A DNA stretch of 64,000 bases. Origin: Pelobacter sp. Lineage in GTDB: Bacteria; Desulfobacterota; Desulfuromonadia; Geobacterales; Pseudopelobacteraceae. Each line of letters begins with the position of its first letter. The stretch's first letter is position 1. Position numbers and translations under genes: made by a program. Positions 1 to 64,000 of this stretch are shown in pieces. The stretch covers positions 124,001 to 188,000 of the forward strand of contig JAVBXN010000008.1 of the NCBI GenBank assembly GCA_030824515.1. Direction: 5' to 3'. The notes beneath the pieces are model-generated. The model was not told the DNA's origin. It did not search any database and saw nothing but the letters and a program-made list of their open reading frames with translations.

Positions 1-1
1 C

Positions 2-724
2 CGCTCGCAGCTCAACCTGATACCCGGTTCGTCGATGCTGTCGATGAGCAACCAGCAGTACGGAACTTTCCTGAAGGAGAACAAGGTCAGCCGGAACCAG
101 CAGCAGATTGCCATGGTCAAGCGGGTCGGCCTGCGCGTGCAGAACGCGGTGGAACGCTACTTCATCAGCAGCGGCCTGAAAGAGCATCTGGCGGATTACA
201 AGTGGGAATTCAATCTGGTGGAAGACAAGCAGGTCAACGCCTGGTGCATGCCGGGCGGCAAGGTGGTGGTCTATACCGGCATACTGCCGATAGCCGTAGA
301 CGACACCGGGCTGGCGGTGGTGATGGGGCACGAGATCGCCCACGCCATCGCCGAGCATGGCAACGAGCGCATGAGCCAGGGACTGCTGGCGCAGCTGGGC
401 GGCGTGGCGCTCTCCACCGCACTGTCCACCAAACCGGCGGCCACCCAGCAGCTCTGGATGTCGGTCTACGGCATGGGCGCCCAGTACGGAGCGATCATGC
501 CCTATGGCCGCATGCAGGAAAGCGAGGCCGACCACCTGGGGCTGGTATTCATGGCCATGGCCGGATACGACCCCAAAGCGGCAATTTCCTTCTGGGAGCG
601 CATGGCGGCCCAGAAGGGAGGGCAGGCGCCGCCCGAATTCCTCAGCACGCACCCGTCGGATGTGAACCGGATTGCCAATATCAAGCGGCTGATACCGGAA
701 GTGCTCCGGCAATACCCGCAGTAG
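2..724 (+). CDS. M48-family metalloprotease, 5' end cut by window
   Basis: Zinc-dependent peptidase of the M48 family (the BepA/LoiP/YcaL-type group that acts on envelope proteins). The HExxH zinc site is visible as HEIAHA, followed by ESEAD supplying the third ligand, and then MAMAGYDP as is usual in this group. The reading frame is open to the first base of the window, and the family-typical stretch LNLIPGSSML precedes the first in-window ATG at 35. The gene therefore starts outside, and any signal peptide is not visible. It ends shortly after a THPSDVNRI stretch, typical of the C-terminus. It is followed by a cassette array in the opposite orientation. Confidence 0.9.
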   Translation, partial: RSQLNLIPGSSMLSMSNQQYGTFLKENKVSRNQQQIAMVKRVGLRVQNAVERYFISSGLKEHLADYKWEFNLVEDKQVNAWCMPGGKVVVYTGILPIAVDDTGLAVVMGHEIAHAIAEHGNERMSQGLLAQLGGVALSTALSTKPAATQQLWMSVYGMGAQYGAIMPYGRMQESEADHLGLVFMAMAGYDPKAAISFWERMAAQKGGQAPPEFLSTHPSDVNRIANIKRLIPEVLRQYPQ

Positions 725-1039
725 CGATTCTTATCGGCAAACCAGTGTTGTAGTTTGGCGGTAAACAGGAAAGATGGCCTATTGGCCGCCTTTTGAGTTG
801 TGTTGAAAATATATCTGTCCGTATTCGTGTCAGAGGCTGGTTTTTGACCGTAAAATCGAGGCTCCAAGGCTGAAAACGGGGGCAACAATTTCTATTTAAT
901 TGCTATATTTAAAGCAGTTAGCCTGGTCCGGCCCCGGAATTCTATCCCAATGAATGCTCTTCAACGACTACCTTGCGGCCATCGAAGATCCATTCGGCTG
1001 TATGACAATTGACATCTATTTTCATTTATTCCTATTTGC
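725..1039. other. Intergenic stretch between protease and cassette array
   Basis: No supportable gene. It holds short AT-rich runs and a weak hairpin near 772-789 (GGCCTATTGGCC core). A 40-codon open frame from 954 has no recognisable similarity. It lies between the conserved protease and the outer attC-type site at 1040 and may be the decayed edge of the cassette array. Confidence 0.4.
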
Positions 1040-1106
1040 GACCAACGGTTCCAGCACTAACCGGCGCGAAGTTTTTTAGCGCGTCCGGTTGAGTGCGTTG
1101 TTCGCT
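1040..1106 (-). other. attC-type recombination site of the brnTA cassette
   Basis: The ends are GACCAAC (1040-1046) and GTTCGCT (1100-1106). The stem pairs 1054-1068 with 1080-1096 perfectly, except for two unpaired bases (T1084, G1091), both on the side next to the brnA gene, as expected of the extrahelical bases of attC. GTTCGCT is identical to the reverse complement of the 5' core at 1685-1691. The brnA stop codon and about the last 16 brnA codons lie inside the site. Confidence 0.75.
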
Positions 1107-1338
1107 GCTCTGTCTGCACATCCGCATAGGAATCCAACAATTGCCGGATCATTCGCTGATATTGCGTATGATATTTTGATGCCTCAGCTTTGAAGAACTC
1201 AACGCTCTTCTTGCTGAGGGATATCGTCACCTTGACCGATTCCTCGCTGAAAGCCAGTTCGGCAGGAGAAGGGAGAAAATCTCGTATAATCTTGATCTCA
1301 CCCAATGGTTCATCGGTGTATTTTATTTTCGTGCTCAT
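1057..1338 (-). CDS. brnA: BrnA-type antitoxin (type II toxin-antitoxin)
   Basis: About 93 residues. BrnA antitoxins neutralise the RNase BrnT and repress their own promoter through a ribbon-helix-helix domain. Here the segment VKVTISLSKKSVEFFKAEA followed by YQRMIRQLLDSY is the RHH core. I take the ATG at 1338, giving MSTKIKYTDE, rather than the in-frame upstream 1374, because it leaves the usual short overlap (29 bases) with the upstream brnT. The C-terminal tail (about 16 residues, Arg/Lys-rich) is encoded by the attC site, so the gene's end was shaped by the recombination site. It is the second gene of a toxin-antitoxin cassette. Confidence 0.85.
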   Translation of the reverse strand: MSTKIKYTDEPLGEIKIIRDFLPSPAELAFSEESVKVTISLSKKSVEFFKAEASKYHTQYQRMIRQLLDSYADVQTEQRTTHSTGRAKKLRAG

Positions 1339-1600
1339 AAATTGCCTTTCCTTTCCGCCAGTATCCGGCACCAAATATACGGATTACGTTATTTCGATAA
1401 GTAAATCGTACGGTGAGAATTCCGTCACCGGACTTGCCAAAACAATAGTAACGCATTTCATCATTGCTGTGGTTCACGTCTTCAGCGATGATACGGTGGG
1501 GATCAGCAAAGGCGTATTGAGCCGATGCAAATGAGACCCCATGCTTTTGCTGGTTTTCATGATCCTTTTTCGAATCCCATTCAAAATGCGCTTTTGTCAT
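1310..1600 (-). CDS. brnT: BrnT-type ribonuclease toxin
   Basis: 96 residues, the usual BrnT length. BrnT is an mRNA-cleaving toxin with a RelE-like fold. The family pattern is clear: FEWDSKKDHENQQKHGVSF at the N-terminus, FADPHRI, then the RYYCFGKSGDGILTVRFTYR strand region and a final RIFGAGYWRKGK. It precedes and overlaps brnA, the normal order for this system. It starts 85 bases inside the cassette, after a promoter region with a perfect dyad (1631-1662). Toxin-antitoxin cassettes are known to stabilise integron arrays, which is a plausible role here. Confidence 0.88.
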   Translation of the reverse strand: MTKAHFEWDSKKDHENQQKHGVSFASAQYAFADPHRIIAEDVNHSNDEMRYYCFGKSGDGILTVRFTYRNNVIRIFGAGYWRKGKAIYEHENKIHR

Positions 1601-1630
1601 GTGATTACCTTATCAGGAATCAAAGTAATA

Positions 1631-1662
1631 AACCATATTATTGTATGGTTAATAATATGGTT
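1631..1662. promoter_or_regulatory. brnTA operator dyad
   Basis: Perfect inverted repeat with 12-base arms, AACCATATTATT and AATAATATGGTT, and an 8-base spacer, 31 bases upstream of the brnT start. Its position and symmetry suit autorepression by the BrnA ribbon-helix-helix dimer; that role is inferred. Confidence 0.6.
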
Positions 1663-1684
1663 AAAATCAGCTTTTGGTTTGTTC

Positions 1685-1735
1685 AGCGAACGGCTGAGAG
1701 CACAGCGGGTTCACCGCTGTTGTGCTTGGTTATAC
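1685..1735 (-). other. attC-type site of the 1730-2731 cassette
   Basis: Ends are AGCGAAC (1685-1691) and GTTATAC (1729-1735). A stem of AGCACAGCGG against CCGCTGTTGTGCT with a three-base bulge lies between them. The stop codon of the 1730-2731 gene lies inside the outer box. GTTATAC is the exact reverse complement of GTATAAC at 2744-2750, at the cassette's other end. Confidence 0.65.
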
Positions 1736-2731
1736 ATTTGTGCAGTAATTTACAATAAAATCATGTGGATTGATCACTACAGCATTCGCTCCTATGTATT
1801 CATAACATGCTCTTGCTTTCATACAAAATGCAGCATCCTTGGAAATAAGAAAGTGAAAATCATAAGCCATTGTTGCATGTAACATGTCGTTGTTAGATGC
1901 ATTAAATCGATCTTTACCTTTTTTTACCTTATTAAAATCATCAGCATAGTAACCTGCCCAATTCATCAGGCTATAAGCTCTTGCAATATTATTTTGCGGA
2001 TTATTTTCAAAGTAATCAGACCATTTATATTCACTATTTTCAGCTTGAAATAATTCATCTAATTTAATAATTACCTCATTGCTTGGCAAATTAAGGATTC
2101 CAAGTTCTTTAAGTTTACCCAATTCTCTAAATGGACGAGGACCAAGCGGTTGATCACCGTCAATATTGATTGTTTTCATCTCATTGCATTGAGTTCTAAG
2201 AGAGGTCAGTTGACTACTAAGAAACTCAAACTGCTTACTCGAAACTTCATCCAACCCAGCTAAGTCGATAGCTTTAATGTGCTGTTCGCAATTATCAAAC
2301 AGTTCGTGCAAAGTTTCTTTCAGATTATTTCCAAGTTCTTCAAAACTATTATTTATTGGTAATCCTGAAAGTTTTTTCGATGTTAGCTCGCTAGCTTTGA
2401 TCGTCTTATTGATTCCCATTGATTCGTTTTGCTTTTCATTTTCTAAGAAATCTTTCCACACCTCTGTAGCGCATCTATGATCAAGCTCATTAGTCATTGG
2501 TTTTATATATAAGGCTCTCAATTCATCAAGCATTTCAATATGTTCATACCTATACTGTTCGACCGAAATCTGTGAAGTTTCTTTGAGATGCACATGAGAG
2601 TAAACAAGATGGATATTGTCAGTTGACAGAATATTGCGAATAATGTCGAGTTCTTCATCGCAGGTTTCTTTGATTTTGCGTAGCCTCAAATCAGATAAGG
2701 TGTTTTGATCAAGATAAATGAAAATGTCCAT
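1730..2731 (-). CDS. Cassette-borne PIN-like domain protein
   Basis: 333 residues, unusually long for a cassette gene, and clearly AT-richer than the chromosome around it. The N-terminus DIFIYLDQNTLSDL resembles the first strand and catalytic Asp of PIN-like nucleases. The C-terminal stretch NDMLHATMAYDFHFLISKD fits the later acidic positions of that fold. The middle is helical and charged and not recognised. The ATG at 2731 lies 13 bases from the cassette core (2744-2750), and the stop overlaps the attC box. Nuclease activity is inferred from motif likeness only; a role in defence or toxin function is possible. Confidence 0.55.
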   Translation of the reverse strand: MDIFIYLDQNTLSDLRLRKIKETCDEELDIIRNILSTDNIHLVYSHVHLKETSQISVEQYRYEHIEMLDELRALYIKPMTNELDHRCATEVWKDFLENEKQNESMGINKTIKASELTSKKLSGLPINNSFEELGNNLKETLHELFDNCEQHIKAIDLAGLDEVSSKQFEFLSSQLTSLRTQCNEMKTINIDGDQPLGPRPFRELGKLKELGILNLPSNEVIIKLDELFQAENSEYKWSDYFENNPQNNIARAYSLMNWAGYYADDFNKVKKGKDRFNASNNDMLHATMAYDFHFLISKDAAFCMKARACYEYIGANAVVINPHDFIVNYCTNV

Positions 2732-2743
2732 ATGTCACCACTT

Positions 2744-2817
2744 GTATAACGGGGTGCCCGATTCACCCGCTTCGCCCGGTCGGTTTTCCGGGCGGGGCGG
2801 CGTGCAACCGGTTGGTT
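2744..2817 (-). other. Probable degenerate attC-type site
   Basis: It starts GTATAACGG, like the other sites in the array, and ends near GTTGGTT. Between is a GC-rich hairpin (CGCCCGG with CCGGGCG). The core at 2744-2750 matches the end of the next cassette exactly. The far box does not match its expected partner at 2911-2917, so the small cassette between (about 2818-2910, only a 13-codon open frame from 2899) is doubtful. Confidence 0.45.
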
Positions 2818-2910
2818 GGCAACTTATTGTAATAGCAGTATTTTATAAAATAGACGCCTATTTGGTTCCTGTCCCCTTATTCTCCTTCTGTTTTTTCATT
2901 TTATTCTGTC

Positions 2911-2970
2911 GTTCAACGGTGCCGAGGCGCACCAGCGCGACAGCGCCTGCGTGCCGCCGAGTGGTTAAGC
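2911..2970 (-). other. attC-type site of the 2965-3501 cassette
   Basis: Ends are GTTCAAC (2911-2917) and GTTAAGC (2964-2970); both fit the RYYYAAC and GTTRRRY consensus fully. GGCGCAC (2926-2932) pairs with GTGCCGCC (2951-2958), leaving one unpaired base on the gene side, the mark of the L'' arm. The stop codon of the 2965-3501 gene lies within the outer box. GTTAAGC is exactly complementary to GCTTAAC at 3511-3517. Confidence 0.8.
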
Positions 2971-3501
2971 GTTTGCTCTTGGCTGATTGTTGATGAATAG
3001 TACGAAGTCGCCAACCGTTTCAATTTTTCCGAAAAACGGATTTCTTTCAGTATGTTCCAAGCTACGCTCTGTCCGTTGAGCCACTACCGGAATTAAGTCT
3101 TCAATATCGTCGGGGTCAATTTTTAGATCCTTTTCAAGCCTGTCTGAAGCTCTTAGCGGGCATGTCCCTTCTGGAAATTTCATGTAATGTTGAAACTCTT
3201 CATGGACGGCACGAAGTATCCATGTGTCTACTTGATTTCTTTCAAATGATCTCGCGAATGTGCAAATTCCCTCATTTTCTCTTTCTTCTGTCATTTCTCT
3301 CAGTTTTTGATTCTGTTTTTTGTTCGAGTATAAAGTGGTAGCTACCAATGCGACCACTACTGCTAACACCCAATGATGATTGATGATTGCTGTCAGAAGA
3401 ATGCAGACCAGAAGAGCGAGAAAACAATAAGCCAGAGCCTTTTTCCACCAGCTCACATGCTCAGGTATGTAGAGTGGCATTAGTCGTGATGGTGTTTTCA
3501 T
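2965..3501 (-). CDS. Cassette-borne membrane protein, unknown function
   Basis: 178 residues. Two adjacent hydrophobic segments lie near residues 20-60 (ALAYCFLALLVCILLTAII, then VLAVVVALVATTLY). They are followed by a charged cytoplasmic-type domain with no recognised family (KKQNQKLREMTEERENEG, FQHYMKFPEGTCP). The ATG at 3501 is 10 bases from the core site at 3511-3517, and the TAA falls in the attC box at 2964-2970, a classic cassette layout. I do not recognise a function. Confidence 0.7.
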   Translation of the reverse strand: MKTPSRLMPLYIPEHVSWWKKALAYCFLALLVCILLTAIINHHWVLAVVVALVATTLYSNKKQNQKLREMTEERENEGICTFARSFERNQVDTWILRAVHEEFQHYMKFPEGTCPLRASDRLEKDLKIDPDDIEDLIPVVAQRTERSLEHTERNPFFGKIETVGDFVLFINNQPRANA

Positions 3502-3510
3502 TATTTTTTC

Positions 3511-3575
3511 GCTTAACGGTAGCGTTGCGCACCGGCGAAGCGCAGCGAAGACCGTGTGCCGCCGCGTGGTTGAAA
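3511..3575 (-). other. attC-type site of the 3582-3977 cassette
   Basis: Ends are GCTTAAC (3511-3517) and GTTGAAA (3569-3575). GCGCAC (3527-3532) pairs with GTGCCGC (3556-3562), leaving one unpaired base on the gene side. GTTGAAA is exactly complementary to TTTCAAC at 4008-4014, the start of that cassette. Confidence 0.78.
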
Positions 3576-3581
3576 GTTATT

Positions 3582-3977
3582 TCAGAGCTTCCCGCCAAGT
3601 GATATGTGCAATTGAGCAACTGCTATGAAGCAGAATATGAACCAAGCTACGGCAATTGCACCACCCAAGACGACAGCCTGTTTTATTGATTTCCTCTTTT
3701 TTCCAGCAATTATGACATTTGCGAACACAAGAATCATTAAGGCTATGAGGAAGTATGCGTAGTCAAATGGCTCGTAACAAAGCACCTTAAATCCAGTTCC
3801 TGGGACACTTACAGGTCTAGCAGTCACATATTCAGCTACAAGCGGGATCGATGATAATATGGCTAAGATTCCTGCATTTATTGAAGTTTCTGCTTTTATC
3901 ATTTCTTGTTTCGCTCTTGGCTCTTTGGTTTTGTCAACGTCCCCAGTAATGCGCAGATGACCTTTCCCACGTCTCAA
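3582..3977 (-). CDS. Cassette-borne small membrane protein, unknown function
   Basis: Up to 131 residues with three hydrophobic segments: INAGILAILSSIPLVAEYV, YAYFLIALMILVFANVII and AVVLGGAIAVAWFIFCFIAV. No family is recognised. The longest frame begins with TTG at 3977, preceded by an AGAAGA-like ribosome site. An ATG at 3902 would give 106 residues starting MIKAETSINAG and keeps all membrane segments; the choice is open. The stop lies 7 bases from the attC box at 3569-3575. Confidence 0.6.
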   Translation of the reverse strand: MRRGKGHLRITGDVDKTKEPRAKQEMIKAETSINAGILAILSSIPLVAEYVTARPVSVPGTGFKVLCYEPFDYAYFLIALMILVFANVIIAGKKRKSIKQAVVLGGAIAVAWFIFCFIAVAQLHISLGGKL

Positions 3978-4007
3978 AAATCTGATCTTCTTTTATTCCC
4001 TTTAATT

Positions 4008-4014
4008 TTTCAAC
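4008..4014 (-). other. 5' cassette core site, outer edge of the array
   Basis: TTTCAAC on the plus strand (GTTGAAA on minus). It is the exact partner of the box at 3569-3575. No stem-loop adjoins it on the far side, so this may be the junction with the chromosome or a relic of an attI site. The 60 bases beyond it lead into the DUF4337 gene. Confidence 0.55.
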
Positions 4015-4074
4015 TGTTATTCCCCGGAATCCGGAGTCCACAATACGGCTTCAGGGTGCCATGAAACTGTCCAG

Positions 4075-4605
4075 TCAGTAAAACAACAGCCAGGCGTCCA
4101 GGAAGAAGAACAGCCAGCCGATGTTGCAGACCAGTGCGATGTACCATAGATATTTACGCTTGGTCAGGCTGGAAATGGATGCCAGCATCAGCGCAATCTG
4201 CAGGAAGATCAGCGCGTAGGCAAAGTTGCCACCCATCTCCTGGGCCTTGAGCTTGGCCTTGGCGATTCCCTCCGCCTTCTGTTTGATATCCTTCTTCTCG
4301 CCGTCATAACGTTTGATTTCTTCCGCATACTTGTCCATCGTCTTGCGGTATTCCCCGGAAACCTCCGGCGGCACCCCTCTCTGAGTCAGTAGCTGCAGCT
4401 CCAGCACCCTGTGGTTGACCTCGAAGGTGTGACCCTTGATGCTCTTGGCCTGGTAGTAGGCCCACTGATCGCTCTCCTGCCCCTGGGCCATGATCGCCCG
4501 CGAGGAGTATTTTCCCATGTAGAGCGTGGTCAGCGCCGCCAGTACCGCCATGATTGCGGTTGAAAGCGCCAGCCACCCCTGCCATTTCTCTTTCAGTTCC
4601 GACAT
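4075..4605 (-). CDS. DUF4337-family membrane protein
   Basis: 176 residues. One transmembrane segment lies near residues 11-30 (WLALSTAIMAVLAALTTLYM). A charged, probably coiled-coil stretch follows (about residues 75-115, rich in Lys and Glu), then two C-terminal membrane segments. This layout, with SDQWAYYQAKSIKGH in the middle, matches the DUF4337 family, whose function is not known. An AGGAGAT-like ribosome site precedes the ATG at 4605. It has the base composition of the chromosome, unlike the neighbouring cassettes. Confidence 0.75.
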   Translation of the reverse strand: MSELKEKWQGWLALSTAIMAVLAALTTLYMGKYSSRAIMAQGQESDQWAYYQAKSIKGHTFEVNHRVLELQLLTQRGVPPEVSGEYRKTMDKYAEEIKRYDGEKKDIKQKAEGIAKAKLKAQEMGGNFAYALIFLQIALMLASISSLTKRKYLWYIALVCNIGWLFFFLDAWLLFY

Positions 4606-4665
4606 TGTTGCAGATCTCCTTTTTGTATGATCGTAAATACGGCAGCCGACGTGTTTACTCCCTCA

Positions 4666-5508
4666 TCAATCCGGACAGGCAAACAGCGGCATTGCCGATT
4701 CAGGAATGATCCCGGCTGCTTCAGCCCTCTTCAGCAGATACGATATGGCCTGAACGCCTTCATCGCCCAGATCGGACGAGAAGTCGTTGACGTACAGCCC
4801 GATGTGGGCCGCGCAGACCTCGGCGCTCATCTCCTGGGCATGTTCGCCAATGTAGTGGGCGGCCTGGTCCGGGTGGCTGCGGGCATATTCAACACCCAAG
4901 CGCAGCGCGCGTTCGACCGCGGCAATAGTTCCGGCCCCCAGCGAACGACGAGCCACGATGCCTCCCAGCGGGATCGGCAGGCCAGTTTCCGCCTCCCACC
5001 ACTCTCCCAGGTCCAACAGTTTGTGCAGGCCATAGCCCTGGTAGGTGAAGCGCGACTCGTGGATGATCAGCCCGGCGTCGGCGTTCCCCTTCAACACCGC
5101 GTCCATGACCTCGTTGAACGGCATCACGATGAAGTTGTCCAGCGATGGATCGAACAGGCGCAGCAGCAGCAGCGCGGTGGTGTAGCGACCCGGCACGGCA
5201 ATGGTCCGGCCGCGCAGGTCGGACAGGTCAATATTATCGGCGGCCACCAGCAGCGGTCCGCAACCGCGTCCCAGCGCGCTGCCGGAACGAAGCAGCGCAT
5301 ACTCTTCGCGGATGTGCCCCAGGGCATGGTAGGAAACCTTGCTGACATCCAGCTCGCCCGCAAGCGCCAGCCGGTTGAGGGTTTCCACGTCCTCCAGGCG
5401 CTCCCGGCAGGTGATGCCGCCGGTATCGACCAGATTGTGCACCAGGGGATAGAACATGAAGGTATCGTTGGGACAGGGGGAAAAACCGAGGGTCAACTGT
5501 TTGCTCAT
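4666..5508 (-). CDS. mqnD: 1,4-dihydroxy-6-naphthoate synthase (menaquinone, futalosine pathway)
   Basis: 280 residues, the normal length. MqnD converts cyclic dehypoxanthine futalosine to 1,4-dihydroxy-6-naphthoate in the alternative menaquinone pathway. The N-terminal signature LGFSPCPNDTFMFYPL is typical, as are DVSKVSYHALG and the GCGPLLV motif of this periplasmic-binding-protein-like fold. It lies 20 bases downstream of the SulP gene on the same strand and may share its transcript. Menaquinone made this way fits an anaerobic respirer of the Geobacter/Pelobacter type. Confidence 0.92.
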   Translation of the reverse strand: MSKQLTLGFSPCPNDTFMFYPLVHNLVDTGGITCRERLEDVETLNRLALAGELDVSKVSYHALGHIREEYALLRSGSALGRGCGPLLVAADNIDLSDLRGRTIAVPGRYTTALLLLRLFDPSLDNFIVMPFNEVMDAVLKGNADAGLIIHESRFTYQGYGLHKLLDLGEWWEAETGLPIPLGGIVARRSLGAGTIAAVERALRLGVEYARSHPDQAAHYIGEHAQEMSAEVCAAHIGLYVNDFSSDLGDEGVQAISYLLKRAEAAGIIPESAMPLFACPD

Positions 5509-5528
5509 GACTGCTCCTTAAAATCAAA

Positions 5529-7313
5529 CTACCACAGCGTGGCATCGGACCGGATCTTCTCATCCTCCCAGTCGCGCCAGACCACCTGGTGCTTGATCAG
5601 GTAGTGATCGACCGCCTGGCCGATGGTGGGGAAAAAATTCTCCATGCCCAGCCTGGCGAACAGGCCGTAACGTTTGAGGTGATCCTTGACCGGTCCCTTC
5701 ATCTGCGCGAAACACAATTCAATCCCGGCCTGCTGCAGCTCCGCGACCAGTTCCGCCAGCACGTCGGCGGCCGTGATATCCACGTCAGTGACCGGATCGG
5801 CGGCGACCACAATCCACCTGGTCGGCGTCGGCGCGCTGGTCACCGCCCGCAGCGCCTGCTCCCGGAAATATTCGGCATTGGCGAAGAACAGCGGCGCATC
5901 CCACCTGAACAGCACCAGTCCCGGAATCCGCCGCGCCTCGGGGTGACGGGTGATATCGTGGTAGCCCTTCATGCCGTCAACCCGTCCCAGAACGGCACAG
6001 TGCGGACGCCAGGCGCGCCAGATGAAAGCCAGCAGCGCCAGGCCGACGGCAATGAAGATGCCCTGGATCACGCCCAGCAGGGCAACCCCCAGCAGACAGA
6101 CTAAGGACAGAAAAAACTCACCCCGGCGATGATAGTACAAGCGCCGCACCGCGGAAAACTCCACGATGGAGCTGCAGGCGGAAATTACCACCGCGCCCAG
6201 GGCGGCAGTGGGGAGATGGATCATCAGACGGGGCGCGAAGATCAGCAGCAACGCGATGCAGGTCGCGCCAACCACGCCGGTCATTTGCGTTTTTGCGCCG
6301 GCGGACTCGGCCACCGGAGTACGCGAAGAGCTGCTGCTGATAGGATATCCCTGAAAGAGCCCGGTGGTCAGATTGGCGATGCCCAGGGCGACCAGTTCCT
6401 GGTTGTCGTCCACGTAATAACCACCCCGTAGCGCATAGATTCGCGACAGCACACTCATGTCGGTGATCGAGACCAGTGCGATCGCCACCGCGCCGGCGCA
6501 TAGCGCCTTGAATTCTTCCATGGTAACCAGCGGAAAACTGAAACTGGGCAGCCCCTGCGGCAGCGCCCCGACGGTGGCAATTCGCGCCTGGGTTGCCGGA
6601 TCTGACAACCCGACCGCCAGCGTGGCTCCCACCACGGCGAACAACACGCCGGGCCAGCGCGGCGCCCAGCGTTTTGTGCCGAAAATGACCGCCAGGCACG
6701 AAACGCCGATGGCACAGGTGCTCCAGTTGATGCGACCATTCAGAACGCCATGCGCGAGTCCCACCGATGACTGGATAAAGCTGGCGCTCTCCACCGAAAA
6801 GCCGAAGACCTTGGGCAGCTGCCCGATCAGCAGCGTCAGCGCGATTCCGTTCATGTACCCGTAGCGGATCGGCTTGGAGAGCAGGTCGGTCACGAATCCG
6901 AAACGGGCCAGACCGGCCAGGATGCAGAGCACACCGGTTATAACCGCCAGCATTGCGGCCAGCGCCGCGGCATGCACGGGACCGCCGGCGGCCAGCGGCA
7001 GGATGGTGGCGGCGATCAGTGCCGTCAGCGCCGAATCCGGCCCCAGCACCAGGATACGGCTCGGCCCGAACAGCGCATAGGCCAACAGCGGAATGATCGT
7101 GGCATACAATCCGTAGATCGGGGACAGGCCGGCCGCCTCGGCATAACCCATACCGACCGGGGCCAGGAGCGCAGTCAGCGCCAGGCCGGCCACCAGGTCC
7201 TGCGAGAACAGGGCACGATCGTAACGGGCCAGCAAAGCCATACCGGGCAGCCAGCGGCGCAGGCCGTGTGTGCGGGCATGGCGGATCAATGTAGCGGCAG
7301 TTTCAGGCGCCAT
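5529..7313 (-). CDS. SulP-family anion transporter with C-terminal STAS domain
   Basis: 594 residues. The N-terminal two thirds carries many hydrophobic segments and the SulP signature region AGLSPIYGLYATIIPLLAYALFG (about residues 60-85). The last 120 residues form a STAS domain (RWIVVAADPVTDVDITAADVLAELV). SulP proteins move sulfate, bicarbonate or other anions across the inner membrane; the substrate cannot be read here. The start at 7313 gives an N-terminal helix before the first membrane segment. A terminator belonging to the chemoreceptor gene lies just upstream, so this gene probably has its own promoter. Confidence 0.9.
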   Translation of the reverse strand: MAPETAATLIRHARTHGLRRWLPGMALLARYDRALFSQDLVAGLALTALLAPVGMGYAEAAGLSPIYGLYATIIPLLAYALFGPSRILVLGPDSALTALIAATILPLAAGGPVHAAALAAMLAVITGVLCILAGLARFGFVTDLLSKPIRYGYMNGIALTLLIGQLPKVFGFSVESASFIQSSVGLAHGVLNGRINWSTCAIGVSCLAVIFGTKRWAPRWPGVLFAVVGATLAVGLSDPATQARIATVGALPQGLPSFSFPLVTMEEFKALCAGAVAIALVSITDMSVLSRIYALRGGYYVDDNQELVALGIANLTTGLFQGYPISSSSSRTPVAESAGAKTQMTGVVGATCIALLLIFAPRLMIHLPTAALGAVVISACSSIVEFSAVRRLYYHRRGEFFLSLVCLLGVALLGVIQGIFIAVGLALLAFIWRAWRPHCAVLGRVDGMKGYHDITRHPEARRIPGLVLFRWDAPLFFANAEYFREQALRAVTSAPTPTRWIVVAADPVTDVDITAADVLAELVAELQQAGIELCFAQMKGPVKDHLKRYGLFARLGMENFFPTIGQAVDHYLIKHQVVWRDWEDEKIRSDATLW

Positions 7314-7427
7314 CAGTGGTGTACCTCGCGGGTTCTGTCGCTGTTCCTGGCATGTCGCGGCGGATTATATCATCTTGATTGCAGGCCTACAATCCCGCAG
7401 TTCCGCAAATCTTTACGCCAGAAAGAA

Positions 7428-7455
7428 GAGGGGGCTCCCTTTCGGGGGCCCCCTC
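7428..7455 (-). terminator. Hairpin terminator after the chemoreceptor gene
   Basis: Strong GC hairpin, GAGGGGGCTCCC paired with GGGGGCCCCCTC around TTTC, 40 bases past the chemoreceptor stop. Confidence 0.75.
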
Positions 7456-7494
7456 ATTATATGCAATGTCTCCAAATGGATTGATCGGAAAGGA

Positions 7495-9153
7495 TTACAG
7501 TTTGAACTGCCTGACCAGACGCTGAAGCTCTTCGGCGTTGCCGCTCAATTGCGCGGCGGCGGTGGCGGACTGGTGAGCACCGGCGGCGGTGTCGTGCACC
7601 ACCTGGGTGATCTGCTGCATGTTGTTGGAGATCTCGCTGGTGGTAGCGGTCTGCTCTTCGGCGGCGGTGGCAATCTGGTGCACCTGCGTAGCCACATCGT
7701 TAACCTGTTCCAGGATATCCCGCAGCGCGTGGCCCGATCTGGCCGCTTCGGTCGTACCGGCTTCCACCTGCTGTACGCCCTGCTCCATTGCTGCCACGGC
7801 CCCTTTGGTCTCTTTCTGGATCGCCTTGATCATCTCGCCGATTTCCTTGGTGGCGCGCGTTGTACGCTCCGCCAGGGCACGGACTTCATCGGCAACGACC
7901 GCGAAGCCGCGCCCCTGCTCACCGGCACGGGCAGCCTCGATGGCGGCATTCAGCGCCAAAAGATTGGTCTGGTCGGCAATATCCTCGATCGTGCCGATGA
8001 TGGCCCCGATCTGGTCCGAACGTTCCCCCAGGCTCTCGACCGTTTTGGCCGATTCCTGTACCCGCTCGGCGATCTGCCCCATCACGGCAACCGTTCTCTC
8101 CACTACCTCGGCTCCGTTGCTGGCCGACTGGGAGGCCCGCTGGGCCCCTTCGGCGGCCATCTGGCAGTTCTGGGCGATGTCCCCGGAGGTGGCCGACATC
8201 TCTTCTCCAGCGGTGGCAACGGTGCCGGCCTGCGCAGCAACCTCCTCGGCTCCGGTGGCAATCCGCTCGGCGGTTGAATTCAGCTGGCAGGAGGCGGCCG
8301 CCACCTGGGTCGAGGTATTGGAAATCATGCTGATTATTCCATGCAGCTTATCCAGGAAGCGGTTGAACATGCGGCTGATTTCGGCAATTTCGTCCTGTCC
8401 GGAAGCATCCATGCGCTTGGTCAGGTCCCCTTCGCCCTGGGCGATGTCGGAAACGCGAGTATAGAGGTCGTTAAGCGGCTTCCTGATCGAAGCGATGATG
8501 ACGACACTGATGATGGCCGCCAGAATCAGCGCCAGCAGCGACAGGCCGATCAGCACCGAAATGATCCGTTTCTCAAAGACAACCGACTCCTTGAGCCCCT
8601 CTTCCATCATCTTGTCGATCGACTCGGAGAATTCCTGGACCTTGGTTTCCAGCTTGTGGATCGGCTCCTTGTAGACCGCCAGCGCAGCATTGGCATCCCG
8701 GGAGGTTTTCAGCTCACCGGCCTTGATACTGTCGTACACCTTGCCGAAGCCGCCGGTATAGGCAGCCAGTTCATTCCGGATTTCCACGATGGAGGCCTTG
8801 CCCTTGCCGGCAACCGCCTGGTCATGCAGTTCACCCAGAAGTTTATCAATGGCATCCAGGCGCTTGTTGCTGCGTTCCAGCTGCTCATCAAATTTCTTGC
8901 GATATTCCGCCACTTTTTCAGGTGAATCGATATTCAGGAAGATATCCTTCTCATAGCGGCGTAGCCCCAGGATATTGGCTCTTGTGCGCTGGGCATTTTC
9001 CACCAGCTTGGACTCCTTGACAGCAAGGACATCAAGTTCACTCTGCATGCTGTTGATACCCCAGTAGCCAACTCCGGCCAGAGCGGCAATGAACAGGCAG
9101 AGCAGGGTGAAGCTGATAATGAGGCGCGTTCCGATCTTCATATTCGATAGCAT
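7495..9153 (-). CDS. Methyl-accepting chemotaxis protein
   Basis: 552 residues. Inner-membrane chemoreceptor with an N-terminal membrane segment (residues 10-30), a periplasmic four-helix-bundle sensor of about 150 residues, a second membrane segment near 190-215 ([21 protein letters not shown]), a HAMP domain, and a long cytoplasmic signalling helix. The hairpin tip is recognisable from [20 protein letters not shown] and [16 protein letters not shown], the CheA/CheW contact region. The ligand is not predictable. No CheR-binding pentapeptide is seen at the C-terminus. Confidence 0.93.
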
Positions 9154-9574
9154 ATACTGCTCCTCCCAAGCTTGATGTAAACATTAAAAAACACAACAAA
9201 CACGGTTTTGTCAAGAATTTAAACCGGCTAAAGCCCCAACATATCAGGCAATTGCCCATCATTGACGCAGCATTAATGTTAAGAACCCGTTATCATTAAA
9301 CATTATTTTTAATTAGAAAGACAACAGTTTCGAATAAGGACCGGGACCAGCATTTTAACTCTGAAACGGTACCAAAAGCAGCGACAGTGCCGAACCAGCA
9401 AGCAGGGTTTGAGTTGCGGGACTAATCCAGCGCCCCCCACCCCTGTCGAAATACTTTACAAACCCTATACGGCTGATTTAGCAGTAAAAAAACATGCCAT
9501 GATTCCAATTTATTACAAGACTAGCATGCATTTTGCATCAGTCAAGACACCACTATTTGTTAGAAGGGGGTAAT
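9154..9574. other. Divergent intergenic region, chemoreceptor to PEP-CTERM gene
   Basis: About 420 bases of AT-rich DNA holding the promoters of two divergent genes. I saw no convincing sigma-54 element, riboswitch or repeat. A TTGACA lies on the minus strand near 9209-9214, but no good -10 hexamer follows it. Confidence 0.4.
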
Positions 9575-10261
9575 ATGAAATCGATACTGTCGAGAATCAT
9601 GCTGACTACAGCATTGCTGTCGATTTTTCCCGTAGTTGCCTTCGGTTACACCTATAATCTCGGCACCTCCTTCAGCAATTCGGTGATTCCGGATGGCTCG
9701 GGCCCATGGCTGACCATCAGCATCAATGACGCCGGGACCGACACCGTTACGCTGGATATCCAGGGCAACATGGTTGACATGCCCACTACCGACCCCCAGA
9801 AGATCAATGATATCTACCTGAACTTTTCCAATACCAGTCTCCTGTCGAACCTGAATTTCACATTCGTGTCCGGGCAGTTTGGCGCTGAGAGCATTTCGCT
9901 GTCCACCAACGCCTATAAGGCCGACGGGGTCGGCGGCTACTTCGACATACTGATGCAATGGAAACCAAACAAACCGATCGACGGCACCGACCATATCGTC
10001 TACTCGATCACCGCCGCCGGTTTGACCGCGGCCATGTTCAACGACACCTGCGTCAACTACGGAACGCCTCCCGGCCCGCTGTATGCCGCGGCCCATCTCC
10101 AGAACGCGGGTTTCGACTCATTCGGCAACTTTGACAGCACCTGGATCGGCGACATTCCCGACGATCCGCCTCCTGCCGTACCGGAACCCGGAACCCTGGT
10201 CCTTCTGGGAGCGGGCCTCCTGGGCCTCGCCGCTTACGGCCGCAAGAGGATCAGCAGGTAA
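9575..10261 (+). CDS. PEP-CTERM sorting-domain secreted protein
   Basis: 228 residues from the ATG at 9575, chosen over the upstream frame start because a strong AGAAGGGGG ribosome site lies just before it and a clean signal peptide follows (MKSILSRIMLTTALLSIF..., cut near AFG). The body is a beta-rich exported domain. The C-terminus has the full PEP-CTERM signal: VPEPG, a hydrophobic stretch (LVLLGAGLLGLAAYG) and RKR. Such proteins are sorted by exosortase (EpsH/XrtA types) in bacteria making exopolysaccharide. No exosortase is in this window. Confidence 0.88.
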   Translation: MKSILSRIMLTTALLSIFPVVAFGYTYNLGTSFSNSVIPDGSGPWLTISINDAGTDTVTLDIQGNMVDMPTTDPQKINDIYLNFSNTSLLSNLNFTFVSGQFGAESISLSTNAYKADGVGGYFDILMQWKPNKPIDGTDHIVYSITAAGLTAAMFNDTCVNYGTPPGPLYAAAHLQNAGFDSFGNFDSTWIGDIPDDPPPAVPEPGTLVLLGAGLLGLAAYGRKRISR

Positions 10262-10293
10262 GGAGTCCTTGGTCGAAATAACTTACACATGCA

Positions 10294-10322
10294 AAAAGGG
10301 CCGCCCAATCGGGCGACCCTTT
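10294..10322. terminator. Bidirectional terminator
   Basis: Hairpin AAAGGGCCGCCC / CGGGCGACCCTTT with A-rich and T-rich flanks, between the converging PEP-CTERM and dtd genes. Confidence 0.8.
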
Positions 10323-10348
10323 CGCTTATCCGGATACGGAACGTTCGA

Positions 10349-10786
10349 TCATCGCTCCAGAACGAACGTGACCGGTCCGTCGTTGACCAGCTCCACCTGC
10401 ATGTCGGCCTGGAAGATGCCGGTTTCAACCGGCAGACCGAGCCGCTTGGCCGCGCCGACGAAATATTCATAGAGCCGCTGCCCTTCGTCCGGTGGAGCAG
10501 CGCTATCGAAGGAGGGGCGCTTGCCCTTGGAGCAGTTGCCGGCCAAAGTGAACTGTGAAACCACCAGCAGCGCGCCGCCGATGTCCCGCACCGAAAGGTT
10601 CATCTTGCCCTGCTGATCGCTGAAGATCCGCAAGCCGGCGATCTTCTCCGCCAGCCAGTCGGCCCGTGCCTCGGAATCGCCCTTTTCAACCCCCAACAGC
10701 ACCATGATGCCCTGCCCGATCCGGCCGGCAACCACGTCCTCAACGGTTACGCTGGCCGATTTTACCCTCTGAATGACCGCTTTCAT
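10349..10786 (-). CDS. dtd: D-aminoacyl-tRNA deacylase
   Basis: 145 residues, the standard size. DTD removes D-amino acids wrongly charged to tRNA. Both family motifs are present: SQFTLAG in the middle and NDGPVTF near the C-terminus (the Gly-Pro active-site motif). The ATG at 10786 gives the canonical [15 protein letters not shown] start; the longer open frame upstream only overlaps the regulator gene. It is the last gene of the minus-strand group that starts at 17599, 32 bases after the response regulator. Confidence 0.95.
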
Positions 10787-10818
10787 CGCAAGCCTCGCCT
10801 GTAATGTGTGATTGAACA

Positions 10819-12342
10819 TCAACGTGTCAAATTGAACAATTCGATTTTTCTGTAAAGCGTGTTCCTGCCGACACCCAGAATCCGGGCTGCTTCGGTGATA
10901 TTCCACTTGCAAAGCTCCAGGGCATTTCTGACAGTCTCTTCTTCCGATTCCCTGAGACCGAGGTGGGCAGACTCGGCCCATCCCTTTTCACGCATCACCG
11001 CAAGCAATACGCCCTCGATGTCGCGCAACGCGCGGAGCGTACGTTCAATCTCTTCAGGAGCGGAACTGTCAAATACATCGTTACCAGCCAACTGATCCCG
11101 GAACTTTTCAAGCAACTGCAGAAACCCGGCCGCCCCGTTGATCACCTGGGACGATGAAATCAACGTCGCCGGGGATACGGCTTGAAAGCGGTTGTTCAAG
11201 TGGCCGGGCAGAATGGTTTCGTCGGGGCACATCACCACGGCCCGCCGCATGACGTTGGCCAGTTCGCGGATGTTGCCCGGCCAGCTGTGGTTTTGCAGCA
11301 AACGCATGGCCGCCGCAGACACTCTTGCCCGGGGATTGAACAGCCGTGCAAAGTGTTCCACCAGCATCGGTACATCTTCACTGCGCTGCTGCAGGGAGGG
11401 GATCTCCAGGCGGACCACATTGAGCCGGTAGAACAGATCCTCACGGAAGGTCTTCTCTCGAATGGCCTCTTCCAGGTTCACGTTGGTAGCGGCAATCACC
11501 CTTACATCCGTTTTTATAGGCCGTTCGCCGCCGACCCGCATGAACTCGCCGGTCTCCAGCACCCGCAACAGCTTCACCTGGATCATCGGACTGGCGTCGC
11601 CGATCTCATCCAGCAGCAGGGTACCATGGTTGGCCAGCTCGAAAATGCCGCGCCGGGTCTGGTTTGCGCCGGTAAAGGCGCCCCGTTCATGGCCGAACAG
11701 TTCACTCTCCAGCAGATTTTCCGGCAGCGCGCCGCAATTGACCGGGATGAAGGCCGCCTCGGCCCGGTTCGAGGCGGCATGGATGAAGCGGGCCAGCACC
11801 TCCTTGCCGGTGCCGGTTTTTCCCTGGATCAGTACATTGATGTTTTTGCCGGCCACCTTGTAGGCCAGCGACACCAGGCGTCGCATCAGTGGCGAACCGC
11901 CCACCTGGAAGCCAACCGCGCTGGCAACGTCGGCCCATTCCTCCCGGGCCTGTTCCCCCTTTGGCCCGGGTTCGCCGCTGGCAACAGCCCTGGCAATCAA
12001 TGCCTCGATTTCGCCAATATCGTCGAACGGCTTCTCCAGATATTCGTAGGCCCCCCGCTGCATGGCCGTCACTGCGGTTTTGACCGTGCTGTAGCCGGTC
12101 ATGATGATCACTTCGCAGTCGGGCTGCCGGGATTTGATCGCCTGCAGCAGCGTCAGACCGTCGGTGTCCGGCAGTTTCAGATCCACCATGGCCACGCTGA
12201 AAACGGTCCCGGACAGCGCTTTCAACGCATCCGCTTCATTGGTTGCGGTGGTTACCTGATAACCTTTTCTGGTCAGCATCCGGCGGAAAAAACCGCAGAC
12301 ATCCGCTTCGTCGTCGATGATCAATATCTGTTTGCGCGACAT
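10819..12342 (-). CDS. Sigma-54-dependent response regulator (NtrC type)
   Basis: 507 residues. There is an N-terminal receiver (LIIDDEAD, phospho-Asp in [10 protein letters not shown]), then an AAA+ domain with Walker A GKTGTGKE and the sigma-54 contact loop GAFTGA. A Fis-type helix-turn-helix closes the protein ([23 protein letters not shown]). I choose the ATG at 12342 ([14 protein letters not shown]); the frame is open to 12378. An inserted stretch of about 60 residues between the AAA+ and HTH parts is less conserved. It pairs with the kinase upstream and sits after the alcohol dehydrogenase and NfnAB-like genes, so it may control fermentative redox genes; this is inferred. Confidence 0.92.
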
Positions 12343-12367
12343 GATTCCCTTCTTTCCCCCGACATCA

Positions 12368-14023
12368 TCACTGGTCAATCGGCAGCACCAGCGAAAAGGT
12401 GCTCCCCTGGTCCGGTGCGCTGATTACCTCGATGGTTCCGTTATGGGAATCGGCGATCCCCAGGCTGACCGACAGCCCCAGCCCGGTCCCCTTGGTGGCT
12501 TCCTTGCTGGTATAGAACGGAGTGAAGATCCTGGGCCGGTTTTCCGGGGGAATGCCGATCCCGTTATCGGCCACGCTCAAAACCGCCCAGCGTTTCCCTC
12601 CCGTCACCCGCACCTCGGTTGCGACCTCTATCTGTTTTTCACGCCCTTTCACCTCGTTCAGGGCGTCCCTGGCGTTGATCAGGAGATTGGTCAGGACCTG
12701 CTGAATCTGGGGGCCATTGGCGGTCAGACAAGGCAGGTCCGCCGCCAGGCGCTCCACAATTGTGATCTGGCTGCGGTTGATCTGGTACTTGATCATGCCC
12801 AGCACCCTGCGGGCCTCTTCATTCAGGTCGATTACCGTTGCCGGCTGCTGGTCCTGGCGGGAAAAGGTCAGCAGGTTCTGGATGATCCGCTTGCAGCGCA
12901 GCCCCGAATTGACGATGTCGTCAACCTCGGCGGCCCGTTCGGACTGGCCATCATCCTGCAGTTCCCTGGCCACCAGCTGGGCGGTGCCGATGATCACGGT
13001 CATCGGGCTGTTCAGCTCATGGGCCACACCGGCCGCCATTTCCCCCAGCGCCGCCAGTTTGGCCGACTGGATCAGCTGCCCCTCCATTTTTATCTTCTCG
13101 GTGACATCCTTGAGGATGATCGTTACCGCCGAAAGCTCCCGCTTCTCGTTCAACACCGGATAATAGGACAAATCCAGAACCAGCCCGGACTCGGTCTGCC
13201 AGCGCTGGTAGAACGGCTTGCGGCTCCGCTGCACCTCGCGGATCGGGCAATCCTGGCAGGGTTCCTTGCGGCCGTGCAGTTTGGCAAAGCATTTCCGGCT
13301 AAGCGACTGATCCCAGAAGAACTGCATCTCGGCCGGCAGCCGGCCGTTATGCAAAAGCACATTGTAGTCGGTATCCACCAGGAAAATCGGGTCGGTCACC
13401 GCCATGAAGGTCGATTCCCACTCCTCCTTGGCCCGCGAGACCTGCTTGTACAGCCTGGCGTTCTGGATGCTGATCGATAGCTGATCTCCCAGATGCTCGA
13501 CGAAGTTGAGATCGTTTTTATCATAGGCTTCAACAGTTCCACTGGCAACAATCAGGGCGCCGATCACCTCGTCGCGCTTGAACATCGGGGCGATTGCCAA
13601 TGAACGGAGCGGCCCCGGATAGGCCGGGTTGATGCGGATATGCCTGAGCTCATCCGGAGAAAAGTTGAAAATCTCGGCGCGTTTCTGCTGTATCACCTTG
13701 AGAGAGGGGGAGTGGGCCGGAAAGTCGTCGATGCGGCAGAAGTCCGACGGCTGCAGTGCCTTGAGGAGCAAGCCGCTGCTCTTGATCGCCACCAGTCCCA
13801 TGAAATCGCACGGCAGGGTCTGGGGAAGTTTGGAGAAAGCCCTTTCGACGATGTCGGCGATCGACATGTCGATATTGATATCGCGGGAGAGCTGGCGCAG
13901 GATCTCCAGGCGGCTGTTCTGCTTCAGCACCTCCTGGTTGCGCTTTTTAAGCTCGACGTAATAGTTGAGCTTGGACGAATCGACTCCGGTCAGCTGTTCC
14001 AGCAGTTTTTCCCGATTATCCAC
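12368..14023 (-). CDS. Cytoplasmic GAF/PAS sensor histidine kinase
   Basis: 551 residues with no clear membrane segment. A GAF domain (about residues 35-190) is followed by a PAS-type domain near 205-310 with a Cys-rich patch (KCFAKLHGRKEPCQDCPI). The dimerisation/phospho-acceptor helix has GVAHELNSPMTVI, and the ATPase domain has N, G1 and G2 boxes (NARDAL, DNGIGIP, GTGLGLS). The four cysteines in the PAS region could hold a metal or redox cofactor, which would suit a redox sensor beside redox enzymes; that is inference. It is the likely partner of the regulator downstream. Confidence 0.9.
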   Translation of the reverse strand: MDNREKLLEQLTGVDSSKLNYYVELKKRNQEVLKQNSRLEILRQLSRDINIDMSIADIVERAFSKLPQTLPCDFMGLVAIKSSGLLLKALQPSDFCRIDDFPAHSPSLKVIQQKRAEIFNFSPDELRHIRINPAYPGPLRSLAIAPMFKRDEVIGALIVASGTVEAYDKNDLNFVEHLGDQLSISIQNARLYKQVSRAKEEWESTFMAVTDPIFLVDTDYNVLLHNGRLPAEMQFFWDQSLSRKCFAKLHGRKEPCQDCPIREVQRSRKPFYQRWQTESGLVLDLSYYPVLNEKRELSAVTIILKDVTEKIKMEGQLIQSAKLAALGEMAAGVAHELNSPMTVIIGTAQLVARELQDDGQSERAAEVDDIVNSGLRCKRIIQNLLTFSRQDQQPATVIDLNEEARRVLGMIKYQINRSQITIVERLAADLPCLTANGPQIQQVLTNLLINARDALNEVKGREKQIEVATEVRVTGGKRWAVLSVADNGIGIPPENRPRIFTPFYTSKEATKGTGLGLSVSLGIADSHNGTIEVISAPDQGSTFSLVLPIDQ

Positions 14024-14047
14024 AGGTAGTTCCTCGCAAGTACAAGT

Positions 14048-14118
14048 CCCCCTTTGAGAAAGGGGGATTTAGGGGGATTTGCCTTTGCCTCAAAAATTCC
14101 CCCTTTCACAAAGGGGGG
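14048..14118. repeat. Dispersed palindromic repeat (CCCCCTTT type)
   Basis: Two small hairpins, CCCCCTTTGAGAAAGGGGG and CCCCCTTTCACAAAGGGGGG, about 30 bases apart, with AGGGGGATTT between. The same composite element occurs inside nuoL (36452-36540). Confidence 0.75.
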
Positions 14119-14142
14119 TAACTACCCGATGCAAACCGGCGC

Positions 14143-15291
14143 TCACAGGCATTTCCTGAAAATATCCGCAAGATCCTCCCGGCTGGCCCGGCGCGGGTTG
14201 GTTACCAGGCAGGCGTCCTTGAGCGCATTTTCGCTCAAAAGCGGGATGAACTCCTCGGTCAGGCCGATTTCACCCAGACCCTTGGCCAGGCCGATGTCGC
14301 TGATCAGCTGCCGTACCGCAACCACCGACCGTTCCGCTGCCGCAACCGTGGAAAGGCCGGACACATCTTCACCCATGGCCTCGGCAATGTCCCGGAACCG
14401 TTCGGGACAGGCGCTCAGGTTGAACTCCATCACATGCGGCAGAATCGAGGCGTTGGTTTCGCCGTGATGCTGGTCGATCAGGCCGTCCACCTGATGGGTC
14501 ATGGCGTGGGTAGCGCCCAGGATCGCGTTGGAAAACGCCAGCCCGGCCGTCAGACTGGCCATGGACATGTTGGTATTGGCATCCATATCCTGCCGGTCGG
14601 CCACGGCCCGCCGAAGGTTGCGCGAAATCAGCTGAATCGCCTTGAGGGCATGGATATCGGTCAGCGGTGTCGCCGCCAGCGACACATAGGATTCGATGCC
14701 GTGGGTAAAGGCATCCAATCCGGTGGCCGCCGCCAGCTTGGTATCCATGGTCTTGACCACCTCCGGGTCCACGATGGCGATATCCGGCACCAGCGACTTG
14801 GAGATGATCGACATCTTCAGCTTGCGTACCGTATCGACGATGATCGCGAACTGGCTGACCTCCGACCCGGCGCCGGCGGTGCTGGGGGCAATCAGCATCG
14901 GCGGCAGGGGCCGGCTGATCCTGTTGATGCCCTCGTAGTCCTGCAGAATCCCGCCATTGGTGGCCAGGATGGCAATGGCCTTGGCCACGTCGGTGGGGCT
15001 GCCGCCACCAACTGCCACGATGCCGTCGCAGCCCGAAGCCAGGTAGCGCTGCACCCCCTCGGTTACCTCGCAATCCTTGGGATTGGTGGTCAGCGCGGAG
15101 AAGATCTCCGTTTCCAGTCCGGCGGCCCGCAGGTAGTGCACGGCCAGATCGACCCAGCCTGCCTTGATCACGTCCTGGTCACTCACCAGAAACACCTTGG
15201 AAGCACCGATACGCAGCACACTCTCGCCAATCTGGCTCAGGGAGCCCCGGCCGAAGATGATTTCCGGGGCGACAAACTTGCTGATGTTCAT
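14143..15291 (-). CDS. Iron-containing alcohol dehydrogenase
   Basis: 382 residues, group III (Fe-dependent) alcohol dehydrogenase, interconverting alcohols or diols and aldehydes with NAD(P)H. Family markers: GGGSPTDVAKAIAIL for nucleotide binding, GAGSEVSQFAII, and the metal-binding region around GLDAFTHGIESY, AILGATHAMTHQVDG and HHGETNASILP. It lies 56 bases after the NfnAB-like gene and upstream of the kinase. A second, related dehydrogenase is encoded at 18606. Substrate preference cannot be told from sequence. Confidence 0.92.
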   Translation of the reverse strand: MNISKFVAPEIIFGRGSLSQIGESVLRIGASKVFLVSDQDVIKAGWVDLAVHYLRAAGLETEIFSALTTNPKDCEVTEGVQRYLASGCDGIVAVGGGSPTDVAKAIAILATNGGILQDYEGINRISRPLPPMLIAPSTAGAGSEVSQFAIIVDTVRKLKMSIISKSLVPDIAIVDPEVVKTMDTKLAAATGLDAFTHGIESYVSLAATPLTDIHALKAIQLISRNLRRAVADRQDMDANTNMSMASLTAGLAFSNAILGATHAMTHQVDGLIDQHHGETNASILPHVMEFNLSACPERFRDIAEAMGEDVSGLSTVAAAERSVVAVRQLISDIGLAKGLGEIGLTEEFIPLLSENALKDACLVTNPRRASREDLADIFRKCL

Positions 15292-15346
15292 GGTGACTCC
15301 TCAAGGCCCTGCCGATTCAGGGGGTGTTTAAACCTGGAAAAAACCG

Positions 15347-17599
15347 TTACCCGGCCAGATATTTGTTGATCGCTGCGGCAGCCTGCTTGCCGTCACCCAT
15401 GGCCAGGATCACCGTGGCGCCGCCGCGAACGATGTCGCCACCGGCAAAGGTGCCCGGAATGCTGGTGGCGCCGCTCTCATCCACCGCGATATTGCCCCAT
15501 TTGTTCAGTTTCAGATCGGGAGCGGTGGCGGTCAGGAGCGGGTTAGCCCCGGTGCCGACCGCATTGACCACCACATCCGCCGGAATATCGTACTCCGATC
15601 CGGCCACGGCCAGCGGCTTGCGGCGCCCCGATTCATCCGGCGGCCCCAGTTCCATGCGTTGGCAACGCAGCGTGGCCGCCCACCCCTCCGCGCTGCCGAG
15701 GATCTCCAGCGGTGCGGTCAGCATCACGAACTCGACCCCCTCCTCCTTGGCGTGCTTGATCTCCTCGATCCGGGCCGGCATCTCCGCCTCGCCGCGACGG
15801 TAGATGATCATGGCCCGCTCGGCGCCCAGGCGGCGGGCGGTGCGAACACAGTCCATGGCGGTGTTACCGCCGCCGATGACCGCCACGTTGCGACCGGCGA
15901 TGATAGGAGTGCAGGAGTCGGGGTTGCGGCCGGCCTCCATCAGGTTGACCCTGGTCAGCAGCTCGTTGGCGGAATAAACGCCTTTCAGGTTCTCGCCGGG
16001 GATGTTGAGCATGGTCGGCAGGCCGGCGCCGTTGGCGATGAAGATCGCGTCGAATTCCTGATTGAGCTGGTCCAGGGTCAGGGTCTTGCCGATGATCACG
16101 TTGCACTCGATTGTCACCCCCAGCTCGACCAGTCGTGCCACCTCGGCATCGATGATCTCCTTGGGCAGCCGAAACTCGGGGATACCGTAGCGCAATACGC
16201 CGCCGGTGTCATGCAGAGCTTCGAAAAGAGTAACGCCGTGTCCATGCCGGGCCAGTTCACCGGCCGCGGTCAGTCCGGCCGGCCCGCAGCCGACGATGGC
16301 GACCCGCTTGCCGCTGGCCGGCGGCTGCTTCTCTTTGGGAAGCTCGGAAACATTGGCCATGGCCCAGTCGGCCACGAAACGTTCCAGATAGCCGATCGCC
16401 ACCGGCTCCCCCTTGACACCGCATACGCAGCGGGCTTCACACTGGCTCTCCTGCGGGCAGACCCGGCCGCAGACCGCCGGCAATGCGTTGTCCCCCCGCA
16501 GGATCAGCGCGGCTTTGACCAGTTCCTCGGCGGCCAGCGCATCAATGAATTCCGGGATTGACACTCCCACCGGGCAACCCTCCACGCAGGGACGGTTCTT
16601 GCAATGGATGCAGCGCTGCGCCTCACGTACCGCCTGATCGTAATCCAGCCCCAGGTTGACTTCCTCGAAGTTGCGGCTCCTGGTCTCGGCATCGAGTTCG
16701 GGCATGTGCACCCGCGGTATGGCCAACCGCTCCTTGACGCTCAGCTTGTCAAGCGTCACATCCAGCGCCAGCTTGCACTCGCTGGCGGCATGGCGGGCCT
16801 GCTCCTCGAAGCTGCGATAGGTGGTGAGCCGGTCCGAGAGGCCGTCGAAATCCACCAGGTGACCATCGAACTCCGGGCCATCCACGCAGGCAAATTTCGC
16901 TACCCCGCCGACAACAACACGACAACCGCCGCACATGCCGGTGCCGTCGATCATGACCGGATTCAGGCTGACAATGGTCTCGATGTGGTCAGGCCGGGTC
17001 AATTCGGCCACAGCGCGCATCATCGGCACCGGCCCGACCGCCAGCACCACCCGGGGCGACCGTTCGGGAGAGGCGATCAGGTCGGTCAGCTCGGCGGTAA
17101 CAAATCCCTTGCGGCCCAGGCTGCCATCCTCGGTGGTGATCAGCAGCTTTTCCGAAAGCGCCGCCAGTTCATCGGCCAGGATGATGTACTGGCTGGAACG
17201 CCCGCCGATGATGGTGGTAACCCGGTTGCCGGCGGCAGCCAGGGCCTTGACCAGAGGGTAGAGCACCGCTGTGCCGACTCCGCCGCCGACGCAGGCGACC
17301 CGGCCCCAGTTCTCGATATGGGTCGGTTGCCCCAGCGGGCCGGCCACGTCACGGATGAAGCCCCCCGCCGGTATGGCTACAATTCTGCTGGTTGAAGCGC
17401 CGATGGCCTGGATGAAGAGCGTGATGGTGCCGGCGGCCGGGTCGGCATCGCCGATGGTCAGGGGAATCCGCTCCTGACCCTTGTCCGCCCGTACGATGAC
17501 AAACTGCCCGGCCTTGCGCGCCAGGGCCACCCGTGGTGCATGAACCACCATTTTGTGGAGGTTCGGCGCAAGAATATCGTTACTGATTACTTTGAACAT
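15347..17599 (-). CDS. Fused NfnA/NfnB-like flavoprotein (ferredoxin:NADP oxidoreductase / SudBA type)
   Basis: 750 residues. The N-terminal 280 residues are a ferredoxin-NADP reductase-like subunit with FAD and NAD sites and a C-terminal 2Fe-2S cysteine set (GTGMCGGCRVVVGG..FACVDGPEF), as in NfnA/SudB. The remainder is the glutamate-synthase small-subunit type NfnB/SudA, with ferredoxin-like cysteines (CIHCKNRPCVEGCPV), GCGPAGLTAAGELA for FAD and GGGNTAMDC for NADPH. In related anaerobes these two parts are separate genes; here they are one chain. Electron bifurcation between NADH, ferredoxin and NADPH, or sulfide dehydrogenase activity, are the family functions. Beside an alcohol dehydrogenase, redox balancing seems likely. 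Confidence 0.88.
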   Translation of the reverse strand: MFKVISNDILAPNLHKMVVHAPRVALARKAGQFVIVRADKGQERIPLTIGDADPAAGTITLFIQAIGASTSRIVAIPAGGFIRDVAGPLGQPTHIENWGRVACVGGGVGTAVLYPLVKALAAAGNRVTTIIGGRSSQYIILADELAALSEKLLITTEDGSLGRKGFVTAELTDLIASPERSPRVVLAVGPVPMMRAVAELTRPDHIETIVSLNPVMIDGTGMCGGCRVVVGGVAKFACVDGPEFDGHLVDFDGLSDRLTTYRSFEEQARHAASECKLALDVTLDKLSVKERLAIPRVHMPELDAETRSRNFEEVNLGLDYDQAVREAQRCIHCKNRPCVEGCPVGVSIPEFIDALAAEELVKAALILRGDNALPAVCGRVCPQESQCEARCVCGVKGEPVAIGYLERFVADWAMANVSELPKEKQPPASGKRVAIVGCGPAGLTAAGELARHGHGVTLFEALHDTGGVLRYGIPEFRLPKEIIDAEVARLVELGVTIECNVIIGKTLTLDQLNQEFDAIFIANGAGLPTMLNIPGENLKGVYSANELLTRVNLMEAGRNPDSCTPIIAGRNVAVIGGGNTAMDCVRTARRLGAERAMIIYRRGEAEMPARIEEIKHAKEEGVEFVMLTAPLEILGSAEGWAATLRCQRMELGPPDESGRRKPLAVAGSEYDIPADVVVNAVGTGANPLLTATAPDLKLNKWGNIAVDESGATSIPGTFAGGDIVRGGATVILAMGDGKQAAAAINKYLAG

Positions 17600-17725
17600 G
17601 TCTGAATCCGCCTTTATGTTTGCTGTCTGATCGAAACGACCGGAAGCAACCGCGCTTCAAAAGCAGCAGCCGCACGGCGCCCGGTTTGACCACTTTACTA
17701 CATTCATAGTGTTTATCGGAAGTAT

Positions 17726-18094
17726 TTAGGCGGCTGAAGCCGTCTGATTGAAAATCACTTCGGACTTGAACAGCTGGAAGGCTGCGCGCATCAGCTCGGA
17801 AGCGCCCTTGTTGGTAGCCCGCATCATCTCCTGTATTCGCAGCATTTCGTCGTCGGAAATACGCATGGAAACCACGTAGGGTTTTTGCGGATCACTGTAC
17901 TTGCCCCTGGGCCGGCCCACTTTTCCCCGGACCACCGGGATTTCCGCTTCCAACAGGCTGACCTGTCGCTGCCCGCTTCCGGCGTGGGCATCCCCGGTCA
18001 CGCCATGTTCCTGTTGCAATACTACCCGGGGTGCCGGCTGTTTGCTTTCTCCTTTGGTCTCACCGATACGGACGCCAATAACCTTCTCTCCCAT
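17726..18094 (-). CDS. MOSC-fragment / DNA-binding chimeric regulator
   Basis: 122 residues from the ATG at 18094, which has a GAGAGGAGAG ribosome site. The first 60 residues look like the beginning of a MOSC domain (VIGVRIGETKGESK, EHGVTGDAHAG, RQVSLLEAE), the sulfur-carrier domain linked to molybdenum cofactor chemistry. The domain stops there and the rest is a short basic linker (GRPRGKYSD) and a likely ribbon-helix-helix-type segment (KPYVVSMRISDDEMLRIQEMM...ASELMRAAFQLF). This suggests a transcription factor with a molybdenum- or tungsten-cofactor-related sensor. It is divergent from the alcohol dehydrogenase and near the pterin-dependent AOR. Function is inferred. Confidence 0.65.
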   Translation of the reverse strand: MGEKVIGVRIGETKGESKQPAPRVVLQQEHGVTGDAHAGSGQRQVSLLEAEIPVVRGKVGRPRGKYSDPQKPYVVSMRISDDEMLRIQEMMRATNKGASELMRAAFQLFKSEVIFNQTASAA

Positions 18095-18301
18095 TTTGCT
18101 CTCCTCTCCTGTCGGTTCCATTGTCCACCCATGCAAGCACGAATGAACGCCTGGAACAACTGCAAGGCAATTTCAATACCACTTTTCCTCATTAGTTTAC
18201 GGAACAGATGGCCGGGAACATGCCAGACCGCCCAGGAACAGTGATTACAGGAAAATGAGATGCCATTTGAGGCCGGCTGCAGGCTTGCTTCCAATTCCGA
18301 A

Positions 18302-18381
18302 AACAGTGCCGGAGCACTGTTCACAAACGTAACGCCTGTTACGTATCGATACGATTGCACTGTTCTACATTAGAACAGTGC
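18302..18381. promoter_or_regulatory. Cluster of operator-like dyads upstream of the adh sigma-54 promoter
   Basis: Three dyads: AACAGTGC-N4-GCACTGTT (18302-18321), ACGTAAC-N4-GTTACGT (18327-18344), and GCACTGTTCTA-N3-TAGAACAGTGC with perfect 11-base arms (18357-18381). The first and third share GCACTGTT and are likely sites of a sigma-54 enhancer-binding protein. The middle one is a different sequence and could bind the divergent MOSC/RHH protein. Spacing to the -24 element is about 100-180 bases, normal for enhancer sites. Confidence 0.7.
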
Positions 18382-18483
18382 CTGTGGAGCACCTGACACT
18401 CAGCCAACCATGCCAGCGGATAACATGCTGAATACAAAAGACAAAGCACAGGGTGACTTTTCCGGACGCCTCTCATGAAACAG

Positions 18484-18500
18484 TTGGTACAGGGCTTGCG
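18484..18500 (+). promoter_or_regulatory. Sigma-54 promoter of the alcohol dehydrogenase gene
   Basis: TTGGTACAGGGCTTGCG: the -24 GG and -12 GC are exactly 10 bases apart and most of the consensus TGGCAC-N5-TTGC is kept. Transcription would begin near 18511, about 95 bases before the ATG at 18606. Confidence 0.78.
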
Positions 18501-18605
18501 ATGACCTGAAAAAACGTTCTACGAAACCGTATGCACACAACCGGTTCATGTCGGTTACGAAAACAGGGGCAGAACACCCAATCAAACCAAGAGGAGGAAG
18601 TACAC

Positions 18606-19769
18606 ATGGCTTTGGCAGATCAGACATTCGGTTTTTACATCCCCACCGTTTCATTGATGGGCGTAGGTTGTTCGAAGGAAGCAGGAGAGCAGGCCAAGGC
18701 GCTGGGCGCCACCAACCTGCTGATCGTCACCGATGCCGGATTGGCCAGGATGGGCGTGGCCGACACGATCAAGGGCTACATCGAGGCAGCCGGCCTCAAG
18801 GCTGTCATCTTTGACGGCGCCGAACCGAACCCGACCGACAAGAACGTGCATGACGGCGTCAAGGTCTACCAGGATAACCACTGCGACGGCATCGTTTCCC
18901 TGGGCGGCGGCAGCTCCCATGACTGCGGCAAGGGCGTCGGCATGGTGATCGGCAACGGCGGCAACATTCGCGATTTCGAAGGGGTCAACAAATCCACCAA
19001 GGCCATGCCACCATTCCTGGCCATCAACACCACCGCCGGCACCGCTTCCGAGATGACCCGCTTCTGCATCATCACCAACACCGATACCCACGTCAAGATG
19101 GCCATCGTCGATTGGCGCTGCACACCCAACATCGCCGTCAACGACCCGGTCCTGATGGTCGGCAAGCCGCCGGCGCTGACCGCCGCCACCGGCATGGACG
19201 CCCTGACCCACGCGGTCGAGGCCTATGTTTCCACCATCGCCACCCCGATCACCGACGCCTGCGCCATCAAGGCCATCGAGCTGGTTGCCCGGTATCTGAG
19301 CCCGGCCGTGGCCAACGGCGAGAACCTGGAAGCCCGTGACAAGATGGCCTATGCCGAGTACCTGGCCGGCATGGCCTTCAACAACGCCAGCCTCGGTTAT
19401 GTCCACTCCATGGCCCATCAGCTGGGCGGTTTCTATAACCTGCCCCACGGCGTCTGCAACGCGATCCTGCTCCCGGCCGTCAGCCAGTACAACCTGATCG
19501 CCTGCCCGCAGCGTTTCGCCGACATAGCCGTCGCCATGGGCGAAAACATCAGCGGTCTTTCGGTGATGGAAGCGGCCGAGAAGGCCATCGGCGCGATCCG
19601 CAGGCTCTCGGCCTCGATCGGCATCCCCACCGGGCTCAAGGCGCTGAATGTGAAGGAAGAGGATCTGAAGGTGATGGCAGAAAACGCCAAGAAGGACGCC
19701 TGCCAGTTCACCAACCCGCGCAAGGCGACCCTGGAGCAGGTGGTGGAAATATTCAAGGCAGCCATGTAG
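18606..19769 (+). CDS. Iron-containing alcohol dehydrogenase, sigma-54 controlled
   Basis: 387 residues from the ATG at 18606, which has a strong AGGAGG site; the longer upstream frame is non-coding leader. Group III alcohol dehydrogenase with GGGSSHDCGKGVG nucleotide motif, GTASEMTRFCII, and the iron-binding region GMDALTHAVEAY, ASLGYVHSMAHQLGG and LPHGVCNAILLP. It resembles well-known ethanol/1,3-propanediol-type dehydrogenases of anaerobes. With the AOR downstream it could form an alcohol to aldehyde to acid route. A hairpin terminator follows at 19786. Confidence 0.93.
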   Translation: MALADQTFGFYIPTVSLMGVGCSKEAGEQAKALGATNLLIVTDAGLARMGVADTIKGYIEAAGLKAVIFDGAEPNPTDKNVHDGVKVYQDNHCDGIVSLGGGSSHDCGKGVGMVIGNGGNIRDFEGVNKSTKAMPPFLAINTTAGTASEMTRFCIITNTDTHVKMAIVDWRCTPNIAVNDPVLMVGKPPALTAATGMDALTHAVEAYVSTIATPITDACAIKAIELVARYLSPAVANGENLEARDKMAYAEYLAGMAFNNASLGYVHSMAHQLGGFYNLPHGVCNAILLPAVSQYNLIACPQRFADIAVAMGENISGLSVMEAAEKAIGAIRRLSASIGIPTGLKALNVKEEDLKVMAENAKKDACQFTNPRKATLEQVVEIFKAAM

Positions 19770-19785
19770 AAACACAACTCCCCTG

Positions 19786-19839
19786 CCCCCTCTTACCTTA
19801 AGAGGGGGTTTAACCTCCTCCCCTTAATTTAAGGGGAGG
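19786..19839 (+). terminator. Tandem hairpins after the alcohol dehydrogenase gene
   Basis: CCCCCTCTTA-CCT-TAAGAGGGGG followed by TTT (19786-19811), then a second perfect hairpin CCTCCCCTTAA/TTAAGGGGAGG (19817-19839). The first looks like a terminator; the second may belong to a dispersed repeat. Confidence 0.65.
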
Positions 19840-19987
19840 TCGGGAGGGGTTACGATTTCAATTATCTCCGAGCCATGCCGCCTAAAAGGGAAAACCCTCA
19901 TGGGGCCAGGCCAGCGGGTTTCGCGGGAAACGGCGGAGCCTCCCTTTCGGAAAGGAGCTGCTCCGCACAGCGGAGATAAACACATAC

Positions 19988-20158
19988 CTGATTCGTTCTA
20001 ATCTGCCGCTAATCCCTTCTCCCTGAGGGAGAAGGTGGCCGGAGGCCGGATGAGGGGGAAACAGTGCAATATATTGCAACATTCCCCCTCACCCTGGCCC
20101 TCTCCCTCAGGGAGAGGGGACTGCTTATCAGACTTTGCGGCTGATTAGAACGAATCAG
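19988..20158. repeat. MITE-like element with 22-base terminal inverted repeats
   Basis: The left end is CTGATTCGTTCTAATCTGCCGC (19988-20009). The right end (20137-20158) is its reverse complement with one mismatch. The 171-base interior carries two versions of the CCCTCTCCCT palindrome seen in the nuoJ tail, and no gene. It ends 28 bases before the AOR start and may carry or disturb the AOR promoter. Confidence 0.7.
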
Positions 20159-20185
20159 CAACACATATGATCGGGAGAAGATAAA

Positions 20186-21916
20186 ATGAACAAAATAATC
20201 CGCATCAACATGAACGACCTGAGCACCAGGATTGAAGACGTACCCGCAGCCTGGGCCGGCCTGGGCGGGCGCGGTCTGACCTCAACCATCGTCGCGGCGG
20301 AAGTGCCGCCCACCTGCCATGCGCTGGGGCCCAACAACAAACTGGTCTTTGCTCCAGGCCTGCTGACCGGCACTCCGGCCGCCAACTCGGGCCGCCTATC
20401 GGCCGGCGCCAAGAGCCCGCTGACCGGCACCATCAAGGAGAGCAACGCCGGCGGCACCGCCGCCCAGATGCTGGCACGCCTTGGCATCAAAGCCTTGATC
20501 ATCGAAGGCATTCCTGCTGAAGACAAGTGGTACAGCCTGCACGTCTCGATGGACGGTGTCGCAATCCGGGAAGAGAGCGAACTGGTCGGCAAATGGAATT
20601 TCGCCGTGATCGAAGCCATCGAAGCGCGGCTTGGCAAGAAAACCGGCATCCTGACCATCGGTCCGGCCGGCGAAATGAAGATGACCGCGGCCAACATCTC
20701 GGTCAAGGACCCGGACAGCAAGATCCGCAGCCATGGCCGCGGCGGCCTGGGCGCCGTGATGGGCTCCAAGAAGATCAAGTTCATCTCCATCGACGACCAG
20801 GGCGCTCCCAAGGTGCCGATCGCCGATCCGGAAAAGTTCAAGACAGCCGCGCGGGTCTTTGCCAAGGCCCTGATGGATCATCCGGTCAGCGGCGAAGGCC
20901 TGCCGACCTACGGCACCAACGTGCTGGTCAACATCCTCAACGAGGCCGGCGGCCTGCCGACCCGCAACTTCACGTCCGGACGCTTCGACGGGGCCGACAA
21001 GATCTCCGGCGAGACCATGAACGAAACCATCACGGCCCGCGGCGGCAAGGTCAAACACGGCTGCCACGCCGGCTGCATCATCCAGTGCTCGCAGGTCTAC
21101 CACGACCAGCAGGGCAAATACGTAACCTCCGGCTTTGAATACGAAACCATCTGGGGGCTGGGGGCGGACTGCTGCATCGACAACCTGGACGACATCGCCC
21201 GCGCCGACAGCCTGATGGACGACATCGGCATCGATTCGATCGAAACCGCGGTCATGTTCGGAGTAGCCATGGAAGCCGGAATCCTGCAGTGGGGAGACAG
21301 CAGGGAGATGCTGCGTATTCTGGCCGAGGAAATCGGCCGGGGCACTCCGCTCGGCCGCATCCTGGGAGGCGGCGCCGGCTCGGTCGGCAAGACCTATGGC
21401 GTCACCCGCGTACCGGTTGTAAAAAACCAGGGCATCCCGGCCTACGACCCCCGTTCGGTCAAGGGCATCGGCATCACCTACGCAACCAGCACCATGGGCG
21501 CCGACCACACCGCCGGCTACACCATCGCCACCAACATCCTCAACGTCGGCGGCTATGTGGATCCGCTCAAGAAAGACGGCCAGGTCGAGCTTTCCCGCAA
21601 CCTGCAGATCGCAACCGCGGCGGTGGACTCCACCGGCATGTGCATCTTCATCGCCTTCCCGGCGTTGGATATCCCCGAATGCCTGCCGGCGCTGATCGAC
21701 ATGATCAATGCCCGTTTCGGCATCAGCCTGACCGGCGACGACGTCACCAACCTGGGCAAGCATATCCTCAAGGTCGAGCGCCAGTTCAACATCGAGGCCG
21801 GTTTCAGCAACATCCACGACCGCCTGCCCGAGTTTTTCACTACCGAAAAAGTGGCGCCGCACAACGCCATCTGGGATTTCAGCGGTGACGAAATCGACGA
21901 GTTCTGGAATTTTTAA
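20186..21916 (+). CDS. Aldehyde:ferredoxin oxidoreductase family, tungsten/molybdenum pterin enzyme
   Basis: 576 residues, slightly short for the family (about 600). AOR enzymes oxidise aldehydes to acids, or the reverse, with ferredoxin, using a bis-pterin W or Mo cofactor and one 4Fe-4S cluster. The N-terminal domain has the family pattern WAGLGGRGLTS and GPNNKLVFAPGLLTGTPAANSGR. Cluster cysteines are CHAGCIIQC near residue 293. GREM-like and DP..KGIGITYATSTMGADHTAG pterin-binding stretches follow. A GGGAGAAG ribosome site precedes the ATG. It is followed by dedicated MoaD- and ThiF-like genes, suggesting its own cofactor supply. Confidence 0.92.
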   Translation: MNKIIRINMNDLSTRIEDVPAAWAGLGGRGLTSTIVAAEVPPTCHALGPNNKLVFAPGLLTGTPAANSGRLSAGAKSPLTGTIKESNAGGTAAQMLARLGIKALIIEGIPAEDKWYSLHVSMDGVAIREESELVGKWNFAVIEAIEARLGKKTGILTIGPAGEMKMTAANISVKDPDSKIRSHGRGGLGAVMGSKKIKFISIDDQGAPKVPIADPEKFKTAARVFAKALMDHPVSGEGLPTYGTNVLVNILNEAGGLPTRNFTSGRFDGADKISGETMNETITARGGKVKHGCHAGCIIQCSQVYHDQQGKYVTSGFEYETIWGLGADCCIDNLDDIARADSLMDDIGIDSIETAVMFGVAMEAGILQWGDSREMLRILAEEIGRGTPLGRILGGGAGSVGKTYGVTRVPVVKNQGIPAYDPRSVKGIGITYATSTMGADHTAGYTIATNILNVGGYVDPLKKDGQVELSRNLQIATAAVDSTGMCIFIAFPALDIPECLPALIDMINARFGISLTGDDVTNLGKHILKVERQFNIEAGFSNIHDRLPEFFTTEKVAPHNAIWDFSGDEIDEFWNF

Positions 21917-21933
21917 ATCTGGAAAAGCATCCG

Positions 21934-21990
21934 GCCACAGAGGACACAGAGTTCTCAGAGGAAACCGAAGTCATCTGTGGCCTCTGTGGC
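21934..21990. repeat. Small inverted repeat (GCCACAGAGG type)
   Basis: GCCACAGAGGACACAGAG (21934-21951) faces CATCTGTGGCCTCTGTGGC (21972-21990). It is a dispersed-palindrome type element in the 108-base gap between AOR and the moaD-like gene; it could form a stem in the shared mRNA. Confidence 0.6.
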
Positions 21991-22024
21991 TAAGAGTTTC
22001 AGGCTTATTGCTGATGGAGCGTGT

Positions 22025-22249
22025 ATGCAGGTAACCGTCAAACTATTCGCCACCTTCAGAAACGGGCGCTTCAAGGTCACTTCGCAAGAGCTTACCGAGG
22101 GCACTGCCTGCCGTACGATCATGCTCGGCCTGGAGCTGACCGAAGAGCAGATCGGGGTCGTGCTGGTCAATGGCCGGCATGCGGCCCTCGATCAGGGATT
22201 GCATGAAGGAGACACCCTGGCGCTGTTTCCCCTGGTCGGTGGAGGTTGA
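22025..22249 (+). CDS. MoaD/ThiS-type sulfur carrier protein
   Basis: 74 residues from the ATG at 22025 (MQVTVKLFATFR). It is a ubiquitin-fold small sulfur carrier with the essential C-terminal glycines (FPLVGGG). The carrier is adenylated and thiocarboxylated by an E1-like enzyme, and gives sulfur to molybdopterin. The E1-like gene follows after one base. Its place behind the AOR gene suggests a version dedicated to that enzyme's pterin. The GGG rather than GG ending is a small variation. Confidence 0.88.
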   Translation: MQVTVKLFATFRNGRFKVTSQELTEGTACRTIMLGLELTEEQIGVVLVNGRHAALDQGLHEGDTLALFPLVGGG

Positions 22250-22250
22250 T

Positions 22251-23132
22251 ATGTTGAATGTGCTGGAATATCTACAGAAGTGTTCCGTCGACGGGCTGTT
22301 GCCCTGGTCCGCTCAGCTGGAGGCGGTCGAGCGTTTGAGCCTGAGCCATGCGGCCGTGGAAGAGATCGCTCTGGTAAGCGGACTGTTGCCGGCCCGCTAT
22401 CAGCGCAACCGCAACATGATCTCCGTGGCCGAGCAGTTGCAGCTCTTCCGGAGCAGGATCGCCGTGATCGGCTGCGGCGGGTTGGGCGGGTACATCATCG
22501 AGGAACTGGCCCGGCTGGGGATTGGCCAGATTGTCGCTGTTGATCCGGATAAATTTGAAGAGCACAACCTCAACCGGCAGTTGTTCTCCACCATCGGCAA
22601 CCTGGGCAGAGCCAAGGTTGCGGCGGCGCTGGACCGGGTCAACGAGGTCAACCCGGCCGTGAAGCTGATCCCGGTCCGGACCTTTTTCCGCGCCGCCAAC
22701 GGCCGGGAGCTGCTGCAAGGGGTGACGGTGGCGGTGGATGCACTGGACAGCATTGCCTGCAGACTGGAACTGGCAGAAACCTGCGCCGGCATGGATATTC
22801 CGATGGTGCATGGCGCAATCGGCGGCTGGTACGGGCATGTGGCCACCCAGCTACCCGGTGACACCACGGTACAGAGCATCTATCGCAATTGGGTGCAAGG
22901 AAAAGGTATCGAAAAGGATCTGGGTAACCCGGCCTTTACTCCGGCGGTGGTGGCAGGACTGCAGGTGGCTGAGGTATGCAAACTTGTTCTGGGCAGGGGC
23001 GAGTTGCTGCGGCGGCGCAAGCTGAGTATCGATCTGCTGGACATGGAGATGCATGAGATCCCCTACCATGCCTCGGCCGAGGTTATCCACTTTCCCACAC
23101 GCGAAATTGAACAGGAAAGGGCCGCAGGATAA
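22251..23132 (+). CDS. ThiF/MoeB/HesA-family E1-like adenylyltransferase
   Basis: 293 residues. It activates the C-terminus of the MoaD-like carrier with ATP. The Rossmann motif GCGGLGGYIIEELARLGIG and the DPDKFEEHNLNRQLF loop (Asp and Arg of the ATP site) are clear, with VDALDSIACRLELAETC in the middle. An N-terminal helical extension of about 65 residues precedes the core. The CxxC zinc pairs found in many MoeB proteins are not seen. The ATG at 22251 follows the moaD-like stop by one base, so the pair is translationally coupled. Confidence 0.88.
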   Translation: MLNVLEYLQKCSVDGLLPWSAQLEAVERLSLSHAAVEEIALVSGLLPARYQRNRNMISVAEQLQLFRSRIAVIGCGGLGGYIIEELARLGIGQIVAVDPDKFEEHNLNRQLFSTIGNLGRAKVAAALDRVNEVNPAVKLIPVRTFFRAANGRELLQGVTVAVDALDSIACRLELAETCAGMDIPMVHGAIGGWYGHVATQLPGDTTVQSIYRNWVQGKGIEKDLGNPAFTPAVVAGLQVAEVCKLVLGRGELLRRRKLSIDLLDMEMHEIPYHASAEVIHFPTREIEQERAAG

Positions 23133-23229
23133 ACCAGTTTAAGCTGTTGACCACTAAAATCACGAACATTACCAGTGAAGCATGCAGTGTATTCATGCTC
23201 ATAGCCGGCCAGCCCCACTGACCGTCCCA

Positions 23230-26124
23230 TCAGCCGATACGTTGCGCCATAACAACCTCTCCGGCCTGTGGATCGGTATCATTCATGATTTCCCTCAGCT
23301 TTTCGTTCAAAGTGTTCATATCAAATGGCTTCATCAGAAAATTCGTCCCCTCTTCCAGCACCCCTTTCTGGGCAATGATGTCAGAGGTGTAGCCGGACAC
23401 GTAGAGCACCCTGATGCCGGGTCTCAAGCAGGAAACCTGTTCCACCAGTTCCTTGCCGTTCATGGTCGGCATGATGACGTCGGTAATGATCAGGTCTATT
23501 TTTGTGGTCATATCATGACACTGCCTGAGGGCCGAGTCCGGGTCGCTAAAGGAGATGACCGTATAGCCGATCTGCTCAAGCATGTCGGTGGTCATTTCAA
23601 GCAGTGAAAGTTCATCCTCAACGACCATTACCGTTCCTGAACCGGTGAGTGGCGTACTCTTTCGCGGGACGGCTTCATGGTCCGCATCCATCGAACATGG
23701 CAGGTAAACCGTAAAAGTGCTCCCAAGCCCAGGCTCGCTATAGACATTTATGAAACCGTTGTTCTGGGTAACTATCCCGAAAATAGTTGCCAATCCCAGT
23801 CCCGTCCCCTTGCCAACCTCCTTGGTGGTAAAAAACGGCTCGAAAATATGATTGCGGGTCTCGCTGTCCATACCGACACCGGTATCGCTGACCGAAATCC
23901 TGACGAAGTCACCGGGACGGGCATTAATGTTGTAGTGACAATAGGCCTCGTCAAGCCGCGAGTTCCCTGTTTCGATGGTCAAAGTTCCCCCGTCCGGCAT
24001 CGCATCCCGGGCGTTGACTGCCAGGTTGATCAGAATCTGGTCGATTTGCGAAGGATCAACCTTGACTGACCATAGATCGGAGGCCGGCCGGAAGCAGAGA
24101 TTGATGTCCTCTCCGATCAAGCGCCCCAGAGTCTTCTCAGTCTCAAGGATCAATGAATTCAGATTTACCGTGCGCGGAGCAATGACCTCCTTGCGCGAAA
24201 ATGCCAGCAGTTGCCGTGTTATGTCACTTGAGCGGTGTGCGGCCTTGGCTATCTCGTTAAGCCGGTGCCAGAGCTTGTCATCACGAGACAGGTTGCGCAT
24301 GGACAGTTCCGCATAACCGATAATGACACCGAGCATATTATTAAAATCATGGGCCACGCCGCCAGCCAGCCGCCCGATAGCCTCCATTTTTTGCGATTGG
24401 CGGAGTTGTTCCTCCACAGCACGGTGATCAGTTACATCAACACCGATGCTGGCCACTCCGGTTACCGATCTGTCCGGATTGTGCAGGATGGTATTGTCCC
24501 AGACAATGTGACGGGACTTCCCGTCCCGGGTCAGGATTGCGTTTTCAAAATGCCCCTGGATATCGCCGTTCTCGATCCCCCTGATAAAAACATCCTTGAT
24601 CACCGGGGAAAGTTCCTTCGGGATGAACCGTTCAAACCAGTTGAATCCAAACACCTCTTCCCGCCGCCATCCGGTGAGGTTGAGCAGATAGTCGTTACAA
24701 AATATAATATTGCCGCACTTGTCCAGAGTAAGGGCTACCAGCTGTATATTTTCCAGCAGCTCACGAAATTGCGTCTCGCTTTGCAACAGGGCGCCAACGG
24801 CGCGCTTCCTCTCTTCCATTTCCTCAATCAGAAGGCGATTGCTTGCCGCCAGCTGCTCGGTACGGCTGCTGACCTTTGCTTCCAGCTCTTCGTGCCAGCC
24901 CTGGATCTGGGCGACCATTCCGTTGAAGGACGCTGCCAGAGCGCCAACTTCGTCGTTTGTACGGATCTCAGTCCGCACCGTCAGATCGCCTGCTTCGACT
25001 CTTTTTGCCGCCTGATGCAACAGGTCGAGTGGACGCGCCAGCCGGCCCGAGAGGACGCCGGTCAGCAGCATTACCAGCATGCAGCCGCTTATGCCCAATA
25101 ATAAAATGAAGTAGTTGGACTGCCGAAGTTGTGCAAAGGCCTCCTCCTGATCAATCTTGACCACCATTCCCCAGACGACATCGGAGGATATCCGCAGGTG
25201 GCGATAGGCTGCCAGTACCTGTGTGCCGCGATAATCTTTTGCTGCCGTGATTCCTTCACCTCCGGCAATCGCCAGGTCAACCGGATGCATCTGTACCCTG
25301 TCCAAGAGCGGCCTGACAGGAGCCCCGGCAGAACCGGGATGCCTGAGCGAGGTCAGTGACCGCCCTTCGCTGTTAACAAGCAGAACTTCCCCAGTGCGGC
25401 CATAGTCCAGACCGCTATTCACCATTGGCCTGAGGATTGAATCAAGGTCGGTATTGATCGTGATCACGGCAATGACTTCATCCGTGCGTGAACCGGTTCC
25501 GTATATGGAGCGCGAGATGTAGAGACGATAAGAACCATCCTTGTCGATGGCTGTCCGGATAACCTCGTCGTACAGAGGATCGACGGCATCACGGTAGCCA
25601 TGATCATCAAGGCGGCTCTCACCTACATGCAGATCACGGGAGCAGCCAACCACGATACCGTTTTTGGCAGAGATGATATCGATTGCATTTTCAGGATTGG
25701 CCTCCATTATTTCCCTGAGGCGACGGTTCAGCCAGCGCCAGTCACCGGAGGTGGAAAGCCTGTTTCGGAAGGCATCCTGGCTGATGGCGTCACCTCCATT
25801 TCTGGAGAGCTTCAGGTTGATCCGCTCCAACGCCTGACGAAAAGATTCATCCTGGGCAAAAAGCTGGACATCGTTTCTTCGTTCCTTCAACCAGAACTGC
25901 AGCGTATCTTTTTTGGCATCGGCGGCACGCTCAAGATCCTTGTAGACTTCGGCTTTCTGGACACTGTACCTCCCCTGGTAACCTGTAAAAGGTATTCCGT
26001 AGATCACCAGCAGCTCAATCATAACCAGCGAGACGGCAAACAGGGCTCCAAAAGAGAAGAGCAGCTTTCGTCGCAGTGAGATGAAACCGCTTTTTGTTCC
26101 TGTCGATGCAGGCCTGTATACCAT
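23230..26124 (-). CDS. Hybrid sensor histidine kinase (Cache, HAMP, PAS, kinase, receiver)
   Basis: About 964 residues from the ATG at 26124, 12 bases after the stop of the substrate-binding-protein gene. Membrane segment near residues 20-45; periplasmic double-Cache-type sensor (about 50-340); second membrane segment; HAMP; PAS domain; HisKA with [13 protein letters not shown]; ATPase domain ([24 protein letters not shown]); and a C-terminal receiver with phospho-Asp in [10 protein letters not shown]. The terminal receiver suggests a phosphorelay. Co-transcription with a periplasmic binding protein suggests that protein presents the ligand, which is inference. Confidence 0.92.
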
Positions 26125-26135
26125 GAGCTTCTCGG

Positions 26136-27248
26136 TTACCTGGTGTAATCGTACTTTTTGAGCTTGTATCTGGATGGATTGGACAAGACTTCGGTGAGGA
26201 GCCGGTTGTCGAAATTCTTGAGCGTTTTGTCCCACTGGGCGTTGGCAGGAAGTTGTCCCTGCGTCTTCAGGAACTCAAAGGCTTTTGCCAGGTAACCCTG
26301 TTTTTTGAGATCAGCGGCCGGAATTGCGGCTGTGGACGGGATGGCAAGTATGTCACTGGTCGTCAGAGCAGCCGCCTGTTGCAGCGAGAGCGGCAGACCC
26401 TTGCCGGTCAGGGCACGGTTGGCCTCCATGGCCCAACTGGTTGCAGCAAGCAGATTCTTCTTGTCCTGCTTCAGCCAGGAGATGGCGCGTACCAGCGCCG
26501 CAACTATCTGGCGCGCTGCATCCGGATTTTGATCAATGAAAGATTTTGAAAAATACAGAAAACTCATGCTGATGAAGCGGTTGATAACCCTGGCCTCCGG
26601 ATTGTTGCCAAGGGCGATAGCCGGAGCCGGCTCCCAGGCTGCAAAAGCGTCTATTCTGCCATCGGCCAGAGCGGCAGGCATTTCACCGGCTTCCATCGGA
26701 ACGATTCGGACATCACTCTCTTTCAAACCTGCTGATGCCAGCGTCTGCATCAAGGCATAGTGGGAGGTCGAGCCGGGCACATTGCCGATCCGTTTACCTT
26801 TCAGATCGCCCAGCTGAGTGTGCACCGTGGTTACTATGGAGGAAAAACCCTGCTTGGCCAGCGCAACCACCCTGGTATCATAGGTTGCCGCCTGGGTAAG
26901 CGCCGGAATGTCGGCAAATATAGCCGCCTCAACATCGCCACGGCCCATGAAGAAATTGGCATCCTTGCCCTTCTTGAAGGAGTGGAAGCGCAGCTCGCCC
27001 CCCTTACTCTGCAGGGACTGGCGCAGAACATTGTCCCGCTTGATGGTTTCTGAAAGCACTCCCGCCGGGATTGCCACAGGAGCAATGGCAAAATCGATGA
27101 CTTTTCTGTCGCTACCGAACTTATACGTGGAATAAACGGGATGACTGCCAGGATCAGAAGGTGCGGGGGAAGGCGCAGCAAATACAGTTGCCGCTGCAAA
27201 TGCCATAAGGATTGCCTGTGTTATGAAGAGATGCCGTAATGTTCTCAT
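26136..27248 (-). CDS. Periplasmic substrate-binding protein, NitT/TauT (NMT1/SsuA-like) type
   Basis: About 370 residues from the ATG at 27248 (an alternative start at 27278 with an AAGGA site adds 10 residues). A signal peptide is clear (MRTLRHLFITQAILMAFAAATVFA). The two-lobed binding fold is indicated by VIDFAIAPVAIPAG, the LKGKRIGNVPGSTSHYALMQTL domain and WEPAPAIALGNNPEA. Such proteins usually feed ABC importers for sulfonates, nitrate or thiamine precursors. No permease or ATPase gene is nearby, only the sensor kinase, so a signalling role is likely. Confidence 0.85.
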   Translation of the reverse strand: MRTLRHLFITQAILMAFAAATVFAAPSPAPSDPGSHPVYSTYKFGSDRKVIDFAIAPVAIPAGVLSETIKRDNVLRQSLQSKGGELRFHSFKKGKDANFFMGRGDVEAAIFADIPALTQAATYDTRVVALAKQGFSSIVTTVHTQLGDLKGKRIGNVPGSTSHYALMQTLASAGLKESDVRIVPMEAGEMPAALADGRIDAFAAWEPAPAIALGNNPEARVINRFISMSFLYFSKSFIDQNPDAARQIVAALVRAISWLKQDKKNLLAATSWAMEANRALTGKGLPLSLQQAAALTTSDILAIPSTAAIPAADLKKQGYLAKAFEFLKTQGQLPANAQWDKTLKNFDNRLLTEVLSNPSRYKLKKYDYTR

Positions 27249-27706
27249 CACAATGCCCTTGTTTGCAATGTTAGGCATGTAAATTCCTTGATTGATGCTT
27301 GAGATTGCAAGAGAAAAAAACTGCTGTCCCAGCCAGTTACGGTCGTCTCGGGTTCTCATGATAGAGCAAGTGCTTACCGAAATCAAGGGCGGCTACACGA
27401 CAAAGGAATTGAGTAAGCCGTTGTAAACGTCCAGACCGTGAATAAAAGCAGAAACCGCCGGAGTATACCGACTGATATTATTCATTATTATCCACGGCGA
27501 CATGTCGGCACGAATTACCGATTGAACACATGATCAGATACAATTCTTCATTTGCTTAAATCACGAAGCAGAACCGGGCAAATCACCATCCATGGAACAA
27601 TGCTGCTTGCGACATTTATGGTCGTGTCTGACTCTCTCTGCTTGTCCACAGACTAAACGGAATCCCGGGCACAACGTTACCGGCATTATATATCAGACAA
27701 TGGCAA
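27249..27706. other. Intergenic region
   Basis: About 458 bases with no supportable gene; plus-strand frames here are compositional shadows. It must contain the promoter of the substrate-binding-protein/kinase pair on the minus strand. No clear -10/-35, sigma-54 or repeat element was found. Confidence 0.4.
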
Positions 27707-28270
27707 TCAAAGCAGCAGGTGGCCGAAAGCTGCGAATATTCCGATCATCACGCCGGAAAACAGCTGGGCATGCACCATGTAGCCGTAGCGTTTCAGGGAT
27801 GACGGCGGGAAGCGGATCACCAGGAACAGGCCGAAAAGCCCCTGCCAGACCAGCAGGACCAGCAGCAACACCAGAAAAGGATTCCACCTGGCCGTGCCCA
27901 CGAGCAGCGCATGGCCGAGCAAAAGTCCGACGGCGGCAGCCCCGACTAATTTGTGGGTCCGGTTGAGGAAGTTGAGAACCCGCCTGGATGCTGATACGGA
28001 AATATCCTGGTAATAATCCGGAATAAACCGTTGCAGAAGGGTGCCTTGATTGAGGATCATCTTCAGCATGCTGCGCCCGTAGATCAATACCAGCGCATAA
28101 ATCCCCACACCTCCCAGCCCCTCTCCCAGTTCCGCGAGAAAACCCTCCTCTTCCTCGGGAACCGGCACACGCCCCAGGTACAGGTAGACAAAAAGCAGCA
28201 GCGACAGGATGGTAACAACTATCGCAAAGGGAACCAGTCCCCGCTTCGTGTCGGACTTCTCAGACATCAT
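27707..28270 (-). CDS. Four-helix membrane protein, possible heme-binding
   Basis: 187 residues. Four or five hydrophobic segments: residues 12-32 (LVPFAIVVTILSLLLFVYLYL), about 50-70, 105-125, 128-150 and 165-187. Histidines sit in or near the membrane parts (TH, GHALLV, VHAQLF, GHLLL), a pattern seen in b-type cytochromes and ferric-reductase-like membrane domains. I do not recognise the exact family, and heme binding is only a suggestion. It stands alone between larger gaps. Confidence 0.6.
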   Translation of the reverse strand: MMSEKSDTKRGLVPFAIVVTILSLLLFVYLYLGRVPVPEEEEGFLAELGEGLGGVGIYALVLIYGRSMLKMILNQGTLLQRFIPDYYQDISVSASRRVLNFLNRTHKLVGAAAVGLLLGHALLVGTARWNPFLVLLLVLLVWQGLFGLFLVIRFPPSSLKRYGYMVHAQLFSGVMIGIFAAFGHLLL

Positions 28271-28416
28271 TGTACCTCGCTCATTCGCTCATCTTTTGCA
28301 GCACAATCATAGATCTATTGCGACATATCATGTCGTGCAACTTTGTCGCATGTTCGCTGACAGCCTGTAACCGGGCTAGTCAAATACCTGCATCTCATTT
28401 TTGATCCGGGCATCAA

Positions 28417-29016
28417 TCACAGCGACTGGGGCAGATCCAGCCACAAATCGCTCATGCTCTTGTACATTTTCAGCCGTTTTACCACACTCTCCACCGGCGC
28501 CGCGAAGATCGCCTCGTAGATGAATTCATCGGCCGCAGGATCCATGGCAAAGGCCAGTTGCTCTTTCCTTATACTGAACTGGGCGTTGATCCCGTTGGTA
28601 TTGCCGCGCGCATCGACCCGGATCCATTTGCCAAGGGTCGCGAGATAGATCGCGTTAAACCCGTGCAGCACCGGTTCATCATCAACCGGCGGATCAATGC
28701 GTAAAACCTGGTAGCAGAAACCGGCCGGGATATTGACCGCGCGCAGCAGGGCGGCCAGCAGGTGGCTTTTTGCGAAACAGATCCCGGTGCCGCGCCGGAG
28801 CACTTCGCCGGCCGTGCAGGTCACAACGTCGAGGCCGGCATCGTGGGAGTGGGGAATGGCATCCCTCACCCACTCGTACAGGCAACGCGCCTTTTCAACT
28901 TCACCCGGCAACGACTCCGTAAGTTCCAGGGCCTTCTGCCGGACGGCCGGAGTCTGCCAGTCGATAATCTCGTCGGAAACCAGGTATTCGTTCAGATCGT
29001 CGGATTCAGGATACAT
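28417..29016 (-). CDS. Transglutaminase-like cysteine protease domain protein
   Basis: 199 residues from the ATG at 29016 (GAGGAG just before; the longer frame upstream is AT-rich leader). The transglutaminase-like triad is visible: Cys in GTGICFAKSHLLAALLRA, His in VLHGFNAIYL and Asp in IRVDARGN. CLYEWVRDAIPHSHD is the usual helix before the active site. Bacterial members are often peptidases or amidases of unknown target. No signal peptide is seen, so it is probably cytoplasmic. Confidence 0.85.
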   Translation of the reverse strand: MYPESDDLNEYLVSDEIIDWQTPAVRQKALELTESLPGEVEKARCLYEWVRDAIPHSHDAGLDVVTCTAGEVLRRGTGICFAKSHLLAALLRAVNIPAGFCYQVLRIDPPVDDEPVLHGFNAIYLATLGKWIRVDARGNTNGINAQFSIRKEQLAFAMDPAADEFIYEAIFAAPVESVVKRLKMYKSMSDLWLDLPQSL

Positions 29017-29144
29017 GCGCTCCTCGTTTGATATATTGTATTTGCCGGGCGGATCTAACGGGCTGTTTGAATTGCAAACTTGCTTACAGATATAATATGG
29101 AGTCAACTAACTTGACTACCACTGGCACCTCTCCACAAACATCT

Positions 29145-29594
29145 CTACTTGTTATGCCCTTTTCCCCTGCCTTTTGACTTGCCGGGCCTTTCACCCTGCT
29201 CGCTGGCAGGCTGGCCGCTAAACGTCAGATCTCCGCGTTTCAGGGCATGGAACTCAGCGGAACCGGGCTTGATTCCCATGCTTTTGGCAATCACTCCCCA
29301 CCCTTTTCCCTGGTTGGCCTTATAGACACTTACAACCTGCTCGGGCGGCCGTTGTGTCCATTGCCCCAACTGGAGGCACATGAAAGCATCGGAAGGTTCG
29401 CGGACGGTGCCGATAACGGTACGGACCTGAACCTCAGGAACGCCGAACTGGGCGCTAAGCCTGGCGGAGAAGCCGTTCATGTCAGCCTGTGCCTGGATAT
29501 TGAGGTTCTTGAGGAAACCGTCAAGCCCTCCTCCAGCAATTGCGGTCCCGCAGAAAATGAACAGCGCCAGTAATGCAATAACGATTTTTTTCAT
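29145..29594 (-). CDS. Small exported protein, unknown function
   Basis: 149 residues with a clean signal peptide (MKKIVIALLALFIFCGTAIA). The mature part begins GGGLDGFLKNLNIQAQADMNGF and has a compact conserved-looking region (FGVPEVQVRTVIGTVREPSDAFMCLQLGQ). The tail is Gly/Lys-rich and basic (GKSKGRGKGHNK). An AGGAGA ribosome site precedes the ATG. I do not recognise the family; a periplasmic location is likely. Confidence 0.7.
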   Translation of the reverse strand: MKKIVIALLALFIFCGTAIAGGGLDGFLKNLNIQAQADMNGFSARLSAQFGVPEVQVRTVIGTVREPSDAFMCLQLGQWTQRPPEQVVSVYKANQGKGWGVIAKSMGIKPGSAEFHALKRGDLTFSGQPASEQGERPGKSKGRGKGHNK

Positions 29595-29830
29595 GATTGA
29601 TTCTCCTTTTACTAACTGGAATGTCTTTGACCGGCCAGGTATTCGGGCACGTAGTAAGCTTTGTTGAGTCGTCGAGCCTTTCCCGCTTTTGAAATTTGGA
29701 GCTTTCCCCCTTCTATTACTATCAGCGATAAATTCGGGCTTTAATTAAAACAATCGCTGTGGTAAAAATGGATTATATATTCCACTGTTACTTAAACAGG
29801 GAAAATACTTGTATTCAGGTTCTGATAGCC

Positions 29831-30847
29831 ATGCAAACCAAAATAAAATTATATTATTTCTTGTTTTCATCCCTGTTAATTGGAGTAGGTTGGTGTACCC
29901 ACGTTTTGTATGATCATTACTTCACGCAAAAGGAAAGCCGACGAGTACGCATTGGAGGGTATGAATTCATCAGCCCTTTAATTGATGTTGAGCTCCCTGA
30001 AGGATATGGTGTTCGACATGAACCAATCCCGTTCAAGTACAAGATAGTAGAATTAGTCAATCAACAGATTAAATCCGGAAATTCCTTTGACGTTTCGTTA
30101 TATTTCAGGGACTTATCTGACGGCCCATGGTTTAGCATTAACGACAATGTAAAATACAACCCCGCCAGCATGATGAAAGTGCCTGTTATGATCGGGTGGC
30201 TTAAGCGTGCTGAAAAAGATCCGACAGTTCTCCAGCTCAAGTTTACATTTGATGAAAAAAAATACCACACTCCTGTTTTTAAAATAGCCCCGGAAAAAAG
30301 CCTGAAAAATGGTTTCAGCTATTCAGTCGATGAACTCCTCAGTTACATGATGCGCTTTTCCGATAACAATGCAATGGCGGTGCTATATAGTGAGTTAAGT
30401 GACGCTGAGTGCAAATATATTCTTGACAGTATGGACGTAGCCAGCAATCCAAATAGTGATCAGGATTCCATTACGGTTCATGGCTATTCCGGCTTTCTGC
30501 GCATCTTATATAATGCTTCGTTTCTGAACAGAGCAATGTCGGAAAAAGCTCTGAAACTCATGAGTCACCAGGATTTCTCACATGGAATAGCCGCAGGGTT
30601 ACCAACAGGGGTTAAACTTGCATCAAAATATGGCGTCGTTTCTACAAAAGAGAATCCAGACACAATTCAGTTACACGAGTTTGGAATCGTATATCACCCC
30701 AAAGGACCATACATACTGGGTATTATGACTCGAGGAAACAACCTGAATAAACAGTCGGAAGTAATCAAATCACTTTCTGCATCAGTCTACAACTCCTATG
30801 ATTTCGCTCTCAGCACATCAACCCTTAAGAATGCAGGAAAGAAGTGA
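29831..30847 (+). CDS. Serine hydrolase of the class A beta-lactamase fold, AT-rich
   Basis: About 338 residues from the ATG at 29831 (MQTKIKLYYFLFSSLLIG), which gives an N-terminal membrane anchor; 29759 is also in frame. Active-site motifs of penicillin-recognising enzymes are seen: SxxK in NPASMMKVP, SDN in FSDNNAMAVLY, and a weak third motif in LASKYGVVS in place of KTG. The variant third motif and the anchor make a cell-wall or other hydrolase more likely than a true antibiotic resistance enzyme. Its AT-rich codon use against GC-rich neighbours suggests horizontal transfer. Confidence 0.75.
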   Translation: MQTKIKLYYFLFSSLLIGVGWCTHVLYDHYFTQKESRRVRIGGYEFISPLIDVELPEGYGVRHEPIPFKYKIVELVNQQIKSGNSFDVSLYFRDLSDGPWFSINDNVKYNPASMMKVPVMIGWLKRAEKDPTVLQLKFTFDEKKYHTPVFKIAPEKSLKNGFSYSVDELLSYMMRFSDNNAMAVLYSELSDAECKYILDSMDVASNPNSDQDSITVHGYSGFLRILYNASFLNRAMSEKALKLMSHQDFSHGIAAGLPTGVKLASKYGVVSTKENPDTIQLHEFGIVYHPKGPYILGIMTRGNNLNKQSEVIKSLSASVYNSYDFALSTSTLKNAGKK

Positions 30848-30872
30848 GACTTTCAGGATGCTCCACCCTGCC

Positions 30873-31235
30873 CTAAACGCTCAGCGCATGCTCGGCCGCG
30901 CCGATCTCCATCAAGTACAGGCGGACGTCAACCGAATGCTGCTCACCACACTTTGAATTCAATGCTACAATCTTTTCCAGTATCGCGTTGGCCCGGTCTA
31001 TTTCCGTTGATTTGCGCGGAGCGTTGCTCTTGGCGAAGGCCATTACCCTTATGTCCGAACCCACATCACGGCTGCTTGCCTGGGCGAAGATCATCGAAAC
31101 CTGTTCCGGGCTGAGCCTGGCCAGATTCCCGCCGGGCACATCCATCACTTCGGAGATGATGGCCGGCAGTTCCCTGGCCAGTTCATCCAGTACGTTGTCT
31201 TTGACATTGGCTTTGTAAACGATAGATGCGTTCAT
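30873..31235 (-). CDS. Small cytoplasmic protein, unknown (possibly tautomerase-like)
   Basis: 120 residues from the ATG at 31235, preceded by an AGGAG site; the longer frame has a highly charged repeat-like prefix and is unlikely. Content: MNASIVYKANVKDNVLDELA, LSPEQVSMIFAQA, DIRVMAFAKSNAPRKS. The length and strand-helix pattern recall tautomerase/DUF1904-type proteins, but no catalytic residue can be assigned. It lies 76 bases after the DUF362 gene on the same strand. Confidence 0.55.
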   Translation of the reverse strand: MNASIVYKANVKDNVLDELARELPAIISEVMDVPGGNLARLSPEQVSMIFAQASSRDVGSDIRVMAFAKSNAPRKSTEIDRANAILEKIVALNSKCGEQHSVDVRLYLMEIGAAEHALSV

Positions 31236-31310
31236 GTTTTCATTCTCCTTTTGATTTTGTTCGCGCTTTTCGCGCTTTTCGTGGACCACTGCTGTTTAAC
31301 TGTTCGAGCG

Positions 31311-32414
31311 TCACACCCTGACCAGTTCGTATTTCCTGCTCCCCAACCCGATCTTCTCGCCATGCTCCAGTTGCACTTCCCAGGGGATCTCCGGCCAGAC
31401 CCCGCGGAACTTGTCGCCGCCCGGTTCGAAGCCGCTCTGCAGCGCCGAGCCCTCGTTGCCGCGCGCCCCGTTGACAAGGTCGGCGCAGGCCTGGTCGATC
31501 GCGACCGGATCGGTCGAGACGCAGATGCCGATGTCGTTGACGATCGGCGCGTCGGAATGACCGTAGCAATCGCAGGCCGGCGAGACCTGGGTGATGAAGT
31601 TGATGTAGATCGCCTTGCCGCTCTTGCCGGTCAGCGCGCCCAGCGCGTATTCGGCCATCTTGCGCATGACCAGGTCGGCGGCTTCGTTCCACTGGATGTT
31701 GATCGCCTTGACCGGGCAGACCGTGATGCAGCGCGAACAGCCGGTGCACTTTTTCGGGTCGATGACCGCCTTGCCGCCGCTGATCAGGATCGCGTCATGG
31801 GCGCAGGAACGGGGGCAAATGCCGCAGCCGATGCAGTATTTCTCGGCCACCACCGGCGCCACGGTCGAATGCTGAACCAGTTTTCCCTTGCGGCTGGCGC
31901 AGCCCATGCCCAGGTTCTTGATCGCACCGCCGAAACCGGTCAGTTCGTGGCATTTGAAGTGGGTCATGGCCACCAGCGAATCGGCCTCGATGATCTCTGT
32001 GCCGATATAGGTCTTTTTCAACAGCTCCCCTTCCACTGGCACCTCGGTTTCGGTGACACCGCGCAGGCCGTCGCTGATGACCAGCGGCGCACCGACGCAG
32101 GCGTAACCGAAACCGTTTTCGATGGCGCAGGTCAGCGCCGAGACCGCTTCCTTGCGCTGGCCGGGATAGAGCGTCGAAGAGTCGGTCAAAAAGGGCAGCG
32201 CCCCCAGCTTCTTGATTTCCTCCACCACCTTCCTGGCAAAGACCGGACGGATATAGGTGTGGTTGCCTTTCTCGCCGAAATGGATCTTGACAGCGGTCAG
32301 GTCGCCTTCCGAAACCTGCTGGGCCAGCCCGGCCAGGGCCAGCAGCTTGGCGATCTTGTCGAACAGGTTTTCCTTCTGGTTGGCGCGCATGTCGCTGAAA
32401 TAGACCTTGCTCAT
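31311..32414 (-). CDS. DUF362-family iron-sulfur protein
   Basis: 367 residues. The N-terminal DUF362 domain (VYFSDMRA...VKIHFGEKGNHTYIRP) is interrupted by two 4Fe-4S ferredoxin motifs, CIGCGICPRSCAHDA and CTGCSRCITVCPVKA (about residues 190-235), before the C-terminal part of DUF362. The family is widespread in anaerobes and of unknown function, with electron transfer assumed. There is no signal peptide. The ATG at 32414 has a GGGGGAAGAC-like ribosome site. Confidence 0.88.
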   Translation of the reverse strand: MSKVYFSDMRANQKENLFDKIAKLLALAGLAQQVSEGDLTAVKIHFGEKGNHTYIRPVFARKVVEEIKKLGALPFLTDSSTLYPGQRKEAVSALTCAIENGFGYACVGAPLVISDGLRGVTETEVPVEGELLKKTYIGTEIIEADSLVAMTHFKCHELTGFGGAIKNLGMGCASRKGKLVQHSTVAPVVAEKYCIGCGICPRSCAHDAILISGGKAVIDPKKCTGCSRCITVCPVKAINIQWNEAADLVMRKMAEYALGALTGKSGKAIYINFITQVSPACDCYGHSDAPIVNDIGICVSTDPVAIDQACADLVNGARGNEGSALQSGFEPGGDKFRGVWPEIPWEVQLEHGEKIGLGSRKYELVRV

Positions 32415-32530
32415 GTCTTCCCCCTAACGGTAATAATTGGCTACAAGATACCCGCTTGATGCACAGCTTGCAAGCAACAGTTGACGCCCGGCCGGCTGAA
32501 GCTGGAGCGCGGGGACCACTGACAATGCCC

Positions 32531-32560
32531 TTGACGACGGTCTGGGACGGGTGCTATGGT
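32531..32560 (+). promoter_or_regulatory. Sigma-70-type promoter of the radical SAM operon
   Basis: TTGACG (32531-32536), 18-base spacer, TATGGT (32555-32560), about 55 bases before the GTG at 32616. Confidence 0.55.
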
Positions 32561-32615
32561 TTCTAATCTGCAGCGGCTAAACGACTGCAAATCAGATGGT
32601 TAGGCAGGGCACGGC

Positions 32616-33077
32616 GTGGAGTCCAGAGAGTTCGCACTTTATAATTATCAAGCCGGCGGCAACGCCAAAAACCTGCTGATCGTTGCCGCGATAGCCGGCG
32701 TGATACTGGCCATTTTTTCAGCTGCCACGTTCTCCCGCTGGGGCCTGCTGTTCCTGCTGCTGCCGGCCGGAATCATCATCCACCTGCTGCGGGCCGGGTA
32801 CGACAAGGCACTGCTGATCGGGAACCGCTACCTGATCCTGGGAAGCAGCATCCTCTATTTCTCCAATGTGGCCAGCGCCCGCCTCGACAAGGCCGCCCAG
32901 ACCCTGACGCTGGTTTCGGTCCGGGGCAGGAGGCTGGTGATAGCCGCCGAAAAGTTCCCCACCAACGCCCGCAAGACCGACAAGATCAGGATCAACAGAA
33001 CCGCCAAGTTCGAGAAGGTTACCGAAAAGATCATCGCCCGCCTGAAAGCGGTCTCCCCCGGAATCGAAATTTCATGA
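32616..33077 (+). CDS. Membrane protein with PH-like domain, first gene of radical SAM operon
   Basis: 153 residues, starting with GTG. A short polar N-terminus is followed by two membrane segments (LLIVAAIAGVILAIFSAATF and LLFLLLPAGIIIHLL). A beta-rich cytoplasmic domain follows, resembling bacterial PH-like domains (YLILGSSILYFSNVASARLD, RGRRLVIAAEKF). Its stop overlaps the radical SAM ATG (ATGA), so the two are translated together. It could be a membrane platform or transport partner for the modified product of the operon. That role is inferred; no family name is certain. Confidence 0.65.
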   Translation: MESREFALYNYQAGGNAKNLLIVAAIAGVILAIFSAATFSRWGLLFLLLPAGIIIHLLRAGYDKALLIGNRYLILGSSILYFSNVASARLDKAAQTLTLVSVRGRRLVIAAEKFPTNARKTDKIRINRTAKFEKVTEKIIARLKAVSPGIEIS

Positions 33078-34909
33078 CAGCGGACACCGCCCCGGAAAAC
33101 GGCTTCCATAGCCATATCCACCTGCTGTATGTGCCGACACTGGCCTGCAACCTGGGCTGCCGCTACTGCTACCTGGGGGACCAGACCAACGGCGCGGATC
33201 TGCGCCGGGACTCCCGTCGGGCGGCGGACACTCTGCGCACGGCACTGGATGCCTTCCTGGGAGCCGGGGTGCTGCCGTTCAACGTGTCGCTGCACGGCGG
33301 CGAGCCGACCATGCTGCCGCCTGCTGTGCTGGATCAGCTGTTCGGCATCATCCGCCGCCACTATCTTGATCATTTCGACGAGCTGACTGCCCTGGGGTTC
33401 AGGAAGTCCGCGCCCCATATCAAGACCAACCTCTATAATTTCGACCGGCTGTACGAGCTGTTCGAGCGCCACAAGGTCTCGATCAGCGCCAGCATCGATC
33501 TGCCGCTGGCGCTGCACGAGCGCTACCGCACCACCCGCCGCGGCGCTTCCTCGCTGAAGCGGACCCTCGCCAACCTGCGGCTCCTGGCCGGCTATCCGCA
33601 CAGCGCCAAGATCTCCTCGACCCTCTACCGCCGGCACCTGGAAGACATCCCGGCCCTGATCGCCGATATCAGGAGAATCCAGCGCGAAACCGGTTTCGAC
33701 ATGAATAACTTCAATTTCATGTTCGGTTTCGATTCGGCCCTCAACCGGGAAAAGTCCGCCGGCTGCCTGACCGATGAGCTGCAGACGGTGCCGGAAGAGC
33801 TGCAACTGAGGTTCTATGAGGCGCTCAAGGCCGAGTTCACCGGGAGCGAACTGGAGGAGGGCTTCCGGCGCAACTGGTTCGACGAATTCAAACCGACCTA
33901 CTGCACCAACGCCTTCAACTGCGGGGAGCGTTTCTTCCTGCTGCAGGGGGATGGCGCGGTCTATTCCTGCGTGCGCGGCCAGGGGCTGGAGGAGTGCTAC
34001 TACGGCAACATCCTGCATGATCCGGTGCAGGAGATCCTTTCCTCCGGACGCCGCCGGATCGCGCTGCTGCACCAGCGCGCCGGCCTCGACCAACAGTGCC
34101 GCGACTGCGAATACCTGCAGATCTGTCATACCGGCTGCCCGGTGGTCAAGCTGCACAGTGGCAGCGCCAGGTCCTACACCTGCGCGCTGCAGAAGGCCAT
34201 CTACCGTGACAATCCCCGTTCCTGGCCCGCGGCGGCCGATGCCGGACAGCAGCAGGCCAACGCCCGCGAGTACATCAGAGGCATGCATCCGGCACTGGCG
34301 CTGGCCGAACCGTTGCCAGCAACGGCCGCACCACTGATCATGTTGCCGGTCGACCTGTACCAGCCCGGCAATACGCTGGCGGAGCTGATCGAGGCCGACC
34401 CGCTGCTGCGCGAGCTCTACAGCGACCGGGCGGTACTGATCGAGATCAACGGCGAGCCGCAGCCGCTCCGTTCCCAGATCATGAAAAGCGGGCGCGAGCT
34501 GTTCTCGATCAACAGTGGCGACAGCATCCGGCTGCATCTGCGGCGCAGCCTGTTCGAGGCCGGCTGTGACGAAACCGTCCGCAACACGCTCCATCTGCAG
34601 ATGCTGCGCGACACCAGGGTGGTCTACGGCGACGAGCAGCGCAGCAAGCAGGAGCACCTCTTCAACCACCAGCTCTTCTACAACCTGCTCAAGCCGAGCC
34701 AGCTTTTTGATGATTTCGTTGTGGCCGACCTGTCCGGCCTGCTGGAACTGCACCGCGATCTGTTCATCAAGGGGGTGCTGAACAACCTGTTCGTGACCAG
34801 CTCGTATCTGCGGGATTATCATTACCAGAAACAGAAGGCCAACGCCTTCTACCATATCCAGGCCATCAACCTGCCGTTCCAGAATTTCGAGTTTTATTGG
34901 GACGAGTGA
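33074..34909 (+). CDS. Radical SAM/SPASM domain enzyme, probable peptide or protein maturase
   Basis: 611 residues. The radical SAM cluster motif CNLGCRYCYLG (CxxxCxxC) lies near residue 27, and SLHGGEPTML is the SAM-binding GGEP motif. The SPASM region (about residues 275-375) has the cysteines for auxiliary 4Fe-4S clusters (FNCGERFFLLQGDGAVYSC, CYYGN, CRDCEYLQICHTGCP, YTCAL). This layout is that of peptide-modifying enzymes and anaerobic sulfatase maturases. About 220 further C-terminal residues of unknown type follow. No sulfatase is nearby, but the next gene encodes a small protein ending in Cys and 14 Asn, the best candidate substrate. Confidence 0.88.
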   Translation: MTADTAPENGFHSHIHLLYVPTLACNLGCRYCYLGDQTNGADLRRDSRRAADTLRTALDAFLGAGVLPFNVSLHGGEPTMLPPAVLDQLFGIIRRHYLDHFDELTALGFRKSAPHIKTNLYNFDRLYELFERHKVSISASIDLPLALHERYRTTRRGASSLKRTLANLRLLAGYPHSAKISSTLYRRHLEDIPALIADIRRIQRETGFDMNNFNFMFGFDSALNREKSAGCLTDELQTVPEELQLRFYEALKAEFTGSELEEGFRRNWFDEFKPTYCTNAFNCGERFFLLQGDGAVYSCVRGQGLEECYYGNILHDPVQEILSSGRRRIALLHQRAGLDQQCRDCEYLQICHTGCPVVKLHSGSARSYTCALQKAIYRDNPRSWPAAADAGQQQANAREYIRGMHPALALAEPLPATAAPLIMLPVDLYQPGNTLAELIEADPLLRELYSDRAVLIEINGEPQPLRSQIMKSGRELFSINSGDSIRLHLRRSLFEAGCDETVRNTLHLQMLRDTRVVYGDEQRSKQEHLFNHQLFYNLLKPSQLFDDFVVADLSGLLELHRDLFIKGVLNNLFVTSSYLRDYHYQKQKANAFYHIQAINLPFQNFEFYWDE

Positions 34910-34921
34910 AGGGAACCAGGG

Positions 34922-35377
34922 ATGCTTACCAAAGAACTGCACCGAACGGCGGCCAACGTCGAAAGATTCCTGACCATGATCGGCATTCCCGACGACGCCA
35001 AACGGGCCGCGATGGAAGAGGAACTGGTCAGCCGCATGTCCGCCGACGGCGCGAAAAAGCCGTTCCTGGTCCATTCACGGAAGAGTATCTTCCTGTACAA
35101 CAACAATATCGTCGTGAAGAGTTTTGCCGCGGATTCGTCCCAAACCGATCAGGTGCTGCAATGCGACTGCCGCAAGATCTCGATCCTCGACCGGCAGGCA
35201 TACCAGCAGGGGGGCAACATTCTGATCATCGGAGCGGCGGCCGCTGCGCTGGGTGCGGGGGGTATCATGGCGGGTGATGCGGAGGCGAGAAGAAGAGCGC
35301 AATCCTCGGGCGGGTCGGATATTTCCTGCAACAACAATAATAATAACAATAATAACAATAACAACAATAACGGCTAA
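34922..35377 (+). CDS. Candidate radical SAM substrate with C-terminal Cys-(Asn)14-Gly
   Basis: 151 residues, starting 12 bases after the radical SAM stop. The N-terminal 95 residues are a small folded-looking domain (MLTKELHRTAANVERFLTMI..., KSIFLYNNNIVVKSF, VLQCDCRKISILD). Next comes QQGG, then a hydrophobic Ala/Gly-rich stretch (NILIIGAAAAALGAGGIMAG), a short basic linker, SSGGSDISC, fourteen consecutive Asn and Gly-stop. The Asn codons mix AAC and AAT irregularly, so the run is kept at protein level. It looks like a precursor for post-translational modification, but could be a membrane-anchored protein. I know of no described family with this tail. Confidence 0.75.
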   Translation: MLTKELHRTAANVERFLTMIGIPDDAKRAAMEEELVSRMSADGAKKPFLVHSRKSIFLYNNNIVVKSFAADSSQTDQVLQCDCRKISILDRQAYQQGGNILIIGAAAAALGAGGIMAGDAEARRRAQSSGGSDISCNNNNNNNNNNNNNNG

Positions 35378-35384
35378 AAGCATC

Positions 35385-35873
35385 TCAGAGCAACCGCATC
35401 AGGATGAAGGTCCCCACCATGGCTATGCCGATGGCCAGTTTGCCCGCCACCCCGATGGCCATCCCCACCACGGTGCCGAACCCGGCACGACCGGCCTGGT
35501 CCAGGCTGCGCTGCAGCGACAGTTCCCCGATCACCGCCCCGATGAACGGCCCCAGCAGAATCCCCGGCACCCCCAGAAAAATCCCGACGATGCCACCGAT
35601 CACAGCCCCGGCCATGGCCCGCTTCGAGCCGCCGTACTTCTTCACTCCAAAGACCGAGGCCGCGAATTCCACCAGGTAGGTCAGTGCGGCCATGCCCCCC
35701 AGAAACAGCAGCGTCCAGAGTCCGACATGGCGGAAGTCCTCCGCCCAGGCGGCGCAGACCAGGCCGGCCAGCAGCAACGGCGCTCCCGGCAGCACCGGCA
35801 GCAGCAGACCGGCCAGACCTGAAACCGTCAGGATGCCGCCAATAATCCAGAGAATCAGTGATTGATCAGCCAT
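35385..35873 (-). CDS. DUF456-family small membrane protein
   Basis: 162 residues with four or five hydrophobic helices and several Gly-rich turns. The repeated glycine pattern in the middle (AMAGAVIGGIVGIFLGVPGILLGPFIGAVIGEL) is the DUF456 hallmark. Function is unknown. It lies 3 bases after nuoL on the same strand, where nuoM would normally follow, and ends facing the poly-Asn gene with only 7 bases between the stops. Confidence 0.85.
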   Translation of the reverse strand: MADQSLILWIIGGILTVSGLAGLLLPVLPGAPLLLAGLVCAAWAEDFRHVGLWTLLFLGGMAALTYLVEFAASVFGVKKYGGSKRAMAGAVIGGIVGIFLGVPGILLGPFIGAVIGELSLQRSLDQAGRAGFGTVVGMAIGVAGKLAIGIAMVGTFILMRLL

Positions 35874-35876
35874 CCC

Positions 35877-37865
35877 TCACCCCGCCAGCGTTTGCCAGGC
35901 CACATATCCCAACACCGCCGCCACACCGCCGGCCAACGCGATCAGCGCCGTCGCCACCCGTCCGTTGCTCCAGGCGGCCGGCAGTTCACCCAGCCTGAGC
36001 GTAAAACGCGCCAATCCATCCAGCGTGCCGTCGATGCCGCCCTGGTCGATCCCCTTCCAGAAAAAGCGCGCCAGCCAGACGAAGGGACGGATCAGGATCA
36101 GCCGGTAGAGGTCATCCAGCATCCAGCCGGAGTGCAGGAAGCGAATATGGAAGGGCGCCGATCCGCTTTCGGTTGCCAGCGAAGCGGCCCGCCGCTCGCC
36201 GGTATAACGCGACCAGGCCAGCCCCAGCCCCAGCAGGCAGGCGGTGGCCGCCATAATCTGCAGGATGACCTCGTTGGCGTGCGCGGCATGCCCCGCGACG
36301 GCAAAGCCGGGAAGCGTACCCAGAAAACCGGACAGCAGGCCATGCTCCGCCAGATAGGCCGGCAGGTTGAGGAGGCCTCCCAGCAGGCCGAACAACGCCA
36401 GCGGAATCAAGGTCAGGGTCATGACGGCTGGAAGATGTAAGGTTTTAGCCTCCCCCTTTACCAAAGGGGGATTGAGGGGGATTTGCTGGTGCCCGGAAAC
36501 TGAAGAAATCCCCCACAGCCCCCCTTTCATAAAGGGGGGAGCAGACTCCCCGTGAAACACCACAAACAGCATGCGGAAGGTGTAAAAGGAGGTCAAGAGC
36601 GCCGTCAGCAGGCCCAGGGCGAACAGCGTCCCGTAGAGCGGGCCGCCCTGCTCGAAAACTGCCGCCAGGATGGCGTCCTTGCTGAAAAAGCCGCCGCTGC
36701 CCGGAAATCCGGCCAGGCAGAGCGCGCCGGCCAGAAACGGCCAGTAGACCGCCGGAAGCCGCCGTTTAAGCCCCCCCATGCCGAAGATGTCCTGCTGGTG
36801 GTGCAGCGCGGTGATCACGCAGCCGGCCCCCAGGAACAGCAGCGCCTTGAAGAAGGCGTGGGTCAGCAGGTGGAAGGTGGAGGCGGTCAAAGCACCGGCG
36901 CCGACCCCCAGCACCATGTAGCCGATCTGGCTGATGGTGGAATAGGCCAGGATCCGCTTCAGGTCGCGCTGCACGCAGGCACAGGTGGCGGCATATAGCG
37001 CGGTCAGGCCGCCGGTGAGCGCGATGGCGGCCAGTGTCAGCGGCGACGAGCCGATCAGCGGGAACATGCGCGCCAGCAGGTAGACCCCGGCCGTCACCAT
37101 CGTGGCGGCGTGGATCTGGGCCGAAACCGGCGTGGGACCGGCCATGGCGTCCGGCAGCCAGACCGACAGCGGCAGCTGGGCAGACTTGCCGGCCGCGCCA
37201 ATCAGAAGCAGGATCCCCAGCGCCGTGATCACGCCGGCCGGCATCAGGAAGCCCATGCCGTTCAGCTCGCTGATCGAGACCGTCCCGAACAGCTGGAACA
37301 TCCAGACCATGGCGATGCCGAAGGCGGTGTCGCCGATGCGGGTGACGATGAAGGCCTTGCGGCCGGCGGTGGCGTTCTTCTCCTCGGTTGACCAGAAGCC
37401 GATCAGCGCATAGGAGCAGAAACCGACCCCCTCCCACCCCAGGTACAACAGCGGCAGGTTCTCGGCCAGCACCAGGGTCAGCATGGCGAAGACAAAGATG
37501 TTCAGCAGCGCGAAGTAGCGGGCAAAGGCTGGGTCGTCCTGCATGTAGCCGACCGAGTGCAGGTGGATCAGGCCGCAGACAAAGGTGATCATCAGGGCCA
37601 GGGATAGCGAGAGCTGATCGAGGTAGAGCGCGATGGGGGCCTTGAAGTCGAAGTCGGACAGCCAGGAGGCGTATTCGATTTTCACCGGGGCCGTAAAGTC
37701 AAGAAAGGCCATTACGGAGCAGGCAAACGAACCCCAGATGGCGGCACAGGCAACCGTCTCACCAACTCGGCGTGGCAGTTTGCTACCGACCAGGGCATTG
37801 AAGAGGCCGCCCAGGAGCGGCAGCAGGAGTATCAGGACAAGGTAGAGTTTCATGGTCAGGTGCAT
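35877..37865 (-). CDS. nuoL: NADH-quinone oxidoreductase subunit L, with an in-frame repeat insertion
   Basis: 662 residues, with the usual antiporter-like core of complex I (LPLLYLGWEGVGFCSYALIGFW, AGKSAQLPLSVWLPDAMAGPTPVSAQIHAATMV). About residues 439-476 are encoded by the dispersed palindromic repeat at 36452-36540 and read SAPPFMKGGLWGISS...IPLNPPLVKGEA, unlike any NuoL. The insertion lies right after FRMLFVVFHGE, in a loop before the next membrane segment, and keeps the frame open, so the protein may still work. NuoM and NuoN do not follow. Cassette genes separate it from nuoK. Confidence 0.9.
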   Translation of the reverse strand: MHLTMKLYLVLILLLPLLGGLFNALVGSKLPRRVGETVACAAIWGSFACSVMAFLDFTAPVKIEYASWLSDFDFKAPIALYLDQLSLSLALMITFVCGLIHLHSVGYMQDDPAFARYFALLNIFVFAMLTLVLAENLPLLYLGWEGVGFCSYALIGFWSTEEKNATAGRKAFIVTRIGDTAFGIAMVWMFQLFGTVSISELNGMGFLMPAGVITALGILLLIGAAGKSAQLPLSVWLPDAMAGPTPVSAQIHAATMVTAGVYLLARMFPLIGSSPLTLAAIALTGGLTALYAATCACVQRDLKRILAYSTISQIGYMVLGVGAGALTASTFHLLTHAFFKALLFLGAGCVITALHHQQDIFGMGGLKRRLPAVYWPFLAGALCLAGFPGSGGFFSKDAILAAVFEQGGPLYGTLFALGLLTALLTSFYTFRMLFVVFHGESAPPFMKGGLWGISSVSGHQQIPLNPPLVKGEAKTLHLPAVMTLTLIPLALFGLLGGLLNLPAYLAEHGLLSGFLGTLPGFAVAGHAAHANEVILQIMAATACLLGLGLAWSRYTGERRAASLATESGSAPFHIRFLHSGWMLDDLYRLILIRPFVWLARFFWKGIDQGGIDGTLDGLARFTLRLGELPAAWSNGRVATALIALAGGVAAVLGYVAWQTLAG
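36452..36540. repeat. Palindromic repeat inside nuoL
   Basis: CCCCCTTTACCAAAGGGGG and a second hairpin, CCCCCCTTTCATAAAGGGGGG, separated by about 50 bases including GAGGGGGATTT. Same element type as 14048-14118. It is translated in frame as part of nuoL. Confidence 0.8.
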
Positions 37866-37974
37866 CGTATCTCAGTCCTTCGTTTCTTGTTCTGATCGGA
37901 TTTCATATCCGGGCTTGACTCCATTTGCTCTGTATTTCAGCTGGCATACATAAGAACGTCAGCGACACACTGGT

Positions 37975-38121
37975 TCAGGCTCTTCCCAGCTTTTCGCATG
38001 TTGCCAGATAGTCGTCTACAGCCTCAACAAAAGCTGCTCGCAGTTCTTTTACTGAATCGGCGTGAAAGCCTACGACGTCTTTGATTCCTGCAATGTGACC
38101 AATTATATAGTCGTGTAAAAA
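37975..38121 (-). pseudogene. HicB-type antitoxin fragment
   Basis: The minus strand from 38121 encodes about 48 residues including HDYIIGHIAGIKDVVGFHAD and SVKELRAAFVEAVDDYL, ATCEKLGRA-stop. This is the core of the HicB antitoxin fold. No start codon lies in frame and the usual C-terminal RHH part is missing, so the gene is broken at both ends. No hicA toxin is found. It sits between nuoL and the nucleotidyltransferase gene, at the edge of the inserted block. Confidence 0.6.
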
Positions 38122-38131
38122 ACATTTGGAA

Positions 38132-38941
38132 CTAAGACTTCATAACCCTCTCCGCAAGAATTGCGTGAAATAACGCATTTAAATGTGGGAGGGGTGTTGA
38201 TTTTACTGATCGTTGCGGATTCAAAGTTTCCAACCGTTCCAACTCGGCGATGATGAAAGAGTTGATACTTGATATTGGCTCTGAAAGCCCCATTTCTGGC
38301 GTTGCGCGTTTTTTGTCGAGAAGCTGCTCAATGTCGGATAACAATCGCGGTTGATCATCAATCAAGTGCAGGAGCTTGCCGAATTCAATTGGAGCCGCTA
38401 CACCGTAACGCTCAATCCATCGAACAGACAATAGAGGCCGGAGCACATAAAAGTACTTCTTCAAGGGAACCATTTCTGCGCGAAGGTAGCCACGATAGTT
38501 TGTCTTGGCCATACTCCGATAATGATATATACCGCTCTCGTTTGAATACACATATGAAAGCAAGTCACGTGCTCCAGATGCAAAACACCCAGACTCGATG
38601 TATTTAATCGGTGATTGGATCCATTCAACAAATGCCGGGTTTGATTTCCAAAAGAGCCGTAAAGCTTTGCGAATATCCCAGCCGTTAAGATCAATATCAT
38701 CGGTAATGCCGTATTCTATGACATCCCGGTGTTCCTCCAGGTCAACTGAGAGATACCAGTCAGCCGAGCGAGCATAGATAAAGCGAACATCGAAATCACT
38801 GTTTGGAGAAGCAAAACCCCACGCCCGGCTTCCAGACTCAATAGCAAGCAGTATGCGAACATCCTGTTCACGTTCTGTGAGAGCAAGTCTATGCATAATA
38901 TCTTGATGTATGTCGTTTGGTATCATTGTGCATTTTCTCAT
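38132..38941 (-). CDS. Nucleotidyltransferase, YcgL/COG3541 type
   Basis: 269 residues from the ATG at 38941, which directly follows the attC core (38943-38949); the frame is open upstream through the attC site and that part is unlikely to be coding. The polymerase-beta-type site is visible as ESGSRAWGFASPNSDFDVRFIY (GSxxxG with DxD). DIDLNGWDIRKALRLFWKSNPAFVEWIQSP is typical of the uncharacterised COG3541 group. Related enzymes act as toxins or modify tRNA or proteins; no specific role can be given. AT-rich, cassette-borne. Confidence 0.8.
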   Translation of the reverse strand: MRKCTMIPNDIHQDIMHRLALTEREQDVRILLAIESGSRAWGFASPNSDFDVRFIYARSADWYLSVDLEEHRDVIEYGITDDIDLNGWDIRKALRLFWKSNPAFVEWIQSPIKYIESGCFASGARDLLSYVYSNESGIYHYRSMAKTNYRGYLRAEMVPLKKYFYVLRPLLSVRWIERYGVAAPIEFGKLLHLIDDQPRLLSDIEQLLDKKRATPEMGLSEPISSINSFIIAELERLETLNPQRSVKSTPLPHLNALFHAILAERVMKS

Positions 38942-38942
38942 A

Positions 38943-39000
38943 GTTCTACGGCGTGGGAGAACAGCGGCGGTTTTAGGCCGCTGTTTCTGCCTGGTTGGAC
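38943..39000 (-). other. attC-type site in the second cassette block
   Basis: Ends are GTTCTAC (38943-38949, one mismatch to consensus) and GTTGGAC (38994-39000). The stem AGAACAGCGGC / GCCGCTGTTTCT encloses a small loop. The start TACGG matches the style of the other sites. The gene ending at 39017 stops 17 bases away, and the next gene starts 2 bases past the site. Confidence 0.6.
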
Positions 39001-39016
39001 CCTCGCCTTTATCCAA

Positions 39017-39382
39017 TTACCGCTCTACGCTCCAAATTTGTTTCATGTTTTGATATATCATCACATTCGGAGACTGCTTGTTCTTATACTCGGTTTCGGC
39101 TTCGACTTCTTCCCGGTACTTTTTCTGCCAGTAGTAATTCTTTGTGACCCAAGCGGCAGCTCCACCAAATCTCTCAATCTCAATGATGACCCATGGCGGC
39201 GTATTTGGAGGGATGCAGCTCGGAAGGTTAATTTTGTGGTCTACACACCTTTTGATATCCCAGTAATATGGGGCTCTCTGACTGTTTGCAGCTTTAGCTG
39301 AAGCATCTCGGGGGACACTCTTTTCGGCGTATGTTGGCTCTCTCCGGGGTGCCTGCCTGTTCCTACTCGTGGTTTTGTACAT
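39017..39382 (-). CDS. Cassette-borne protein, unknown function
   Basis: 121 residues. A very basic, low-complexity N-terminus (MYKTTSRNRQAPRREPTYAE) is followed by a more structured part (YYWDIKRCVDHKINLPSCIP, NTPPWVIIEIERFGGAAAWV, NYYWQKKYREEVEAETEYK). No family is recognised. It lies between the 39460-40005 gene and the attC site at 38943-39000, so it seems to be the second gene of a two-gene cassette. The ATG at 39382 has a weak ribosome site (GGGACATC). Confidence 0.5.
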   Translation of the reverse strand: MYKTTSRNRQAPRREPTYAEKSVPRDASAKAANSQRAPYYWDIKRCVDHKINLPSCIPPNTPPWVIIEIERFGGAAAWVTKNYYWQKKYREEVEAETEYKNKQSPNVMIYQNMKQIWSVER

Positions 39383-39459
39383 GATGTCCCTTTCCGGCAG
39401 TCAGTTGAATCTTTTGAGAGATGTCAATTTGATAAGGCATTGTCCCATTCTGTTGCCTC

Positions 39460-40005
39460 TTAACACACTGGGAAATTCGATTCACTTAGGAATTTCCCAA
39501 ATGACCAAAGCGCTTTGTCTACTTCACGATGGTCAATTCCATGAAATTCCGCATAAAATGGCAAATACCTATTAATGTAGGAATCAATCTTTCTTGGATC
39601 ATATGCTGGAATCTCTTCTTTCCTTCCAGTTTTAATGAATGTCATCGCTCGATGAACGTGCTGATCGTAGATTGGAAACTTATTTGGTTGCCAGCAGTGA
39701 AGCCAGAATACCCGCCATATTGCTCCGCCTGCTGAGAAGCGTTCAAGAAAATCCCGTGCATTTTCTTCGATGGGAATACTTTTTAATTCATCAATCCTTT
39801 GTACAAAATTCTGCCTAACTGACTGTAACTTCAAAGCTGAAAGTGGAGTTCCATTTTTCCAGATGAATAGTGCGAGAATGCTTTCAATGGTGGGCGGTTG
39901 CCCTATGTTGTCATAATAAAGGTGCTCTTGTGCATACCGGTAACGTTGACTCCAAAACTCTACGAATGCCTCCCTGTTAACTCTTTTTGGTTCGTAAATG
40001 ATCAT
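39460..40005 (-). CDS. Cassette-borne protein, unknown (weak DNA-glycosylase-like motif)
   Basis: 181 residues from the ATG at 40005 (MIIYEPKRVNREAFVEFW); the frame is open upstream through the attC site and is unlikely to be used. Helical protein. The stretch WRVFWLHCWQPNKFPIYDQHVHRAM recalls the P-x-YD-x-H-V pattern seen in helix-hairpin-helix DNA glycosylase relatives, but no catalytic Asp/Lys pair can be assigned. Function is unknown. It starts 15 bases after the core at 40020-40026, the normal cassette spacing. Confidence 0.6.
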   Translation of the reverse strand: MIIYEPKRVNREAFVEFWSQRYRYAQEHLYYDNIGQPPTIESILALFIWKNGTPLSALKLQSVRQNFVQRIDELKSIPIEENARDFLERFSAGGAIWRVFWLHCWQPNKFPIYDQHVHRAMTFIKTGRKEEIPAYDPRKIDSYINRYLPFYAEFHGIDHREVDKALWSFGKFLSESNFPVC

Positions 40006-40019
40006 TTCTATATCCTTGT

Positions 40020-40070
40020 GACCAACGGCTGGCCGATGACCGGCTTGACCGGTCAAATGGCATGTTGGAG
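40020..40070 (-). other. attC-type site of the 40073-40864 cassette
   Basis: Ends are GACCAAC (40020-40026) and GTTGGAG (40064-40070). The stem pairs GCC..GACCGG with CCGGTC..GGC. GTTGGAG is the exact reverse complement of CTCCAAC at 40880-40886, the cassette's other end. The stop of the 40073-40864 gene is 2 bases outside. Confidence 0.68.
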
Positions 40071-40072
40071 CA

Positions 40073-40864
40073 TCACTTTAACCATTTGCCATATCTGAAA
40101 TAATAAATGCGGTGTCCCCATATCCCTGTAAAGATGCGGACTGACAGGAAGCCTGCTATCGCAACATATAAGCCAATCCCTTTCGGTTCTATTATCTGAA
40201 CTGCCATGTTCTCTGCAAAAAATGCCAAGATGCTAGCACCCCAAATCTCATGCCACAGGAACCAAACCTCCGGTATTATGAAGGCACCCCAGCACCATTT
40301 TGGACCTCTTTCGGACGGAATAAACACTGGTTTTGGTGATCTGAAACTTTCGAGCGGATATAAAAGAAAGCGCCAAAATGCATCTTTCGCAAATGGCTTA
40401 ATGTCGAGTTTTGTAAACTCCGAAGGGACTTCTCGTCCGATTGAATTGAAGATATTTTGAACAACGCGAAGGAGTTTCAGCGAAGCAAAATACTCATCTG
40501 TTGCCTTTTCATCAACAGACTGGGAAAGAGGCATAAACTCCTCCCAATTCAACAGTTCCATGTAAGGAGTTATGCCAAGATTTACGACGACAGCATTTTC
40601 CTGTTTAGAGATGCTTGCCTCAAGGAATAATCGCTTTCCGGCAGGAAAATGCTTGCCAATATATGGTACGAGACCAATCAAAATCGCTGTGAACCTTGAA
40701 CCATACATTGCTTCAATGTTCAGATTCGTTTCAGTTGAGGTTTCTTTACGAATTTTGAAACCATGGTTATCACATGCCTTCTTAAGGCTTGTTGAAGCCG
40801 AGGTGAAACCAATTCCGTCAAGAGTCAGTTGGTGTTTAAACCATCCCGTTGTATCTATTGCCAT
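40073..40864 (-). CDS. Cassette-borne membrane protein with DUF2628-like C-terminus
   Basis: 263 residues. The N-terminal 140 residues are soluble-looking and unrecognised (GWFKHQLTLDGIGFTSASTSL..., FPAGKRLFLEASISKQEN). The C-terminal part (WGAFIIPEVWFLWHEIWGASI, two membrane segments, RIFTGIWGHRIYYFRYGKWL) resembles the DUF2628 membrane domain. The ATG at 40864 lies 15 bases from the core at 40880-40886, and the TGA sits beside the attC box. AT-rich. Function is unknown. Confidence 0.65.
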   Translation of the reverse strand: MAIDTTGWFKHQLTLDGIGFTSASTSLKKACDNHGFKIRKETSTETNLNIEAMYGSRFTAILIGLVPYIGKHFPAGKRLFLEASISKQENAVVVNLGITPYMELLNWEEFMPLSQSVDEKATDEYFASLKLLRVVQNIFNSIGREVPSEFTKLDIKPFAKDAFWRFLLYPLESFRSPKPVFIPSERGPKWCWGAFIIPEVWFLWHEIWGASILAFFAENMAVQIIEPKGIGLYVAIAGFLSVRIFTGIWGHRIYYFRYGKWLK

Positions 40865-40879
40865 GGTACGTCCTTATTG

Positions 40880-40923
40880 CTCCAACTCGTTGTTGACCGG
40901 TTCACGCGCGCGCGTGAACCGGT
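40880..40923. other. Cassette core site and perfect 28-base palindrome
   Basis: CTCCAAC (40880-40886) is the 5' core of the next cassette. It is followed by a perfect palindrome at 40896-40923 with ACCGGTTCACGCGC as its left arm and no spacer. A full attC end with a GTTRRRY box could not be located beyond it, so this is the degenerate outer edge of the block. Confidence 0.5.
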
Positions 40924-41034
40924 GATCTACCCGAATGGAACATTTATCCCGCCACGTTTTGGCGAATCAGAAAAAATGGACATCCATATTAAATAGAGTC
41001 AATCCGGCTCACGTGGATCAAGAACCAGTTTTAT

Positions 41035-41295
41035 TCACCACCCACCCTCTACGATGCGCCGATGCTGATGACGTGATTTGCGACGCAGGGCCAGCTCGGT
41101 TGCATCAGGCTCATCGGCGTAGGCTGCGTTGATCTGATCAAGCATTTCCTTGTTTTTCCGATGCTCAATAAAGTCCTGTAAAGCAATCACAAACAATTTG
41201 CTGCGCGATACATTCATCGTACGCGCAATATCCTCGGCTTGCTCAAATAGCGGTCTATCGATGGAAATAGCGGTCTTTACGCTTTGCATTGCCAT
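41035..41295 (-). CDS. Antitoxin-like ribbon-helix-helix protein without an adjacent toxin
   Basis: 86 residues. The N-terminus MQSVKTAISIDRPLFEQAEDIA and the helix NVSRSKLFVIALQDFIEHRK match the RHH antitoxins paired with MazF/PemK-type toxins. The C-terminal tail (ADEPDATELALRRKSRHQHRR) is the usual toxin-wrapping region. No MazF-like frame lies downstream: the DNA toward 40925 is open in no useful frame, so the toxin seems lost, perhaps replaced when cassettes entered. It sits directly after nuoK at the border of the inserted block. Confidence 0.7.
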   Translation of the reverse strand: MAMQSVKTAISIDRPLFEQAEDIARTMNVSRSKLFVIALQDFIEHRKNKEMLDQINAAYADEPDATELALRRKSRHQHRRIVEGGW

Positions 41296-41399
41296 ACTCC
41301 ATTCTGCCTTTAGTAGAACCGGCGGTCATAGCAGCGTCAATACCGAAGAGTGTGCCACACTTGATCAACAAAATTCCTGACTGCGGTGACATCTCACCC

Positions 41400-41704
41400 T
41401 CACCCCTTCAACCCGCTGAAGGCGTCCGTATCGACCGTCTTGCGCCGGCGGTGCAGATAGACCACCATCGCCAGAGCCAGCGAGACCTCGGCCGAGGTCA
41501 GCGCCATGATGAAGATCGCGAACAGCTGGCCGTCGGCATTGCCCCAACGGGCCGAGCCCCCCACGAAGACCAGCATGACCGCATTCAGCATGACCTCGAT
41601 GCAGACCAGCATCATGATCAGGTTGGCGCGCCAGGCCAACAGCCCCCCCATGCCGATGAAGAACAGCAACCCGGCCAGGATCAGGATATGTTCCAGCGGC
41701 ACGA

Positions 41705-41708
<4 letters not shown>
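41400..41708 (-). CDS. nuoK: NADH-quinone oxidoreductase subunit K
   Basis: 102 residues, normal length, with three membrane helices and the conserved glutamates in the second and third (MMLVCIEVMLNAVML, LTSAEVSLALAMVVYL) that belong to the proton pathway of complex I. Its ATG at 41708 overlaps the nuoJ stop (ATGA). After its stop the operon is broken by the antitoxin gene and the cassette block before nuoL. Confidence 0.95.
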
Positions 41709-42252
<544 letters not shown>

Positions 42253-42256
<4 letters not shown>

Positions 42257-42783
42257 GGCATCAGTGTCCTGACATCCACCGGCATGCTTTCCTCCAGCCC
42301 CGCCCCGCGCGGCTGGGTCACGCCGATCCCGGCATGCCTGTAGAAGTTGTAACGGTCATCCTTGCCGCAGCCGTCGATCAGCAGGTCTTCCTTCTCGTAG
42401 ACCAGGTCCATGATGTCGCGCTTGCAGATCTCGTAATCCGGGGTCATCTGGATCGCCAGGGTCGGGCAGGCCTCGGCGCACAGGCCGCAGAAGATGCAGC
42501 GCGAGAAGTTGATCCGGAACCATTCGGCATAGCGCCGGCCATCCTCGCGCTCGGCCGACTGCATCGAGATGCAGTCCACCGGGCAGGCGGCCGAGCAGAG
42601 GTAGCAGGCCACACAGCGCTCGCCACCGTCCGGGTCGCGGGTCAGCACGATCCGGGCGCGGAAACGGGGGTACGGCGTCCGCTTCTGCTCGGGGTACTGG
42701 ATCGTGACCGGCCGGCGCAGCATATGGCGCAGGGTAACGCCGAATCCGCCAAAAATCGCTTTAGTATCAGAAAATATGCTCAT
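42253..42783 (-). CDS. nuoI: NADH-quinone oxidoreductase subunit I (2 x 4Fe-4S)
   Basis: 176 residues from the ATG at 42783 ([21 protein letters not shown]); the longer frame runs into a repeat. Two ferredoxin motifs, [16 protein letters not shown] and [16 protein letters not shown], hold clusters N6a and N6b of complex I. The N-terminal amphipathic helix and the C-terminal [11 protein letters not shown] tail are typical. It is separated from nuoH by an ankyrin gene and two palindromic repeats. Confidence 0.95.
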
Positions 42784-42803
42784 TTTTATCCTATAAACGG
42801 CTG

Positions 42804-43095
42804 TTAACCGCCGAGAAAAACGGATGCACGCCGAGAAAACCAGGACATACATCAAAAAAGTTGATCAACTTATGAGTTAAATCAGTATGTTGTTCAAGCT
42901 TTTGATTTCTCGCTTAGAAGCGCCTACTTCTGGCGGCGTGTATCGGCGTTCATCGGCGGTTAATAGCTTTTTCTAGACATAAAGAAGGAACGCGGAATCA
43001 GCCGGATATGAACGGATAAACGCGGATACTGGCAAAGAGACAAGTATCTTTAAAATCCGCGTAAAATCAGTCCCACCCACGTAAATCCGCGTTCC
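42804..43095. repeat. Two adjacent inverted-repeat elements between nuoI and the ankyrin gene
   Basis: Element one: TTAACCGCCGAGAAAAACGG-type sequence at 42804-42836 faces its inverted copy at 42934-42963 (CGGCGTGTATCGGCG...GGTTAA). Element two: GGAACGCGGA at 42987-42996 faces TCCGCGTTCC at 43086-43095, with internal ATCCGCG copies. No gene is inside. They fill the 335-base gap and look like MITE or REP-type dispersed repeats. Confidence 0.65.
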
Positions 43096-43118
43096 GTTAC
43101 CTTTCTACAATGAAATTA

Positions 43119-43541
43119 TCAAGCGTTGCCGTGCTTGGCCCGCTCTGCCTTTTTTAAGAGCGCCGACGCCAGCGGATGGCTGTTGTTCTCGGCATACAGG
43201 CTGGCGGTATTGCCGGCCGGAGTCTTGATGGACGGGTTGGCGCCGCCGTCGAGCAGCGCCTGGACCGTCTTGTTGCAGCCGTAGATCGCGGCAAACATCA
43301 GCGGGGTGTGTCCTTCGCGATCCGTGGCATCGACATCGGCGCCCTTTGTGATCAGCATGTTGACGATATCGGTGTGTCCGTTGGCCGCGGCATAGTGGAG
43401 GGCCGTCTTGCCCTTGTCACTGCAGGCGGTGATGTCGGCGCCACGATGCAAAAGGTCGTGGACAAAATCCTTGAGGCCCTCTTTGGATGCATTGATCAGC
43501 GGCGTGTGACCATGACGGTTCTTCGCATTCACGCTTTCCAT
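43119..43541 (-). CDS. Ankyrin-repeat protein
   Basis: 140 residues made almost wholly of four ankyrin repeats (GHTPLINASKEGLKDFVHDLL, GKTALHYAAANGHTDIVNML, GHTPLMFAAIYGCNKTVQAL, GNTASLYAENNSHPLASALL). There is no signal peptide, so it is probably a cytoplasmic protein-binding module. An AGAGAGGAG ribosome site precedes the ATG. It interrupts the nuoH-nuoI junction and has no known link with complex I. Confidence 0.9.
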   Translation of the reverse strand: MESVNAKNRHGHTPLINASKEGLKDFVHDLLHRGADITACSDKGKTALHYAAANGHTDIVNMLITKGADVDATDREGHTPLMFAAIYGCNKTVQALLDGGANPSIKTPAGNTASLYAENNSHPLASALLKKAERAKHGNA

Positions 43542-43593
43542 GTTCGACTCCTCTCTTTTTTAGGTTACATGATAGGACAGCACTGTCCGTGGA

Positions 43594-44592
43594 TTAGCGG
43601 GTTAAAACCAGCCACCAGCCGGTGGCAAGTATGTTTACCAGAGCAAGCGGCGTCAACAGTTTCCACCCCAGGTGCATCAGCTGGTCGTAGCGCAGCCGGG
43701 GCAGGGTGCCGCGCATCCAGATAAAGAAAAAGGCGAAGGCCAGCGTTTTCAGCGAAAACCAGATCACCGGCGGCAGCAGCGGCCCGTGCCAGCCACCCAG
43801 GAAGAAGGTGGTCGCCAGCCCCCCCAGCACGATGATGTTGATATATTCGCCGACGAAAAAAAGGCCGAAACGCATCCCGGAGTATTCGCTGTGGAAACCG
43901 GCCACCAGCTCTCCTTCCGCCTCGGGCAGATCAAAGGGAATCCGCTTGCATTCGGCGGTGATGCTGATCAGGAAGATGATGAAGGCCAGCGGCTGGTAGA
44001 CGATGAAAGGCATCGAAGCCTGGGCGGCGACGATATCGGTCAGGCTGAAGGAACGGGACAGCATGACCACCGGAACCAGCGACAGCCCCATCGACAGTTC
44101 GTAGGAGATCAGCTGGGCCAGGCCGCGGATGCCGCCCAGCAGCGAATATTTGGAGTTTGAGGCCCAGCCGCCGATGGCCACGCCATAGACTGCGATTGAG
44201 GAGAGCGCCAGGAAGAACAGCAGCCCCACATTCAGGTCGGCCACCACCAGCGGCAGCTGGCGTCCGGCAATTGTCAGCGGTGCTCCGAAAGGGATTACGG
44301 CAAAGATCAGAATGGCGGGGATGGCGGCCATGGCCGGCGCCAGGTAGAACAGCCACCGGTCGGCGGCGGCCGGCACGAAGTCTTCCTTGGTGAGGAGTTT
44401 GATCAGGTCCGCCAGCGGCTGCAGCAGACCGAAGGGGCCGACGCGGTTCGGCCCTTTTCGATCCTGGACCCAGGCCAGGATCTTTCGCTCGGCAAACACC
44501 AGATAGGCGGCCAGGGTCAGGATAACGAAAAAAACCATCCCCAGCTTGGCCGCGAACAGCGCTATGTCCAGAGAGAATGCCGTCATTTCCAC
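43594..44592 (-). CDS. nuoH: NADH-quinone oxidoreductase subunit H
   Basis: 332 residues, normal size. Eight membrane helices with the conserved quinone-site segments ERKILAWVQDRKGPNRVGPFGLLQPLADLIKL and FDLPEAEGELVAGFHSEYSGMRF. This subunit links the quinone chamber to the membrane arm. It is the first nuo gene here; nuoA-G are not upstream (gspF is), so this is a partial or second complex I cluster. Confidence 0.95.
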   Translation of the reverse strand: MEMTAFSLDIALFAAKLGMVFFVILTLAAYLVFAERKILAWVQDRKGPNRVGPFGLLQPLADLIKLLTKEDFVPAAADRWLFYLAPAMAAIPAILIFAVIPFGAPLTIAGRQLPLVVADLNVGLLFFLALSSIAVYGVAIGGWASNSKYSLLGGIRGLAQLISYELSMGLSLVPVVMLSRSFSLTDIVAAQASMPFIVYQPLAFIIFLISITAECKRIPFDLPEAEGELVAGFHSEYSGMRFGLFFVGEYINIIVLGGLATTFFLGGWHGPLLPPVIWFSLKTLAFAFFFIWMRGTLPRLRYDQLMHLGWKLLTPLALVNILATGWWLVLTR

Positions 44593-44747
44593 CTATAAGT
44601 GCTGCTGTGGGAGGGATACCGGCGTGACGTAAACCGTATACCACAAAAGCGGGGCAAACGCTACCGGCTAAAACGACCGGATCAAAAGATTGAAAGATTG
44701 TTTTGGGATGTGGCCGAAGATTATCAGGAGGGGCATTAATGTTAAAG

Positions 44748-45959
44748 TTATTTTATCAGCTGATTCATCTCGAAGATCGGCAGTAGCACCGCCAGCACGA
44801 CAATCCCGACCGCCAGACCCATGGCCAACACCAGCAGCGGCTCCATCAGCCCCATCAGCCGCTGCAGGCGGGCGCCGAACTCGCGTTCGTAGGCGACACC
44901 GGCCTTGACCAGCATCTCCTCCAGGTTGCCCCCCTTTTCTCCGACACCGGCCAGGTGCACCAGCAGCGGTGGGAACAGCGGACTCTTTTTCAGGCTGGCG
45001 GAGAGGCTGCCACCCTGGGCCACCTCTTCCATCACCTCCCGCAGGAAGGAGCGGTAGACCCGGTTGACCAGCACTTCGCCGGTTATCTCCAGCGCGCGCA
45101 TGATCGGTACACCGCTGGAGAGCAGCAACCCCAGCACACGGGCGAAACGGGACAGTATCAGCCGTTGCAGCATACCACCCGCCACCGGCAGCCTGAGCAA
45201 CATTGCATCGCGTTTCATACGCAGGTTGTCGCGCAGCATCGCCTTGCGGTAGAGTGGCACCGAGGCGATCATCAGGCCGGCCGGAATCCACCACCAGCCG
45301 CGCAGGAAATGGCTGACCTTGATCAGCATGATCGTGATCAGCGGCAGGGCGGCCTTGCTGTCTTCGAAGATGACCACGATCTTGGGGATCACGACCGTCA
45401 ACAGGAAGATCATCACGCCGCCCCCCACCAGCACCATCAGGATCGGGTAGGCCATGGCTGATGTGACCTTGCTGCGCACCTGCTCCTGCTCTTCCAGGAA
45501 ATCGGCCAGACGCTCCAGCACCGCATCCAGGGCTCCGCCGGCCTCGCCGGCCGCAACCATGCTGACATAGCTCTCGCCGAAGATGGACGGCTCGGCCGCC
45601 AGCGCCCGCGAGAGAGAAGCCCCCTCGGCGATTCTCTCCTTGACCCGCACCAGCGCCTTGCGCAAGGGGCCGTTTTCCTCCTGCTCGCAGAGCGAGCCCA
45701 TCGCTTCGAACAGCGGAACCGAGGAAACCGTCAGCGTTGCCAGGCGGCGCGTGAGCAGCGACAGGTCGGCGGCGGAAACACCTCGCCGGAACGAGAAACT
45801 TCTGGGAGTGTCTTTGAGGCCGCCCTCTTCCACCACCTCGCGGGCCATGAGCCCCTTGAGTTTCAGCTGCTGCATCGCCTGGCGCTCGGAATCGGCCTCG
45901 ATACTTCCGGAGACCGAAGAGCCGGCTGAGTTGTAGGCCTTATAACGGAACGTCGGCAT
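44748..45959 (-). CDS. gspF: Type II secretion inner-membrane platform protein F
   Basis: 403 residues. GspF/PilC fold: an N-terminal cytoplasmic domain, then repeated GspF domains (LSLLTRRLATLTVSSVPLFEAM and ILSRFARVLGLLLSSGVPIMRALE) with three membrane segments, the last near the C-terminus (MEPLLVLAMGLAVGIVVLAVLLPIF). It overlaps gspE by 20 bases. It is the last gene of the gsp run; pseudopilin genes (gspG onward) are not in the window. Confidence 0.95.
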   Translation of the reverse strand: MPTFRYKAYNSAGSSVSGSIEADSERQAMQQLKLKGLMAREVVEEGGLKDTPRSFSFRRGVSAADLSLLTRRLATLTVSSVPLFEAMGSLCEQEENGPLRKALVRVKERIAEGASLSRALAAEPSIFGESYVSMVAAGEAGGALDAVLERLADFLEEQEQVRSKVTSAMAYPILMVLVGGGVMIFLLTVVIPKIVVIFEDSKAALPLITIMLIKVSHFLRGWWWIPAGLMIASVPLYRKAMLRDNLRMKRDAMLLRLPVAGGMLQRLILSRFARVLGLLLSSGVPIMRALEITGEVLVNRVYRSFLREVMEEVAQGGSLSASLKKSPLFPPLLVHLAGVGEKGGNLEEMLVKAGVAYEREFGARLQRLMGLMEPLLVLAMGLAVGIVVLAVLLPIFEMNQLIK

Positions 45960-47511
45960 AATCGTCCTGGGTTACGCGCAGCACCTCTTCGATGGTGGTA
46001 ATCCCGGCCGCCGCCCTGGCCAGTCCGTCATCGCGCAGGGTCTTCATGCCTCGGGCAACGGCGTATTCCTTGATCTCGCCGGAATGGCAGCGCCGGATGA
46101 TCATCGAGCAGAGTTCCTGGTCGATCGGCAGAATTTCATAGATGGCGGTACGCCCCAGCGTCCCCAGGCCGAAGCAGCGGTCGCAGCCCTTACCGCGGTA
46201 CAGTTTCTCCGGCAGCGTCACACCGGCAAACTCCTCAAGCGGTCGGTACTCCTCGCGGCAGTGGGGGCAGATCACCCGCACCAGCCGCTGGGCCACCACG
46301 GCGGACAGAGAGGAAGCGATCATGAACGGCTCGATGCCCATGTCCACCAGGCGGGTCACGGCGGTGGCGGCATCGTTGGTGTGCAGCGTGGAGAGCACCA
46401 GGTGCCCGGTCAGACTGGCCTGGATCGCGATCTCGGCCGTCTCGGCGTCGCGAATCTCGCCGACCATGATGATATCCGGGTCCTGGCGCAGGATCGATCT
46501 CAGGCCGCTGGCAAAGGTCAGGTCGATCTTGGGGTTGACCTGGATCTGGCCGATGCCCCTGATCTGGTATTCGATCGGATCCTCGATGGTGATGATGTTC
46601 TTCTCGCTGGAGTTGACCCGGTTCAGCGCGGCGTACAGCGTGGTGGACTTGCCGCTGCCGGTCGGGCCGGTCACCAGGATGATGCCGCTGGTGCGGGTCA
46701 GCATCCGCTCCAGGGTACGCACGCCAAGCTCTCCCAGGCCGATGTCGGCCAGCGACAGGATGCCCTTCTTCTTGTCCAGAAGACGCAAAACAGCCCGTTC
46801 GCCGTAGAAGGTCGGGATGATCGAGACACGGATGTCCACATCGCGGCCGGCCACGATCACGCGGATGCGTCCATCCTGCGGCAGCCGCTTTTCGGCGATG
46901 TTGAGACCGGCCATGATCTTGACGCGGGAGACCAGCGCGTCCTGGATGATCTTGGGGGGTGAAAGCTTTTCGTAGAGGATGCCGTCAATGCGGAAACGCA
47001 CCAGCAGGTCGCGCTCGTACGGTTCGATATGGACGTCGCTGACCCGTTCCTTGACCGCCTCGGACAGGATCGAGTTGAGCAGCCTGATCACCGGCGCTTC
47101 GTCGGTCAGGTCCAGCAGGTCCTGCGGTTGCCCCAGTTCGGTGGCGATGGTGGAGAGGTCCTCCCCCTCCAGCTCCTGCAGCACCTCGCGGGCCGTACCG
47201 GAGACGCCGGAATAGACATGGTTGATCAGGTCGGCCAATACGGAAGACGGCATCAGCACTGCCTCGACCGGCTTGCCGAACAGCATGCGCAGTTCGTCCA
47301 GCAGCAGCAGTCCGCCGGCGCCGGAGATGGCAATCCTTACGGTTCCGTCCAGTTCACTCAGAGGCAGGATCGAGTTGGAACGGGCGAATGTCAGCGGGAC
47401 ACGGCTCAGCAGCGCGGAATCGACCTGGTCATGGCGTATCTCGCCCTGAACGGCTATTCCCAGCTTTGCCGCCAACGCCTCCAGCTCTTCCGGGGTGGAA
47501 ACGGCGCTCAT
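45940..47511 (-). CDS. gspE: Type II secretion ATPase E
   Basis: 523 residues. Secretion ATPase with an N-terminal N1E-type domain, DLLVRFRIDGILYEKL, Walker A GPTGSGKSTTLYA, an Asp box (IITIEDPIEYQ), Walker B (DIIMVGEIRDAETAEIA) and a C-terminal zinc site (CPHCREEYRP...GKGCDRCFGLG). It powers pseudopilus assembly. The ATG overlaps the gspD stop by 4 bases. Confidence 0.96.
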   Translation of the reverse strand: MSAVSTPEELEALAAKLGIAVQGEIRHDQVDSALLSRVPLTFARSNSILPLSELDGTVRIAISGAGGLLLLDELRMLFGKPVEAVLMPSSVLADLINHVYSGVSGTAREVLQELEGEDLSTIATELGQPQDLLDLTDEAPVIRLLNSILSEAVKERVSDVHIEPYERDLLVRFRIDGILYEKLSPPKIIQDALVSRVKIMAGLNIAEKRLPQDGRIRVIVAGRDVDIRVSIIPTFYGERAVLRLLDKKKGILSLADIGLGELGVRTLERMLTRTSGIILVTGPTGSGKSTTLYAALNRVNSSEKNIITIEDPIEYQIRGIGQIQVNPKIDLTFASGLRSILRQDPDIIMVGEIRDAETAEIAIQASLTGHLVLSTLHTNDAATAVTRLVDMGIEPFMIASSLSAVVAQRLVRVICPHCREEYRPLEEFAGVTLPEKLYRGKGCDRCFGLGTLGRTAIYEILPIDQELCSMIIRRCHSGEIKEYAVARGMKTLRDDGLARAAAGITTIEEVLRVTQDDYADVPL

Positions 47512-49409
47512 TTGCCGGAAATCTCCTTTTGCACATCCACCGGTTCTGTTTTTTTGGCAGAGTCGCCAAATTTGGAACGCTGCTCATCGGAAACAGTCAT
47601 CAGGTCAGCCGCGTCCCGGACGATACGAGGCGTCAGCAGGATCATCAGATTGGTCTTCTTGCGGGTCTTGGTCTTGGTCTTGAACAGCCACCCCAGGCCG
47701 GGTATGTCCCCCAGAAAGGGCACCTTCTGGATGGTTTCGTCCTCGGTGTCCTGGATCAGACCGCCGATCACGACCGTTTCCTTGTCCTTGACCACAACGC
47801 TGGTCTTGGCCGAGCGTTTGGTGGTGATCAGGTCGATGGCCTGCCCCTTGCTGTCCTTGACCGCTGAAATCTCCTGGTTGATATCCAGGCGGATGTAGTC
47901 CCCCTCGCTGACCTGGGGCTTGATCTTGAGGTTGATGCCGATATCCTTGCGCTCGACCGAGGTGGTGGTTCCGATCGAACTCTGGGTAGCCGAACCCTGG
48001 AAAGGAACGTTCTCACCCACGTTAATCTCGGCCTCCTTGTTATCAGAAGTCAGGATATTGGGGGTCGAGAGGATGTTCACCAGTCCGTTCTTATCGAGCG
48101 CCTTCAGCACCGAGGTCAGATTGACGGGACTGGCGGTAACATCGGGAGTCAGCGTCCCGCCCTGGGTGAGGATGCTGCCGATGGTTCCCAGGGTTCCAAG
48201 CGGATCGTACAGTCCGGCCACGGTCAGGTACTTGTTGAGCACACCGCCGCCAAGCACTCCGGTCTGCATGCCCAGTTCCCTGGACTTGTCCAGTGACACC
48301 TCGGCGATCAGCACCTGCACGAAAACCTGCTTGCTGCGCCGGTCCAGCTTCTTGATCACCTGGGCCAGGTTATTGTAATCGTTGGGAGAAGCCATGATCA
48401 CCAGGGAATTGGAGGCTTTATCGGCGGTGATGGTGATCTTGCCGCTTTCAAAGGGCGATATTTGGGGAGCGGCGGCGCCGGGCTGGCCGGGCGCCGTGGT
48501 TGCCTGGGCGCTGATGCCCTTGACCACGCCGTCCAGCACCTTGGCCATCTCGGTGGCATCGGTATTTTCCAGGTAATAGACGTTGACCTTGCTGCTGGCC
48601 TCGGGCGGGGCCACATCCAGTTTGGACGCCAGCTCGCGAACCGCCTTCTTGGTGCTCTCGTTGCCGAACACCAGCAGCGCGTTCAGTCGCTGGTCCGCCA
48701 GCACACTACCCGTGCCACCGCCGCCGGTGGTGGCCGGCTGCCCGGCCGGTTTGCCATCGGAACCGCTCAGCCACTGGCGAACGGTGGTGGCGACGCTTTC
48801 GGCAGAGGCGTTTTTCAGATAGATGATCTCCAGCCCTTCCCGGGTGCGCTCGGTATCGATGGTCTGCAATATGCCGTGCAGTTTGCGGATGTTGAGCGAG
48901 GAATCCACCATCAGGATCAGATTGCCGGGGCCGAAGGCCGAGATGTGGCCGTCCTTGGAAACCATCGGCTGCAGGAAAGTCAGCGCCTCCTGGGCCGAGA
49001 TGTTCTCCAGCTTGGTCACCTGGGCCACGTAACTCTCGTTGACCGGCAGAGCCTGGCCTGACGGAAGCAGGGTAAACCCGGATTGCCTGGCGCTGGCGGA
49101 AGGCACTATCTTGGCGACCTTGCCGCTCTGCACCACGGTGAAACCCTTCAGTTCCAGCACCGAGACAAAAACGTTATAGGCTTCTTCGATCGAGAGCTTG
49201 GAAGGGGAATAGACCGAAATCTTGCCCTTGACCCGGTCATCCAGAATGAAGTTCTTGCCGGTCAGGTCGCTGATGAATTTCACCATGGTGGAGATGTCCA
49301 CCTCGTTGAAATTCAGCACGACCCCTTTGCCGGCCGCCAGAGCCGGAGAAGCACAGAGAGTCACCACCAGCAGCAGGGAACAGAGGTTACGTATCAGGTA
49401 TCGTATCAA
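47508..49409 (-). CDS. gspD: Type II secretion outer-membrane secretin D
   Basis: 633 residues with a signal peptide (LRNLCSLLLVVTLCASPALA). Four N domains (N0 starts GVVLNFNEVDISTMVKFISDLTG), a Gly/Thr-rich linker near residue 225, and the C-terminal secretin beta domain (VFVQVLIAEVSLDKSRELG, NILSTPNILTSDNKEAEINVGENVPF, VVIGGLIQDTEDE). It forms the outer-membrane pore. It lies between gspC and gspE. Confidence 0.96.
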   Translation of the reverse strand: MIRYLIRNLCSLLLVVTLCASPALAAGKGVVLNFNEVDISTMVKFISDLTGKNFILDDRVKGKISVYSPSKLSIEEAYNVFVSVLELKGFTVVQSGKVAKIVPSASARQSGFTLLPSGQALPVNESYVAQVTKLENISAQEALTFLQPMVSKDGHISAFGPGNLILMVDSSLNIRKLHGILQTIDTERTREGLEIIYLKNASAESVATTVRQWLSGSDGKPAGQPATTGGGGTGSVLADQRLNALLVFGNESTKKAVRELASKLDVAPPEASSKVNVYYLENTDATEMAKVLDGVVKGISAQATTAPGQPGAAAPQISPFESGKITITADKASNSLVIMASPNDYNNLAQVIKKLDRRSKQVFVQVLIAEVSLDKSRELGMQTGVLGGGVLNKYLTVAGLYDPLGTLGTIGSILTQGGTLTPDVTASPVNLTSVLKALDKNGLVNILSTPNILTSDNKEAEINVGENVPFQGSATQSSIGTTTSVERKDIGINLKIKPQVSEGDYIRLDINQEISAVKDSKGQAIDLITTKRSAKTSVVVKDKETVVIGGLIQDTEDETIQKVPFLGDIPGLGWLFKTKTKTRKKTNLMILLTPRIVRDAADLMTVSDEQRSKFGDSAKKTEPVDVQKEISGK

Positions 49410-49422
49410 ACCAGCCTCCGAA

Positions 49423-50301
49423 TCAGCGTATATCGTAGTTGAAAGTCACCGGCTGCCCGTCCCTGACCAGATCCAGCTTGAGCCGGCTTTGCCCCTTGAG
49501 GGCGATAAATGATTGCAGCGCCTTGTCGGGAGAGTCCATCGGCAGGTCATTCAGCCGGAGGATCACATCCCCGTTCTTGATGCCGATCATCGAGAACACG
49601 CCGTTCGGCTTGACCTCCGTAGCACGGAAGCCCTCGACCTTGCCGTCCTTCTGGCTGGGAAGCAGCCTGGCATCGGTCATGGCCTGGGCCGGGTTGTCCA
49701 GCGCGGCGTTGAGCGCCCGCTGATCGATCATGTAGCTGCCCGCCCCCTGCTGCGACACCGCTGTCACACCGCTCGCCGCGCCAGGCTGCGCCTGGGGAGC
49801 GGCCGCGGGCGGCGGAGTCATGGGCGTCAGCAGCTCGACCTTCCTGTTATTGATTATGATATGGGCCTTTTCCCTGCTCACGTCAGCCAACCGTCCGGCG
49901 TCGAAGACCATGTCTCCCAGACGGAACACCCGTTCCTCCTGCTTGGTCATATGCCGCACCAGCGCAAATGTCTCGCGGAAGGAACCGACCGCCGTTCCCA
50001 GCAGCATCAGCTCGGCCGGGGCCGTAACCGGAGCTGCCTGTGCTGCCGAGGTAGCGTTGGTAACCGGCGTCAGTTGCCCCTGGGACATGCGGCCGAACAG
50101 ACCGCTCGTCAGAATCGGCGCATAGTAGGACAGGTCCTCGGTGCGGGACACCACCGGGTGGGGAGCAACAGCCTCTTTCCCGGACTTGCCTAGGAACGAG
50201 TTTCCAAGACGCGAAGAAAGACGCTCGGATGTGATTCCGGCCGCCAGTGCGATTAAGGCGATACCTAAAAGGCAGTTTATGATGTTCAGGGCACGTGACA
50301 T
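49423..50301 (-). CDS. gspC: Type II secretion protein C with PDZ domain
   Basis: 292 residues. An N-terminal membrane segment (IINCLLGIALIALAAGI) is followed by a homology-region domain (PAELMLLGTAVGSFRETFALV...VFRLGDMVFDAG). An Ala/Pro/Gln linker then leads to a C-terminal PDZ domain (VKPNGVFSMIGIKNGDVILRLN). GspC connects the inner platform to the secretin and may choose substrates. It is the first gsp gene, 33 bases after dapF. Confidence 0.9.
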   Translation of the reverse strand: MSRALNIINCLLGIALIALAAGITSERLSSRLGNSFLGKSGKEAVAPHPVVSRTEDLSYYAPILTSGLFGRMSQGQLTPVTNATSAAQAAPVTAPAELMLLGTAVGSFRETFALVRHMTKQEERVFRLGDMVFDAGRLADVSREKAHIIINNRKVELLTPMTPPPAAAPQAQPGAASGVTAVSQQGAGSYMIDQRALNAALDNPAQAMTDARLLPSQKDGKVEGFRATEVKPNGVFSMIGIKNGDVILRLNDLPMDSPDKALQSFIALKGQSRLKLDLVRDGQPVTFNYDIR

Positions 50302-50334
50302 GGAACCTGCTGATGACAGAATTGAGTTTGTAGC

Positions 50335-51171
50335 TTACAGCCTTATTTCTCCATTGAAAACCTCGACCGCCGGACCGGTCATATAGATGTTGCCATCCTC
50401 GGCCCACTCCATTTCGAGGTCGCCACCGGAGAGGTGGTTGAGGATTTTCTTCTCGGTCAGACCATTCAGCACGCAGGCGGCGGTAACCGCGCTGGAACCG
50501 GTGCCGCAGGCCAGGGTTTCGCCGGCGCCGCGCTCCCAGGTGCGCTGACGGATCTCGGTGCGGGAAATGATCTGGATGAACTCGACATTGGTACGACGCG
50601 GGAACAGCGGGTTGTTCTCGATCAGCGGACCATAGGTGGCTACAGGGAAATTTTCAACATCATCGACAAAGATGACGCAGTGCGGGTTGCCCATCGAGGC
50701 GCAGGTGATCTTGAAAGTGCGATCCAGCACGGCAAGTTCTTCAGATACCACCTGAGCGGCGGGATCACCGGTCATTGGAATTTCACCACGGGTAAGCCTG
50801 GGCGGTCCCATGTTGACGCGCACTTTTTCGACTTTGCCATCGTCGCCGGTGAAGAGCTGCAGAGTCAGGATGCCGGCGCCGGTTTCGGCGGTGATTTCAT
50901 TTTTTGAAACGATGCCATGGTCAAAGGCGTATTTTGCAACGCAGCGGATGCCGTTGCCGCACATCTCCGATTCGGAACCGTCCGAGTTGAACATCCGCAT
51001 GCGTACATCGGCAACAGCCGAAGGCATGATCAGAATCAGCCCGTCCGAACCGATGCCGAAGTTGCGATTTGAAACCTGTATCGCGGTCTGTTGCGGATTT
51101 TCGACGGTTTCATCAAAACAGTTCACGTAGACGTAGTCGTTGCCGGCACCCTGCATCTTGGTAAATTTCAT
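50335..51171 (-). CDS. dapF: Diaminopimelate epimerase
   Basis: 278 residues. It converts LL- to meso-diaminopimelate for lysine and peptidoglycan. The two catalytic cysteines are visible in [15 protein letters not shown] and [13 protein letters not shown]. The N-terminus [16 protein letters not shown] is standard. It is upstream of and on the same strand as the gsp genes, probably one transcript. An AGGGG ribosome site precedes the ATG. Confidence 0.97.
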
Positions 51172-51221
51172 CGTTAACTATCCCCTTGTTCGATAATAAT
51201 TAATTCTGCAACATAGCAAAA

Positions 51222-51249
51222 TTGACACGTATCAACAAGCAGATAAATC
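51222..51249 (+). promoter_or_regulatory. Possible promoter of the Nramp gene
   Basis: TTGACA (51222-51227), 16-base spacer, TAAATC (51244-51249), about 100 bases before the ATG. Two dyads follow in the leader: GATAGC..GCTATC (about 51267-51287) and CCGGAG..CTCCGG (about 51293-51314). They could be a metal-regulator operator or RNA stems; this is not established. Confidence 0.45.
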
Positions 51250-51345
51250 GTGCAACACTGTTCACGATAGCGGCGTAATTGCTATCTTGCCCCGGAGCGG
51301 ATATACTCTCCGGAATTTCATCCATCCTTTCACGGAAAACAAAGC

Positions 51346-52602
51346 ATGAACTGGCTCTCCCACATCGGCAAACAGGCCTCGCGCCTGGCATCACTGGAGC
51401 TGTTCCGCTACATCGGCCCCGGTTTCTTCGTCACTGTAGGCTTTATTGATCCGGGCAACTGGGTCACCAACGTGGCAGCCGGCTCGCAGTTCGGCTACAA
51501 GCTGCTGTGGGTGGTGACGCTCTCTACGATCATCCTGATCATCGTCCAGCATAACGCCGCCCACCTCGGCATCGTCACCGGCCTGTGCCTGTCCGAAGCC
51601 GCCTCCAAATTCTTCAGGCCCTGGCTGCGCTTCCTGATGCTGGGGAGCGCAATGATGGCCTGCGTCTCGACCGCGCTGGCCGAGCTGTTGGGGGCCGCCA
51701 TCGGCCTCAACATGCTGACCGGGCTCCCGCTGATCGCCGGAGCCATCCTGTCGGCCGTCTTCTCGGCCTGGATGCTCTTTTCAAAAAACTACCAACGTCT
51801 CGAAAAGTGGATCATGGGTTTTGTCTCGCTGATCGGATTGGCCTTCATGTTTGAAATCTGGCTGGCCGACGTTTCCTGGACACAGACCCTGGCCGGCTGG
51901 GTGACGCCCGCTTTTCCGGTCGGGGCGCTACCGGTGATCATGGGCGTGCTGGGCGCGGTGGTGATGCCGCACAACATCTTCCTGCATTCGGAAGTGATCC
52001 AGAGCCGCCAGTGGAACGCACAGGGGGACGATGTTATCCGCAAGCAGCTCAAATACGAGTTTCTGGACACCTTGACCGGAATGGGCGCTGGATGGGCCAT
52101 CAACAGCGCGATGATTATCATGGCCGCGGCGGTTTTCTTCAAAAACGGCGTCGTGGTGACCGAACTGCCCCAGGTCACGCTTACGCTTGCGCCGATCTTC
52201 GGCAAGCTGTCCGCCACGGTCTTCGCGCTGGGACTGCTCTTCGCCGGGCTTTCGTCGTCCGTAACCGCCGCCATGGCCGGCGGCAGCGTCTTCGCCGGTA
52301 TTTTCATAGAACCGTTCGACATCAACGATCCCCATTCCCGTGTCGGCCTCACAATCACGCTGGTGGGGGCACTGGCCGTGATCATGATGCTCTCCAACCC
52401 CTTTAACGGCATCCTCTGGAGCCAGATCGTGCTCTCGCTCCAACTCCCCCTGACCATCATCCCGCTGATCCTTCTGACTTCGTCGAAAAAGGTAATGGGC
52501 GACTACGCCAACAGGCGTTTCGGCGCAACCATACTCTGGATCGTGGGACTGATCGTCATATTCCTGAACCTGGCCCTGCTGAAGGACATCCTGCTGGGTT
52601 GA
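51346..52602 (+). CDS. Nramp-family divalent metal transporter
   Basis: 418 residues with about 11 membrane segments. The metal-binding DPGN motif is in FIDPGNWVTNVAAGSQFGY, and the second motif MPH is in AVVMPHNIFLHSEV. These are the two signatures for Mn2+/Fe2+ import driven by protons. The start ATG gives a cytoplasmic N-terminus of about 25 residues. A single gene, divergent from dapF. Confidence 0.92.
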   Translation: MNWLSHIGKQASRLASLELFRYIGPGFFVTVGFIDPGNWVTNVAAGSQFGYKLLWVVTLSTIILIIVQHNAAHLGIVTGLCLSEAASKFFRPWLRFLMLGSAMMACVSTALAELLGAAIGLNMLTGLPLIAGAILSAVFSAWMLFSKNYQRLEKWIMGFVSLIGLAFMFEIWLADVSWTQTLAGWVTPAFPVGALPVIMGVLGAVVMPHNIFLHSEVIQSRQWNAQGDDVIRKQLKYEFLDTLTGMGAGWAINSAMIIMAAAVFFKNGVVVTELPQVTLTLAPIFGKLSATVFALGLLFAGLSSSVTAAMAGGSVFAGIFIEPFDINDPHSRVGLTITLVGALAVIMMLSNPFNGILWSQIVLSLQLPLTIIPLILLTSSKKVMGDYANRRFGATILWIVGLIVIFLNLALLKDILLG

Positions 52603-52785
52603 ACCGGCGCGGCTACGGATAACCCGAACCATCCCAAAATAAAACACCGTATAATTTCTGCTGCACTTTGCCTATCGTTCTGCTAGTATACACAGCAACA
52701 ACAGGATATAGCAGGTCTTTAACCACCTCTTTATTAATTAATCACCAAAAAGCGGACAAACCGGAAAAGCCAGCGGGGTACCAGC

Positions 52786-55700
52786 ATGCACACCAGGATC
52801 ATATCCGTCGTACTGTCACTTATTGTTTTATTTGTCACCGTTTCCGCATCAGCAGCGCCAGGCCAACTCGACCCGGCTTTTAACGGCTCCGGTATAGCGT
52901 CGTCGCCACCGTCCAGCGGCAGGGCCAACGCGATAGCCAGGCAGACGGCCGACGGCATGCTGGTGATTGCCGGCAGCCGTTTCAACGGGACCAGCAATGA
53001 GTTTGTCGTGGCCCGCTACAGTTCCGCAGGCACGCTGGACCCCCTGTTCGGCAGCAACGGCATGGTTTCGACAGCCATGGACTGGTCTTCGGAAGCGTTG
53101 ACGGTTGCACTCCAGACTGACGGCAAAATATTGGCGGCGGGATTCGCCAACGACAGCATGCGCGACAACATCGCCCTGGTGCGCTACACGGCAGGGGGCG
53201 CGCCGGATATGAGATTTGGAACCAACGGCGTGGTCAAAACCTCCATATCCGGAGCAAACAGCAAGGCGCAGTCTGTTGCCGTTGACGCCAGCGGCAGGAT
53301 CCTGGTCGCGGGCTATGTCGAAAACAGCGGTTTTGCACTGTTGCGCTATACCGACGCCGGAATTCTCGATACGACCTTCGGCAACAACGGGATCGTGACC
53401 ACCATCTTCAGGAGCGGAAGCGACCTGGCGTCATGCCTGGCGATCCAGGGAGACGGAAAGATCGTCGTCGCCGGCAACAGCTCCGACGGCTACTTTCTGC
53501 TGGCCCGCTACAGCGCGGACGGTAATCCGGACAGTCAGTTCGGCTTTGGCGGATCGGTCCAGACATCTGCCGGCAGCCTGTCCGCAAGCATCCAAGGGAT
53601 AGCGCTTCAGCCGGACGGAAAGATCGTTGTCGCCGGACATGCCAGCAGCTTTTTCACCAGGGATATTGCCGTGGCCCGTTATACGGACAGTGGCACCCTT
53701 GACAACACCTTCAACAATTCCGGGATGGTGACAACAGACATCAATAACGGCGATGACACCGCCTACGACGTTGCGATCCAGGCGAACGGCAGGATTGTGG
53801 TTGCGGGCAGCAACAAAGATAACTTCAACTTAGAACAGTTTGCACTGCTGCGCTACGAGAACGACGGCAGGGCGGACTATTCCTTCGGCGCAAGCGGCAG
53901 GGTACTGACCAACGTCAACTCGTCGGGAACAAACCGGGCGCAGGGTCTCCTGATCCAGCCCGACGGCAGAATCGTCGCGGCCGGTTATTACAACAACGGC
54001 AACGACAACCTTGCCGTCGCCCGCTACCTGGGTGACATAACTGTCACATTTGCGGCCGGCGCCCATGGCACAGTCAGCGGAGAGCTGCTCCAGACCGCCG
54101 ACCTCAACGGCAACACTACTTCGGTGACCGCGGTCGCGGACAGCGGCTATCATTTTGTGAACTGGACCGGGACCGGCGGCTTTGCCGCAACCAGCTCCAA
54201 CCCGCTGGCATTATTCAATGTGACCGACAACATGACCATCACCGCCAACTTCGCGGCGAACCCGCTGGTCACATTCGTGGCCGGCGCCCATGGCACGGTC
54301 ACCGGCGCGCTGTCGCAGACCATCGTGCCCAATGGGCAGACCTCCCAGGTGACCGCGGTAGCCGCTGCGAATTACCATTTCGTCAACTGGACCGGAACCG
54401 GCGGCTTCCCGACTGACACGGCAAATCCGCTGACGGTCATGAATGTGACCAACGACATGACCATCACCGCCAATTTCGCCATCGACACCCGCAACATCCA
54501 GTTTATTGCCGGGACCGGCGGGAGCATCAGCGGCTCGACGCTGCAGACGGTGAATTACGGCGGCTCGACCAACGCGGTCACCGCCGTGCCTGAATCCGGA
54601 TACGCGCTTTTGAACTGGACCGGCCCGGCCGGATTCGCAACCACATCCGTAAACCCGCTGACGGTGGCGAATATCACCGGCGACATGACCATCACCGCCA
54701 ATTTCAGGGAATTCGTTCCGCCGCTGATCTCCTCCTTCACCCTTCCGGCCACCTCCTCCACACAGTATGCGGGTCCGATTGCGGTTACAGCAACTGACAA
54801 CGTGGGCGTCACCGGCTACTGTTTCTCCGAGGACAACAGCACTCCTGCACAAAACAGCGCCTGCTGGATACCGGCGGTCCCGGCCGGGTTCGGCTTTGCG
54901 GGGGGCGGGACGCGGACGCTCTACCTCTGGGCGCGTGATGCGGCCGGTAACATCTCGGCATCGCGCTACGCATCCATATCGATCCAGGACACGGCCGCCC
55001 CGTACACCGAGGCCTATCCCGCCGAGACCTTCTTCACCGCGCCCTTTAACGTGACACTGCTCTCCAGCAAACCCGCTACGATCCACTATACAACCGACGG
55101 CAGCACACCGACCGCATCCTCGGCGGTCTACGCCGGACCGCTTCCGGTAAGCGGATCGTTCACGCTCAGATTTTTTGCCAGGGGTGACAACGGCGCCTCC
55201 GAAAGCGTCAAGACGATTATCTACAAACGCCTTTCCGCTCCCCTGCCGGCAACCCCGGTCAACGGACCTTTCGGAAACAGCGGGATCGGGCGGGTGGTTA
55301 CCTCACCGGCTTTTGCGAGCGACCGAACCCTGATCGCCGACCAGTGGGGCACGTGGTACATCAGCGCTGACAGCGGAGCAAACTGGCAGCGCTTTGGAAA
55401 CAGATACAGGGACATGGAGTTTTCCCCCGCCTTCGCTTCAGACCGGACCATGTTTGCCGTCGGCGCCGGCAATGCCGGATATCAGCTGCTGCTCAAATCG
55501 ACCGACACCGGGGCCAACTGGCGCGCAATCAGCACGATGCCGGTCAATTCGCAGCTGATACGCGTTTCACCCGCCTATGCCGCGGATGCGACACTGTTCT
55601 CCTTTGGCTTCGGTTCTTTCAGCAGATCCACAAACGGCGGCCTCAGCTGGGCTCAGCTGACCGGCCTGCCGGTAACGGCCACTGTTTCAAGCGTGGCTTT

Positions 55701-57930
55701 TTCCCCATCCTACGCAACCGACCACACCATCCTGATCGGAACCTCCGGGGGGGTGTACCGGAGCAGGGACGCCGGTCTGACCTGGAACCGCATCAACGAT
55801 TCCATCGCCGGATCGAATGTTGCCCAGTCGGTCACAATCGCTCCCGACGGCGCCTACTTTGTCTCTTTCAACGACGGCTACCAGACGGCCACCGATAACA
55901 AAATCTATAAAAGCATTGATGGCGGAGCACTCTGGACTTCGGCAACCGCGGCAGCGACCATGTCCACCGTATATGACATCAAAGCCTCTCCCAACTATGC
56001 CAATGACTCCACGCTCTTTGCCACAACCTACTCGAACAGCATTTTCAAGTCCACGGACAAGGGCAGCAGCTGGTCATGCATAAAGTCGGAACCGTTCGAT
56101 GTAAGCCCGGGGAATTCAATCGCAATATCGCCGGCATATTCAAGTGACAAGCAACTGTTTGTGGGAACCTACGACAGGGGCGTTGTCAGATCCATCAACG
56201 GCGGGAGCAGCTGGAGCGCCTCCAGTCACGGGATTATAAGACAGGGGGGCAGTTTTATCCTCTCGCCGACCTATCAGAGCGACCGCACCATCTTCGCCCC
56301 GGTCGGCGGAATCGACAAGATCGCAAAAAGCAGCGACGGCGGCGGCAGCTGGAGCGCTCTTCCGAACCTGGCGGTCACATCTCCGATCTTCTCGTTTGCC
56401 GTCTCTCCAGCCTACAGCTCGGACAGCACGATCTGGGCCGGCAGCTACGTCAACATCTACAAGAGCAGCGATGGCGGAAGCAGCTGGATCGAGCAACCGG
56501 CAGGATACATGAATACAAAGATCGTAGTGTCTCCCGGCTATGCCACGGACCAGACGCTGTTCACCATTTCAGGCTATGGGGCATTGGGAATATTCAAATC
56601 AACCAACGGCGGCGGCAGCTGGGCGGTAATGAATACCGGCTTGAGTGACCCGACGGCAAACGACTTTGCCGTATCGCCGGGTTATGTGACAGACCAGACC
56701 GCGTTTTCCGTTGCGGGCGGGGTACTCTACAGGACAACCAACGGCGGGGCAAACTGGATTGCTGTGACGACACCCGCAGCGGTCTCCTCGGTTTTGCTCT
56801 CGCCCTCCTACCCCGGCGACCAGACCATCCTGCTGGCGCTTTCAACAGGCGCGGCCTGTATTTCAACCAACAACGGAAGCAGCTGGAGTACGCTGCCTAC
56901 GCTCATTGTTTCCGGATATGCCGACGCACTGTCGGCACTGGCCTTCTCTCCCGCATATGCACAGGATGGAACCATCTTTGCCGGCGGCAATCTGGGGTTA
57001 TACAGGATTTCCACCGGCCAACCGGAGTGGCTGCATGTTCCGCTCGACAACTACCGCTGGGCCAGCGTCGGCAACTATGTCCACTCGATCGTCCCATCCC
57101 CGGCATTTGCAAGCGACAGGACGCTGTTCCTGCAGTCGACGGACGGCCCGCTTAAAGTGGTGATACCAATTCCCACCGCTCCTGGGATCACCCGTTTCGA
57201 GGTTCCGGCCACATCGGCCACCCTGACCGCGACACCGATAACTCTTACCGCCACGGACAACCTGGGGGTTAACGGTTTCTGCCTGCGGGAGGTCAACAGC
57301 AGCAGCGGCTGCAGCTGGAGCGCGACCGCCCCGACCAGCTACACCTTTGCCTCGTTCGGACAAAAAACCCTGTACGCCTGGGTCAGGGATGCTTCCGGAA
57401 ATATCTCGGCAACGGCCTTCGCCAACCTGGCAGTCGGCAATCCGCTAACCCTGACCATTGCCGGGAGCGGTACCGGCTCGACCAGTGGCGGAATTGCTTG
57501 CACCTCGGGAACATGCAAGGCCGCCTATAGCACCGGGACAGCCGTCAATATCTCGGCGACGGCTACTCCCGGCTCGTTCTTCGCCGGCTGGAGCGGCGCC
57601 TGCGGCGGGACCGGCAGCTGCGCCACGACCGTCAACTCACCCGGATACCTGATTGCGACCTTCATGCTGACGCTCAACGCCCGCAACCTGAACAGCGGCG
57701 ACACTTTCCTGCCGCTGCAGGCCGCCTACAATGCGGCGGAGAGCGGTGATGTGATCCAGTCCCGCGCAGTCACATTCATCGAGGACCTGCTTTTCAACCG
57801 GCCGGTTGAAATCACCATCAAGGGAGGCTATGACGCAGGTTATCAGTCTGCCGGTGGTACAAGCACGGTACAGGGGAAAGTGGTGATACAAAGTGGCAGC
57901 TTAATTGCGGATGGTATTCAGATACGTTGA
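52786..57930 (+). CDS. Giant secreted multi-repeat protein (delta-60, InlB-like and BNR-type repeats)
   Basis: 1714 residues with a signal peptide (SVVLSLIVLFVTVSASAAPG). Residues 25-415: about seven delta-60 repeats (pattern DGKIVVAG..FALLRY..G.LD..FG..G). About 415-640: three InlB/Listeria-Bacteroides type repeats (GTVSG...ADSGYHFVNWTG...MTITANF). About 740-800: a chitobiase-like segment (KPATIHYTTDGSTPT). About 810-1450: many BNR/Asp-box repeats (S.DGG.SW, YASD.T.F), a probable beta-propeller. A fourth InlB-like repeat and a truncated right-handed-helix-like end follow. Probably exported; the nearby type II system is a possible route. Role likely in surface contact. Confidence 0.85.
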   Translation: MHTRIISVVLSLIVLFVTVSASAAPGQLDPAFNGSGIASSPPSSGRANAIARQTADGMLVIAGSRFNGTSNEFVVARYSSAGTLDPLFGSNGMVSTAMDWSSEALTVALQTDGKILAAGFANDSMRDNIALVRYTAGGAPDMRFGTNGVVKTSISGANSKAQSVAVDASGRILVAGYVENSGFALLRYTDAGILDTTFGNNGIVTTIFRSGSDLASCLAIQGDGKIVVAGNSSDGYFLLARYSADGNPDSQFGFGGSVQTSAGSLSASIQGIALQPDGKIVVAGHASSFFTRDIAVARYTDSGTLDNTFNNSGMVTTDINNGDDTAYDVAIQANGRIVVAGSNKDNFNLEQFALLRYENDGRADYSFGASGRVLTNVNSSGTNRAQGLLIQPDGRIVAAGYYNNGNDNLAVARYLGDITVTFAAGAHGTVSGELLQTADLNGNTTSVTAVADSGYHFVNWTGTGGFAATSSNPLALFNVTDNMTITANFAANPLVTFVAGAHGTVTGALSQTIVPNGQTSQVTAVAAANYHFVNWTGTGGFPTDTANPLTVMNVTNDMTITANFAIDTRNIQFIAGTGGSISGSTLQTVNYGGSTNAVTAVPESGYALLNWTGPAGFATTSVNPLTVANITGDMTITANFREFVPPLISSFTLPATSSTQYAGPIAVTATDNVGVTGYCFSEDNSTPAQNSACWIPAVPAGFGFAGGGTRTLYLWARDAAGNISASRYASISIQDTAAPYTEAYPAETFFTAPFNVTLLSSKPATIHYTTDGSTPTASSAVYAGPLPVSGSFTLRFFARGDNGASESVKTIIYKRLSAPLPATPVNGPFGNSGIGRVVTSPAFASDRTLIADQWGTWYISADSGANWQRFGNRYRDMEFSPAFASDRTMFAVGAGNAGYQLLLKSTDTGANWRAISTMPVNSQLIRVSPAYAADATLFSFGFGSFSRSTNGGLSWAQLTGLPVTATVSSVAFSPSYATDHTILIGTSGGVYRSRDAGLTWNRINDSIAGSNVAQSVTIAPDGAYFVSFNDGYQTATDNKIYKSIDGGALWTSATAAATMSTVYDIKASPNYANDSTLFATTYSNSIFKSTDKGSSWSCIKSEPFDVSPGNSIAISPAYSSDKQLFVGTYDRGVVRSINGGSSWSASSHGIIRQGGSFILSPTYQSDRTIFAPVGGIDKIAKSSDGGGSWSALPNLAVTSPIFSFAVSPAYSSDSTIWAGSYVNIYKSSDGGSSWIEQPAGYMNTKIVVSPGYATDQTLFTISGYGALGIFKSTNGGGSWAVMNTGLSDPTANDFAVSPGYVTDQTAFSVAGGVLYRTTNGGANWIAVTTPAAVSSVLLSPSYPGDQTILLALSTGAACISTNNGSSWSTLPTLIVSGYADALSALAFSPAYAQDGTIFAGGNLGLYRISTGQPEWLHVPLDNYRWASVGNYVHSIVPSPAFASDRTLFLQSTDGPLKVVIPIPTAPGITRFEVPATSATLTATPITLTATDNLGVNGFCLREVNSSSGCSWSATAPTSYTFASFGQKTLYAWVRDASGNISATAFANLAVGNPLTLTIAGSGTGSTSGGIACTSGTCKAAYSTGTAVNISATATPGSFFAGWSGACGGTGSCATTVNSPGYLIATFMLTLNARNLNSGDTFLPLQAAYNAAESGDVIQSRAVTFIEDLLFNRPVEITIKGGYDAGYQSAGGTSTVQGKVVIQSGSLIADGIQIR

Positions 57931-57955
57931 GAGGTTATCAGGAAGCGGTTTTCTG

Positions 57956-58028
57956 GTCCACGAAAGACACGAATAATCAGTTTCATATTTCGCTGATCCA
58001 GTTCGTATTTTTCGTGCTTTTCGTGGAC
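57956..58028. repeat. Inverted repeat between convergent genes
   Basis: GTCCACGAAAGACACGAA (57956-57973) faces TTCGTGCTTTTCGTGGAC (58011-58028). It may act as a terminator for both neighbours. A related half sequence, TTTTCGTGGACCAC, occurs at 31276-31289. Confidence 0.6.
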
Positions 58029-58062
58029 ACTGTTTTTTCGGGGTTATTGATCCAGGTCTGGT

Positions 58063-58899
58063 TCAGAATTCCACGAATATGGCCACACCACCGCCGAAAT
58101 CGGGACTGCCGTCGCTGAGTCCCTTCAACAGGTACGCCTCGCTGTTGAACCGCTCCGCGAAGCGCCAGACGCTCTTCAGCCTGATGTCAAGCGGCGCCTC
58201 CATCCCGTCGAAAACCGTCGAGCCGACGCGGGCAAAAGCAGAAGTGTAGAAGCGCTCGTTCCAGCTGTAGCCGATTCCGGTGTCGGCAAGGAAGTAATCC
58301 CTTGCGCCGGTATCCTCGTTCGAAGCGCCCTGAAAGATGTAACGGCTGTCCACGAACGGCTGCCAGCTACCCAGCCACTTGGATACGGCCACTCCCGGTC
58401 CCACATCGAACTTGCCGGTGCCAAGCCCTTTGGTGTCATCGGCGGTCGGAAATTTAAGGTACAGCGTCGGACGAACGAGCGGAGTAGAATCACTGTCCTG
58501 CAAAAGTGCGTAACCGCCTACCAGCGTGATGTCCCCAAGCCCGAACTCACTGTCACCGGCGGTGGTTCCGCCACCCGCCAGCGAGGCACTGCCGCCGGTA
58601 TAACCCATGTTTCTTCGTGCCGTACTCTTGGGATTGGCCCCCAAAGCGGCCACGCCGGTGTTCTCCGATTTCTGGTACAAAAGCGGTATCGTCAATTCCA
58701 GGTCGATACGTTCCGTCGGAAACCAGTCAAGAATGAATGGAACGGAAACGTAGGTACTGGTTGAATCGGTGCCGAATTTACCGCTGGACGCGTCCACTCC
58801 CAGACCAACGGCGAACTGCGGGGGAACTGACCCGGCCAGGGCCGGAAGCGACGTTGCCTGCAGGATTAAGACTGATAAGACAAATAAAATTGATTTCAT
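58063..58899 (-). CDS. Outer-membrane beta-barrel-like protein
   Basis: 278 residues from the ATG at 58899, which begins a signal peptide (MKSILFVLSVLILQATSLPALA). Alternating polar/hydrophobic strands through the mature part (DLELTIPLLYQKS, GLGDITLVGGYALLQD, RPTLYLKFPTADD) and a final aromatic-ending strand (GGGVAIFVEF) are typical of outer-membrane barrels, similar to transporters annotated in the phenol-degradation pathway family. Function is unknown. Third gene after the sigma-54 regulator. Confidence 0.8.
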   Translation of the reverse strand: MKSILFVLSVLILQATSLPALAGSVPPQFAVGLGVDASSGKFGTDSTSTYVSVPFILDWFPTERIDLELTIPLLYQKSENTGVAALGANPKSTARRNMGYTGGSASLAGGGTTAGDSEFGLGDITLVGGYALLQDSDSTPLVRPTLYLKFPTADDTKGLGTGKFDVGPGVAVSKWLGSWQPFVDSRYIFQGASNEDTGARDYFLADTGIGYSWNERFYTSAFARVGSTVFDGMEAPLDIRLKSVWRFAERFNSEAYLLKGLSDGSPDFGGGVAIFVEF

Positions 58900-58921
58900 G
58901 ACGGCTCCTCGTTTCAAGTTT

Positions 58922-59449
58922 TCAACGTCCCATTCTTCCGCCGCCCAAACGACCGGGAGACTGCTGACGCATTTGGGACGGGCGACCGGCATTTCCGGCA
59001 GCGCCTCTTCCGGTTCCGCCGCCAGACCATGCCGGACGGCCGGACTCGTTACGGAGCGTAATCTCCGTATTGCGTGTCGTGTTGTTGATCTTCTGAGCCA
59101 GGATATAGACGACACCATCCTTGCCCTGGGCCTTTGAACCGCGGACCGTTATGTTATCCCCGACCTTCAGCTCGATGCCGTTATCTGCCCAGAAACGCTG
59201 CGGACCAAGCACCACTACAAACTTCGCCCCACCGCTATCCAGCTCCAGTTGGGCATGGTGCTGATCGTCGCCGCTCTGCACGGAAACTATCCGCCCGGTA
59301 ACGGTGGTAACGGTGTTGGCATCGTAGCCGGATTCCAGGTTCAGGCCGCTGCGATTGTCGCCATCACTCCACCAGAAGGCCTGGGCCGTCAGCGGAAATG
59401 ACAGGGTGAGCAGCAGCAGAAGAGACAGGGTGGTTATATTTATCGGCAT
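58922..59449 (-). CDS. Exported protein with OB-like domain and basic Gly-rich tail
   Basis: 175 residues. Signal peptide (LLLLLTLSFPLTAQA); a beta-rich domain of about 100 residues (TVTTVTGRIVSVQSGDDQHHAQLELD...VGDNITVRGSKA) resembling bacterial OB-fold periplasmic proteins; and a C-terminal low-complexity tail rich in Gly, Arg and Gln. No family name is certain. It lies 22 bases before the barrel protein gene, so they are likely co-transcribed. Confidence 0.7.
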   Translation of the reverse strand: MPINITTLSLLLLLTLSFPLTAQAFWWSDGDNRSGLNLESGYDANTVTTVTGRIVSVQSGDDQHHAQLELDSGGAKFVVVLGPQRFWADNGIELKVGDNITVRGSKAQGKDGVVYILAQKINNTTRNTEITLRNESGRPAWSGGGTGRGAAGNAGRPSQMRQQSPGRLGGGRMGR

Positions 59450-59519
59450 GGTTTCAGTCCAGAGAGGGGGACGCGTCCGCCCCCCGTGTTGTTGGCTGTT
59501 TCTGCTGCGTTACATCAAT

Positions 59520-59864
59520 TTACGGCGCGGTAGTGGTAGTGGTGGTCAGTCCGCTGCCATCCTGCAGCCCCTTGCCGTTGCCCGGACGGGTGGTGGATCC
59601 GTTGGCGGTCGTGCCGGTGGTCAGGAAAGTGCCGTCCCGGCGCTGCGATCCGACCGGACGGGTTGCGGAAGTTCCTGACACTGCCTGTGTATTGGCCTGG
59701 ATCTGGCTGTGTGTCTGAGTGCGGACCATCATACCGCTCCCGCCGCCACTGCCGTTACCGGAACCATTTCCGCCGCCGTTGCCTCCACGCGCCGAAGCTT
59801 CACCCGCCAGCGCAATGGCGCTAAGCGCCAACAGTGACAACACCATCATTTTTCTCGTTTGCAT
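59520..59864 (-). CDS. Small exported low-complexity protein
   Basis: 114 residues with a signal peptide (MMVLSLLALSAIALAGEASA). The mature part begins with a Gly/Asn/Ser-rich run (RGGNGGGNGSGNGSGGGSG), then polar Gln/Thr-rich sequence and a Thr-rich end. No known domain. An AGGAGGAAAC ribosome site precedes the ATG. It is the first gene after the likely enhancer and sigma-54 elements at 59908-60018, so it heads the probable regulon of the neighbouring two-component system. Confidence 0.65.
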   Translation of the reverse strand: MQTRKMMVLSLLALSAIALAGEASARGGNGGGNGSGNGSGGGSGMMVRTQTHSQIQANTQAVSGTSATRPVGSQRRDGTFLTTGTTANGSTTRPGNGKGLQDGSGLTTTTTTAP

Positions 59865-59907
59865 AACTCGTTTCCTCCTCGTGATTTTTTACTTCATACA
59901 GTTGAAT

Positions 59908-59927
59908 ATTCCACGAGGCGTGCCAAA
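59908..59927 (-). promoter_or_regulatory. Sigma-54-like promoter facing 59864
   Basis: Minus strand TTTGGCACGCCTCGTGGAAT: the -24 element TTGGCACG is perfect, but the -12 element reads GG in place of GC at the correct 10-base spacing. The gene start is about 45 bases downstream. Confidence 0.45.
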
Positions 59928-59997
59928 GGCATGTTTTAAATCAAGCATTCGTTATTGTTGGTGTATTTTCAAGGCCGGACCTCGCACCGCCAGAAGA

Positions 59998-60018
59998 GTG
60001 GTGCAGATTCTGCACCAC
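59998..60018. promoter_or_regulatory. Enhancer-like palindrome near the NtrC-type regulator gene
   Basis: Perfect dyad with 10-base arms, GTGGTGCAGA and TCTGCACCAC, around one base, and a further half site TTCTGCACCGC at 60027-60037. It lies about 75-90 bases upstream of the sigma-54-like element, as for an enhancer-binding protein. Confidence 0.6.
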
Positions 60019-60037
60019 CCAACAAAGTTCTGCACCG

Positions 60038-61396
60038 CTAAGGCTGGGTTTCATCCAGCATCCCGTATTCTTTGAGACGGTACTGCAGGGTCCGGCGTGA
60101 AATCCCCAGACGGTCGGCGGCCAGCCGACGATTACCGGCGGTGGACTTGAGCGCGGCGGTAATCGCGTCACGTTCAGCCTCTTTGAGTATGCCGTTTTCT
60201 TCAGCGTTGGCTCCGTTGCGGGACGAGGTCACGGTTTCCGGCAGCTCGGTGCAGGTAACTTCTCCCCTGGCCAGGATCACCGCCCGTTCGATAACGTTCT
60301 GCAGTTCGCGGATATTGCCGGGCCAGTGGTAGTCACGCAGCACTTTCAGCGCCGGGGTGGCGATCCCCGCTACTTTTTTGCCCATGCCACGGGCATGCTG
60401 ACGGACAAAAAAAAGCGCCAGGTCATCCAGTGCATCACGCCGGTCACGCAGCGGCGGCAGGGTGACCGGAAAAACATTCAAGCGGTAATAGAGATCCTCG
60501 CGAAAACGGCCGGCAGCCGACTCCCTGGCCAGATCGCGGTTGCTGGCGGCCAGCACCCTGACATCGGCACGTATCTCGCGGCTGCCCCCCACCCGCTGGA
60601 AACTGCGCTCCTGCAGCACCCGCAACAGCTTGGCCTGCATCGCCAGCGGCATCTCGCCGATCTCGTCCAGCATGATCGATCCGCCGGAAGCCAGCTCGAA
60701 CTTGCCCTGTCGTGTGCTGGAAGCACCGGTGAAGGCACCCCGTTCATGGCCGAACAGCTCGTTCTCCAGCAGGTTCTCCGGGATGGCGGCGCAGTTCACC
60801 GCAACAAAAGGCCCGCTCCGGCGCGGGCTGGAAAGATGGATATAGCGGGCCAGCAGCTCCTTGCCGGTGCCGCTTTCCCCGCCGATCAGCACGGTCGAGC
60901 CGGTTGCGGCCACATCTGCCACCTGACGGCGGATATTCTGCATGGCTGCGCCGGCAAACAGTATCTCAAGCGGCGGCAACCCGGCCAGTTCGGCCTGGTC
61001 CATGGCCACCAGTCGCCTTTCCCGGCGGCGTTCCTCCAGAAGCCGCGCAACCAGCGCTCTCAACGTGGCAGGATCCTTGAGCGGCTTGGTAAGAAAGTCG
61101 CTGACCCCCTCCTTGATCGCCGTGACCGCCTCCTCAACCGTACCGTAAGCGGTTATCAGCACGAACGGCGGCGCGGACGGGTCGTCGCGACTGGCCCTGA
61201 ACAGTTCCACGCCACCCATGTTGGGCATCTTCAGGTCGGACAGCACCAGGTCGAAGGTCGTACGTTTCAGGTTCAGCAGCCCGGCCGCCCCGTCCGCGGC
61301 CACGGTCACATCGTGGCCGTCATCCTCCAGTATGGTGGTCAAAAGGCCACGGAAGGTGGCGTCATCTTCAACAATCAGTATCCTGCCGTTCATCAT
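60038..61396 (-). CDS. Sigma-54-dependent response regulator (NtrC type)
   Basis: About 452 residues. Receiver (ILIVEDDATFRG, phospho-Asp in DLVLSDLKMPN), AAA+ domain with Walker A GGESGTGKELL and GAFTGA loop, and a C-terminal Fis-type helix-turn-helix (NRRLAADRLGISRRTLQYRL). The ATG at 61396 overlaps the kinase stop (ATGATGA), so the two are coupled. It likely acts on the dyad at 59998-60018 just past its own stop and on the downstream exported-protein genes. Confidence 0.93.
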   Translation of the reverse strand: MMNGRILIVEDDATFRGLLTTILEDDGHDVTVAADGAAGLLNLKRTTFDLVLSDLKMPNMGGVELFRASRDDPSAPPFVLITAYGTVEEAVTAIKEGVSDFLTKPLKDPATLRALVARLLEERRRERRLVAMDQAELAGLPPLEILFAGAAMQNIRRQVADVAATGSTVLIGGESGTGKELLARYIHLSSPRRSGPFVAVNCAAIPENLLENELFGHERGAFTGASSTRQGKFELASGGSIMLDEIGEMPLAMQAKLLRVLQERSFQRVGGSREIRADVRVLAASNRDLARESAAGRFREDLYYRLNVFPVTLPPLRDRRDALDDLALFFVRQHARGMGKKVAGIATPALKVLRDYHWPGNIRELQNVIERAVILARGEVTCTELPETVTSSRNGANAEENGILKEAERDAITAALKSTAGNRRLAADRLGISRRTLQYRLKEYGMLDETQP

Positions 61397-62646
61397 CTCT
61401 CCCCGCTGGCGGCCGGCAATCGCACTGAGAAGAGCGCTCCACCCTCCGGCGCGTCTCCGGCTGATATGCTGCCGCCGCAATCGTCAATAATCTTTTTGCA
61501 GACCGCCAGTCCCAACCCGGCGCCACGGGCCTTGCTGGTACGGAAAGGCTCGAACAGCACCGGCCTCATCTCCTGTGAAATTCCGTCGCCATGGTCCGCC
61601 ACGTAGATCTCGATCAATTCCGACACCCGACGGCCCGTAATCGTGACAATCCCCTCGCGGGGCGATGCCTGCAGCGCGTTAGTGACAAGGTTCAGCAGAA
61701 CGCGGCGCAACCCTTCCTCCGGGCAGAAGACCGACAGGTCGGCCGACAGGTCGCAACTGACCTTCACTCCGCACTCATCAAGCTGCGGCGCCAACAGTTC
61801 CAGCACCGATGTGGCAACGACAGCGACGCGGCATGGCTCGGCTGCAGCCGGTGTGGAACGGGTGTAGAGCAGGATGCCGCCCACCAGTTCCTCCAAGCGC
61901 TTGGCCTCACTTACGATCAGCGCTGCAAAGCCGCGCTCCCTGCCTTCCGGCAGACGTTCCTCCAGCAGCTGTCCGTAGCCCTTGATCCCGGCCAACGGAT
62001 TGCGCACCTCGTGGGCCAGCACCGCCCCGACCTCGCCCAGGCGCGCCAACTCGTTACGATGCGCCAGCAGGCGATTCTGCGCCTCCTGGCGGCGCAAAAG
62101 CCAGAACACGGTCAATCCCAGGCCCCAGCCCACAACCAGCAGTGAAAACAGGATTGCCGCCCCCTGCCCGGCCCGGCGCATAACCGCCTCCGAACGCCAG
62201 GTGTGCAGCGCCAGGCGCAGCACGCAGGTGCCGCCCGACAGGTGGAAAGGGGTCTGGAACTCGTAGACCGACTCTCCGGTACCGAGCCGTATCCGTTCCT
62301 CGCGCAGATTGCCGGCCGTCAGCACGGCCTGATAGCGCCGGTCAACGGCATCGGAACCGATCAGGTCAGGGTTGCTGTGAAAGAGGATGTTACCCCGGGG
62401 AGAGATCAGCGCCGCATAAGCGACTTCACTGGTCTGGAACGAGGCCAGTGATTTCAGCGACGGATCACGGGAGGCAACCCCCTCCATCGCCGCCGCCATC
62501 GTCAGCGCCAGGCCCCGCAAGTTCTCTTCGGCGATCGGCCCGGCGGTCCGGTAGTTCCTTACGGCAAACCAGGAAAGCGCACTGGTCAACAACAGGGCAA
62601 CAACCAGGATCGGCAGGGCGACGCTTCGAGCAGGCATAGCGATCAA
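61393..62646 (-). CDS. Membrane sensor histidine kinase
   Basis: 417 residues. N-terminal membrane segment (LPILVVALLLTSALSWFAV), a periplasmic sensor of about 130 residues, and a second membrane segment near 170-195. Then HisKA with VLAHEVRNPLAGIKGYGQLL and an ATPase domain (NALQASP, DHGDGIS, GAGLGLAV). It is similar to ZraS/AtoS-type kinases that pair with NtrC-type regulators. The start overlaps the stop of the CDF-like gene (ATGA), so all three genes form one operon. Confidence 0.92.
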   Translation of the reverse strand: MIAMPARSVALPILVVALLLTSALSWFAVRNYRTAGPIAEENLRGLALTMAAAMEGVASRDPSLKSLASFQTSEVAYAALISPRGNILFHSNPDLIGSDAVDRRYQAVLTAGNLREERIRLGTGESVYEFQTPFHLSGGTCVLRLALHTWRSEAVMRRAGQGAAILFSLLVVGWGLGLTVFWLLRRQEAQNRLLAHRNELARLGEVGAVLAHEVRNPLAGIKGYGQLLEERLPEGRERGFAALIVSEAKRLEELVGGILLYTRSTPAAAEPCRVAVVATSVLELLAPQLDECGVKVSCDLSADLSVFCPEEGLRRVLLNLVTNALQASPREGIVTITGRRVSELIEIYVADHGDGISQEMRPVLFEPFRTSKARGAGLGLAVCKKIIDDCGGSISAGDAPEGGALFSVRLPAASGER

Positions 62647-63296
62647 CTTTTACCGCAGCTGCAACTGCACGAACAGTCCAGCCCGCTGGCCTTTTCAAAC
62701 GATTCGCGCCCTTCCCGGAAGGCCAGCCAGGCGATCAGCAGTGCGCCAATCGCATCCAGGCTGCCGATGCCGGTAAGTTCATAACCGACACTGGACACCA
62801 TCAGCACCAGCGACAGGTAGAGACAGGCCCTGGAGCAGGCCGCATCGGCCAGGATGGCATTGGAGCCGAGCTGCTTTCCGACCCGGGTCTTCTGTCGGAT
62901 CAGGTACCACATGAAAGAGACGGAGCCCAGCGACACCGCGATGCCCCACAGCGTGGTCTCCGGCTTGTGCTGCTGGTAGAGGCTGATCATCGCAGTCAGG
63001 GTCAGGCCGGCCGTCAAGAGGTAAAAGGACGCGCCGGTGATACGCAGCGCCCGCCGCTCGAATTCGTCGCGCGTCTCGCCGCCGTTGGCGCTGATCCTGC
63101 GCAGCATGTGCCAGACACCGACCGCCGAGATCACCTCGATAAAAGAGTCCACGCCGAAACCGAACAGCGACAGGGTTTCATCGGCCGCGCCGGCCCAGAC
63201 CGAGACCAGCCCCTCGATGATGTTGTAAAAAATCGTGAACAACGCCAGATACCTGGCGCGGGCAAACAGTTGCGCAGTGCTTTGCTGTTCCATCAC
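62643..63296 (-). CDS. CDF-like membrane protein with Cys-rich tail
   Basis: 217 residues. Six hydrophobic segments in the pattern of cation diffusion facilitator membrane domains, with FGFGVDSFIEVISAVGVW and SNAILADAACSRACLY where metal-site residues are expected. The second site differs from the usual HxxxD form. The cytoplasmic domain of classic CDF proteins is absent, and the chain ends LDCSCSCSCGKS, a likely metal-binding tail. It is first in an operon with a sensor kinase and sigma-54 regulator, which suggests metal or envelope stress control. Confidence 0.8.
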   Translation of the reverse strand: MMEQQSTAQLFARARYLALFTIFYNIIEGLVSVWAGAADETLSLFGFGVDSFIEVISAVGVWHMLRRISANGGETRDEFERRALRITGASFYLLTAGLTLTAMISLYQQHKPETTLWGIAVSLGSVSFMWYLIRQKTRVGKQLGSNAILADAACSRACLYLSLVLMVSSVGYELTGIGSLDAIGALLIAWLAFREGRESFEKASGLDCSCSCSCGKS

Positions 63297-63314
63297 AGGT
63301 CAGATCCGGTCATA

Positions 63315-63623
63315 TTATTTTTCCAGCGAGCGGCCGGCCTGGCGCCAGCCTGACATGTGACCATCCAGCAGATCCACGTTAGTGTAACCGAACATGCTCA
63401 GCACTGCCTTTGCCAGCTGGGCCCGGGGACCGTGCTCGCAGGTGACGACCAGCTCGGCGTCCCTGGCCGACGGGAGCTGTGCCATCCTGAACAGGATTTT
63501 CCAGGTCGGGGCATGGAGCGCGCCCGATATGTGCCCGTGACGGAACTCCATGCCGCTGCGGACATCCACAACGGTGGGAGGTTGTTTCGATTTCATTCGT
63601 TTTGCCAACTCGGCTGACTGCAT
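63315..63623 (-). CDS. Rhodanese-like sulfurtransferase domain protein
   Basis: 102 residues, a single rhodanese domain: TVVDVRSGMEFRHGHISGALHAP at the start and the active-site Cys in VVTCEHGPRAQLAKAVL. The loop after Cys (EHGPRAQ) is slightly longer than the most common CRxGxR form. It is cytoplasmic. It lies 18 bases upstream of the CDF-like gene on the same strand. Confidence 0.88.
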   Translation of the reverse strand: MQSAELAKRMKSKQPPTVVDVRSGMEFRHGHISGALHAPTWKILFRMAQLPSARDAELVVTCEHGPRAQLAKAVLSMFGYTNVDLLDGHMSGWRQAGRSLEK

Positions 63624-63655
63624 CTTAACCCCTTAAATTAGTTTAAAGAATCCTG

Positions 63656-64000
63656 TCATTCGCCCAGACTCCTCATGGCGTCACGCAACGCCGACAGTTT
63701 ATACGGTTTGGATATAAACCCGTCCAAACCTTTTCCGGCAAACTTCCGCGTAACTTCGTATTCGCTGTAGCCACTGGAAATGATTACCCTGGCATCGTGT
63801 TTCAGCATCCGCAACTCATTGAAAGCCTGCTCGCCGTCAATGTGCGGCATGGTAAGATCCAGAATCACGGCATGGATGTCGCTACGGCTCTTGAAGACAT
63901 CCAGCGCCTCCCGGCCATCGGAGGCGGTTACCACATCAAAGCCCAACTCCATAAGCATTTCCCGGCCTATGTTGCGGACGGTTTCCTCGTCATCCGCCAG
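63656..64000 (-). CDS. Receiver domain protein, cut by window end
   Basis: The frame stays open to the last base and begins in-window with LADDEETVRN, the acidic pocket of a receiver domain. The phospho-Asp lies in HAVILDLTMPH, then VIISSGYSEYEV and a Lys in FISKPYKLSAL complete the domain. The C-terminus follows directly, so this is either a single-domain regulator or, more likely, the terminal receiver of a hybrid kinase encoded beyond the window. Confidence 0.88.
   Translation of the reverse strand: MADDEETVRNIGREMLMELGFDVVTASDGREALDVFKSRSDIHAVILDLTMPHIDGEQAFNELRMLKHDARVIISSGYSEYEVTRKFAGKGLDGFISKPYKLSALRDAMRSLGE

Follow-up and report, generated by a model that had tools for sequence, protein, structure and literature searches.

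Gene content of the locus

The window, a 64,000-nucleotide stretch of DNA from Pelobacter sp., carries on its minus strand a short open reading frame that lies divergent from the gene for an iron-containing alcohol dehydrogenase (Fe-ADH). This reading frame starts with an ATG at 18094, ends with a TAA at 17726–17728, encodes 122 amino acids and is preceded by a strong Shine-Dalgarno sequence (AGGAGAGGAGAGCAAA-ATG). Its product comprises a segment related to MOSC domains and a ribbon-helix-helix (RHH) part. The genes and protein segments under discussion are:

10819–14023, minus strand: sensor kinase and sigma-54 response regulator, the presumed activator of both sigma-54 promoters (putative target)
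15347–17599, minus strand: flavoprotein (dihydroorotate dehydrogenase electron-transfer subunit/GltA-like fusion), whose gene follows directly after the RHH gene
17726–18094, minus strand: RHH regulator with MOSC remnant, 122 amino acids
17729–17923, minus strand: conserved RHH part (KVGRPRGKYSDPQKPYVVSMRISDDEM..., 65 amino acids), with a profile match, a structure model and invariant residues
17942–18085, minus strand: vestigial MOSC segment, residues 4–51 (VIGVRIGETKG..GVTGDAHAG..RQVSLLEAE), core and Cys motif missing
18606–19769, plus strand: Fe-ADH, divergent neighbour
20186–21916, plus strand: tungsten-type aldehyde ferredoxin oxidoreductase (AOR)
22016–22249, plus strand: MoaD/ThiS-like protein
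22249–23132, plus strand: ThiF/MoeB-type E1

An N-terminal MOSC remnant

Residues 4–51 match the MOSC part of the NCBIfam family NF011069 in a profile search (E 8.4e-12). The same segment aligns at 50% over 48 residues with the complete MOSC protein of its own genome, at a local score of 120 against at most 48 for shuffled sequences (n = 2000), and at 60% over 48 residues with the N-terminus of a full-length MOSC-RHH orthologue from the same locus. The similarity is far above chance in these alignments, and it points to common ancestry of the window protein with the MOSC N-terminus.

The domain itself is incomplete. Pfam MOSC (PF03473) has no match above its gathering score in the window protein, whereas full-length orthologues reach 48–52 bits against a cut-off of 22.7. 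The cysteine motif GKECHTRC is absent from the window protein; it is present in two full-length MOSC loci (L040 and L058), and a third (L059) carries GKECHSRC. In the structure model of the window protein, residues 1–60 have pLDDT values below 50 and are predicted to be disordered; the core of the barrel is missing, and with it a folded β-barrel. The model of the full-length protein of L040 places most of the MOSC domain with confidence, followed by the RHH helices, and its MOSC portion matches structures of YiiM and, weakly, mARC. The window genome also has a complete moaA-MOSC pair away from the Fe-ADH/AOR locus (L047, G000:C48, 7334–8752), so the loss of MOSC from the gene studied here would not need to cost the cell its MOSC activity.

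The RHH part

Residues 75–108 match Pfam RHH_1 (PF01402) at 20.5 bits, which is exactly the gathering score, and the model of this part shows a strand (74–78) and two helices (81–94 and 98–121), i.e., a β-α-α unit. Ser76 and Arg78 of the strand are among the residues that are invariant in the 21 RHH proteins compared; both are consistent with a putative dimer that contacts DNA through its paired strand. A PDB fold search gave weak, non-significant matches to chains of AtaR, CopG and CdbA, and PDB sequence searches gave no useful match. The first-pass annotation had described a truncated MOSC beginning joined to an RHH-type domain, beside an AOR-MoaD-E1 operon; the NF011069, orthologue and RHH_1 matches bear out the first point and the gene order the second. 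The 122-residue protein is an RHH_1-type member, at the cut-off, and as judged from its sequence it appears to be of a DNA-binding type. It was formerly fused to a complete MOSC domain; by the tests applied it is not a MOSC-domain protein, though descended from one.

A graded series of arrangements in relatives

Genome searches, together with the loci extracted from them, yielded a series of MOSC/RHH arrangements. At one end, in other members of the order, MOSC and RHH are individual neighbouring genes of a moaA-MOSC-RHH-etfB-etfA cluster that runs divergently from Fe-ADH-AOR (G011, G026 and G027, and in family f4 G107, G113, G105 and G121; loci L044–L046 and L060–L063); in L045 the RHH gene follows immediately after MOSC, and the etf genes are on another contig (L071). 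Three genomes (G018, G080 and G081) encode one protein of 217 amino acids that has both a complete MOSC domain and the RHH part; G080 and G081 belong to another family than the window. In G018 (L040) the 217-residue fusion occupies the same slot as the window gene: Fe-ADH and AOR run divergently from it, and the flavoprotein gene follows downstream. From the window protein ~95 residues inside MOSC have been deleted in frame, and the first ~51 remain. Two close relatives (G036 and G010), whose genes lie like that of G018 in the syntenic slot of the window gene, encode 98-residue versions with only ~18 MOSC residues and an RHH part identical to that of the window protein. Finally, an RHH gene without MOSC is found at the Fe-ADH locus of G032, G042 and G054 (L065, L069 and L072). 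A phylum-wide sample (395 genomes, strict cut-off) gave no further fusion; G018, G080 and G081 were absent from its matches and therefore not in the sample, which thus says little about rarity.

The trees support a single fusion that was followed by erosion. In the MOSC tree, where the fusions are represented by intact ones only (the window remnant being too short for inclusion), the MOSC parts of all three cluster as one clade (support 100/98). For the RHH parts, intact and eroded fusions likewise make up one clade (98/98), in which the sequences of the window, G036 and G010 cluster with each other. We infer that separate genes preceded the fusion, because the separate arrangement is widely spread.

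The two parts of the window protein are under different constraint. Between the window and G018, the RHH part has dN 0.062 and dS 0.754 (omega 0.08), whereas the MOSC remnant has dN 0.253 and dS 0.685 (omega 0.37, over 48 codons and a span that includes time before the deletion); the same MOSC segment gives an omega of 0.075 between the intact fusions of G018 and G080. Between the window and G036, the 65 codons of the RHH part show no amino-acid change at 99.5% DNA identity, and the first 18 codons are just 86% identical. By these codon comparisons the MOSC remnant is under weaker constraint than the RHH part, although an omega of 0.37 is still below 1.

The divergent control region

The interval between the RHH and Fe-ADH genes (18095–18605) contains the following elements:

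18167–18181, minus strand: sigma-54 −24/−12 promoter of the RHH gene/operon (TGGTATTGAAATTGC), in the same place in 36 loci
18241–18260, no strand: conserved block (GTGATTACAGGAAAATGAGA), lying 63–76 bp from the divergent promoter, in helical phase at most loci
18319–18376, no strand: three-dyad enhancer-like array, consensus GTTCC-N5-GGAAC (dyads 18319–18333, 18338–18352 and 18362–18376)
18327–18344, no strand: palindrome of the first-pass annotation, composed of the right half-site of dyad 1 and the left half-site of dyad 2
18485–18499, plus strand: sigma-54 promoter of the Fe-ADH/AOR operon (TGGTACAGGGCTTGC), conserved across loci
18506–18523, no strand: conserved imperfect palindrome (consensus GTAGAAAACCGTTTTACG), close to where transcription of Fe-ADH is expected to begin

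The dyad starts are spaced 0/19/43 and lie between two divergent sigma-54 promoters in 36 loci, which come from several families. The array scores 23/30 in the window and 20–29 across the 36 loci, against a shuffle maximum of 20 (first 16 loci); its distance from the promoter varies among loci by about one helical turn, being mostly 151–154 or 162–166 bp. The region has what is expected of a sigma-54 enhancer array, namely upstream dyads at fixed spacing with a −24/−12 promoter downstream, and the array fits a sigma-54 activator, for which the kinase/response-regulator pair at 10819–14023 is the simplest candidate.

The palindrome at 18327–18344 had been proposed as the site at which the RHH protein binds. 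We rejected it as an RHH operator, since the array to whose two dyads it belongs also occurs at a locus where no RHH gene was found within 5 kb (L110 of G140); consisting of half-sites of neighbouring dyads, it is more likely part of the site of a sigma-54 activator. Two other blocks in the region are accounted for by neither the promoters nor the array, and may be an RHH operator, an IHF site or another kind of element. That at 18241–18260 is a candidate RHH operator or IHF-type bending site; we do not assign it as an operator because some loci with an RHH gene lack it or have it in weak form, and because it is positioned like an IHF site. The palindrome at 18506–18523 is an alternative candidate operator, left unassigned because it is partly retained in the RHH-less locus.

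Among the 36 Fe-ADH loci that have the array and the sigma-54 pair, 34 have an RHH gene in the divergent operon; in one exception the contig ends first, and in the other (G140/L110) there is no RHH gene within 5 kb. By comparison, Fe-ADH loci without the array have an RHH gene in none of 13 cases, three of these stretches being short. The RHH gene thus accompanies this control region, a co-occurrence that is evidence of synteny and not of binding, because the RHH operon is driven from there. As for the exceptional locus L110 (G140:C62), it keeps the array and the divergent sigma-54 promoter, and a 446-residue radical-SAM-like reading frame fills the divergent slot.

A proposed history and function, and its rivals

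We propose that the RHH gene fused with the MOSC-domain gene next to it on the upstream side of the operon, one that serves the handling of the tungsten/molybdenum cofactor, and that an in-frame deletion then removed most of the MOSC part, the ~50 leftover MOSC residues being an N-terminal tail at most. The RHH part would dimerise and bind DNA within 18095–18605, where it would tune the sigma-54-driven Fe-ADH-AOR-MoaD-E1 operon as well as its own, probably as a repressor or feedback modulator; activation would come from the sigma-54 response regulator at the three-dyad array. We put the probability of this reading as a whole, i.e., an RHH protein fused to a MOSC gene, with MOSC mostly lost, that tunes the local sigma-54-driven operons, at roughly 0.7. 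On its historical side, the sequences show homology to MOSC, an intact fusion among relatives, a series of deletions, one common origin and relaxed constraint; on its functional side, the protein probably regulates the divergent Fe-ADH/AOR operon locally, with putative DNA binding.

Doubts about the premise carry little weight. An accidental MOSC resemblance in a plain RHH protein with an unrelated N-terminus would agree with the missing Pfam MOSC match; it is hardly conceivable in view of the profile, orthologue and shuffle scores given above, is contradicted by the full-length orthologues, and was rejected. Nor do we accept that an assembly or sequencing artefact deleted the middle of a full-length gene, which we regard as highly improbable even for a draft genome of 62 contigs: the join is in frame, and two independently deposited genomes have related but different deletions of their own, with join residues (EIPVVRGK) that match those of the window. 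A different objection concerns function, namely that the RHH part is a DNA-binding protein with no local role, e.g., one that is nucleoid-associated or acts elsewhere in the genome. Further RHH proteins of the same type in the genome, and the CdbA chains among the weak, non-significant fold matches, would suit this possibility, which we think unlikely although far from fanciful; against it, 34/36 loci across families have the gene at the position divergent from Fe-ADH.

The first-pass annotation had itself suggested that the protein could be a cofactor-sensing regulator. On this reading the half-MOSC would have kept the ability to bind a pterin, sulfur or metal species and would thereby modulate the RHH part. 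Retention of the GDAHAG and RQVSLL motifs, neighbours that make and use a tungsten pterin, and intact fusions in two families speak for such a sensor. On the other hand, the barrel core and Cys motif are missing, the segment is predicted to be disordered and is under relaxed constraint, relatives with an identical RHH part have been cut to 18 MOSC residues, and the RHH part occurs alone in other loci. With MOSC whole, halved and nearly gone in relatives, the half seen here is better regarded as a leftover of gene fusion than as a working cofactor sensor; the evidence thus does not support sensing by the window protein, which we consider improbable. The remnant may nevertheless have a residual role, recognisable GVTGDAHAG and RQVSLL being kept. 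As a more speculative thought, and a rather unlikely one, the intact MOSC-RHH proteins of G018, G080 and G081 might be one-component regulators that read the supply of tungsten/molybdenum pterin through MOSC, in which case the sensor would be gone from the window lineage and the DNA-binding part retained.

Relation to known systems

Residues 4–51 of the window protein are homologous to MOSC proteins (PF03473; YiiM, mARC, MoaC-MOSC fusions), but the domain core, the cysteines and the Pfam MOSC match are lacking. With CopG/RHH_1 regulators (PF01402; AtaR, CopG, CdbA) the protein shares the β-α-α unit and an RHH_1 match at the gathering score; unlike them, it has an N-terminal MOSC tail, and its gene sits in a sigma-54-controlled cofactor/alcohol-oxidation locus and not in a toxin or plasmid context. 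Among the papers searched, none has both 'MOSC domain' and 'ribbon-helix-helix', and a broader search of titles and abstracts for MOSC regulator fusions gave no relevant match. An AOR-linked MoaD/MoeB/MoaA neighbourhood has been recorded for Geobacter species (Iyer et al. 2006, PMC1779556); the divergent operon of the window is this known tungsten-cofactor neighbourhood, and the passages that describe it mention neither the RHH gene nor a MOSC-RHH fusion. The ethanol dehydrogenase and tungsten AOR of Geobacter metallireducens are reported as Gmet_1046/1045 (PMC7324539), the same enzyme pair as in the window when likened by name alone; the passages on these two genes do not mention an RHH regulator.

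The arrangements described here document, step by step from separate genes through the full fusion and the half domain to 18 residues, how an enzyme-type domain was joined to a DNA-binding one and later deleted, the DNA-binding part being kept. They also tie an RHH gene to the tungsten aldehyde oxidoreductase/alcohol-oxidation locus of Geobacterales, for which candidate promoters and sites are supplied above. The window genome has a second RHH gene of the same type immediately before an etfB-etfA-FeS reductase operon (L126, G000:C43:115001-135000, 7111–11947 for gene and operon), a gene set that in relatives comes after RHH at the Fe-ADH loci.

Follow-up and report, generated by a model that had tools for sequence, protein, structure and literature searches.

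We describe a family of radical SAM/SPASM enzymes whose genes recur, across bacterial phyla and in Campylobacter Mu-like phages, next to genes for proteins that end in asparagine. On our overall reading, which we hold to be probable while leaving room for doubt, the enzyme is a SPASM protein maturase that acts on the C-terminal Asn run of otherwise variable carriers, with C-beta chemistry on the tail. That the Asn tail is the substrate of the enzyme we consider very likely.

The window cassette and its enzyme

The window, a stretch of 64,000 nucleotides from a Pelobacter sp. contig, contains at 32616-35377 a three-gene cassette for a membrane protein, a radical SAM/SPASM enzyme, and an Asn-tailed protein (Table 1). 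The first-pass annotation had described three linked genes, with an ATGA overlap between genes 1 and 2, a gap of 12 bases between genes 2 and 3, and a Cys-Asn14-Gly end, all of which are present in the sequence. It had also called the gene 1 product a PH-like membrane protein. The membrane assignment stands, given two N-terminal hydrophobic segments (residues 20-38 and 43-61), after which comes a small conserved domain (motif KFPTNARK); the PH-like label found no confirmation, as the protein has no Pfam match. Homologues of gene 1 lie directly upstream of the enzyme gene in further loci (phmmer; aligned), and predicted membrane proteins adjoin several cassettes. No significant Pfam match to any named family was obtained for the membrane proteins of the cassettes, and a DUF3592-like identity was rejected (E 0.003, in Corynebacterium only, below cut-off). 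In two Bacilli loci (L021:8105-10049 and L059), a zinc-ribbon membrane protein (~340 aa) comes after the tail gene; the Proteobacterial cassette instead has its membrane protein before.

Table 1. Positions of the cassette genes and their parts in the window
Feature	Position	Strand	Basis or remark
Gene 1, 153-aa membrane protein	32616..33077	+	GTG start
Gene 2, 611-aa radical SAM/SPASM enzyme	33074..34909	+	Pfam, NCBIfam, 21-homologue alignment, AnSME fold match
Family-specific C-terminal domain of the enzyme, ~207 residues	34286..34906	+	Alignment, profile search
Gene 3, 151-aa carrier/precursor protein	34922..35377	+	C-terminus ...DISC(N)14G
Poly-Asn tail, 14 Asn codons (AAC/AAT mixed) and a Gly codon; proposed modification site	35330..35374	+	(AAY)8 count, codon alternation test

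The genes that flank the cassette in the window (for a beta-lactamase-like hydrolase, a DUF362 iron-sulfur protein, DUF456, and a NuoL-like subunit) are unrelated to it and are not the same in other organisms; hence, the cassette stands alone. Among the window neighbours tested there was no sulfatase, and no transporter or protease was recognised; nor did one recur at other loci on inspection by eye. The window also encodes a Beta-lactamase2-family serine hydrolase with an N-terminal hydrophobic segment (29759-30847), which is not linked to the cassette, and an RlaP family nucleotidyltransferase of the RNA repair pathway DNA polymerase beta family (38132-39016).

The three SAM-cluster cysteines of the enzyme (C25, C29, and C32; CX3CX2C motif) are invariant in 21 homologues and are also found in the alignment with a phage member. 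Eight SPASM cysteines (C277, C283, C299, C342, C345, C351, C355, and C370), corresponding to two auxiliary [4Fe-4S] cluster sets, are likewise invariant in the 21 homologues, and the full complement of cluster cysteines expected at first sight was thus confirmed. The Pfam scores of the window enzyme lie just below cut-off (Radical_SAM, 28.2 bits with a cut-off of 29.5; SPASM, 20.1 bits with a cut-off of 21.5), and the SPASM domain TIGR04085 is its sole NCBIfam match above cut-off (45.6 versus 27 bits). Named families scored far under theirs: AnSME TIGR03942 (84.8 versus 349.45 bits), DynA (80.5 versus 450), YhhB (69.1 versus 445), GrrM (61.6 versus 310), and PapB. The NCBIfam cut-offs therefore rule out AnSME or any other named maturase family, which fits an enzyme/substrate pair outside the known maturases.

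The best family score and the nearest solved structure, by sequence and predicted fold (4k36/4k37), both belong to the anaerobic sulfatase maturase AnSME (PDB 4k36-4k39), which shares with the window enzyme a radical SAM domain and a full SPASM domain with two auxiliary clusters. Apart from its score, the window enzyme differs from AnSME in having no sulfatase nearby, in an extra C-terminal domain (~210 residues), and at the catalytic base. Asp277 of AnSME aligns to V300, a position that is not conserved (Val, Pro, or His), and the known AnSME chemistry is therefore not simply transferable.

The part after the SPASM domain (~207-220 residues) has no match in Pfam, NCBIfam, or PDB sequences, which upholds its initial description as a novel C-terminal part of ~220 residues. 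It is predicted to be beta-rich (model pLDDT 88.8), and its alignment yields the motif Y-H-Y-x-K-x(3)-N-A-[FY]-Y-H-x(4)-N-L-P-F. In the genomes searched, a profile of this domain hit this enzyme family only, with complete copies at E 7.6e-59 or better and no twilight matches save copies cut by contig ends. Over residues 16-610, the enzyme matches PHROG phrog_1802 (E 2.8e-48), as do Campylobacter phage and Corynebacterium members. By this full-length match, the entry, a "radical SAM domain-containing protein", represents the same family; it was built from phage proteins only and has no assigned function, substrate, or Asn-tail link. Alignments and profiles together show an enzyme of SPASM type with three clusters predicted to be intact and a C-terminal domain of its own.

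Asn-tailed carriers across bacteria

We scanned 84,980 species genomes with exact peptide patterns and obtained 25 loci, a pattern-dependent yield that is no census. An Asn-tailed neighbour (a run of six or more Asn) is present in 23 of the 25; the run in L003 is interrupted by a scaffold gap. Counting homologues beyond these 25 as well, three have no adjoining partner. In L013 the Asn-tailed partner is unlinked, on another contig, where it is the sole (AAY)8 in that assembly; L020 and L046 adjoin contig ends (the L020 contig ends inside the enzyme gene), and their assemblies have no (AAY)8 elsewhere. The gap in L003 falls inside the Asn run (L003:2016-2486), and draft assemblies may lose such tails. 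In L013/L060, the enzyme gene adjoins a GNAT-like gene instead of a partner.

The lineages with the pairing are Geobacterales, Beta- and Gammaproteobacteria, Clostridia, Bacilli, and Corynebacterium. Genome searches by group, whose counts partly overlap with the 25 loci, found the enzyme in 6 of 151 Corynebacterium genomes, 12/241 in a Bacilli order, 9/244 in the window's class, 2/198 in a Gammaproteobacterial order, 3/369 in the class of Chitinilyticum, and 1/349 in the phylum of L015. At the further loci from these searches, an Asn tail was seen at every readable flank. Judging by gene neighbourhoods, the pairing of this enzyme family with an Asn-tailed protein is not local to the window, and the search of neighbourhoods with alignment of C-termini, which the first-pass annotation had put forward as a check, was positive across phyla. 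The window enzyme thus has the marks of a radical SAM/SPASM peptide maturase, namely the CX3CX2C motif, a SPASM domain with two auxiliary clusters, and a nearby putative substrate gene with a conserved core, the last taken as an Asn-tailed neighbour at all readable bacterial loci save the one unlinked.

The gene 3 protein of the window consists of an N-terminal alpha/beta domain (~1-97), a hydrophobic stretch (100-118), a linker, and the Asn14-Gly tail. In its AlphaFold model the N-terminal domain is well ordered and the tail is not; a PDB fold search with this domain gave no significant match. Across bacterial partners the tail has 6-19 Asn. The next residue is Gly in the Proteobacteria, Geobacterales, Clostridia, and Corynebacterium; in Bacilli it is Arg or His, or the run ends the protein. 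On the other side of the run, the residue is Ser, Lys, Gln, or Gly in most lineages. The pre-tail part can be aligned within most Proteobacteria; similarity to the partners of Clostridia, Bacilli, and Corynebacterium, which are down to 62 residues long, was not detectable (phmmer E 0.6 or worse). The 151-aa protein is the partner in the window, as first proposed, and that picture was incomplete in that it is one of several unrelated carriers. Recurrence with unrelated carriers shows the Asn run to be what these predicted partners share.

Tail fibres of Campylobacter Mu-like phages

Members of the enzyme family are also encoded by Campylobacter Mu-like phages (CAM-P21, 28053-29810; a prophage on plasmid NZ_CP082878). 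There, the tail operon runs in the order tail fibre, 211-aa protein (phrog_10241), enzyme, DUF1353 (e.g., L126:4235-7743). Fibres of enzyme phages end in STNNNNY, ATNNNNY, SSNNNNY, CNNNNN, or GNNF/GNNS, and the domains that precede these ends differ. Some phage tails have no more than two Asn (GNNF, GNNS), and the run thus need not be a long homopolymer. By eye, the fibres have nothing in common with the bacterial carriers besides the Asn end. Since a tail fibre serves as the putative carrier in these phages, the common denominator of the carriers is, on sequence evidence, the Asn tail and not the window precursor family.

Among IMG/VR contigs found via a neighbouring tail gene and required to have a complete fibre gene, Asn-ended fibres occur in 8 of 8 contigs with the enzyme versus 0 of 19 without it; the contigs are closely related, so that the counts are not independent and the hypergeometric value of 4.5e-7 overstates independence. 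The enzyme-less contigs have fibres with other C-termini, and after the fibre they encode another small protein, which was DUF4376 in the single case tested. Gene order and fibre ends make clear a swap of a tail-fibre module in Campylobacter Mu-like phages (loci L126, L128-L138, and L139-L167), and we regard this co-occurrence of enzyme and Asn-ended fibre as the best evidence for the pairing. The phage enzyme gene looks broken in L136 and L151, through an altered C-terminus and a split into two reading frames, and is intact in other phages.

In a phylogenetic tree, the enzymes of the phages and those of Corynebacterium cluster together with support, a grouping to be read with a long-branch warning. 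Virulent Campylobacter phages such as CP220 carry many radical SAM proteins (PMC2853527). A link to these was rejected: tblastn of a phage collection with two Mu-like enzymes as queries gave a full-length match to CAM-P21 only.

Selection on the run and its candidate chemistry

Neutral slippage, with the Asn runs as simple-sequence repeats that lie beside the enzyme by coincidence, has next to nothing left to recommend it, although homopolymeric Asn runs do occur elsewhere in AT-rich Bacilli. Repeats made by slippage are expected to show fewer codon switches. In 41 distinct tails we counted 287 AAC/AAT switches versus 246 +/- 10 expected when codons were permuted within each tail, an excess of ~4 standard deviations; such alternation of mixed codons above chance points to selection on the Asn residues and not on a DNA repeat. 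A further run of this kind is almost never seen in GC-rich genomes: the window tail is the sole (AAY)8 in a genome of 4.65 Mb, and within the window's genus (AAY)8 is found in both genomes with the enzyme and in 0 of 20 congeners without it. Across the 34 genomes compared, (AAY)8 is present in 13/14 with the enzyme and 0/20 without; in G1529, the sole enzyme genome without it, the run is broken by a scaffold gap, and among the 13, G790 carries an additional run at another site, a pure AAC repeat. For one AT-rich order of Bacilli, we read (AAY)9 runs in enzyme-less genomes and found them to be internal linkers; C-terminal runs occurred beside the enzyme. The one near-exception comes from a Bacilli genome that has no enzyme gene: a 301-aa protein with the end N12-S-N6-R (L097:1474-2379), encoded upstream of a secretion-ATPase-like gene. 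Codon alternation, the near-uniqueness of the run in genomes, and its recurrence with unrelated carriers together rule out a neutral repeat.

It is also conceivable, if unlikely, that the run serves only for recognition or docking, or as a spacer anchoring the carrier to the enzyme, and that the residue or molecule modified is a different one. Tail length varies freely between close relatives, as a handle's might (14 versus 18 Asn in the window and L002; 9 versus 15 in L010 and L026); yet, besides the run, no residue is conserved across carriers (an alignment of 20 bacterial precursors has one invariant column only, Gly G104), and SPASM maturases normally act on the conserved core of a neighbouring protein. 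Just as doubtful is epimerisation of alternate Asn to D-Asn, which would form a beta-helix like that of the Asn-rich polytheonamides. Polytheonamide has Asn ladders with D-residues, and some radical SAM enzymes epimerise peptides. The peptide epimerases PlpD/PoyD are a precedent (PMC11002830), but the best 25 NCBIfam matches of the window enzyme or of two divergent homologues include no epimerase family (they are AnSME, DynA, PapB, and cyclophane maturases), and a beta-helix is impossible for a phage tail of two Asn. A ranthipeptide-like thioether between Asn and the Cys before the run appears very improbable. Streptococci are known to make Cys-to-Asn C-beta thioethers (PMC11002830), and a Cys precedes the run in the window, its nearest relatives (L002 and L003), and phage locus L167 (CNNNNN), but only there; most tails have no Cys nearby, including those of other Geobacterales (SYSN13-17G). 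In ranthipeptides the core Cys is conserved, whereas here few members have one, and the alignments contradict a thioether as the family-wide mechanism. Of the undescribed system acting on Asn or on the preceding Cys that had been proposed for this locus, the recurrent pairing thus makes the Asn run the probable target, the Cys drops out, and the modification itself is predicted from sequence.

For a maturase that acts on the Asn tail, we can sketch a mechanism. The carrier would be the 151-aa protein in the window, unrelated small proteins in other bacteria, and the tail fibre in Campylobacter Mu-like phages. The C-terminal domain, or a partner (the membrane protein; the 211-aa phage protein), would bring the tail to the active site, where a 5'-deoxyadenosyl radical could abstract H from the beta carbon of successive Asn, iterating along the run. 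The tail might then be oxidised, or its Asn residues might be cross-linked to one another, for example from a side-chain amide N to C-beta, to give a stiff, cyclised tip. This chemistry, an Asn C-beta radical followed by oxidation or Asn-Asn cross-linking, is a bet that we place tentatively. The product probably stays attached to the carrier, because no protease or exporter is linked and membrane proteins are predicted beside several cassettes. Speculatively, a modified Asn end at the phage fibre tip could stabilise the trimer or join in receptor binding.

Related systems offer precedents for parts of this scheme. Related SPASM enzymes are known to act on Asn C-beta in triceptides, dynobactin, and a streptococcal ranthipeptide (PMC11002830), and DynA and the three-residue cyclophane (triceptide) maturases give the second-best family scores of the window enzyme. 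Unlike in those systems, the substrate here would be a homopolymer on a large carrier protein, and in place of the triceptide Aro-X-Asn core, the bacterial Asn runs have no aromatic residue to cross-link, although some phage tails end in NNNNY or GNNF. TvgB, the AnSME-like SPASM enzyme of a poly-cyclopropylglycine system, belongs to the same subfamily and works on a repeat core at numerous positions (PMC9062424); it differs in its TVGG repeat, its Val chemistry, and a larger gene cluster, as against an Asn homopolymer at the very C-terminus. Nothing relevant on radical SAM systems with poly-Asn, Asn-rich proteins, or tail fibres turned up among open-licence papers.

Should the inferred modification of the tail be real, it would amount to radical chemistry by an enzyme on homopolymeric asparagine, a substrate for which the literature open to search gave us no precedent, and, in the phages, a radical SAM post-translational modification on tail-fibre tips. 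It is possible, though we would not lean on it, that this is a horizontally spread tail modification in which one SPASM family puts a new group (cross-linked or oxidised poly-Asn) on any C-terminus with an Asn run, serving a membrane-linked cassette in bacteria and a receptor-binding fibre tip in Mu-like phages. The (Asn)n tail and the C-terminal domain profile provide a simple handle for genome mining, and Campylobacter Mu-like phages, whose fibres are swapped with and without the enzyme, offer a natural experiment through which its function can be tested directly.
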